The notes under the pieces were generated by a model. The model searched no databases. It saw nothing but the letters and a program-made list of their open reading frames with translations, and was not told where the DNA came from. The translations under genes were made by a program, and so were the position numbers. 32,314 nucleotides of DNA from an uncultured Prevotella sp. (GTDB lineage: Bacteria > Bacteroidota > Bacteroidia > Bacteroidales > Bacteroidaceae): NCBI GenBank assembly GCA_902798285.1, contig CADBVZ010000029.1, positions 1-32,314 of the forward strand, given 5' to 3'. Positions 1 through 32,314 of this stretch are shown piece after piece. The first letter of the stretch is position 1; the number at the start of each line of letters is the position of its first letter.

Positions 1-1
1 G

Positions 2-679
2 AATTCTACCGAATTCAAAGCCGCAGACATAGGCAAGTATCTGACTGGATTTGAGGTGCTGAATCCCGATTTGGTGATTTGTCATTTAGATTCCAAGGCT
101 TCGATGCAGATTGATCTTACAATCAACAAAGGTCGTGGATACGTACCCGCTGATGAGAATCGCGAGTTCTGCACCGATGTGAATGTAATAGCAATCGATT
201 CTATTTACACTCCGATCCGTAACGTGAAGTACGCTGTTGAGCCGTATCGTGTTGAGCAGAAGACCGACTACGACAAGCTCGTGCTGGAAGTTACGACGGA
301 CGGTTCCATCCACCCGAAGGATGCACTGAAGGAGGCTGCAAAGATCCTGATCTATCACTTCATGCTGTTCTCTGACGAGAAGATCACACTTGAGACTTCA
401 GAGGCTGAGAGCAACCAGGAGTTCGATGAGGAGATCCTGCACATGCGCCAGTTGCTCAAGACACGTCTCGTTGACATGAACCTCTCTGTTCGTGCCCTCA
501 ACTGCCTCAAGGCTGCTGATGTTGAGACACTCGGCGATCTGGTACAGTACAACAAGACCGACCTCCTGAAGTTCCGCAACTTCGGTAAGAAATCGCTCAC
601 CGAGCTTGATGATTTGCTCGAGAGTCTGAATCTGTCGTTTGGAACTGATATTTCAAAGTATAAACTGGACAAAGAGTAA
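2..679 (+). CDS. rpoA: RNA polymerase alpha subunit, C-terminal part (5' end outside window)
   Basis: This is the alpha subunit of RNA polymerase, which nucleates core assembly and contacts UP elements and activators through its C-terminal domain. The frame is open from base 2, so the gene starts before the window; about 225 of the roughly 330 residues usual in this phylum are visible. The first part is the end of the N-terminal assembly domain. The helix-hairpin-helix C-terminal domain follows, with the family signature around [20 protein letters not shown] and [16 protein letters not shown]. rplQ follows after 52 bases, the usual order at the end of the ribosomal alpha operon. The identification is secure. 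Confidence 0.97.
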
Positions 680-731
680 CTGTAGGCACGGCCTATAAGA
701 CTCAACGCCCAATAAAAAGAAAGAAAACAAA

Positions 732-1256
732 ATGAGACATAGTAAGAAATTCAACCATCTCGGTCGTACTGCATCTCACCGTAGCTCCATGCTCGCTAAC
801 ATGGCTATCTCGCTGATCATGCACAAAAGAATCACTACGACCGTCGCAAAGGCTAAGGCCCTGAAGAAGTATGTAGAGCCCCTGATCACTAAGGCTAAGG
901 ACGACTCTACTAACTCACGCCGTGTAGTATTCAGCTACCTGCAGAACAAGGAAGCTATCAAGGAACTCTTCGGAGAGGTAGCTCAGAAGGTAGGTGACCG
1001 TCCCGGTGGATACACCCGTATCATCAAGCTCGGTACCCGTCAGGGTGATGCTGCACAGGTTTGCTTCATCGAGCTCGTAGACTTCGATCCCGAGATGGCT
1101 AAGGACACCAAGAAGAAGTCCACTCGCCGTTCTCGCAAGTCTGCTCCTAAGGCTGAGGCTGCTGCTCCTGCAGAGGCTCCTGTTGCTGAGGAGGCTAAGG
1201 CAGAGGCTCCCGCTGAGGAGGCTGCTGCTCCCGCAGAAGAGGCAAAGGCTGAATAA
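732..1256 (+). CDS. rplQ: 50S ribosomal protein L17 with Ala/Glu/Lys-rich tail
   Basis: This is ribosomal protein L17 of the large subunit. The start [20 protein letters not shown] is diagnostic, and the conserved core runs to about residue 120 ([20 protein letters not shown], then FIELVDF). The protein is 174 residues, against about 125 in E. coli. The extra tail, from about residue 125, is a basic stretch followed by repeated Ala-Pro-Glu-Glu segments, an extension commonly seen in Bacteroidota L17. It follows rpoA in the same operon and is closed by a strong hairpin terminator. Codon use is strongly biased, as expected for a highly expressed gene. Confidence 0.97.
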
Positions 1257-1276
1257 TAACAACTACCTCTATATGG

Positions 1277-1308
1277 AAGTCCCGCACATTGGTGTGGGAC
1301 TTTTTTTT
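1277..1308 (+). terminator. Rho-independent terminator of the rpoA-rplQ operon
   Basis: A 10-bp stem (AGTCCCGCAC at 1278-1287 with GTGTGGGACT at 1292-1301, one G-U pair) has a four-base loop and is followed at once by a run of eight T. It lies about 20 bases after the rplQ stop. This is the clearest intrinsic terminator in the window. Confidence 0.93.
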
Positions 1309-1363
1309 GTGCCTTGTTTTTGGTGGAGTAGGGGTTTTCCTATACACTTTTCGGGTTTTTCCC

Positions 1364-1394
1364 TTGTACCGTATTTATAAAACCCTTATCTTTG
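1364..1394 (+). promoter_or_regulatory. Bacteroidota-type promoter of the glycine-zipper lipoprotein gene
   Basis: A -7 box TATCTTTG lies at 1387-1394, with TTG of a -33 box at 1364-1366 and a 20-base spacer. It falls directly before the ATG at 1422, giving a leader of about 20 bases. The -7 box overlaps a TTG that would otherwise extend the reading frame upstream, which argues for the ATG start. Confidence 0.7.
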
Positions 1395-1421
1395 CATCGT
1401 GAATTTTTAAATGATGCAGTT

Positions 1422-2141
1422 ATGAAGAAGATCATGGTTCTTTCGGTTGGCACTCTGCTACTATTTAGCAGTTGCGTTACTTATGCGGGGAGTGGAGCCG
1501 CTACAGGTGGTTGGTTTGGCTCTATCATCGGTTCTGCCGTTGGTGGTATCACTGGTGGTCCTCGTGGTAGCGATATTGGTTCGCTCATCGGTATGGCTGG
1601 CGGTGCCGTGGTTGGTGCAGCCATCGGACAGGCTGCTGACAATGCGCAGCAACAGCGACTTGAGGATTATCGTCGTCAGCGTCAGCAGCAGCGTTATGAA
1701 CAGCAGCGTTATGATGAAGGCGATGACCGTCTCTATGGCTTCGACGAGAATTTCGGCAGCACTCATGCGCCTATGGCTTATGCTACAGAGCCTTGTCTGG
1801 AGATCCGCAATCCCCGTATCGTTGATGCATCGCGTGATGGCGTGCTGACACGTGGCGAGGAGGCCAGAATGGTATTCGAGATCTATAATACCTCTACGAA
1901 GCCCGTTACCAGGGTTCTCCCTGCTGTGGCAGAGGTTACGGGTAATAAGCATATCCGCGTGTCGGAGAATGTCATGGTGGAGAGTGTTCTGCCCGGCAAG
2001 GGCATCCGCTATACGGCTGTTATCAGGGCCGACAATGGTTTGCGCGATGGCGAGGCTATATTCCGCATCAGTGTTTATCAGGGTAACAGGGAGGTGACAT
2101 CCCAAGTACGTGAATTCCGTATTATGACAAGCAAGCGATAG
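1422..2141 (+). CDS. Glycine-zipper lipoprotein with C-terminal beta domain
   Basis: This is a probable envelope lipoprotein of unknown function. The N-terminus MKKIMVLSVGTLLLFSSCVT is a signal peptide ending in a lipobox-like LFSSC. Residues of about 20-70 form a Gly/Ala-rich segment with GxxxG spacing (GSIIGSAVGGITGG, then SLIGMAGGAVVGAAIG), the glycine-zipper pattern of membrane-inserting outer-membrane proteins. A Gln/Arg-rich stretch that is probably helical follows. The last 110 or so residues (from PCLEIRNPRIVDASRDGVLT) look like an Ig-like or CARDB-like beta domain. I chose the ATG at 1422 over an in-frame TTG at 1392 because the signal peptide then starts properly and the promoter box sits on the TTG. 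It converges on rlpA. Known in outline as a glycine-zipper family; the role is not inferable. Confidence 0.82.
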   Translation: MKKIMVLSVGTLLLFSSCVTYAGSGAATGGWFGSIIGSAVGGITGGPRGSDIGSLIGMAGGAVVGAAIGQAADNAQQQRLEDYRRQRQQQRYEQQRYDEGDDRLYGFDENFGSTHAPMAYATEPCLEIRNPRIVDASRDGVLTRGEEARMVFEIYNTSTKPVTRVLPAVAEVTGNKHIRVSENVMVESVLPGKGIRYTAVIRADNGLRDGEAIFRISVYQGNREVTSQVREFRIMTSKR

Positions 2142-2160
2142 ATCATCTATCGCTTGCTTG
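2128..2160. terminator. Long palindrome carrying the stop codons of two convergent genes
   Basis: A 16-bp perfect inverted repeat (2128-2143 with 2145-2160) is centred on 2144. The stop codons of the lipoprotein gene (2139-2141) and rlpA (2147-2149, minus strand) both lie inside it, so both proteins end in Ser-Lys-Arg. It probably serves as a bidirectional terminator. The plus-strand side is followed by a T/C-rich stretch; a clear U-tract is missing on the minus side. Confidence 0.75.
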
Positions 2161-2653
2161 CTTCTTTCTTCTGTTGTTCTTTCATCTGCTCGCTGAGCAC
2201 CACCCATAGGGGCTTTTCAAGAGGGCCGTCGTTCACGCCCATCTCCAGCTCAGGCGGTTCAAAGATGTCCTCAGGCTTGAAGGGGATGATGGGCGAACTG
2301 TAATGCTCCACAATGACTGGGGCAATGCCTTGTGCGATGATGCCCAACTCGCGTGCTGCCCTTACGGAGAGGTCGATGATGCGTCCCTTGACGTACGGTC
2401 CGCGATCGGTAACCTTCACAATGACGTGATTGCCGTTGGCAGGGTTTGTAACCTTGAGTAAGGTGCCGAAGGGGTAGGTCCTGTGGGCACAAGTCAGGCT
2501 GTCGTGGTGTATTCGCTCTCCGCTGGCCGTTTTACGCCCTGTGAACTTCATGGCATAAAACGAAGCCTTACCGCTCTGAGTCTGGCCCAAAGCGGTAAAG
2601 CTGAAAAGCAGCAATGATAATGTCGTTAAGACTATCTTTCTTTCAAATAACAT
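2147..2653 (-). CDS. rlpA: RlpA-family septal ring lytic transglycosylase
   Basis: This is a member of the RlpA family of exported double-psi beta-barrel proteins, which cleave or bind denuded peptidoglycan glycan strands at division sites. A signal peptide covers about residues 1-23 (cleavage near ALGQ). The core motifs are all visible: [34 protein letters not shown] and [18 protein letters not shown]. The positions matching known catalytic residues are E46, H57 and D83 by my count. The protein is short (168 residues) and has no SPOR domain, ending in a Lys/Glu-rich tail, so it is a minimal RlpA. It lies 31 bases after gdhA on the same strand and may be cotranscribed with it. Confidence 0.9.
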
Positions 2654-2684
2654 TCAATGTCTAAGGGCATAGTCTTTATAGACT

Positions 2685-4025
2685 TTATACAATGCCCTGA
2701 GCCAACATAGCTTTGGCAACCTTCATGAAGCCGGCAACATTGGCACCGTTCACATAGTTAATGTAACCATTGGGTTCCTTACCGTACTTCACACACTGCT
2801 CGTGGATGCCCGACATAATCTGATGCAGACGCTGGTCAACCTCCTCGGCAGTCCAGGCCATACGCATCGAGTTCTGCGTCATCTCCAGACCAGAGGTAGC
2901 CACACCACCGGCATTCACAGCCTTACCAGGAGCAAACAGCTGACCAGCGGCGATGAACTTGTTCACAGCCTCGGCTGTGCAACCCATGTTCGATACCTCT
3001 GCTACGCACAACGGCTTCTGAGCCAGAATCTTGTCGGCATCCTCGCCGTTGAGCTCGTTCTGAGTGGCACAAGGCAGATAGATGTCGGCTTTCTGCTCCC
3101 AAGGCTTCTTGCCAGCGAAGAACTTAGAGCCGGGGAATTCCTCCTCGTAGGGCTGACATACGTCGTTGCCACTGGCGCGGAGCTCCAGCATGTATTCTAT
3201 CTTCTCTGCATCGAGACCCTCAGGATCGTAGATGTAGCCGTCAGGACCTGAGATAGTGATGACCTTGGCACCCAGCTCGGTAGCCTTCTTGGCAGCACCC
3301 CAAGCCACGTTGCCGAAGCCAGAGAGAGCCACTGTCTTACCCTTGATGTCGAGTCCGTGAGTCTCCATCATGTGGTGAACGAAATAGAGGGCACCGTAAC
3401 CTGTAGCCTCAGGACGGAGGATTGATCCGCCCCATTCCAAACCCTTACCAGTAAGGGTAGCACCATGGAACTGACTCGTCAACTTCTTGTAGTAGCCAAA
3501 CAGGTAGCCGATCTCACGGGCACCTACGCCGATATCGCCAGCGGGTACGTCCATGTCGGGGCCAATCACCTTGTAAAGCTCGCACATGAAGGCCTGACAG
3601 AACTTCATCACCTCATTGTCGCTCTTGCCACGGATTGAGAAGTCTGATCCGCCCTTACCACCGCCCATAGGCAGCGTGGTCAGTGCGTTTTTGAATGTCT
3701 GCTCGAAGCCGAGGAACTTCAGGATGCTCAGGTTTACTGAGGGGTGGAAGCGCAGACCGCCCTTGTACGGGCCGATGGCGCTGTTGAACTGCACACGGTA
3801 ACCGATGTTCACCTGTACCTCACCCTTATCGTCTACCCAGGGCACACGGAAGGTCGTGATGCGCTCAGGCTCCACGATGCGTTCTATGATCTTTGCCTTC
3901 TCGAACTCAGGATGTTGGTTGTACACGTCCTTAATGGATTCCAGCACTTCCCTTACAGCTTGTAAGTACTCCAGTTCGCCAGGATGCTTCTGCTCCAAGG
4001 CCTGCATAATTTTCTCTACTTGCAT
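2685..4025 (-). CDS. gdhA: Glutamate dehydrogenase (probably NADP-dependent)
   Basis: This enzyme interconverts 2-oxoglutarate plus ammonia and glutamate, the main ammonia assimilation step in many gut Bacteroidales. The 446-residue length and the motifs YKGGLRFHPSVNLS (about 87-100) and TTLPMGGGKGGSDF (catalytic Lys about 124) are those of hexameric bacterial GDH. The Rossmann fingerprint VALSGFGNVAWGAAKKA is also present. KGGSDF followed by GKSDNEVMKFCQ resembles the E. coli NADP enzyme; cofactor choice is inferred from this. I use the ATG giving MQVEKIMQALEQKHPGELEY; a longer frame extends to 4103, but it would cover the promoter. rlpA follows and the sulfhydrylase gene precedes on the same strand. 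Confidence 0.95.
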   Translation of the reverse strand: MQVEKIMQALEQKHPGELEYLQAVREVLESIKDVYNQHPEFEKAKIIERIVEPERITTFRVPWVDDKGEVQVNIGYRVQFNSAIGPYKGGLRFHPSVNLSILKFLGFEQTFKNALTTLPMGGGKGGSDFSIRGKSDNEVMKFCQAFMCELYKVIGPDMDVPAGDIGVGAREIGYLFGYYKKLTSQFHGATLTGKGLEWGGSILRPEATGYGALYFVHHMMETHGLDIKGKTVALSGFGNVAWGAAKKATELGAKVITISGPDGYIYDPEGLDAEKIEYMLELRASGNDVCQPYEEEFPGSKFFAGKKPWEQKADIYLPCATQNELNGEDADKILAQKPLCVAEVSNMGCTAEAVNKFIAAGQLFAPGKAVNAGGVATSGLEMTQNSMRMAWTAEEVDQRLHQIMSGIHEQCVKYGKEPNGYINYVNGANVAGFMKVAKAMLAQGIV

Positions 4026-4072
4026 AGTAATGATAAATGTTTTAAGTTTGCAATATGTTACTTTTGATGGTG

Positions 4073-4103
4073 CAAATATAGACAAATATTCGATACCCTC
4101 CAA
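4073..4103 (-). promoter_or_regulatory. Promoter of gdhA
   Basis: On the minus strand TATATTTG (4080-4073) is the -7 box and TTG (4103-4101) the -33 box, 20 bases apart. The gene start follows 48 bases after the -7 box. The -33 box lies within the loop of the inverted repeat at 4084-4121. Confidence 0.72.
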
Positions 4104-4121
4104 GGAAAGTATCGAATATTT
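4084..4121. promoter_or_regulatory. Inverted repeat over the gdhA -33 box (possible operator)
   Basis: Two perfect 13-base arms, AAATATTCGATAC at 4084-4096 and its reverse complement at 4109-4121, are separated by 12 bases. The arms flank the -33 element of gdhA and the left arm covers the spacer. No T-tract follows on the minus strand, so an operator for a dimeric regulator fits better than a terminator. This is an inference from position and symmetry. Confidence 0.5.
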
Positions 4122-4146
4122 TTGTTATAAAGTTACATTTTGTTAA

Positions 4147-4171
4147 ATTTAGGGTGCAGGGCACTCTAAAT
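4147..4171 (-). terminator. Stem-loop over the stop codon of the sulfhydrylase gene
   Basis: Eleven-base arms (4147-4157 and 4161-4171, one mismatch on the minus-strand transcript) enclose a three-base loop and include the TAG stop at 4168-4166. The following U-tract is poor, so termination would be weak. Confidence 0.4.
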
Positions 4172-5449
4172 CTTGGCCAGTGCCTGCTTGATGTCGTCGA
4201 GGATATCTTCAGCGTCCTCAATACCGACTGAGAGGCGGATCAGATCGGGTGCTACACCAGCCTCGAGCAACTGCTCGTCAGAGAGCTGGCGATGGGTATG
4301 GCTGGCGGGATGCAGCACACAGGTGCGGGCATCGGCCACGTGGGTCACAATGTTGATCATCTCCAGTGAGTCCATCCACTTGATGGCCGTCTCGCGCGTA
4401 CCTTTCAATCCAAAGGCGATAACGCCACAACTGCCGTTGGGCAGATACTTCTGCCCCAGAGCGTAGTACTTGTCGCTGGGCAGACCGCAGTAGTGCACCC
4501 AAGCCACCTTCTCGTTCTGACTCAGGAACTCGGCCACCTTCTGGGCGTTCTTGCAGTGCTGGGCCATACGCAGATGCAACGTCTGCAGACCGAGGTGCAG
4601 CAGGAATGAGTTCTGCGGACCGGGAATCGATCCCAGGTCGCGCATTAGCTGAGCCACCAGTTTCGTGGTATAACCCATCTTGCCGAAGGCCTTCACATAG
4701 GTCAGTCCGTGATAGCTCTCATCGGGCGTGCAGAGGCCGGGGAACTTCTCGGCATTAGCCAGCCAGTCGAAGTTGCCGCTGTCAACCACCACGCCGCCTA
4801 CCTGCGTAGCCAGTCCGTCCATGTACTTCGTGGTGGAGTGGGTTACGATGTCGGCACCCCACTCAAACGGACGACAGTTTACGGGTGTGGCGAAGGTGTT
4901 GTCCACGATGAGGGGCACACCGTTCTTATGGGCTATCTTGGCAAAGCGTTCAATGTCGAACACGGCGCAACCAGGGTTCGAGATGGTCTCACCAAACATG
5001 GCCTTTGTATTCGGACGGAAGGCAGCCTGAATTTCCTCGTCGCTGGCCTCCTGTGAAATGAATGTGCACTCAATGCCAAGCTTCTTCAGTGTTACGCCAA
5101 ACAGGTTGTAGGTGCCACCATAAATCTCGTTTGAGGTGATGAAGTGGTCGCCAGCCTGACAGATGTTGAAGATGGCGTAGAAATTAGCTGCCTGACCCGA
5201 TGAGGTGAGCACAGCGCCTACACCACCTTCCAGTGTAGCGATCTTGGCTGCCACAGCATCGTTGGTGGGGTTCTGCAGTCGGGTGTAGAAGTATCCCTCC
5301 TTCTCCAGGTCAAACAACTTTGCCATCTCGTCAGAGTCGTCGTACTTAAACGTGGTGCTCTGGATGATAGGCAATTCTATCGGTTCTCCGTTCTTGGCCT
5401 TGTAGCCTGCTTGTACGCAAAGCGTGCCTTGTTTCAGTTTCTTTTCCAT
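4166..5449 (-). CDS. O-acetylhomoserine sulfhydrylase (aminocarboxypropyltransferase)
   Basis: This is a PLP enzyme of the Cys/Met metabolism family that makes homocysteine from O-acetylhomoserine and sulfide, so supporting direct-sulfhydrylation methionine synthesis. The 427-residue length and the start TLCVQAGYKAKNGEPIELPI are typical of the MetY branch. YTRLQNPT (about 55-62), SSGQAA, VDNTFATP (Asp about 183) and HSTTKYMDGLATQVGG (PLP Lys about 208) are all present. The length and the inserts after the lysine favour MetY over cystathionine gamma-synthase or lyase. gdhA lies downstream with its own promoter. Confidence 0.92.
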   Translation of the reverse strand: MEKKLKQGTLCVQAGYKAKNGEPIELPIIQSTTFKYDDSDEMAKLFDLEKEGYFYTRLQNPTNDAVAAKIATLEGGVGAVLTSSGQAANFYAIFNICQAGDHFITSNEIYGGTYNLFGVTLKKLGIECTFISQEASDEEIQAAFRPNTKAMFGETISNPGCAVFDIERFAKIAHKNGVPLIVDNTFATPVNCRPFEWGADIVTHSTTKYMDGLATQVGGVVVDSGNFDWLANAEKFPGLCTPDESYHGLTYVKAFGKMGYTTKLVAQLMRDLGSIPGPQNSFLLHLGLQTLHLRMAQHCKNAQKVAEFLSQNEKVAWVHYCGLPSDKYYALGQKYLPNGSCGVIAFGLKGTRETAIKWMDSLEMINIVTHVADARTCVLHPASHTHRQLSDEQLLEAGVAPDLIRLSVGIEDAEDILDDIKQALAKI

Positions 5450-5474
5450 TGTTGTTGATGAATTAATTTGCTTG

Positions 5475-5509
5475 CAAAGTTACTAATTTTTGTTCATAAA
5501 GGGCACAAA
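5475..5509 (-). promoter_or_regulatory. Possible promoter of the sulfhydrylase gene
   Basis: The minus strand has TAACTTTG at 5482-5475 as a good -7 box. The nearest TTTG (5509-5506) is 23 bases away, longer than the usual 19-21, so the -33 assignment is doubtful. No conserved SAM riboswitch structure was seen in the short leader. Confidence 0.5.
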
Positions 5510-5540
5510 GCATGCGAAATTAAGTATTTTTTTCATATCG

Positions 5541-5575
5541 TTTGTATAGTTCGTGAATATTTTTTCTTATCTTTG
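5541..5575 (+). promoter_or_regulatory. Possible promoter of the zinc-ribbon/Pro-Glu protein gene
   Basis: TATCTTTG at 5568-5575 is a good -7 box; TTTG at 5541-5544 could be the -33 box with a long 23-base spacer. The ATG follows at 5604. Confidence 0.55.
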
Positions 5576-5603
5576 CCCCAAATAACAATAAAAACCTGTA
5601 ACG

Positions 5604-6932
5604 ATGAAGAATTGTCCCATTTGTGGTGAATTGATCGATGAGCACCTTCAGGTGTGTCCCATTTGTGGCGAAGAAACGGGCTTCCGTCAGTCGGCTCAGA
5701 GAGCGTGTCCTTTCTGTGGTGAACTGATCGATGCTGAGGCGGCTGTTTGTCCGTATTGTGGAGAGGACGTCAAGGCCGAGGCTGCATCTGCTCAAAAAGC
5801 CTGTCCGTTCTGTGGCGAGCTGATAAATGCGAATGCAGTGGTTTGTCCCATCTGTGGGGAGAGCCTTGTTCCCCAGCCCGAGCCTGAACCTGTTCCCAAA
5901 CCGATCCCAGAGCCGACTCCCGTTCCAGAACCCGAACCGATTCCCGAGCCCGAACCGATTCCTGCTCCTGAACCAGAAGTCGCTCCGATTCCTGAACCTG
6001 AACCCGAGCCCCTTCCCGAGCCGATTGCAGCTCCTGAACCTGAGCCCGAACCAATTCCTGAGCCCGAACCTTTGGTCGAGCCAGAGCCCCTTCCCGAGCC
6101 CGAACCAGAACCGATTCCTGAGCCAGAACCCGAACCTGTTCCAGAGCCGGAACCTGAACCGATTCAAGTTCCAATCCCAGAACCTGTTTCTAAGCCCATC
6201 CCAGAGCCTGAACCCATTTCGGTTCCTGCTCCTGAGCCGACTCCCGCTCCTGAGCCCGTAAAGGTCGCTCCTTCAGCTCCGACTCCTCCATCAACACCGC
6301 CGACTCCTCCACCAGCTCCAACTCCCGAGCCCGTGAAGGTTGTTCCACCGACTCCTCCTTCAACTCCGAAGCCGACTCCCAAGTCCGCCGCTAAGCCCAA
6401 GAATGGCGCCAATTTGCTCGTTGGCTTGATCGCCATGCTGCTCGTTGTTGGTGGAATCGCTGGTGGCGTGTATTATTTCCTCTTCGCCTCCAAGGCTCCG
6501 AAGCCCGAAGATCCCAATTCGGATCAGCCCGTCGTGGTACAAACCATCTCCACGACCGACGAGGCTGCCGACGACGTGGCCCCAGTGGAAACCACAGACG
6601 TATCAGAGGATTCCGAGGATATCGATCTCACGGTGCCAGCCCTTCTGGATAGCATCAAGAGTATGCTCCCCAGTGTGAAAGGCCAGCTTGTGGCCTCGTT
6701 CCCCGACGATTCGCGTGCATGCCTTTATTATGTGGCTAATAAGAAAATCTTCTGCTACGATGCACGTCAGAATATGTCTGCTCCCCTGCCTATTAAGCAT
6801 AAAGGCATCAGGATGGATATTCTCTCAGCCCGTCTGCTGGGCAACGGATCCGCCTTGCAGATCCAGGCTAAGGACATCGAGGGCAAACAGCATACCGTCA
6901 TCTGGAACACCATGACCAATAGAGAAGAGTAA
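5604..6932 (+). CDS. Triple zinc-ribbon protein with long Pro-Glu linker and one membrane segment
   Basis: This is a membrane protein of unknown function. Three zinc ribbons occupy residues 1-88, each with two CxxC knuckles (C4/C7 with C18/C21, C35/C38 with C49/C52, C67/C70 with C81/C84) and a repeated CPxCGELID pattern. Residues of about 91-265 are almost entirely Pro-Glu, Pro-Ile and Pro-Thr repeats. A single transmembrane helix follows at about 269-295 ([20 protein letters not shown]), then an acidic linker and a 100-residue C-terminal domain. There is no signal peptide, so the zinc ribbons and the linker should be cytoplasmic and the C-terminus periplasmic. The next gene, 36 bases on, also starts with a zinc ribbon. 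Repeat codons vary (GAA/GAG, CCC/CCG/CCT), so selection on the peptide is likely. Confidence 0.85.
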
Positions 6933-6968
6933 AACGTCGATAATAAACAACTAAAAATTATAAAGACT

Positions 6969-7700
6969 ATGGATGATATGAAGAAATGTCCCAAGTGTGG
7001 ACAAATGGTAAAGTCAGTAGCTAAGAAGTGTCGCTATTGCGGGTACTGGTTCGAAGAGGAAGCCGCCTCTCCGCAGCCATCGGTAGCCCCTCAGCCCCAG
7101 CAGAGAGTCATCTCCATCGGCGAAGTGTTAACCGAGGGCGTTACTCTGGGCATTGCCAATTTCGTGGCCATCTTTGGTGCCATTATCCTGTGGCTCATCA
7201 CCATCTGGATTCCCTATCTCAACGTAGGCACCACTATTGCCATCAAGACCATGCCTATTGCTCTGGCCGATAATGCGAAACCCGCCGGACCCACTTACAT
7301 CTTCGATGGCAAGTATCGCAAGTACATGGGTGAGTACTTCACGCTGATTGGTCTCAAGCAGCTGTCGCTCATTCCCGCTTATCTGTTCCTCATCATTCCC
7401 GGACTCATCATCAGCCTCGGCTGGTCCATGGCCCTCTATCTGGTGTTCGATAAGCACATCTCCCCAGGCGAGGCCCTGCTGCAAAGCAATGAGAAGACGT
7501 TTGGCCATAAGATGACCCTCTTCCTCGCCGGTGCCGTGTATAATATCGGCTTCTTTGTAATCTTTGGCATCATGTATTGGATCCTGGGACTCATCAACGT
7601 AGGCTTCATCACCTTCGTCGTTATGCTGCTCCTCATCGCTGTCTACATGGTAGGCAACGTGGGCTGCATGGCCGTCCTCTATCGCAAACTTTGCAAGTAA
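6969..7700 (+). CDS. Zinc-ribbon polytopic membrane protein
   Basis: This is a small integral membrane protein of unknown function. The N-terminus has one zinc ribbon (C7/C10 and C21/C24, CPKCGQ and CRYCGY) followed by a Pro-rich linker to about residue 45. The remainder is a polytopic membrane domain with about five hydrophobic segments: around FVAIFGAIILWLITIWI, IPAYLFLIIPGLIISLGWSM, VYNIGFFVIFGIMYWILGLI and FITFVVMLLLIAVYMVG. It resembles DUF975-like or YciC-like proteins in its pattern, but I cannot assign it firmly. It probably forms an operon with the preceding zinc-ribbon gene and is closed by the hairpin at 7722-7755. Confidence 0.83.
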   Translation: MDDMKKCPKCGQMVKSVAKKCRYCGYWFEEEAASPQPSVAPQPQQRVISIGEVLTEGVTLGIANFVAIFGAIILWLITIWIPYLNVGTTIAIKTMPIALADNAKPAGPTYIFDGKYRKYMGEYFTLIGLKQLSLIPAYLFLIIPGLIISLGWSMALYLVFDKHISPGEALLQSNEKTFGHKMTLFLAGAVYNIGFFVIFGIMYWILGLINVGFITFVVMLLLIAVYMVGNVGCMAVLYRKLCK

Positions 7701-7721
7701 AATCGCGAATATAAACAAAAC

Positions 7722-7755
7722 TACCTAGGGCTCGCATCACTGCGAGCCCTAGGTA
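7722..7755. terminator. Perfect 15-bp hairpin after the zinc-ribbon gene pair
   Basis: TACCTAGGGCTCGCA (7722-7736) pairs perfectly with 7741-7755 around a TCAC loop. It lies 21 bases after the stop of the preceding gene. Stem strength suits transcription termination, but no T-run follows on either strand, so RNA protection is an alternative. Confidence 0.65.
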
Positions 7756-7793
7756 ATTACTAACAAATAACGTATGCTTTTCGCGACACTTCC

Positions 7794-8027
7794 TTGCGAC
7801 TCGCGCAGCAATCTGCGACAGAACTCTGGAACGACCTTAAATTCTGTCGCAGTGGTCCTGATGACAAGGATGTGCTCTTCAAGGTATTGCTGAATGAGCA
7901 GGAGGCCAAGTTGCCCATGGCTACTGATTGCGCGCCTTACTATCATTGGTCGGCCTTCAGGAAATGTTGCCTGAAGAAGATAGATAGTTACGAAAAGCGG
8001 AGAAAACGGCAGTTGGCCAAGAAATAA
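7794..8027 (+). CDS. Small protein of unknown family, start uncertain (possible gene remnant)
   Basis: This is an open frame of 77 codons ending KKIDSYEKRRKRQLAKK. I do not recognise it. The second half has the codon use of its neighbours and a plausible mix of residues, including W, C and H, followed by a basic tail. Its stop lies 6 bases from the stop of the convergent gene at 8034, as for a real gene. Against it, there is no ATG between the upstream stop at 7761 and an internal Met codon at 7917; only TTG at 7794 is available. The nearby ATG at 7774 is in another frame. The first half also contains an 11-bp inverted repeat. It could be a 5'-damaged pseudogene. Confidence 0.35.
   Translation: MRLAQQSATELWNDLKFCRSGPDDKDVLFKVLLNEQEAKLPMATDCAPYYHWSAFRKCCLKKIDSYEKRRKRQLAKK
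7813..7852. repeat. 11-bp inverted repeat in the small doubtful gene
   Basis: CTGCGACAGAA at 7813-7823 is the exact reverse complement of 7842-7852, with an 18-base loop. Further GCGAC copies lie just 5' (7783-7800). It may be a remnant of a repeat or an RNA structure; nothing assigns a function. Confidence 0.5.
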
Positions 8028-8033
8028 CGGAGT

Positions 8034-8591
8034 TTACTTCTTTCCCTCGAGGGCATCCCACTGCTCCTGATAGGCTGCTTCTTTTTGGCGCACCACTTCG
8101 AGGGCCTTTATCCTATGCTTGCGGGCTTCAACGGATTTACGCATGGTCTTGTCGTAAATCCAGAGAGCGAGGCCTACGGGGCTGATACCTGCCGGCACTT
8201 GAATCCTCTCCAGATCCATGGTGAGTTTCTTCTCGGGCGAGATGTACATCATGGAGCTCATGCGCTTATCAAAACGCCGTTCGCCTAGGATCACCACCTC
8301 GCGCAAGGCGTGGATGTTAGGGATGAGGAAGATGGTGTCGCCCTTAACCTCGGGCTTTAGCACATAGCGGCTTTCGAAGTCGGGGTGGTGGAAGTCCAAT
8401 CGGTTGACACTATCGGGCCACTCAATGACACCATCCCAGGGCGTACGGAACTTACTGCCGTTATCAGCCGTTACGATGACATCGCGGATGGGCACGCGCG
8501 ACTCTACATTGACCACCACCAACTGGCGCTGGGCCATCACAGCCAGCGGTAAAAGCAGTATGCATATTATATATAATGTACGCGCGAGCAT
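8034..8591 (-). CDS. Secreted carboxypeptidase-regulatory-like protein
   Basis: This is an exported protein of unknown function, 185 residues. A signal peptide covers about 1-20 (cleavage after VMAQ). The following section (RQLVVVNVESRVPIRDVIVT to LIPNIHALREVVILGERR) has the pattern of the CarboxypepD_reg-like beta-sandwich found at the N-terminus of TonB-dependent receptors, but there is no plug or barrel. The C-terminal 65 residues are basic and probably helical. It is 12 bases downstream of the similar gene at 8604, so the two probably form one operon. Confidence 0.78.
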   Translation of the reverse strand: MLARTLYIICILLLPLAVMAQRQLVVVNVESRVPIRDVIVTADNGSKFRTPWDGVIEWPDSVNRLDFHHPDFESRYVLKPEVKGDTIFLIPNIHALREVVILGERRFDKRMSSMMYISPEKKLTMDLERIQVPAGISPVGLALWIYDKTMRKSVEARKHRIKALEVVRQKEAAYQEQWDALEGKK

Positions 8592-8603
8592 CTATCCCAT
8601 ATT

Positions 8604-9419
8604 TTAATTCACCTCATAGCCCTTCACCATGATGGCTGGGCAGATGGGGAGTTTCTTGGTCTTGCCTTTAACGGCATTGCGATAAAGGCCGTTCTTCATA
8701 AAGGCGTTCATATACAGGAAACCTTTCTCGCCAAAACCATCCACCACACGGATGCTGACATAATAGTCCTTCTTTGGTTTCAGGATAATGTCCTCCTCAG
8801 GGCGTACGTCAAGGGTGTATTTGCTGTTGCTCTTGGTGAGTGTCTCGTAGATGGGCTTCTGGTGGATATTCACAAACCTGTTGCCCTCCTTCTCGTAAAC
8901 ATTGATGCTCACCTTGCAATGCTCGAAGGTGCAACCGGAGATCTTGACCAGAATATCACTGATGACGTAAGACTTGCTACATGAGAAGGTGATACCACCC
9001 TCAGGACCCAGATCGGAGCCATGACCAGAGGTGCCCACGAGGCCTGGGGCAGGCAGACCTTTACCCACGATGGTTTTGGGCTTGTTCTTCTTGCCTATCA
9101 CCACCTCGGTCAATTCTACTACCCTTTCTTTCAGCACAATAGTCAGCGGCTCGCCCTTGGCATACTGCTCATAGGGAACCTCAGTGGTGAGATACGACAC
9201 ATGACTGAACGAGAGCTCGCGCTTTCTTCCTGCCGGAATAGTAAGTTCGAAGTGACCTTTGACATCGGAGATGACGCCAACGCTATCGTCCTCGAAGCCA
9301 ATGCTGACGTACTCGATTGATTCGCCTCGCTCGTTAACGACGTTACCCTTTACCACAGTTTGTGCCACGCAAATGGTCTGTATCATAACAGCCAGCAATG
9401 ACAATGCTATTTTCTTCAT
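8604..9419 (-). CDS. Secreted carboxypeptidase-regulatory-like domain protein
   Basis: This is an exported protein of 271 residues. A signal peptide lies at about 1-20 (cleavage after CVAQ). A CarboxypepD_reg-like beta-sandwich follows (VVKGNVVNERGESIEYVSIG to VVELTEVVIGK, about 22-105), the domain that precedes plugs in SusC-type receptors. The rest, from about 120, is a separate beta-rich domain with no transporter features. It lacks a plug and barrel, so it is not a truncated SusC, judging by its intact stop and the operon with 8034. Substrate and partner are unknown. It has a -7 box just upstream. Confidence 0.8.
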   Translation of the reverse strand: MKKIALSLLAVMIQTICVAQTVVKGNVVNERGESIEYVSIGFEDDSVGVISDVKGHFELTIPAGRKRELSFSHVSYLTTEVPYEQYAKGEPLTIVLKERVVELTEVVIGKKNKPKTIVGKGLPAPGLVGTSGHGSDLGPEGGITFSCSKSYVISDILVKISGCTFEHCKVSINVYEKEGNRFVNIHQKPIYETLTKSNSKYTLDVRPEEDIILKPKKDYYVSIRVVDGFGEKGFLYMNAFMKNGLYRNAVKGKTKKLPICPAIMVKGYEVN

Positions 9420-9448
9420 ACAAAGCTAGTTATAGTTGATATTGGTTG

Positions 9449-9456
9449 CAAAGATA
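9449..9456 (-). promoter_or_regulatory. -7 box of the secreted-protein operon
   Basis: The minus strand reads TATCTTTG at 9456-9449, 30 bases from the gene start. No convincing -33 box is seen at the usual distance. Confidence 0.5.
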
Positions 9457-9564
9457 AGACAAAGGGCTGAGATAATGGCTGAGTTTTAACAAACGGCGTG
9501 GAATTATAACATTGTTAACCTTCAGGAACGTAACAAAAATTTATCAAACTATAGAGAATTTTAT

Positions 9565-9598
9565 AAAAATACAATCCCCCGCCTGGTGGGCGAGGGAT
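9565..9598 (-). terminator. Terminator of the GH43 gene
   Basis: Ten-base arms at 9574-9583 and 9589-9598 form a GC-rich stem with one mismatch and a five-base loop. On the minus strand the stem is followed by TGTATTTTTAT. It lies 25 bases after the GH43 stop. Confidence 0.75.
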
Positions 9599-9623
9599 AT
9601 GCTATGATGTCAACTCGAACAAT

Positions 9624-11273
9624 TTATTCGTGAGTGAATACGAGGTCTTCGAGTGTGCAGATTGACTTCTCCTTGGTTTCAGAGGCAAAGACGAAGTAGA
9701 TGGCGTGCTTGCCAGTATAGTCGGCCAGAGCAGGGAGGGCAAGCCCCATTTCAGTAGAAGTCTGTGGCATGTCGCTGCTCAGTTTGATGGTGCCAAGGGG
9801 TTTGCCACCCTGCGACTCCCAAGGACGATCGATCATCATGGTAATGGTGCCGTTGATACCATTGGGAATCAGACTGAGCACCAGACGGACGTTCTTCTTG
9901 CCAGCAGTCTTGGTGAAGTTGAAGTATTTATAGCCCACGATAGAACCATCGGTATTGTTTACCACGAGATTGTTGTTGTTCTTCAGGTCGTAAGGTTCGT
10001 CGAAGTTCGATTCTGTGCCGTAGCCCACCTCAACGTAAGAGCCGAAGAACGTGTTGTTAGGCCAGATATGGATGGCAGGCTTCGGACCAGTGAGCCAGCA
10101 GGCGATGCCAGCAGAATGGCATTCCAAGGGATCGAGACCCTCGAGGGCAAAGCCTTCAGAGTTGTACTCGCCTTCAGAGATCTCCACCTTGCCACCAGCA
10201 CCTTCCTGTACCTTTACCTCGATGGGAGCCACCATAGCCTGACGGGCATACTCGTCGGTACCCGTCTGACGATGATAGAACACATACCACTGACCATTGA
10301 TCTCGCAGATAGAGCCGTGGGTGTTACCATCGGGCACAGCCGAGGCGATCACCTCACCCTGTTCGTTCTTCTCGCGGGCACGTCCGTCGATGATAGTGCC
10401 GCCATAAGTCCATGGACCAAGGGGCTTGTCGCTATAGGCATAGGCCAGATTGTAGTTTGAGGTGGGGAGTCCGAACTCGCCTTCCTCAGTAAAGCGGCTA
10501 TAAATGAACACATACTTATCCTTGATTTTGCGGATGCTGGAAGCCTCGAAGAAGCGGAAGATGCCAGGTTCGTCTTTGCCCGATACCATGCCATCGACCA
10601 TCTGTGTGCCGGGCATGACGGTGCACATGGTGGCAGGGTCGATCTGGGCGGCATAAGAGTGCCCAAAGCCCCAGTAGCCGTAAATCTTGCCATCGTCGTC
10701 GACAAACACAGCGGGGTCGAATCCATAGATGCCATCAACCTTCGTGGGGTCTTCGGCATTCCAGTTGCACACCTCGAAGGGGCCGTTGGGACGATCGCTC
10801 TTGGCAATGAGCGAATTGCGGAAACCCGTCTGGTCGTTGGGGAAGAGCCAGTAGGTCTTTTTGCCTGTACTGTCGGTAGTGAAGGTTACATCAGGAGCGA
10901 AGAGTACATCGGCCGTCTTGGCAGAATCGAAGGGCTCGCCCTTGGCGTTCTTGTCGACGACCAGTATGACACCATCGTAGCGCCACTGGCTCAGATTCTC
11001 GACAGGAGCCGACCACACCACTTGGTCTCGACCACAATACATGGTCTTCAGGTTATCGTGCGAACCATAGATGTATACGCGTTGTTTACCAGGATTATCA
11101 GGATCGTCGAATACATAAGGCTCGCCATCGGGGATGTGTTCCCAGAGTGGGAGATAGGGGTTGCCTACGGTGATGAATTGATCCTTGGTCGTATCGGGTT
11201 TTGTAGCACACGATACTGCCAAAAAGGCGCAGAATGAGGTTGCAGCCATGAGCATCAGGTTTCTTGTTTTCAT
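9624..11273 (-). CDS. Glycoside hydrolase family 43 lipoprotein
   Basis: This is a probable surface or periplasmic glycosidase of family GH43 (arabinofuranosidase/xylosidase class), 549 residues. The signal peptide ends in a lipobox, LAVSC (Cys22). The five-bladed propeller motifs are visible: NPYLPLWEHIPDGEPYVF (38-55), LFAPDV (124-129), GFDPAVFVDDDGKIYGYWG (Asp186, pKa-modulating position) and RFFEASSIRKIKDKYVFIYS (Glu243, general acid). A C-terminal beta domain from about 390 resembles a CBM6-type module. The position that usually holds the catalytic-base Asp reads PDGEP, so Glu51 seems to replace it. Substrate cannot be read. No SusC/SusD genes adjoin it. Confidence 0.88.
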   Translation of the reverse strand: MKTRNLMLMAATSFCAFLAVSCATKPDTTKDQFITVGNPYLPLWEHIPDGEPYVFDDPDNPGKQRVYIYGSHDNLKTMYCGRDQVVWSAPVENLSQWRYDGVILVVDKNAKGEPFDSAKTADVLFAPDVTFTTDSTGKKTYWLFPNDQTGFRNSLIAKSDRPNGPFEVCNWNAEDPTKVDGIYGFDPAVFVDDDGKIYGYWGFGHSYAAQIDPATMCTVMPGTQMVDGMVSGKDEPGIFRFFEASSIRKIKDKYVFIYSRFTEEGEFGLPTSNYNLAYAYSDKPLGPWTYGGTIIDGRAREKNEQGEVIASAVPDGNTHGSICEINGQWYVFYHRQTGTDEYARQAMVAPIEVKVQEGAGGKVEISEGEYNSEGFALEGLDPLECHSAGIACWLTGPKPAIHIWPNNTFFGSYVEVGYGTESNFDEPYDLKNNNNLVVNNTDGSIVGYKYFNFTKTAGKKNVRLVLSLIPNGINGTITMMIDRPWESQGGKPLGTIKLSSDMPQTSTEMGLALPALADYTGKHAIYFVFASETKEKSICTLEDLVFTHE

Positions 11274-11305
11274 TCTCTATTATAGTTTGGTTTGCTTTCT
11301 GGGGG

Positions 11306-11313
11306 CAAAGATA
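11306..11313 (-). promoter_or_regulatory. -7 box of the GH43 gene
   Basis: The minus strand reads TATCTTTG at 11313-11306, 33 bases from the GH43 ATG. The -33 region is not clear. It is divergent from the promoter at 11356. Confidence 0.5.
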
Positions 11314-11355
11314 ATAAAAAAGGAATTAAAAACTACGATATTCAAAAAAATATTG

Positions 11356-11363
11356 TAACTTTG
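11356..11363 (+). promoter_or_regulatory. -7 box of the receiver/PEP-synthase-like gene
   Basis: TAACTTTG at 11356-11363 lies 25 bases before the ATG at 11388. The -33 region is AT-rich without an obvious TTTG. Confidence 0.5.
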
Positions 11364-11387
11364 CAAGCAAAATGACTAAAATACTTC

Positions 11388-14387
11388 ATGGAAGAAGATG
11401 TAAAGATACCACAGGAGTGGAATAAATTCTATTTGAAAGATGTATCGTTCGTCAATCTGATGACACGACGCATCTTCAATGTGCTGATTGTGGCCAACCC
11501 TTATGATGCCTTCATGCTGGAGGACGACGGGCGTGTGGACGAGAAGATCTTCGACGAGTATATGGAACTGGGTATGCGTTATCCGCCTACCTTTACCCAG
11601 GTATCGACCACCGAGGAAGCCAATGAGGTACTTCGTACTACAGATATCGACTTGGTGATTTGTATGCCTGGTAATGCCGATAATGATGCCTTCACCGTGG
11701 CCCGTGAGATCAAGGCAGAGCATCCCAACATTCCTTGCGTGGTACTGACACCGTTCTCGCATGGTATCACCAAGCGTATTCAGGACGAGGATATGTCGGT
11801 GTTCGACTACGTGTTCAGCTGGTTGGGTAATACCAACCTCATCATGTCGATCATCAAACTGATTGAGGACAAGATGAACATTGACCACGACATTAAGGAG
11901 GCTGGTGTGCAGATGATTATGCTGGTGGAGGATAACATCCGCTTCTACTCCTCAGTGCTTCCTAACATCTATAACTACATCCTCGCCCAGAGTAAGCGAT
12001 TCTCGACCGAGGCCCTAAACCCCCACGCTGCTGCCCAGCGTAAGAGAGGTAGACCCAAGGTGGTGCTGGCCACCACCTACGAGGAGGCAATGGAACTTTA
12101 CGAGAAGTATCACGAGAATACACTGGGCGTGATCAGCGATACCCGTTTCCCTATCAAGGTGCACAAGGGTCGTTTGAGTCATGTGGAGGAGGGTGATCCT
12201 GAGGCAGGACTGAAGTTGCTTCGCGAGATTCGTCGCAGGGATGAGTATGTGCCTCTGATTCTGGATTCGTCGGAGACCATCAATCGTGCCAAGGCTGATG
12301 CAGAGGGTTTCCACTTCATCGACAAGAACTCTACGAAGATGAACGTAGACTTGCATCATCTGATGGCGGAACACATGGGCTTTGGCGACTTCATCTTCCG
12401 TGATCCCAAGACCAAGGAAGAGGTGTGCCGCGTGTCGTCGCTGAAGGAACTGCAGGACAACATCTTCAAGATTCCTAACGACTCGATGCTTTACCACGTG
12501 TCGCGTAACCACATGAGCCGCTGGCTCTGTGCCAGAGCCATCTTCCCAGTATCGGCCTTCCTGAAACACGTTACTTGGCATAAGCTGCAGGATGTGGATG
12601 CCCACCGAAAGATTATCTTCGACGCCATTGTGCAGTATCGAAGAATGAAGAACATAGGTGTGGTAGCTGTGTTCGACCGATTGAAGTTCGACTCCTACAG
12701 CCATTTCGCCCGTATCGGTGAAGGCTCGTTGGGAGGTAAGGGCCGTGGCTTGGCTTTCCTTGATAACATCATCAAGCGCCATCCGGAGCTGAATCAATAC
12801 GAGAATGCCAAAGTGTCGATACCCAAGACTGTGGTGCTATGTACCGATTTCTTCGATGAGTTCATGGAGAAGAACAACCTCTATCCCATCGCCCTGAGCG
12901 ATGCGCCTGACGAGGAGATACTACAGCACTTCATGCGGGCCCAGTTGCCCGACTCGCTGATAGCCGACTTCTTCACCTTCTTCGATGCCATCAAGGCACC
13001 AATTGCCGTTCGTTCGAGTTCGCTGTTGGAGGATTCACACTACCAGCCCTTCGCAGGTATCTATTCTACCTATATGATCCCTTATCTGGAGGATAAGTAC
13101 GAGATGCTGCGCATGCTGGCTTGTGCCATCAAGGGCGTTTATGCCTCGGTTTACTATAAGGACTCGAAGGCCTATATGCTGGCTACGCAGAATGTGATTG
13201 ACCAGGAGAAGATGGCTGTGATACTGCAGGAGGTGGTGGGTAAGCGTTATGGCGACCTTTACTATCCTAACTTCTCGGGTGTGCTCCGCTCGCTGAACTA
13301 CTATCCCATTGGCGAGGAAACCGCTGAGGAGGGTATTGCCTCGCTGGCCCTCGGACTGGGTAAGTATATCGTGGATGGCGGACAGACACTCCGTGTGTCG
13401 CCCTATCATCCGAATCAGGTGCTCCAGACATCAGAGATGGAGACGGCTCTGACGGAGACACAGACCCGCTTCTATGCCTTGGACATGGCCCATGTGGGCG
13501 ATGACTTCAAGGTGGACGATGGCTTTAATATCAAGAACCTGCGTGTGAAACAGGCTGCCGAAGACGGTTCGCTCACTTATATTGCCTCGACCTACGATCC
13601 CACGGATCAGATTATTCGCGATGGTATCTACGAAGGTGGCCGAAAGGTGATCTCCTTCTGTGGTGTGCTCCAGCATGGAGTGTTCCCTCTGCCCGAGTTG
13701 CTGCAGATGGCCCAGAAGTATGGTGCCGATGAGATGAAGCGTCCTGTGGAGATAGAGTTCGCATGTAATCTGAACGATGATCGTACTGGCGAGTTCTATC
13801 TGCTGCAGATTCGTCCGATCGTGGATTCCAAGCAGGTGCTCGACGAGGATCTGAATGCCATCCCCGACGAACAGTGTCTGCTCCGCTCGCACAACAGTCT
13901 GGGACATGGTATCTCAGAAGATGTGGTCGACGTGGTTTACGTGAAGACTGATGACGACTTTACGGCCGTGAACAATCCCCAGATAGCCGACGAGATAGAA
14001 CAGATAAACCGTAAGTTCCTGAATGAGGAGAAGAACTACGTGTTGATAGGTCCAGGCCGTTGGGGTTCGAGCGACTACTGGTTGGGTATTCCCGTGAAGT
14101 GGCCTCATATCTCAGCAGCTCGCGTTATAGTGGAGGCAGGACTGAAGAACTATCATGTGGATCCTTCACAAGGCACTCACTTCTTCCAGAATCTTACCTC
14201 GTTTGGTGTGGGCTATTTCACCATCAACACCTATACAGGCGATGGGGTGTTCCAGAAGGATGTGCTCGACCAGATGCCTGCTATAGAGGAAACCATGCAC
14301 GTGCGCCACGTACGCTTCGAACGTCCGATGAAGATTCTGATGGATGGTAAGAAACAACAGGGGGTAGTACTACTTCCAGAGAAATAA
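11388..14387 (+). CDS. Tandem receiver domains fused to a PEP-synthase/PPDK-type ATP-binding domain
   Basis: This is a 999-residue cytoplasmic protein of unknown substrate, annotated in Bacteroidota as PEP/pyruvate-binding protein. Residues 28-165 form a receiver-like fold lacking the acidic pair and with Met93 where the phospho-Asp should be. Residues 174-330 form a second receiver with LVEDN (179-183), VISDTRFP (Asp251) and Lys313, so it should be phosphorylatable. Its insert carries KRGRPK, an AT-hook-like motif (about 219-224). The ATP-grasp part follows, with IGEGSLGGKGRGLAFL (443-458), APIAVRSSSLLEDS (537-550) and LLQIRPIVDS. I see no phosphohistidine swivel motif (TSHxA) and no PEP-binding TIM barrel; instead about 170 residues with GPGRWGSSDYWLGIPVKWP close the protein. 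The phosphotransfer target is unknown. Confidence 0.85.
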   Translation: MEEDVKIPQEWNKFYLKDVSFVNLMTRRIFNVLIVANPYDAFMLEDDGRVDEKIFDEYMELGMRYPPTFTQVSTTEEANEVLRTTDIDLVICMPGNADNDAFTVAREIKAEHPNIPCVVLTPFSHGITKRIQDEDMSVFDYVFSWLGNTNLIMSIIKLIEDKMNIDHDIKEAGVQMIMLVEDNIRFYSSVLPNIYNYILAQSKRFSTEALNPHAAAQRKRGRPKVVLATTYEEAMELYEKYHENTLGVISDTRFPIKVHKGRLSHVEEGDPEAGLKLLREIRRRDEYVPLILDSSETINRAKADAEGFHFIDKNSTKMNVDLHHLMAEHMGFGDFIFRDPKTKEEVCRVSSLKELQDNIFKIPNDSMLYHVSRNHMSRWLCARAIFPVSAFLKHVTWHKLQDVDAHRKIIFDAIVQYRRMKNIGVVAVFDRLKFDSYSHFARIGEGSLGGKGRGLAFLDNIIKRHPELNQYENAKVSIPKTVVLCTDFFDEFMEKNNLYPIALSDAPDEEILQHFMRAQLPDSLIADFFTFFDAIKAPIAVRSSSLLEDSHYQPFAGIYSTYMIPYLEDKYEMLRMLACAIKGVYASVYYKDSKAYMLATQNVIDQEKMAVILQEVVGKRYGDLYYPNFSGVLRSLNYYPIGEETAEEGIASLALGLGKYIVDGGQTLRVSPYHPNQVLQTSEMETALTETQTRFYALDMAHVGDDFKVDDGFNIKNLRVKQAAEDGSLTYIASTYDPTDQIIRDGIYEGGRKVISFCGVLQHGVFPLPELLQMAQKYGADEMKRPVEIEFACNLNDDRTGEFYLLQIRPIVDSKQVLDEDLNAIPDEQCLLRSHNSLGHGISEDVVDVVYVKTDDDFTAVNNPQIADEIEQINRKFLNEEKNYVLIGPGRWGSSDYWLGIPVKWPHISAARVIVEAGLKNYHVDPSQGTHFFQNLTSFGVGYFTINTYTGDGVFQKDVLDQMPAIEETMHVRHVRFERPMKILMDGKKQQGVVLLPEK

Positions 14388-14425
14388 AACGTCAATAATA
14401 TATACTAAACAATTTGCAACAAACT

Positions 14426-15571
14426 ATGAATCTGAACTTAACATCAACTATCAAGATGCCCGACCACCAGTTGCGTCGGCAAGTGATTGATTTGTGTCAG
14501 AAGGTGGGTAAGCCTCTGCTGAAGCTCTCCACCAAGGACTATGTGGACAATGGCCTTGGACACCTCGTTGAGGAGTTCGACGGACAGGCAGGATTGGTGA
14601 ATATCGAGGTGTTCAACGAACTGCAGCACACCATTACAGGTTGGCCTGGTGGTAAACCTGGTGTCGATGATTCTACGCGTCCTGAACGTGCCACACCTTA
14701 TCCTAAAAGGGTTATCGTGTTCTCTCCCCATCCCGATGATGACGTCATCTCCATGGGTGGTACCATCCGCCGACTGATGCAGCAGCATCACGATGTGCAT
14801 GTGGCCTATGAGACCTCTGGCGATATTGCCGTGGGTGATGAGGAGGTGCGCCGCTTCATGCACTTCATCAATGGTTTCAACACCATTTTTGCCAATGGCA
14901 GCGACGAGGTGATCAAGCACAGCTATCAGGTAGTGAAGGCATTTATCAAGAACAAGAAAGAGGGCGATCTTGATAACGAACAGATTCTGCGTCTGAAGGG
15001 ACTCATCCGTCGTGGTGAGGCTCGTCTGGCTTGTGAGTATAATGGTATCGATAGCAAGCATATCCACTTCCTCGATCTGCCTTTCTATGAGAGTGGTAAG
15101 ATTGAGAAGTTGCCTATGTCGGAGCGCGATGTGGCGCCTATTCAGGAACTCCTTTCCGAGATCCAACCCCATCAGATCTATGTGGCTGCCGACTTGGCCG
15201 ATCCCCATGGCACCCATCGTAAGTGTACCGATGCTGTGCTGGCAGCTATTGATGAGGAGAAGAAAGCTGGCGCCGAGTGGTTGAAGGATTGTCGTGTATG
15301 GATGTATCGTGGTGCATGGGCAGAGTGGGATGTAGCCGATATTGAGATGTGTGTGCCCATGAGCCCTGAGGAGCTCCGTGAGAAGCGAAACGCCATTCTG
15401 CGTCATCAGAGTCAGATGGAGAGTGCACCCTTCTTGGGTAATGATGAGCGTTTGTTCTGGCAGCGCGCTGAGGATCGTAACCGCGAGACGGCCAAGCGTT
15501 ATGATGATCTGGGATTAGCCTGTTATGAAGCGATGGAGGCTTTCGTAGAATATAAATTCCTGGAGGTATGA
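14426..15571 (+). CDS. PIG-L family deacetylase related to the C-terminal half of NagB-fusion proteins
   Basis: This is a zinc-dependent LmbE/PIG-L deacetylase, expected to act on N-acetylglucosamine-type substrates. SPHPDDDVISMGG (100-112) gives the AHPDD metal motif, and DPHGTHRKCTDAV supplies the later His. The first 90 residues (RRQVIDLCQKVGKPLLKLST; LQHTITGWPGGKP) match what I recall as the linker of the approximately 660-residue Bacteroides protein in which glucosamine-6-phosphate deaminase is fused to PIG-L. Here the deaminase half is missing; the region before it encodes the unrelated ATP-grasp protein. I start at ATG 14426; an in-frame TTG lies at 14414. The GH20 gene overlaps its stop (ATGA), so both act in one operon. 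Confidence 0.82.
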   Translation: MNLNLTSTIKMPDHQLRRQVIDLCQKVGKPLLKLSTKDYVDNGLGHLVEEFDGQAGLVNIEVFNELQHTITGWPGGKPGVDDSTRPERATPYPKRVIVFSPHPDDDVISMGGTIRRLMQQHHDVHVAYETSGDIAVGDEEVRRFMHFINGFNTIFANGSDEVIKHSYQVVKAFIKNKKEGDLDNEQILRLKGLIRRGEARLACEYNGIDSKHIHFLDLPFYESGKIEKLPMSERDVAPIQELLSEIQPHQIYVAADLADPHGTHRKCTDAVLAAIDEEKKAGAEWLKDCRVWMYRGAWAEWDVADIEMCVPMSPEELREKRNAILRHQSQMESAPFLGNDERLFWQRAEDRNRETAKRYDDLGLACYEAMEAFVEYKFLEV

Positions 15572-17214
15572 AGAAACTATTAGTTGTTATCTTCGGGCTG
15601 ATGCTGTGCGTTGGCGCAAAGGCTATGTCGTACGATGTTGTTCCTCTGCCACAAAGTATTCAGATGCAGAAGGGCGAGCCCTTCCTATTGAATAATCAGG
15701 TACAGATTCTCGCCAGCGAGAGTCTGCAGACTGAGGCTGCTTTTCTTCGGAGCTATCTTAAGGAACTAACGGGCTTGGAGCTCGCTCTCAGTCAGAAGCG
15801 CGAGAAAAAGGTTAGCTATATTGAGTTAGCTATATCTCCTAATACAGCTGCTGAGGGATATTTACTGACGGTATCGAAGAAAGGTATTTCTGTTGTAGGT
15901 GGTTCTAGTGCTGGCGTGTTTTATGGCATTCAGACCATTCGCAAGGCAATTGCTGAAAATGGAGATGCCTCTGCCATTGAGTTTCCTGCTGTCGTCATCA
16001 CCGACTCGCCCCGTTTCTCATGGCGAGGCATGCATCTGGACTGCTCACGTCATTTCTTCTCAGTGGAGTTCGTGAAGAAGTTCATTGACCTGCTGGCCCT
16101 GCATAACATGAATACCTTCCACTGGCATTTGACCGATGATCAGGGTTGGCGCATTGAGATTAAGAAATATCCAAAGCTTACCACAATAGGTTCACAGCGT
16201 TCGGGCACTGTGCTTGGTACGAACTCCGATCTCGACGATGGCATCCCCCATGGCGGATTTTATACGCAGCAGGAGGCTCGCGATATTGTGAAGTATGCTG
16301 CTGAACGTCATATTACAGTGGTTCCTGAGATTGATATGCCAGGACACATGTTGGCAGCCTTGGCATGCTATCCTGAGTTGGGTTGTACAGGTGGACCTTA
16401 CCAGGTAGGTCACTATTGGGGCGTTTATACCGATGTGCTCTGTGTGGGTAATCTTAAGGTGTATGAGTTCGTGGAGGGTGTTCTGGGTGAGATTATGGAT
16501 ATCTTCCCTTCGGAGGTGATTCATATTGGTGGCGATGAGACGCCCACTGTGAAATGGCAACAGTGTCCGAAATGTCAGGCACTGAGCAAGAAACTCGGTT
16601 CGACGGTTACGTCGGATGAGGAGTTCTCGCCCCTGACCTCGAAGCTTTCGCCATTACAGGCTCACTTTACCAAGCGTGTGTTTGACTTCCTGACTAGCAA
16701 CCATCGTCGTGCCTTGGGATGGGATGAGATACTGGACGGCTCTCCGCAGGATGCCATGATTATGTCATGGCGAGGTACCGCTCCTGGTGCTCAGGCAGCA
16801 GAATTGGGTCATGATGTGGTGATGTCACCTACCACCTATTGCTATTTCGACTATCTCCAGTCTGAGGAGCGTATCTTCGAACCCTCTCGTTGCGATGGTT
16901 TTATCCCAGTAGAGAAAGTTTATGCACTCGATCCAGCTCCAGACAGCATTTCTGTGGAGGCCCGTCAGCATATCCTGGGTGTTCAGGCAAATATCTGGAC
17001 GGAGTATATCTTTACTGAAGGTATGGTGGAATATCAGGCCTTGCCTCGTATGTCGGCCTTGGCTGAGGTGGCTTGGACGAATCAGGAGGTCCGCAATTAT
17101 GACGCCTTTGTAAATCGACTGACTCGTTTCTCCAGTCTTTACGAGTTTTATCGTTATCAATATGCCAAGCATCTTTGGCCTGAACGCCAACTTCCAAATC
17201 GTTGGCAATTCTGA
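15568..17214 (+). CDS. Beta-N-acetylhexosaminidase, family GH20
   Basis: This enzyme releases terminal beta-linked GlcNAc or GalNAc from glycans by substrate-assisted catalysis. It has a signal peptide (about 1-19, ending GAKA) and a GH20b-type N-terminal domain to about 140. The catalytic barrel follows, with FSWRGMHLDCSRHFF, NTFHWHLTDDQGWRIEIKKY, VVPEIDMPGHMLAALACYPE and HIGGDETPTVKW, where Asp323-Glu324 are the catalytic pair. The 548-residue length fits Bacteroidales single-domain enzymes. A Ser/Lys/Leu insert lies near 345-365, after CPKC. The ATG overlaps the PIG-L gene stop by four bases, pointing to coupled translation. It is periplasmic or outer membrane. Confidence 0.93.
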   Translation: MKKLLVVIFGLMLCVGAKAMSYDVVPLPQSIQMQKGEPFLLNNQVQILASESLQTEAAFLRSYLKELTGLELALSQKREKKVSYIELAISPNTAAEGYLLTVSKKGISVVGGSSAGVFYGIQTIRKAIAENGDASAIEFPAVVITDSPRFSWRGMHLDCSRHFFSVEFVKKFIDLLALHNMNTFHWHLTDDQGWRIEIKKYPKLTTIGSQRSGTVLGTNSDLDDGIPHGGFYTQQEARDIVKYAAERHITVVPEIDMPGHMLAALACYPELGCTGGPYQVGHYWGVYTDVLCVGNLKVYEFVEGVLGEIMDIFPSEVIHIGGDETPTVKWQQCPKCQALSKKLGSTVTSDEEFSPLTSKLSPLQAHFTKRVFDFLTSNHRRALGWDEILDGSPQDAMIMSWRGTAPGAQAAELGHDVVMSPTTYCYFDYLQSEERIFEPSRCDGFIPVEKVYALDPAPDSISVEARQHILGVQANIWTEYIFTEGMVEYQALPRMSALAEVAWTNQEVRNYDAFVNRLTRFSSLYEFYRYQYAKHLWPERQLPNRWQF

Positions 17215-17225
17215 TATTAGAAAGC

Positions 17226-17259
17226 AAAAGGGAGAGGCCATCACGACTTCTCCCTTTTT
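17226..17259 (+). terminator. Terminator after the GH20 gene
   Basis: AAAAGGGAGA (17226-17235) pairs with TCTCCCTTTT (17249-17258) around a 13-base loop, and the stem ends in a T-run. It lies 11 bases past the GH20 stop. Confidence 0.82.
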
Positions 17260-17303
17260 AATAATGTTTTGGTATCCTATTTAACGAAATGCGGGTGCAA
17301 AAG

Positions 17304-17345
17304 TAATGCGAAGAGGTCGAAATGGGAAAAGTTATCGACGAAATC
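17304..17345 (+). promoter_or_regulatory. Two 21-bp-phased elements 5' of the YqiA-like gene
   Basis: ATCGACGAAAT at 17334-17344 is identical to the element at 25031 before tolC. A weaker copy (GGTCGAAAT) has its GAAAT exactly 21 bases upstream. Distances from the two element starts to the -7 box at 17390 (56 and 77 bases) nearly equal those at tolC (55 and 76). I infer a shared regulator binding site. Confidence 0.5.
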
Positions 17346-17389
17346 GAGGCTTTTAACATTCTTTAAGTCGATATTGTCGCATTTTATTG

Positions 17390-17397
17390 TATCTTTG
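17390..17397 (+). promoter_or_regulatory. -7 box of the YqiA-like gene
   Basis: TATCTTTG lies 27 bases before the ATG at 17425. It is framed by a 7-bp inverted repeat, TGTCGCA (17375-17381) and TGCGACA (17396-17402). The -33 box is weak, as in activator-dependent promoters. Confidence 0.6.
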
Positions 17398-17424
17398 CGA
17401 CATAATCCGTAATAAAATGGCGAA

Positions 17425-18426
17425 ATGAAGATTAATTTCAGTCCTTATATCAAGCAGTTCCCAGAGTTGTTTAGCGGGAAGAAGGTATTGTATGTACATG
17501 GGTTCGGATCGTCAGGACAGAGCGGGACAGTGGCGAGGATCCGAGAGGTGCTGCCTCAGGCAACTGTGATAGCCCCCGATCTGCCCGTAGAACCTGAAGA
17601 AGCTATGACACTATTACGTCAGACCTGCAATCAGGAAAAGCCCGACCTGATCATCGGTACATCGATGGGTGGTATGTATGCAGAGATGCTGTATGGCTAC
17701 GACCGTATCATCGTAAATCCAGCCTTCGAGATGGGTGAGACGATGAAGGCCCATGGGATGACGGGACAGCAGCAATTCCAGAACCCCAGACAGGATGGTG
17801 TACAGGAGTTTATGGTGACTAAACAGTTGGTGAAGGCCTACAAGGAAATGACGGAGCAATGTTTTAATGGTGTAACTCAGGAGGAGCAGAGTAGGGTATG
17901 GGGACTGTTTGGTGATGAAGATACAACAGTAGATACTATCGACATCTTTAAGGCACACTATCAGACGGCCATCTGTTTCCATGGCGAACACCGCATGAAC
18001 GACAACAGTTTTATGCATGCCGTGGTGCCTGTGATACGTTGGATAGACGATCGACAGGAAAAACGTGAGCGCCCTATAATATATATAGGTATAGAGACAC
18101 TGATGGATGATTACTTGAAGCCGAGGAGCTCGGCTCAGAAGACGGTGAGGGCACTACTGGAGCGATACCAACTGTATTTTGTATGTCAAGCCGGGGCTGA
18201 GGCAGAAGGTTATGACAAGGCACTGAAGTGGTTGGAGGAATATGTAAATGTACCAGCCTATGGGCATACCGTGTTTACTAATCAGCGTGGACTACTTTAT
18301 GGCGACTATCTGATTAGTTGCGATGAGGGTTTTGAGGGTATGGCTACTCAGATTAGGTTCGGCAGTGATACGTTTAAAACTTGGGATGACGTGGCGGAAT
18401 ATTTCGAGCGATTAGGCGGTCAATAA
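17425..18426 (+). CDS. YqiA/YcfP-type alpha/beta hydrolase fused to a degenerate HAD-like domain
   Basis: This is a 333-residue cytoplasmic fusion protein. Residues 18-210 form a YqiA-type esterase with VLYVHGFGSSGQSG (oxyanion region), GTSMGGMYAE (nucleophile Ser80), FGDEDTTVD (acid candidates near 164-167) and HGEHRM (His189). Residues of about 216-333 resemble the end of cytosolic 5'(3')-deoxyribonucleotidases of the NT5C type: PIIYIGIETLMDDYL in place of the DxDGVL start, then GDYLISCDEGFEGM and IRFGSDTFKTWDDVAEYF. The first HAD nucleophile Asp appears to be lost, so this half is likely non-catalytic. The esterase substrate is unknown. It is monocistronic between the GH20 terminator and the aquaporin promoter. 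Confidence 0.8.
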   Translation: MKINFSPYIKQFPELFSGKKVLYVHGFGSSGQSGTVARIREVLPQATVIAPDLPVEPEEAMTLLRQTCNQEKPDLIIGTSMGGMYAEMLYGYDRIIVNPAFEMGETMKAHGMTGQQQFQNPRQDGVQEFMVTKQLVKAYKEMTEQCFNGVTQEEQSRVWGLFGDEDTTVDTIDIFKAHYQTAICFHGEHRMNDNSFMHAVVPVIRWIDDRQEKRERPIIYIGIETLMDDYLKPRSSAQKTVRALLERYQLYFVCQAGAEAEGYDKALKWLEEYVNVPAYGHTVFTNQRGLLYGDYLISCDEGFEGMATQIRFGSDTFKTWDDVAEYFERLGGQ

Positions 18427-18445
18427 GTAAAAAAGTTAAGAAAAA

Positions 18446-18477
18446 TTTGGCAGTTTGCTCGAAATAGATTATTTTTG
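18446..18477 (+). promoter_or_regulatory. Promoter of the aquaporin-FucP operon
   Basis: TTTG (18446-18449) and TATTTTTG (18470-18477) are separated by exactly 20 bases, a full match to the Bacteroidota -33/-7 consensus. The ATG follows at 18524, giving a leader of about 40 bases. Confidence 0.8.
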
Positions 18478-18523
18478 CAGGCAGAATTCACCATTAACGT
18501 AACAAATTAAAACTGTAAGAATT

Positions 18524-19198
18524 ATGAAAAAGTATTTAGCAGAAATGGTAGGCACAATGGTGCTCGTACTGATGGGCTGCGGTGTCGCAGTTAGTCTGGG
18601 TTGTGACCCTGTGAATAATATCCCCGCTGTTGTGGGTACGGCTTTTGCCTTTGGACTGGCTGTGGTGGCGATGGCTTATACCATTGGTGGTATCAGTGGC
18701 TGCCACATTAATCCTGCTATCACACTGGGATGCTTCCTGAGTGGACGCATGAGTGGAAAGGATTGTGGTATGTACATGCTGTTCCAGGTGATTGGTGCTT
18801 TCATTGGTTCGCTGTTGCTTTTTGTTCTGACAGAGAATGTACCTGGACTGGAGGGTACGGGTGCCAACGACCTGCAGGCTAATGTCAGCGTGCTGGGCGG
18901 TCTGCTGGCTGAGATTATATTCACTTGCGTGTTTGTGCTTGTTGTGCTGGGCGCTACTGCTAAGACCAACGGTGCTACCAATAACTTTGCTGGACTGGCT
19001 ATCGGCCTGTCGCTGATTCTGGTACATCTGGTATGTATCCGTTACACAGGCACATCGGTAAACCCTGCTCGTTCAATTGCTCCTGCCGTATTCCAGGGTG
19101 GTACAGCATTGGCTAACCTTTGGATTTTCATCGTAGGACCTTTGGTAGGTGGTGCCTGCGCTGCTGGTATCTGGAAGCTGATTGACACTGAAAAGTGA
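18524..19198 (+). CDS. aqpZ: Aquaporin Z-type water channel
   Basis: This is a six-helix inner-membrane channel of the MIP family, 224 residues. The two NPA boxes are HINPAITLG (NPA 63-65) and SVNPARS (180-182). The selectivity filter positions known for E. coli AqpZ are matched by Phe43, His168, Thr177 and Arg183, which favours water over glycerol. The gene has its own strong promoter and is followed after 16 bases by a FucP-family transporter, so the two are probably cotranscribed. The combination suggests a link between solute uptake and osmotic balance, which is an inference. Confidence 0.92.
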   Translation: MKKYLAEMVGTMVLVLMGCGVAVSLGCDPVNNIPAVVGTAFAFGLAVVAMAYTIGGISGCHINPAITLGCFLSGRMSGKDCGMYMLFQVIGAFIGSLLLFVLTENVPGLEGTGANDLQANVSVLGGLLAEIIFTCVFVLVVLGATAKTNGATNNFAGLAIGLSLILVHLVCIRYTGTSVNPARSIAPAVFQGGTALANLWIFIVGPLVGGACAAGIWKLIDTEK

Positions 19199-19214
19199 TA
19201 ATGCATAAATAATC

Positions 19215-20447
19215 ATGCATAATAAAGAAAACGGATTATTTAAGTCGAACGGCACCAATTATCTGGTGCCGTTCATACTGATTACTACCCTCTTTTTCCT
19301 TTGGGGATTCGCAAGGGCTATCCTCGATGTGCTGAACAAACATTTCCAGAACGAGATGCATATCTCGATAACGGAGTCATCGCTGATTCAGGTTACTACG
19401 TACATGGGTTATTTCCTGATGGCGATTCCGGCGGGATTGTTCATTAACTATATGGGCTATCGGCGAGGCGTGGTGTTCGGACTGTTGCTGTTTGGCATCG
19501 GTTCGTTGCTGTTTGTACCTTGTACGGCGGCTGGCACCTTGGGGGCATTCTTGATAGCATTGTTCGTCATTAGCGTAGGACTGGTGTTCTTAGAAACTGC
19601 AGCTAATCCCTACGTGACCGAGTTGGGCGACAAGGAGATGTCGTCGAGCCGATTGAACCTGTCGCAGTCATTCAACGGACTAGGTTGCTTATTCGCTACC
19701 TTCGCTGTGGGGCAGTTCTTGTTCAGCGAAGATGGTGGCAATGTGGAAGTGCCATATGTGATACTTGGCATTGTAGTACTGCTGATAGCAGCCATATTCT
19801 CCAGGGTGCGCCTGCCCGAGATTGTACACCATGACGGTATGGAGCAGAAGGCGCGCTACGGACGTGAGCCACTGCTGAAAGTGTGGAAGCATAAGTTCTT
19901 TGTGTATGGACTCATAGCCCTGCTTTGCTATGAGGTGGCCGAGATATCCATCAATAGTTACTTCATCAATTACGTGACGGGTATGGGTTGGATGGACGAT
20001 CGTACAGCCTCGGTGGTGCTGACGTGTGCACTGGCATTCTTTATGGTGGGTCGCTTCGGTGGCAGTCTCATCATGAGAAAGGTGCCAGCAGAGCAGATGC
20101 TATTCCTCTGTGGTGCGGGTTGTGTGGCATGTACCATGCTGGTGCTGATGGACTTTGGACGCTACTCGATGATTGGTTTGATAGGCATTTACTTTTTCGA
20201 GGCTGTGATGTTCCCCACCATATTCTCGTTGGCCGTGAGGGACCTAGGAAGTCTTACCAAGAGTGCATCGTCCATCCTGATGATGACACCCGTAGGTGGT
20301 TGCGGATTCCTGATTGTGGGGATTTTGGCTGATGCCACGAACATGGTGGTGCCGTTTATCATACCGCTGATGTGTTATATTGTGGTGGCGCTCTATGGCT
20401 TCGGACTCGCGGTTACAAGAGCGAGAAAGCTCAGAGGAGCCATGTGA
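19215..20447 (+). CDS. FucP-family sugar:proton symporter (MFS)
   Basis: This is an inner-membrane major facilitator transporter with about 12 helices, 410 residues. The start NYLVPFILITTLFFLWGFAR and the motif GLVFLETAANPYVTELG are those of the FucP/GluP/NagP group. Asp38 and Glu127 align with the proton-coupling Asp46 and Glu135 of E. coli FucP. In Bacteroidota this family imports fucose, glucose/galactose or N-acetylglucosamine; the substrate cannot be decided here. The nearby GH20 and PIG-L genes make an amino sugar plausible, though they are in another transcription unit. It converges on the LytTR regulator gene 12 bases away. Confidence 0.88.
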   Translation: MHNKENGLFKSNGTNYLVPFILITTLFFLWGFARAILDVLNKHFQNEMHISITESSLIQVTTYMGYFLMAIPAGLFINYMGYRRGVVFGLLLFGIGSLLFVPCTAAGTLGAFLIALFVISVGLVFLETAANPYVTELGDKEMSSSRLNLSQSFNGLGCLFATFAVGQFLFSEDGGNVEVPYVILGIVVLLIAAIFSRVRLPEIVHHDGMEQKARYGREPLLKVWKHKFFVYGLIALLCYEVAEISINSYFINYVTGMGWMDDRTASVVLTCALAFFMVGRFGGSLIMRKVPAEQMLFLCGAGCVACTMLVLMDFGRYSMIGLIGIYFFEAVMFPTIFSLAVRDLGSLTKSASSILMMTPVGGCGFLIVGILADATNMVVPFIIPLMCYIVVALYGFGLAVTRARKLRGAM

Positions 20448-20459
20448 ACTCCCTAAAAC

Positions 20460-21209
20460 TTAAATCGATCGCGATTGTAGGAAGTTCTGGAAGCCTTCAC
20501 GGAAGGCTTCTGTGACACGGATAATCTCATCGCCGATATAGATGCAGTCGTTACGATCGACGCTACGTATCTTGTTGAGCGCTACGATATATGAACGATG
20601 TACACGCATGAACTGACTAGTAGGCAGCATATCCTCGACGGCTTTCATTGTGAGATGAGTGATAAGAGGCTTGCGTTCGCCCTCAAGATAGAACATAACG
20701 TAATCCTTCATGCCTGAAACATATAGTATCTTGTCGAGTGCCACTTGGCGATACTCACCGTCGACTTTAAGAAATAAGGAATTGTTCCCGTTTGGGGTGG
20801 ACATTTGTGGGGCCGGGCTTTGCTCGGCCTCTTGCGTTTTTTCACCGCGAAGACCAAACCACTCACGCGCCTTTTCAACAGCAGCGATGAACTTGTTATA
20901 GCGGATGGGCTTCAGCAAGAAATCGAGGGCGCTTACCTCGTAACTCTCAAAGGCATATTCCTTGAAGGCCGTGGTAAAGATGATGCGTGTACCCTCTGGC
21001 AACATGTGAGCCAGTTCCATTCCATTCAAGTCTGGCATCTGAATATCGAGGAATAGCAACTGGGGTTTCAGTTGTTTGATAGCGTTGATAGCCTCAACGG
21101 AATCGGTAAACGAGCCAAGCAGCTCCAAATCGGGTGTCTTGGCAACAAACGATTCTAACAACTTGACGGCCAGAGGCTCATCATCGACTATGATACAAGT
21201 AAGTGCCAT
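20460..21209 (-). CDS. LytTR-family response regulator (first pair)
   Basis: This is a two-component regulator of 249 residues. The receiver domain (1-120) has VDDEP (8-12), phospho-acceptor LFLDIQMPDLNG (Asp55), FTTAF and LKPIRY (Lys). A Pro/Gln-rich linker follows, then a LytTR DNA-binding domain (about 145-249: LFLKVDGEYRQVALDKILYV, then FMRVHRSYIVALNKIRSV). LytTR domains bind pairs of short direct repeats one to two turns apart. The gene lies 12 bases downstream of its kinase on the same strand. Its targets may be the phased elements at 24941-25105, an inference from proximity and spacing. Confidence 0.93.
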   Translation of the reverse strand: MALTCIIVDDEPLAVKLLESFVAKTPDLELLGSFTDSVEAINAIKQLKPQLLFLDIQMPDLNGMELAHMLPEGTRIIFTTAFKEYAFESYEVSALDFLLKPIRYNKFIAAVEKAREWFGLRGEKTQEAEQSPAPQMSTPNGNNSLFLKVDGEYRQVALDKILYVSGMKDYVMFYLEGERKPLITHLTMKAVEDMLPTSQFMRVHRSYIVALNKIRSVDRNDCIYIGDEIIRVTEAFREGFQNFLQSRSI

Positions 21210-21221
21210 ATCTCTTAATTC

Positions 21222-22265
21222 TTACATTCTCAATTTAATGCGGACGTGGTAAATGTCATTCTCGAGACTCTGTTGCCACTCGTATCGGTTAGCATACATC
21301 AGATCGAGACGGCGACGGGTGTTCTCGAGACCAATACCTGAACCACTGCGATCGGCATCATCCTTGGGATAGTTGGTGTTATCGCAGGTAAAAATGAGTT
21401 CGTTCTCAGAAGCGGTAAGAGAAATAACTATCTTTGAGGGACGACTACTGCTGACACCATGTTTAAAGGCGTTCTCGATGAGTGAGATGAACAACAAAGG
21501 TGCAATCTCTATGTTCTGTTGTACGTCGAAGGTGGTATTTACTTCCGTCTTCTCGTTGCAACGTAGTTTCATCAATGATATGTAGTTGCGCATGAATTCT
21601 ATCTCGCCTTGGATGGGCACGGTTTTCTTGTTGGTCTCGTACATGGCGTAGCGCAACAAATCGGAAAGTTGGGCGATAGCATCCTGAGCAGCGTCGGGAT
21701 CGATCTGTGTGAGACTGGAGATATTATTCAGCGTGTTAAAGAGGAAGTGGGGGTTTATCTGATTTTTCAGCCAGGCTAGTTCTGCCTCGGTATTCTTGGC
21801 TTTCTCGTCCCTCAGCTGCTGACGGATGTCACGGGTGCGGATGAAATGGCGTATGCCGATAGCAATAGCAGCCACAAAGCAATTGAGCAACAGGAACATA
21901 AAGAAACCAGAAAAGAAACCAATCCACATATTGGGCGTCATCTCGGGCATTTCAGGAATGCGATCGCGGGCAAACCACAGCATCAAAAACTGGCTGTTAA
22001 GAGCTACGATAGCCAAGAGGTTGCACAAACCGAAAAGCCAGAAACGTCTCTTGAAGAATAGAAAGGGACCGAAGAGATAGAAGTTGGCGAAGTAGATGAT
22101 AAACGGCGAGTGCATGATACCCCATACCACGAAGAACGAAGTCTTAGTAGCGTGGAAATCCTGTGTGCTAAGGTATGTGGCAATGGGGAGTGCCAGCATG
22201 ATAATGACCCACACGGCAACTTGCACTAGGAGTAACCAGAGGTCTTTTCTTTCAATCTTCTTCAT
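21222..22265 (-). CDS. LytS-type sensor histidine kinase (first pair)
   Basis: This is an inner-membrane histidine kinase of the His_kinase/LytS class, 347 residues. Four hydrophobic segments lie in the first 140 residues (near 9-30, 45-72, 76-98 and 113-137). A short coiled stretch leads to the phosphoacceptor motif WLKNQINPHFLFNTLNNISS (His173). The ATPase part carries APLLFISLIENAFKHGV (N-box) and SGIGLENTRRRLDLMY (G-box). There is no separate periplasmic sensor domain, so the ligand may be sensed in the membrane. I use the ATG at 22265; a GTG at 22292 lies inside the promoter. The LytTR regulator follows after 12 bases. Confidence 0.92.
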   Translation of the reverse strand: MKKIERKDLWLLLVQVAVWVIIMLALPIATYLSTQDFHATKTSFFVVWGIMHSPFIIYFANFYLFGPFLFFKRRFWLFGLCNLLAIVALNSQFLMLWFARDRIPEMPEMTPNMWIGFFSGFFMFLLLNCFVAAIAIGIRHFIRTRDIRQQLRDEKAKNTEAELAWLKNQINPHFLFNTLNNISSLTQIDPDAAQDAIAQLSDLLRYAMYETNKKTVPIQGEIEFMRNYISLMKLRCNEKTEVNTTFDVQQNIEIAPLLFISLIENAFKHGVSSSRPSKIVISLTASENELIFTCDNTNYPKDDADRSGSGIGLENTRRRLDLMYANRYEWQQSLENDIYHVRIKLRM

Positions 22266-22273
22266 ATCGATGG

Positions 22274-22304
22274 CAAAATTACAAATAAACACTTAAAATA
22301 CAAA
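22274..22304 (-). promoter_or_regulatory. Promoter of the first LytS/LytTR operon
   Basis: On the minus strand TTTG (22304-22301) and TAATTTTG (22281-22274) are 19 bases apart. The ATG begins only 8 bases beyond the -7 box, so the transcript is expected to be leaderless or nearly so. Confidence 0.65.
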
Positions 22305-22312
22305 ATAATTAA

Positions 22313-22350
22313 GGAAAAATCTCTCCCGCATTATCTCAACGCAGGAGAGA
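22313..22350 (-). terminator. Terminator of the outer-membrane barrel gene
   Basis: Ten-base arms at 22341-22350 and 22320-22329 (one G-U pair) enclose an 11-base loop and are followed on the minus strand by ATTTTTCC. It separates the barrel gene from the kinase promoter just beyond. Confidence 0.85.
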
Positions 22351-22372
22351 AAGAAGTATGTGTATTGGATGA

Positions 22373-24862
22373 TTATTGTGGCATAGTACCATTAGTGGTT
22401 CCGCTGCCTGTACTGCCAGAGCCAACGCTGTTGATGACCTCGCCTTGCGATTGCTGCTCGATGAAATCGTTTTGAACGCGGTTGGTGTGCTGCTTGGCGC
22501 GAATCTTATTGTTACCGAAGGTGTAGCTGACGGTGAAGGTTACGCCGTAGATGGGCACTTTAACAAGGTTGTGACTGGTGAAGTTCTTACCACGACTTTC
22601 GCTCTCGATGTTAATCTTACCACCACCATTCAGGCCGAGGATACCCTGTATACCTAAAGTAAGCTTGTCGTTCAGCAGCGACTTAGAGACGCTGGCGGTG
22701 AGCAGATTGAATCCGCCGCTCCAGCCCTGCAGGGTATAGCTCTTGGTAGAGGTAATGGCGAAGGCGCTGAGTTTGAGATCCCAAGGAAGTGTCTGCTGCA
22801 GACCGATCATGGCACTGGCCGTCCATCCACTATTCTGCTGATCGAGGACATCGCTGCGTAGATCGAGATAATTCAGGCTTCCGTTGAAGAAAATTCGGGT
22901 ATCCTTGGTGAGCAGATAGTTTACATAACCGCTCAGACCGGTCTGGTGGCGCTGAACCACATTTCCGTAAGTGGTGTTGAGCAGGTTGTCGCTGTCATAG
23001 AAGCTATACTGCGAGATGGCATTGTCGACAAAGTTGTGGTGCAGGTTCAGGTTCACCATGAGCTTTGATGTGAATGCATTGTATACCAGAGAGATGTTGT
23101 GATTCTTCTCTACATCGAGTTCGGGGTTACCATAGCTGATGGCGATGGGGTTGGTCTTGTCTACATAGGGGTTGAGGTAAGAGATACCAGGACGAGAGAT
23201 TCGCATGTTGTAGGTAAGACCAATGTTAGAGCCCATACCGAGGGTGTACTGCAGACTGGCTGTAGGCACGAGGCTACCGTAGTTCTTCTTGAAATCCTCG
23301 CCATTGCCCAGATGATACTCTACATCCTGCCAAGTATACTCGTAACGGAGACCTGCCTTCAGACCAAACTTGTTCCAATTGCCAGCATACTCACCATAAC
23401 CTGCGAGGATGGAGTTTTTGTACTCGTAATCGCTACTGGAGGTTGGGTCGTAGATGCCTTTGAGATAGTACTTAGAATCAGAGGATGCGTTGTGAAGCTG
23501 CAGTTTACCACCGAGACTCAGAGTCTGACCAACGCCGAGTGGCATAGTGTAATCGAGCTGGAAAGTGTGGTTCAGCGTTTTGTCGTGATTCTCAGAATTG
23601 CGGTCGGTGAGATCAATGTAATCAGATGTGGTGCCGAAGTTGTTGGTCATATCGGTTGTAGCGGGGCTGTAGTTGAGCTGGTAAGTAAGGGCCAGCGACT
23701 GGGTGTGCTCCTTGTTGAAGAAACGCTGGTAGTCGAGACTTCCATTGAACGAGGTGCGCGAATTCTTCATGTCGGTGGTGCTGCTATAAGAGGTGATAGG
23801 TGTGAGACCAGAGGTGAGTGTGGTAAGTGAAGTGCCCTCGCTCTTCATGGTCATACTATTCACCTGAGCTGTGAGGTTCAAGGCACTCATCTCATCGATC
23901 TGATAACCCAGATTCATGGTTCCCATGGTGAAAGGAGTTTTTACGTCGTTGGTAGAGGTGAGGATCTGAGAGACACCGTTATCTTGTATCTGCTCAGTTT
24001 CTGTGGTGGTTTCGCCCGGCTTATTATAAGAGGTCATGACGTTGGCACTATAGCTGAGCTTGCCCTGCTGACCATTCAGGAAGAGGCTGGCTCCCAACTG
24101 CTTAGTACCTACTGAAGTGCGAAGTGTGCCATTGTAGCCATTCAGACTCTGTGCAGCTTGAGGATTTTGCTTGTTCATAATGATATTCAGAACACCTGCA
24201 GCTCCCTCGGCATCGTACTTGGCACCAGGGTTGGTAAGTACCTCAATACTCTTAACGGCTGTGGCGGGCATGCTCTTGAACACCATAGAGGGGTTAGAGG
24301 AGAACATAACATTTGGCATACCATCGACATATACCTTAAACGAAGAACTTCCATTAACGGATATGTTATCCTGACCATCGACTGTAACCATAGGCACCTT
24401 GCGGAGCATATCGAGTACGGTGTTCGACTTGGCATCCTCATCCTCTGCCACATTATAGCTCATCTTGTCGACCTCCATCTTTACTAGGGGCTTTTGAGCG
24501 ACAATCTCCACACCCTTCAGCATGGTGGCATTCTCTTTTATATATAAGGTGCCGAGATCAAGAGGATTCTCCTGGCCAAGAACCACATTCAACTTCAGGT
24601 CTTCTTTACCAATGCTGCTGAATACGATATCGAACTTACCCTTGCCCTTTACCTCCTGAGAGAATTGACCATCTTCCTTGGTAAGAAACATAGCCACGGG
24701 CTTATCGGTCTTGCCTGATTTGAATACACGTATGGTGGCGAAAGGCTCAGCCTCGCCAAGTGTCTCATCCATTAACACACCCTTCACGGTGGTTTGGGCC
24801 ATTGTTACCTGTGATGCTATCATCATCACTACAATTGCGAAAAATGCTTTGAACTGTTTCAT
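22373..24862 (-). CDS. TonB-receptor-like outer-membrane beta-barrel protein
   Basis: This is an outer-membrane protein of 829 residues of the OMP_b-brl (PF14905-like) group. It has a signal peptide (about 1-22, MAQ), a CarboxypepD_reg-like sandwich (TTVKGVLMDETLGEAEPFAT, about 24-100) and a plug-like domain (SYNVAEDEDAKSNTVLDMLR through LTNPGAKYDAEGAAGVLNII, about 135-230). A long barrel of alternating strands follows to near the end. The last residues are Gly/Ser/Thr-rich (GSGSTGSGTTNG) rather than a terminal aromatic. No SusD partner is adjacent. It is divergent from tolC and shares the regulatory region 24863-25153 with it. The substrate is unknown; peptide, cation or export-related roles are all possible. 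Confidence 0.9.
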   Translation of the reverse strand: MKQFKAFFAIVVMMIASQVTMAQTTVKGVLMDETLGEAEPFATIRVFKSGKTDKPVAMFLTKEDGQFSQEVKGKGKFDIVFSSIGKEDLKLNVVLGQENPLDLGTLYIKENATMLKGVEIVAQKPLVKMEVDKMSYNVAEDEDAKSNTVLDMLRKVPMVTVDGQDNISVNGSSSFKVYVDGMPNVMFSSNPSMVFKSMPATAVKSIEVLTNPGAKYDAEGAAGVLNIIMNKQNPQAAQSLNGYNGTLRTSVGTKQLGASLFLNGQQGKLSYSANVMTSYNKPGETTTETEQIQDNGVSQILTSTNDVKTPFTMGTMNLGYQIDEMSALNLTAQVNSMTMKSEGTSLTTLTSGLTPITSYSSTTDMKNSRTSFNGSLDYQRFFNKEHTQSLALTYQLNYSPATTDMTNNFGTTSDYIDLTDRNSENHDKTLNHTFQLDYTMPLGVGQTLSLGGKLQLHNASSDSKYYLKGIYDPTSSSDYEYKNSILAGYGEYAGNWNKFGLKAGLRYEYTWQDVEYHLGNGEDFKKNYGSLVPTASLQYTLGMGSNIGLTYNMRISRPGISYLNPYVDKTNPIAISYGNPELDVEKNHNISLVYNAFTSKLMVNLNLHHNFVDNAISQYSFYDSDNLLNTTYGNVVQRHQTGLSGYVNYLLTKDTRIFFNGSLNYLDLRSDVLDQQNSGWTASAMIGLQQTLPWDLKLSAFAITSTKSYTLQGWSGGFNLLTASVSKSLLNDKLTLGIQGILGLNGGGKINIESESRGKNFTSHNLVKVPIYGVTFTVSYTFGNNKIRAKQHTNRVQNDFIEQQSQGEVINSVGSGSTGSGTTNGTMPQ

Positions 24863-24903
24863 ATCTTTTTTGTTTTTATTATGTTCGATTTTGAATTCTG
24901 GTG

Positions 24904-24934
24904 CAAAGATATGGTGATTATCCTCTGACTCAAA
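24904..24934 (-). promoter_or_regulatory. Promoter of the outer-membrane barrel gene
   Basis: On the minus strand TTTG (24934-24931) and TATCTTTG (24911-24904) are 19 bases apart. The gene start follows 41 bases later. Two copies of the TTCGACGA element begin 7 bases 5' of the -33 box. Confidence 0.78.
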
Positions 24935-24940
24935 ATGAAT

Positions 24941-24973
24941 TTCGACGACTTCCGGAGTTTTTTTCGACGAAAT
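24941..24973. promoter_or_regulatory. Paired TTCGACGA elements next to the barrel-gene promoter
   Basis: TTCGACGACTT (24941) and TTCGACGAAAT (24963) are 22 bases apart. TTCGnCGAA is symmetric about its centre, so the reading direction is ambiguous. They resemble the elements before tolC and may serve the same regulator. Confidence 0.55.
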
Positions 24974-25021
24974 GGTGAAATGATTGTCAGGTATAATGCT
25001 TTTAACTGGAATTTAACACTT

Positions 25022-25105
25022 TTCGATTTTATCGACGAAATAGACCTTTTTATCTACGAAATACGGCTTTTTATCGATTTTATTTGTTTTATATCAATGA
25101 AAAAC
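25022..25105 (+). repeat. Tandem 21-bp operator-like repeats before tolC
   Basis: Consecutive 21-base units begin at 25022, 25043 and 25064, with a fourth, weaker unit from 25085. Each ends in a version of ATCGACGAAATA: ATCGACGAAATA (25031), ATCTACGAAATA (25052), ATCGATTTTATT (25073), ATCAATGAAAAA (25093). The first three are preceded by T-rich bases. The array runs from 5' of the -33 box into the spacer of the tolC promoter. A 21-bp period places the copies on one DNA face, as for LytTR regulator sites. Confidence 0.65.
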
Positions 25106-25114
25106 GTATCTTTG
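25083..25114 (+). promoter_or_regulatory. Promoter of the tolC-macAB-two-component operon
   Basis: TTTG (25083-25086) and TATCTTTG (25107-25114) are separated by 20 bases, a consensus Bacteroidota promoter. The ATG is at 25154. The leader carries the small inverted repeat TTATC...GATAA near 25125-25140. Confidence 0.82.
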
Positions 25115-25153
25115 CAGCAGTTTTTATCGATTATAGATAAGTGATTAGTTAAT

Positions 25154-26482
25154 ATGAGAAAGGTATTATTTATTTTATTCCTGCTACCTTTATCGGTTTC
25201 TGCGCAGAAGCAGTGGACCTTGCAGGAGTGTATCGATTACGCCATGGCCAACAACATTACACTTCAGCAGTCGAAGCTGAAAAAGGAGAGTGCCACGGAG
25301 GAACTGAAGGGTGCCAAGGCCGCCCTGCTTCCTACACTGAGTGCGTCGACCAACCAGAGTTTTGGTTACCAGCCTTGGAAAGATACGGGTATGTCGTACG
25401 TCACTAACGGAACGGTGAATACGAAGGTTGACAAAACATCATACAATGGTTCGTACTCACTGAGTGGTCAGTGGACTGTGTGGAACGGCAACCGTAACAT
25501 CAATACCATCAAGCTCGACCAGCTGTCGGAGGAGCAGGCAGAACTATCCACCAAGGAGACGGCCAACTCTATCCAAGAGCGTATTGCACAGATATATGCC
25601 CAGATTCTTTATTTGGCGGAGAATGTGAAGGTAAACGAGCAGATGCTGGAAACAAGTAAGAAAAACGAGGAACGAGGGAAAGAAATGCTGAGCGTAGGTA
25701 AAATGTCGAAAGCCGATGTTGCTCAGCTATCAGCCCAAAGGGCCAACGATGAATATACGATTGTAGAGGCCCAGAGTCAACTGATGAACTATGAACTACA
25801 GCTGAAGCAGTTGCTGGAGATTACAGACGAGGAACGATTCCAGGTGGCTATTCCCGAGATAACCGACGAGCAGGTGCTGGCTCAGATTCCTGAGTTGCAG
25901 ACCGTTTACGAGCAGGCCTTGATGAGCCGCCCGGAGATAGAGCGCTCGCAGTTGGCTATTAAGAGCAGTGGCGTGAATGTGGCACTGGCCAAAGCTGGAT
26001 GGATGCCAAGCGTGAACCTGACGGGAGGTATCACTACCTCAACCAACTCACTAAGTGGCAATGGATGGGGTGATCAGATCAAGAGTAACGTGAATACATC
26101 GTTGGGCGTAGGCGTAACGGTGCCCATCTACGACGGACGCTCCACCAAGACATCGGTGAACAAAGCCAAGATTCAGCAACTGCAGGCTCAGTTGGACTTA
26201 CAGGATCAGCAGAAGACTCTCTACTCTAATATCCAGCAGTTCTGGCTGAATGCATGGACTAATCAGCAGAAATATCAGGCAGCAAAGAGTAGTGTGGAGA
26301 GTGCTCAACAGAGCTACGATTTGCTCTCAGAGCAGTTCCGCTTAGGATTAAAGAACATCGTGGAGCTGATGGCAGGAAAAGACAATCTGCTCTCACAGCA
26401 ACAGAGTCAGTTGCAATCGAAGTATCTGGCACTGTATAACCAACAGATGTTGGAGTTCTATCAGAACGGGACACTTCGCTAA
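25154..26482 (+). CDS. TolC-family outer-membrane efflux protein
   Basis: This is the outer-membrane channel of a tripartite exporter, 442 residues. A signal peptide (about 1-18, SVSAQ) is followed by the family start WTLQECIDYAMANNITLQQS. Two halves of long amphipathic helices with strand segments follow, in the usual TolC pattern (first half near ATEELKGAKAALLPTLSAS, second near VNVALAKAGWMPSVNLTGGI). The C-terminal helix ends with LALYNQQMLEFYQNGTLR. It is first in the operon, with the adaptor 35 bases downstream, and is driven by the repeat-associated promoter. The substrate is not known. Confidence 0.93.
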   Translation: MRKVLFILFLLPLSVSAQKQWTLQECIDYAMANNITLQQSKLKKESATEELKGAKAALLPTLSASTNQSFGYQPWKDTGMSYVTNGTVNTKVDKTSYNGSYSLSGQWTVWNGNRNINTIKLDQLSEEQAELSTKETANSIQERIAQIYAQILYLAENVKVNEQMLETSKKNEERGKEMLSVGKMSKADVAQLSAQRANDEYTIVEAQSQLMNYELQLKQLLEITDEERFQVAIPEITDEQVLAQIPELQTVYEQALMSRPEIERSQLAIKSSGVNVALAKAGWMPSVNLTGGITTSTNSLSGNGWGDQIKSNVNTSLGVGVTVPIYDGRSTKTSVNKAKIQQLQAQLDLQDQQKTLYSNIQQFWLNAWTNQQKYQAAKSSVESAQQSYDLLSEQFRLGLKNIVELMAGKDNLLSQQQSQLQSKYLALYNQQMLEFYQNGTLR

Positions 26483-26517
26483 TGAATATTGAAGAATGAA
26501 TAAAGAATAATGAAGAT

Positions 26518-27750
26518 ATGAAAAAGATTGGAAAGAAAGGATGGATAGCCATCGGTTGTGTGGTGGTAATCATCATTGTGGCATTGAAATGCACAGGCGG
26601 AAAGAAAGAAGAGAAGGTGTCATTTGATACCGCCAAGGTTGAGAACACCAATATCCAGACAAGCATCACAGCTACGGGTACCATAGAACCTGTGACCAGT
26701 GTAACCGTTGGTACACAGGTATCTGGTATTGTGAGCCATCTCTATGTAGACTATAATTCGGTTGTAAAGAAAGGACAGGTTATTGCAGAACTGGACCGCA
26801 CGAACCTAATCAGTGAACTGAACACAGCAAAGGCCAATCTTTCAAGTGCCCAGAGTTCGGCTGCCTATGAGCTCTCTAATTATAATAGGTATAAGACTCT
26901 TTATGATAAGGGCCTGGTAAGTGCCGATGAGTTTGAGAGTGCCCAGCTCAGTTATCTGAAGGCTAAAGAGCAGGTGAATACCTCGCGCGAGAGTGTGCAG
27001 AAGGCCCAGACTAACCTCGGATATGCAACGATTACCTCACCTATCGATGGCGTGATTCTTTCGAAAGCTGTAGAGGAAGGCCAGACGGTAGCAGCCTCGT
27101 TCAATACCCCAGAGCTCTTTGTAATAGCCCAGGATTTGACAAATATGCGCGTGATAGCCGACATTGACGAGGCTGATATCGGTGGCGTGAAGGAAGGTCA
27201 GCGCGTAAGTTTCACGGTAGACGCCTTCCCAGACGACCATTTTGAGGGACAGGTGACACAGGTGCGCCAGCAGGCTACCACCGAGAGTAATGTGGTGACT
27301 TACGAGGTGGTGATCTCGGCTCCCAATAACGACCTGAAGCTGAAGCCTGGACTTACGGCCAACGTGACCATCTACACAATGGAGAAGAACAATGTGCTTG
27401 CCGTGCCCGCCAAGGCCCTCCGCTTCCAACCCAACGACGCTTTCCTGAAGAAGGGGGAGACCATTGACGACTGTGAGGGCGACCACAAGCTCTGGACCAA
27501 GGAGGGCAACGTGTTCAAGGCCCACAAGGTGGAGATTGGCACCAGCAACGGTATGATGACGGAGATTACCAGTGGCATAGAGCCAGGTACTGAGGTGTTG
27601 ACAGACTTCAATATCTCTGGAGGTGCTCCTGTGGAGGCTCAGCAGGGAGGTAACCCCTTTATGCCGCGTCCGGGAGGCAACAGAAATAACAATAACAACA
27701 ACAAGAGTGGACAGGCTGGCCAGAGTGGCGGAGCCCCGCAAAGGAGATAA
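26518..27750 (+). CDS. MacA/HlyD-type periplasmic adaptor
   Basis: This is the membrane-fusion protein that bridges the inner-membrane ABC transporter and TolC, 410 residues. An N-terminal membrane anchor lies at about 9-24. The lipoyl half-motif (SVTVGTQVSGIVSHLYVDYN, about 62-81), a helical hairpin (LNTAKANLSSAQSSAAYELS to QKAQTNLGYATITSPIDGVI) and beta-barrel/MP domains follow (LKPGLTANVTIYTMEKNNVL). The C-terminal 40 residues are disordered, with an Asn run and Gly/Gln. The MacB ATPase gene starts 4 bases after the stop. The similarity is to MacA rather than RND adaptors, consistent with the neighbours. Confidence 0.92.
   Translation: MKKIGKKGWIAIGCVVVIIIVALKCTGGKKEEKVSFDTAKVENTNIQTSITATGTIEPVTSVTVGTQVSGIVSHLYVDYNSVVKKGQVIAELDRTNLISELNTAKANLSSAQSSAAYELSNYNRYKTLYDKGLVSADEFESAQLSYLKAKEQVNTSRESVQKAQTNLGYATITSPIDGVILSKAVEEGQTVAASFNTPELFVIAQDLTNMRVIADIDEADIGGVKEGQRVSFTVDAFPDDHFEGQVTQVRQQATTESNVVTYEVVISAPNNDLKLKPGLTANVTIYTMEKNNVLAVPAKALRFQPNDAFLKKGETIDDCEGDHKLWTKEGNVFKAHKVEIGTSNGMMTEITSGIEPGTEVLTDFNISGGAPVEAQQGGNPFMPRPGGNRNNNNNNKSGQAGQSGGAPQRR
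27741..27746 (+). promoter_or_regulatory. Ribosome binding site fixing the MacB ATPase start
   Basis: AAGGAG lies 8 bases before the ATG at 27755 and overlaps the end of macA. Strong Shine-Dalgarno sites are unusual in this phylum. It supports the ATG rather than the longer frame from 27623 inside macA. Confidence 0.65.
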
Positions 27751-27754
27751 GACT

Positions 27755-28513
27755 ATGGCAGAAGACAATAGAAAAGTCGTCATTGAGTTGCAGAACGTGA
27801 AGCGCTACTTCCAAGTGGGCTCTGAGACGGTGAAGGCTTTGCGAGGTGTGTCGTTCAAAATATATGAGGGCGAGTTTGTCACCATCCAGGGTACTTCCGG
27901 CTCAGGCAAGTCGACACTGCTTAACCAACTCGGCTGTCTCGATACCCCTACTAGCGGAGAGTACTTCCTCGACGGCATCTCGGTAAGAACGATGTCGAAA
28001 TCACAGCGTGCGCATTTGAGGAACCGTAAGATTGGCTTTGTATTCCAGAATTACAACCTGTTGGCAAAGACCACGGCAGTGGAGAATGTAGAGTTGCCGT
28101 TGATGTATAATTCTGAATATAGTGCCTCGCAACGTAAGGAAAAAGCCATCGAGGCCCTGAAGTCTGTTGGCTTAGGCGACCGCTTGTATCATAAGTCGAA
28201 TCAGATGTCGGGTGGACAGATGCAACGTGTAGCCATTGCTCGTGCCCTGGTAAACGACCCTGCAGTGTTGCTGGCAGACGAGGCGACAGGTAATCTTGAT
28301 ACGCGAACCTCGTTTGAAATGCTTGTGCTCTTTCAGGAACTTTATAAGCAGGGACACACTATCATTTTTGTGACCCACAACCCTGAGATTGCGGAATATG
28401 CTAGTAGGAACATCAATCTGCGTGATGGTAAGATTCGCGAGGATACTGTTAATACGAACATCAAGTCGGCTGCTGAGGCATTGGCCAAGTTGCCAACTCC
28501 ACAGGATGACTGA
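27755..28513 (+). CDS. MacB-type ABC transporter ATP-binding protein
   Basis: This is the ATPase of a type VII (MacB/LolD-like) ABC transporter, 252 residues. Walker [16 protein letters not shown], the Q-loop in [20 protein letters not shown], the signature [15 protein letters not shown], Walker [14 protein letters not shown] and the H-loop FVTHN are all complete. In E. coli MacB this domain is fused to the permease; here the two are separate genes 74 bases apart, as in many Bacteroidota. It should couple ATP hydrolysis to the FtsX-like permease at 28588. Confidence 0.94.
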
Positions 28514-28587
28514 TATATTTGACAATTGGACGATTTATAATTATACAATTGTGAAATAGAAAATTAGTGAAATAGTAAAATGAAACA
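28514..28587 (+). other. AT-rich spacer with short repeats between ATPase and permease genes
   Basis: This spacer carries two copies of ACAATTG (28522-28528 and 28545-28551, which are mutually inverted) and two of GTGAAATAG (28551-28559 and 28567-28575). The pair of ACAATTG copies could form a weak hairpin. A similar simple-sequence spacer (GAATGAATAAAGAATAATGA) lies before macA. No promoter box of the TAnnTTTG type is present. Confidence 0.5.
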
Positions 28588-29805
28588 ATGAATATACTCA
28601 ATTTATTTAAGGTAAGTCTGAGGGCTGTGGCCAACAACAAGATGCGCTCTTTCCTCTCGATGCTGGGTATCATCATCGGTGTAGCTGCTGTGATCATCAT
28701 GATGTCTATCGGTCAGGGCTCGAAGGAGAGTATCCGTGCTGAACTCTCTACGATGGGTACCAACCTGCTGACTATACGTCCAGGTGCCGATATGCGTGGT
28801 GGTGTACGTCAGGACCCGTCGAGCATGCAGACCCTGAAGATGGCCGACTATGAACGCATTGTGCGTGAGAAACGCTTTGTGACAAAAGTATCGCCCGAGG
28901 TAACGGCTAGCGGACAAGCCATCTATGGTAATAACAATACCAATGCCTCGATGTATGGTGAGAGTATTGACTACCTCGATATTAAACAATGGCCCGTTGA
29001 AGAAGGTGAGTGTTTTACTGAGGAAGATATTAAGAAAGCTGCCAAGGTCGTGGTGGTAGGAACAACTATCGTAAAAGACCTCTTTGGTGAGAATGTCGAT
29101 CCTATCGGCAAGACAATCCGCTTCAAGAGTATTCCCATGCGTATCATTGGTGTACTGAAGTCTAAGGGCTACAACTCATGGGGTATGGACCAGGATAATG
29201 TTATCATTGCTCCCTATACCACAGTGATGAAACGTATTGCTGCCCAAACGTATTTTTCGAGCATCGTCTGTTCGGCTGTTACCGAGGAACTTTCAGATGC
29301 GGCTATTGAGGAACTTACTCAGATCCTCCGCGACAATCATAAGCTGAAAGACGAGGCTGATGATGACTTCACTATCCGTTCTCAGGCCGAGATGATGGAA
29401 ACGATGTCGAGCACGATGGATACGGTAACGATAATCCTCGTGGTAGCAGCCGCCTTCTCATTACTTGTGGCTGGTATCGGTATCATGAACATCATGCTGG
29501 TGAGTGTGACGGAGCGTACGAAGGAGATAGGTCTACGTATGGCCGTAGGTGCTACAGGACCCGTGATTTCGCTTCAGTTCCTTATCGAATCGGTATTGAT
29601 CTCTGTGACGGGAGGATTGATAGGCGTTCTTGTGGGTACGGGTGTCAGCGCTTTCGCGTCTTCGTTTGGCATGCCGTCAAGTGTACCTGCTTGGAGCATC
29701 TATGTGTCGTTCTTGGTGTGTGTGTTTATCGGTGTGCTTTTTGGCTATATTCCAGCACAGAAGGCCGCTAATATGGATCCTATAGAAGCTATCCGTCATG
29801 AATAA
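28588..29805 (+). CDS. MacB-type ABC permease (FtsX family)
   Basis: This is the membrane subunit of the exporter, 405 residues. Helix 1 lies at about 22-41 (FLSMLGIIIGVAAVIIMMSI). The large periplasmic MacB_PCD domain (about 42-270) follows, then three helices of the FtsX domain (from TVTIILVVAAAFSLLVAGIG; then SLQFLIESVLISVTGGLIGV; then WSIYVSFLVCVFIGVLFGYI). The ending PAQKAANMDPIEAIRHE is the family hallmark. This fold transmits mechanical force to TolC-MacA rather than moving substrate through the membrane. The kinase gene overlaps its last 8 bases. Confidence 0.94.
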   Translation: MNILNLFKVSLRAVANNKMRSFLSMLGIIIGVAAVIIMMSIGQGSKESIRAELSTMGTNLLTIRPGADMRGGVRQDPSSMQTLKMADYERIVREKRFVTKVSPEVTASGQAIYGNNNTNASMYGESIDYLDIKQWPVEEGECFTEEDIKKAAKVVVVGTTIVKDLFGENVDPIGKTIRFKSIPMRIIGVLKSKGYNSWGMDQDNVIIAPYTTVMKRIAAQTYFSSIVCSAVTEELSDAAIEELTQILRDNHKLKDEADDDFTIRSQAEMMETMSSTMDTVTIILVVAAAFSLLVAGIGIMNIMLVSVTERTKEIGLRMAVGATGPVISLQFLIESVLISVTGGLIGVLVGTGVSAFASSFGMPSSVPAWSIYVSFLVCVFIGVLFGYIPAQKAANMDPIEAIRHE

Positions 29806-30823
29806 ACATTTGGCGGGCATGTGTCATCTAGCCCTTTGGGCATTCCTCTTCCTGTCGCCCCTGACGTTTTGGAGAGGAACGGGTATCAAGTTCGTACAGT
29901 ACTTGATGTACTGTATGCAACCTCTTATGATCATGATAGTTTTCTACTTGAACTATCTGTATCTTGCTCCAAAGTTTTTTGTGGCTGGCAAACATCGTTA
30001 CGACTTGCTGATTAACTTGGTGCTTGTAACTGTACTTGGAATTTTCCTACACAGTTGGTCGGATTATACAAACAGTATATATGTGGTGCCAGGACAACGA
30101 CATTTGGATTTCTACGATGATTTTGCCCGTACATTGCGTGATAGTATCAATTTGGCCATCTTTGCTGTCGCTGCTACAGCGCTGGCATTGGCACGTCGGT
30201 GGGTAACGGCAGACCAGAAACTCAAAGAATCTGAGGCTGCACGAGCCAAAGCAGAGTTGTATAACCTGCGTTCACAGATTAATCCCCATTTTCTGCTAAA
30301 TACGCTTAATAATATCTATGCGTTAACGGCTTTCGATCAGACACGTGCGCAGAATGCCATTCAACAGCTCTCCAAGATGCTTCGTCATATGCTCTATGAC
30401 AACCAAGAGTCGTTAGTTTTGTTGCAGGACGAGATACAGTTTCTTGACAACTATGTAAGTCTGATGAAGATCCGTCTGGCTCAGAATGTTGAGGTAATAT
30501 TTGAGAAGGAGGTGGAGGATCCTCATGCGAAAGTTGCTCCGTTACTCTTTATCTCTTTGATTGAAAATGCCTTTAAACATGGCGTCAGTCCTATTGCCCC
30601 CAGTTATGTACATATCAAACTGACCCAGAAGACAGGGGAACTTCATTTTGTAATTGAGAATACATACCATCCAAAGGATACTAAGGACTTTAGTGGGCAT
30701 GGTATTGGACTCCAACAGGTGCAGCGACGTCTGGAATTGGCATATGAAGGACGCTACGAGTGGACAAAAGGTATAAGTGAAGATGGGAAAAGCTATTTTT
30801 CAACTATTAATATTAAACTATGA
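29798..30823 (+). CDS. LytS-type sensor histidine kinase (second pair)
   Basis: This is a membrane histidine kinase of the His_kinase/LytS class, 341 residues. Hydrophobic segments lie near 8-25, 34-57, 69-86 and 117-134. The phosphoacceptor motif is LRSQINPHFLLNTLNNIYAL (His164), the N-box APLLFISLIENAFKHGV and the G-box GHGIGLQQVQRRLELAY. It overlaps the permease stop by 8 bases, so translation is probably coupled to the pump. It is clearly a paralogue of the kinase at 21222. The arrangement suggests a sensor tied to the exporter's state or substrate, as in pump-associated sensing modules, which is an inference. Confidence 0.92.
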   Translation: MNKHLAGMCHLALWAFLFLSPLTFWRGTGIKFVQYLMYCMQPLMIMIVFYLNYLYLAPKFFVAGKHRYDLLINLVLVTVLGIFLHSWSDYTNSIYVVPGQRHLDFYDDFARTLRDSINLAIFAVAATALALARRWVTADQKLKESEAARAKAELYNLRSQINPHFLLNTLNNIYALTAFDQTRAQNAIQQLSKMLRHMLYDNQESLVLLQDEIQFLDNYVSLMKIRLAQNVEVIFEKEVEDPHAKVAPLLFISLIENAFKHGVSPIAPSYVHIKLTQKTGELHFVIENTYHPKDTKDFSGHGIGLQQVQRRLELAYEGRYEWTKGISEDGKSYFSTINIKL

Positions 30824-31530
30824 TAATAAAGTGCGCCATTATTGACGACGAGCCCCTGGCTTCAGGTCTGTTAAAAAGTTATGTGACAAAAACTCCTTAT
30901 TTGGAACTGAAAGGGGAATACAATAGTGCCCTTCAGGCTATGAAGGAATTGCGTGAGGATCCTGTAAATCTTATTTTCCTTGATATTCAGATGCCTGAAC
31001 TCTCAGGAATGGAGTTTGCAAAGGTTCTGCCTAAGAAAACGAGGATTATCTTTACGACGGCCTTTCCGCAGTATGCCATCGAGGGTTTCAGGGTTAATGC
31101 CCTCGACTATTTGTTGAAGCCCGTTTCTTATGAGGATTTCCTTGCTGCAACCGATAAAGCCTTGGAGTGGTTTACCAAGATGCAAAAACAGGATATCTAT
31201 ACGCGTGACCGCATCATTTATGTGAAAAGCGATTATCGTTTGCTGCGTATTAGTCTCGATGATATACTCTACGTGGAGGGACTGAAGGATTACGCCCGCT
31301 TTTTCTTGAAAAATGGTGAGAACGTCCAAACACTCATCTCGATGAAGAAACTCGACGATTTCCTGCCTAGGCCAGAATTCCTCCGCACCCATCGTTCCTA
31401 TATTGTTCATATGTCTGCCATCCAGGCCGTAGAGCATAATCGTATCGTATTCGGAGAAATATATATCCCTGTTACTGATAATTACAAGGACGAAGTTCAA
31501 AGCTACTTGGATGATCATACTTTGATATAA
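30820..31530 (+). CDS. LytTR-family response regulator (second pair)
   Basis: This is a response regulator of 236 residues. The receiver has IDDEP (8-12), LIFLDIQMPELSG (Asp55), FTTAF and LKPVSY (Lys). The LytTR DNA-binding domain covers about 130-236 (RIIYVKSDYRLLRISLDDIL, then FLRTHRSYIVHMSAIQAV). The ATG overlaps the kinase TGA (ATGA). It is a paralogue of the regulator at 20460, with a shorter linker. It is the last gene of the operon from 25154, so autoregulation through the repeats before tolC is plausible. Confidence 0.93.
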   Translation: MIIKCAIIDDEPLASGLLKSYVTKTPYLELKGEYNSALQAMKELREDPVNLIFLDIQMPELSGMEFAKVLPKKTRIIFTTAFPQYAIEGFRVNALDYLLKPVSYEDFLAATDKALEWFTKMQKQDIYTRDRIIYVKSDYRLLRISLDDILYVEGLKDYARFFLKNGENVQTLISMKKLDDFLPRPEFLRTHRSYIVHMSAIQAVEHNRIVFGEIYIPVTDNYKDEVQSYLDDHTLI

Positions 31531-31672
31531 GTCCAAAGTGTAACCTCAAAAGTGAAATGTGAATTTTACAAAATAGGTGGGTATTAAAGTCTGATTGCAA
31601 ATAAATTATAAAAAGAAAGTGTTGAGGGAAAAACTTTTCACTCTTCTCTTCTAACTATTCACTACTTTTTTG

Positions 31673-31680
31673 TAACTTTG
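31673..31680 (+). promoter_or_regulatory. -7 box of the aldolase gene
   Basis: TAACTTTG lies 52 bases before the ATG at 31733; the -33 region has no clear TTTG. The region 31531-31672 holds no gene, and no clear terminator for the preceding operon was found. Confidence 0.55.
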
Positions 31681-31732
31681 CAGTCGATTAGGTGGAATAA
31701 TTCTCATTTTTAAAAATTATAATTAATTTATT

Positions 31733-32314
31733 ATGGTAAACTACAAGGATTTAGGACTCGTGAATACTCGCGAGATGTTCAAGAAGGCAGTAGCTGGCGG
31801 CTACGCTATCCCCGCTTTCAACTTCAACACCATGGAGCAGATGCAGGCTATCGTTCAGGCTGCTGTTGAGACCAAGTCTCCTGTTATCATGCAGGTTTCA
31901 AAAGGTGCTCGTAACTATGCTAACGCTACTATCCTGCGTTACATGGCTGAGGGTGCTGTAGCATATGCTAAGGAGCTGGGTTGCGAAAAGCCCGAGATCG
32001 TGCTTCACCTCGACCACGGTGATAGCTTCGAGCTCTGTAAGGATTGTATCGACATGGGCTTCTCAAGCGTTATGATCGATGGTTCTTCTCTGCCTTATGA
32101 GGATAACATCGCCCTCACTAAGAAGGTTGTTGAGTATGCTCACCAGTACGATGTGACTGTAGAGGCTGAGTTGGGTGTGCTCGCTGGTGTTGAGGATGAG
32201 GTAGTTGCTGAGGAAAGCCACTACACAAAGCCTGAGGAGGTTATCGACTTCGCTACACGCACAGGTTGCGACTCACTGGCTATCTCTATCGGTACTTCTC
32301 ACGGTGCTTACAAG
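31733..32314 (+). CDS. fba: Class II fructose-bisphosphate aldolase (3' end outside window)
   Basis: This glycolytic enzyme cleaves fructose 1,6-bisphosphate to dihydroxyacetone phosphate and glyceraldehyde 3-phosphate using a divalent metal. The visible 194 residues start MVNYKDLGLVNTREMFKKAV, and the family motifs AIPAFNFNTMEQMQAI, VLHLDHGDSFE (catalytic Asp and zinc His), SVMIDGSSLPYEDN and VEAELGVLAG are present. The frame runs off the window end at SIGTSHGAYK. About 334 residues would be usual for this type in Bacteroidota. Codon use is highly biased (GCT, GAG, AAG, CTG), as for an abundant protein. Confidence 0.94.
   Translation, partial: MVNYKDLGLVNTREMFKKAVAGGYAIPAFNFNTMEQMQAIVQAAVETKSPVIMQVSKGARNYANATILRYMAEGAVAYAKELGCEKPEIVLHLDHGDSFELCKDCIDMGFSSVMIDGSSLPYEDNIALTKKVVEYAHQYDVTVEAELGVLAGVEDEVVAEESHYTKPEEVIDFATRTGCDSLAISIGTSHGAYK

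Follow-up and report, generated by a model that had tools for sequence, protein, structure and literature searches.

An older consensus for LytTR binding sites reads [TA][AC][CA]GTTN[AG][TC]. The agr promoters P2 and P3 are divergently arranged and self-regulated, and RcoM1 carries its sensor and its LytTR domain together in one CO-sensing protein. According to the accessible part of PMC4847170, almost all LytTR regulators recognize repeats of 9–11 nt with 11–13 nt between them, and no consensus is common to their sites. For RcoM1 and CoxC, the available portion of PMC11347149 describes LytTR operators made of three repeats; those of CoxC lie 18–21 bp apart and serve in repression. No described operator for a LytTR response regulator of the Bacteroidota was found in the accessible parts of the open-access literature.

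The array studied here resembles the operators of RcoM1 and CoxC in that direct repeats occur three times, at steps of about two helical turns, upstream of or overlapping the −35 region, LytTR binding being observed there and predicted here (PMC11347149, accessible part). The sequence of the RcoM1/CoxC repeats (TTCNNGCA / TTNNNGCN; same part of that source) was, in contrast, not seen in the array: inspection for this type of repeat found no GCA in 25022–25105 and no TTNNNGC at the three sites. CoxC also unites a CO sensor and a LytTR domain in one protein (PMC11347149, in part), whereas this Prevotella locus encodes a kinase and a response regulator. It thereby resembles YpdA/YpdB, the LytS/LytTR-type two-component system of E. 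coli, in which a kinase is paired with a LytTR regulator and direct repeats of about 10 nt recur at about two turns; unlike the two copies of GGCATTTCAT used by YpdB, there are three sites of another sequence, at the Bacteroidota-type promoter that drives the operon of the regulator itself (PMC4847170, available part). The layout also recalls agr P2/P3, where the portion of PMC4227749 that is accessible describes one intergenic region with two promoters, each immediately preceded by two direct repeats that a LytTR dimer occupies; AgrA, however, is one regulator for both promoters, whereas the divergent operons here come with separate kinase/LytTR pairs and separate candidate operators. For both candidate operators, sequence, period and distance to the promoter are given, and each is linked to a kinase/regulator pair of its own. 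They offer a test of LytTR action at −33/−7 promoters and allow regulon prediction in Prevotella genomes.

Organization of the Locus

The window, i.e., the whole stretch of 32,314 nucleotides that was analyzed, is one of the 80 contigs that make up a 3.04-Mb genome. The array sits in a 291-bp intergenic gap, with 70% A+T by base counts, that separates two divergent operons (Table 1). The right operon comprises, in this order, tolC and the genes encoding HlyD, an ABC ATPase, MacB, a PF06580 histidine kinase and a LytTR response regulator; in the left operon, a TonB-receptor-like outer-membrane barrel is followed by a PF06580 histidine kinase and a LytTR response regulator. The earlier note had read the last gene of the right operon as a LytTR regulator, and PF04397 was indeed found in its product (30820–31530), so that a potential cognate regulator of the array closes the same operon. 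The promoter consensus of the Bacteroidota is TTTG (−33) and TAnnTTTG (−7), and an inverted repeat (I1) includes both −7 boxes of the intergenic region, facing apart.

Table 1. Coordinates of the genes, promoter elements and candidate operator sites in the window.
Feature	Position	Strand	Remarks
Left LytTR response regulator	20460..21209	−	
Left histidine kinase (PF06580)	21222..22292	−	Domain scan covered 21222–22262
TonB-dependent-receptor-like outer membrane barrel (OMP_b-brl_3)	22373..24862	−	
−7 box TATCTTTG, divergent left promoter	24904..24911	−	
Left candidate operator, proximal CGTCGAAA	24940..24947	−	36 bp from left −7 box
Left candidate operator, distal CGTCGAAA	24962..24969	−	22 bp from proximal copy
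Candidate operator site 1 TCGACGAAATA	25032..25042	+	T at −75 from first base of −7 box; conserved in relatives
Candidate operator site 2 TCTACGAAATA	25053..25063	+	T at −54; conserved in relatives
Candidate operator site 3 TCGATTTTATT	25074..25084	+	T at −33; overlaps start of −33 box
−33 box TTTG, tolC promoter	25083..25086	+	By inspection; −24 to −21 from −7 box
Weak fourth core ATCAATGAAAA	25093..25103	+	In −33/−7 spacer, 20 bp past third; doubtful
−7 box TATCTTTG, tolC promoter	25107..25114	+	Bacteroidota type
tolC-type outer membrane efflux protein (OEP)	25154..26482	+	Domain scan
HlyD-type membrane fusion protein	26518..27750	+	
ABC transporter ATPase	27752..28513	+	Start approximate
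MacB-type permease	28588..29805	+	
Right histidine kinase (PF06580)	29798..30823	+	
Right LytTR response regulator	30820..31530	+	PF04397; proposed binder of sites 1–3

Three Repeats at a 21-bp Period

The cores were read as ATCGACGAAAT at 25031, ATCTACGAAAT at 25052, ATCGATTTTAT at 25073 and ATCAATGAAAA at 25093, with 11, 10, 7 and 8 of 11 letters, respectively, identical to the first. Tandem Repeats Finder reported 25027–25077 with a period of 21, 2.4 copies and a score of 74. Dinucleotide shuffles of the 291-bp intergenic region served as the null model for the repeat tests: a 16-base stretch matching at 15/16 one period on occurred in 2/1000 shuffles when any of the periods 10–40 was allowed and in 0/1000 at 21–22 bp, and the best three-copy score was reached in 5/300 at any period and in 0/1000 at 21–22 bp. 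These results confirm, with three sites, the tandem 21-bp operator-like array that the earlier note had described at the tolC promoter.

Taken as 21-base units, the first and the second share 17/21 positions, and the third shares 12/21 with each of them; common to the three sites is mainly TC(G/T)A, the sequences otherwise differing. The sites are direct repeats with steps of 21 and 21 bp, within the 18–21 bp range of CoxC, and when read as 9-mers (at 25032, 25053 and 25074) they leave 12 nt between them, a spacing found in LytTR operators. Their positions at −75, −54 and −33, beside the −33 element, are likewise those expected of a LytTR operator. By eye, the old consensus fits site 2 of some relatives (L001 and L009) at 8/9 on the reverse strand and the sites of the window at about 7/9 at best.

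Conservation in Relatives and Association with the Regulator Gene

The best 80 of 111 tolC loci were taken as relatives, and the closest tolC relatives among these 80 were Prevotella records, many of them labelled rumen. Operons with a LytTR regulator gene are designated RR+ and those without RR−. In most RR+ promoters, anchored on the −7 box, a TCGAAGAAT-like sequence is found at −75, a TCTACTAAC-like one at −54 and a TCTATTTT-like one at −33. A 26-position consensus, built from the relatives after inspection of the loci, scored 21/26 in the window and 26/26 in L009; as background in the same sequences, 31 of 2,115,910 positions reached 17 and none reached 18. A score of at least 17 upstream of tolC was obtained in 42 of the 51 RR+ loci versus 1 of the 18 RR− loci (Fisher p 8e-9, kinship ignored), with 11 loci excluded as undecidable because they are cut off short of the gene's place, and a threshold of 18 gave 37/51 versus 1/18. 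The repeats are thus conserved before orthologous tolC genes, which settles in favor of the earlier note one half of the test it had set, namely that either a lack of such conservation or a lack of binding by both regulators would speak against its reading.

Kinship was taken into account on the tolC tree, where seven independent pairs contrast a locus with the regulator and one without it; the array was concordant in 5.7 of these pairs on average and discordant in 0 (median p 0.03, range 0.03–0.125). When this tree was rooted at its midpoint, arrays were found on both sides of the first split.

The geometry of the array is near-fixed, with exceptions. Across 43 arrays, those of the 42 RR+ loci plus that of the window, the distance between site 1 and the −7 box was 75 bp in 31 cases, 76 bp in 11 and 97 bp in one (L012). 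For the analysis of columns, 71 of 81 sequences had a usable −7 box, of which 50 RR+ (window included) and 13 RR− promoters were used and 8 undecidable ones excluded. The C columns at −74, −53 and −32 held 1.44, 1.25 and 1.56 bits in RR+ promoters versus 0.19, 0.19 and 0.75 bits in RR− promoters, the −7 box used as anchor being present in both alike. At least two of the three C were at their exact places in 36/50 RR+ and in 1/13 RR− promoters (L010), the 14 RR+ failures being partly due to a one-base shift. Among triples of C or G at lags of 10–33, the best was C at lag 21 from −74 (31/50 promoters; runner-up 10/50). Lag 21 also had the highest profile score, followed by 42, although against column shuffles this support is modest, with p 0.02 when lag 21 is taken alone and no significance for the highest score among all lags (p 0.7).

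The earlier note had deduced graded occupancy from the decay of the repeats toward the promoter. Such a decay is present in the window but is not shared by the family: the TC of the proximal site 3 was retained in 38/50 aligned RR+ promoters, the C and A of site 1 in 32/50 and the TC of site 2 in 30/50, so that across relatives site 3 is kept at least as well as the other two and graded occupancy finds no support. The place of site 3 is kept mostly as TCTATTT, and the TTT of the −33 box was found in 43/50 RR+ versus 6/13 RR− promoters.

The same note counted three to four consecutive units, of which three stand at 21 bp; the fourth is weak and lies 20 bp on. Taken in the 21-base register, it matches the others at only 6, 5 and 4 of 21 positions, and about 0.9% of shuffled three-position slots (421/46,500) contained an 8/11 core match. 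CGA was found at this place in 21/50 RR+ versus 2/13 RR− promoters. Being off register, located in the promoter spacer and accompanied by CGA in part of the relatives only, it is kept as a doubtful fourth site.

Nine of the 51 RR+ loci scored below 17, and 14/51 below 18. Among the nine, sites 1 and 2 were retained by eye in L022, L028 and L029; no −7 box was found in the stretch searched before tolC in L071 and L074, and the full array was not recognizable in L007, L021, L025 and L027. Conversely, L010 retained the array at 19/26 though the right kinase and LytTR genes were not found, the left kinase, regulator and barrel being present. A takeover by the left regulator, a recent loss or an assembly fault may possibly explain this exception; many of the relative loci are metagenome-assembled, and assembly errors could account for single exceptions such as this one. 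In L010, an aldolase match begins shortly past macB.

Pattern Searches in Genomes

A pattern of the three sites with fixed gaps and at most 3 mismatches was searched, blind to gene content, in 200 same-genus genomes, with the reversed pattern as control. Thirteen matches in 13 genomes were obtained versus none for the control, and all 13 precede a tolC homologue, a TAnnTTTG box standing 75 bp from site 1 in each. The 12 operons readable to their end all hold kinase and LytTR homologues, the 13th contig stopping too early; the window itself exceeds 3 mismatches and is outside this set. According to a 60-base probe, 8 of the 13 matches are the same DNA as among the best 80 tolC loci and 5 are not, and in two of these five the MacB is only 54–60% identical to that of the window. 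Since the 26-position consensus was chosen after the loci had been seen, the gene-blind test weighs more, although it is not wholly independent because its pattern was derived from loci that overlap its match set. Together, the co-occurrence (42/51 versus 1/18) and the 12/12 gene-blind operons support the proposed tie between a LytTR-type operator and the LytTR gene of the operon.

A loose two-site pattern in 149 genomes gave 9 matches in 9 genomes versus 13 in 11 for the control; outnumbered by the control, it is as a whole no better than chance, and one of its loci, L090, was rejected as an array. The genome of the window itself contains seven LytTR gene matches. No clear pair at 21–22 bp was seen by eye before the kinase/LytTR operon of contig C20 or the LytTR genes of C36 and C9, the latter two genes having no visible receiver domain. 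Direct repeats of F. johnsoniae reported in the available part of PMC10197871 were set aside as unrelated, being located inside tolC.

A Second Candidate Operator at the Divergent Promoter

The two left copies are separated by 14 nt as 8-mers and by 13 nt as 9-mers. The segment 24940–24969 is a candidate for a second, distinct LytTR-type operator, which the first reading of this DNA had missed. When CGTCGAAA-N13-15-CGTCGAAA was searched in 200 same-genus genomes, 37 matches in 32 genomes were found versus 16 in 9 for the control. Thirty of the 37 were examined, including a copy from the window's own genome (contig C7) and excluding that of the window. A −7 box stood 36–37 bp from the nearer copy in 27/30 (absent at L103, L104 and L119), and 25 of these 27 had, within the covered stretch, a gene homologous to that of the left barrel, kinase or regulator, none being found there at L111 and L128. 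When 53 of the 59 genomes from other families in the 149-genome set were searched, one match, at 23 bp, was obtained versus 4 in 3 genomes for the control; this single match, fewer than the control, gives no sign of the left operator outside the genus. Among the tolC-locus sequences, the left pair (at most 2 mismatches) was found in 10 of the 11 flagged with left genes versus 0 of the 70 without, the exception being L014, where the left-barrel match sits at the far edge of the stretch. These counts suggest that each operator follows its own regulator.

The copy on C7 belongs to a remnant of the left operon, with an identical pair at an identical distance. On this contig (L099, 7240–9700), pieces of a LytTR regulator were observed on both strands around other genes, and a left-type operator with a −7 box stands ahead of one truncated piece. 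In six loci (L109, L110, L111, L112, L122 and L125), a left-type operator precedes a gene whose product is small (115–155 aa), seems to be secreted and starts MKKM..ALVAM. This gene is followed by a left-type kinase match in L110, L112, L122 and L125 and by a regulator match in L109, with no left-type match in reach past it in L111; L128 has a different small protein and no left-type match in reach.

Regulatory Model and Alternatives

The anatomy of the array fits LytTR regulators, and we therefore propose the right regulator as its ligand: sites 1–3 are probably a three-repeat LytTR-type operator of the protein encoded at 30820–31530, whichever the sign of its action. We infer protein binding, phosphorylation and the sign of regulation along the following lines. 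The adjacent PF06580 histidine kinase would phosphorylate the right regulator, whose molecules would lie side by side on one helix face, one per 21 bp, with the proximal molecule adjoining the −33 box. The bound regulator would then alter the activity of RNA polymerase at the −33/−7 promoter, and since this promoter is that of its own operon, the pump operon would control itself; the pump can thus probably control its own production via the regulator at the operon's end. The divergent operon would be wired likewise, through the regulator that it encodes and a different operator of two sites 22 bp apart.

Given such an operator, activation, i.e., positive self-regulation, is mildly preferred because most LytTR regulators activate, according to the available part of PMC11347149, and repression would be the somewhat less likely sign. 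Considered by itself, the possibility that the right regulator represses, blocking the polymerase until a signal arrives, is a tentative one, and it is a variant of the operator model, not exclusive of it. It is favored by the overlap of site 3 with the −33 box, by a core promoter that looks complete and by CoxC, a repressor whose three direct repeats overlap the −35 box (PMC11347149, in part); RR+ promoters, with their frequent −33 TTT, are not weak-looking. The conservation of that TTT may, however, reflect in part its place at the end of site 3, and for most LytTR-type regulators activation from a site upstream of −35 is stated (PMC11347149, same part).

We consider it improbable that the left regulator (20460–21209) is the main ligand of the array, or that both regulators bind it, with cross-control of the two operons as a result. 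TCGACGA on the + strand is common to right site 1 and both left copies in the window, and the left copies match the right core at 8/11 (24941) and 10/11 (24963); the array of L010 also persists without the right regulator where the left one is present. However, 34 of the 42 RR+ array loci are without left genes in the covered stretch, which is short on that side in some of them, and the genes could be elsewhere; the left pair, moreover, tracks the left genes, and numerous LytTR positions with at least 85% fixation within each group (52 and 9 sequences) distinguish the left from the right domain, in line with two DNA specificities. Finally, an origin of the repeats as A+T-rich sequence arising by chance, or a role as upstream tracts contacted by polymerase with no specific regulator, as the A+T content of the region and the T-runs in every unit might suggest, is hardly credible and largely refuted by the shuffles (0/1000 at 21–22 bp), by conserved letters that include C and G at set places, by the 17/18 loci without the regulator that score under 17 and by the gene-blind matches (13 versus 0 for the control; 13/13 before tolC).

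Returning to the right regulator on sites 1–3, the best reading of the intergenic region is that it would contain two neighboring self-regulated LytTR circuits. Their operators share the TCGA core and differ in period (22 bp left, 21 bp right), site number and flanks. Relative to the respective −7 box, the TCGA cores stand at −56/−34 on the left and at −75/−54/−33 on the right; an alignment of the two operators on CG(A/T)CGAAA, which sets them about half a helical turn apart, was rejected, and the alignment on the TCGA core, within 1–2 bp, appears preferable. The TCGA core being palindromic, the right repeats could be read in either orientation. In this genome, right sites 1 and 2 are closer to the left sequence than are the sites of the relatives. 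It is conceivable, if rather unlikely, that two back-to-back circuits are kept apart by operator sequence and geometry and may in this genome cross-talk, linking the receptor and pump operons. A PDB sequence search with the right regulator matched 112 distinct sequences, and the 60 matches listed correspond to its receiver part.

Other Short Repeats in the Window

The gap between tolC and the HlyD gene is spanned by a short tandem repeat of TAATGAA-like units (26480–26527). Short tandem repeats were also observed at 5869–6188, inside the gene at 5604–6932, where they encode a proline/glutamate-rich stretch; by eye, the start of this gene is zinc-ribbon-like.
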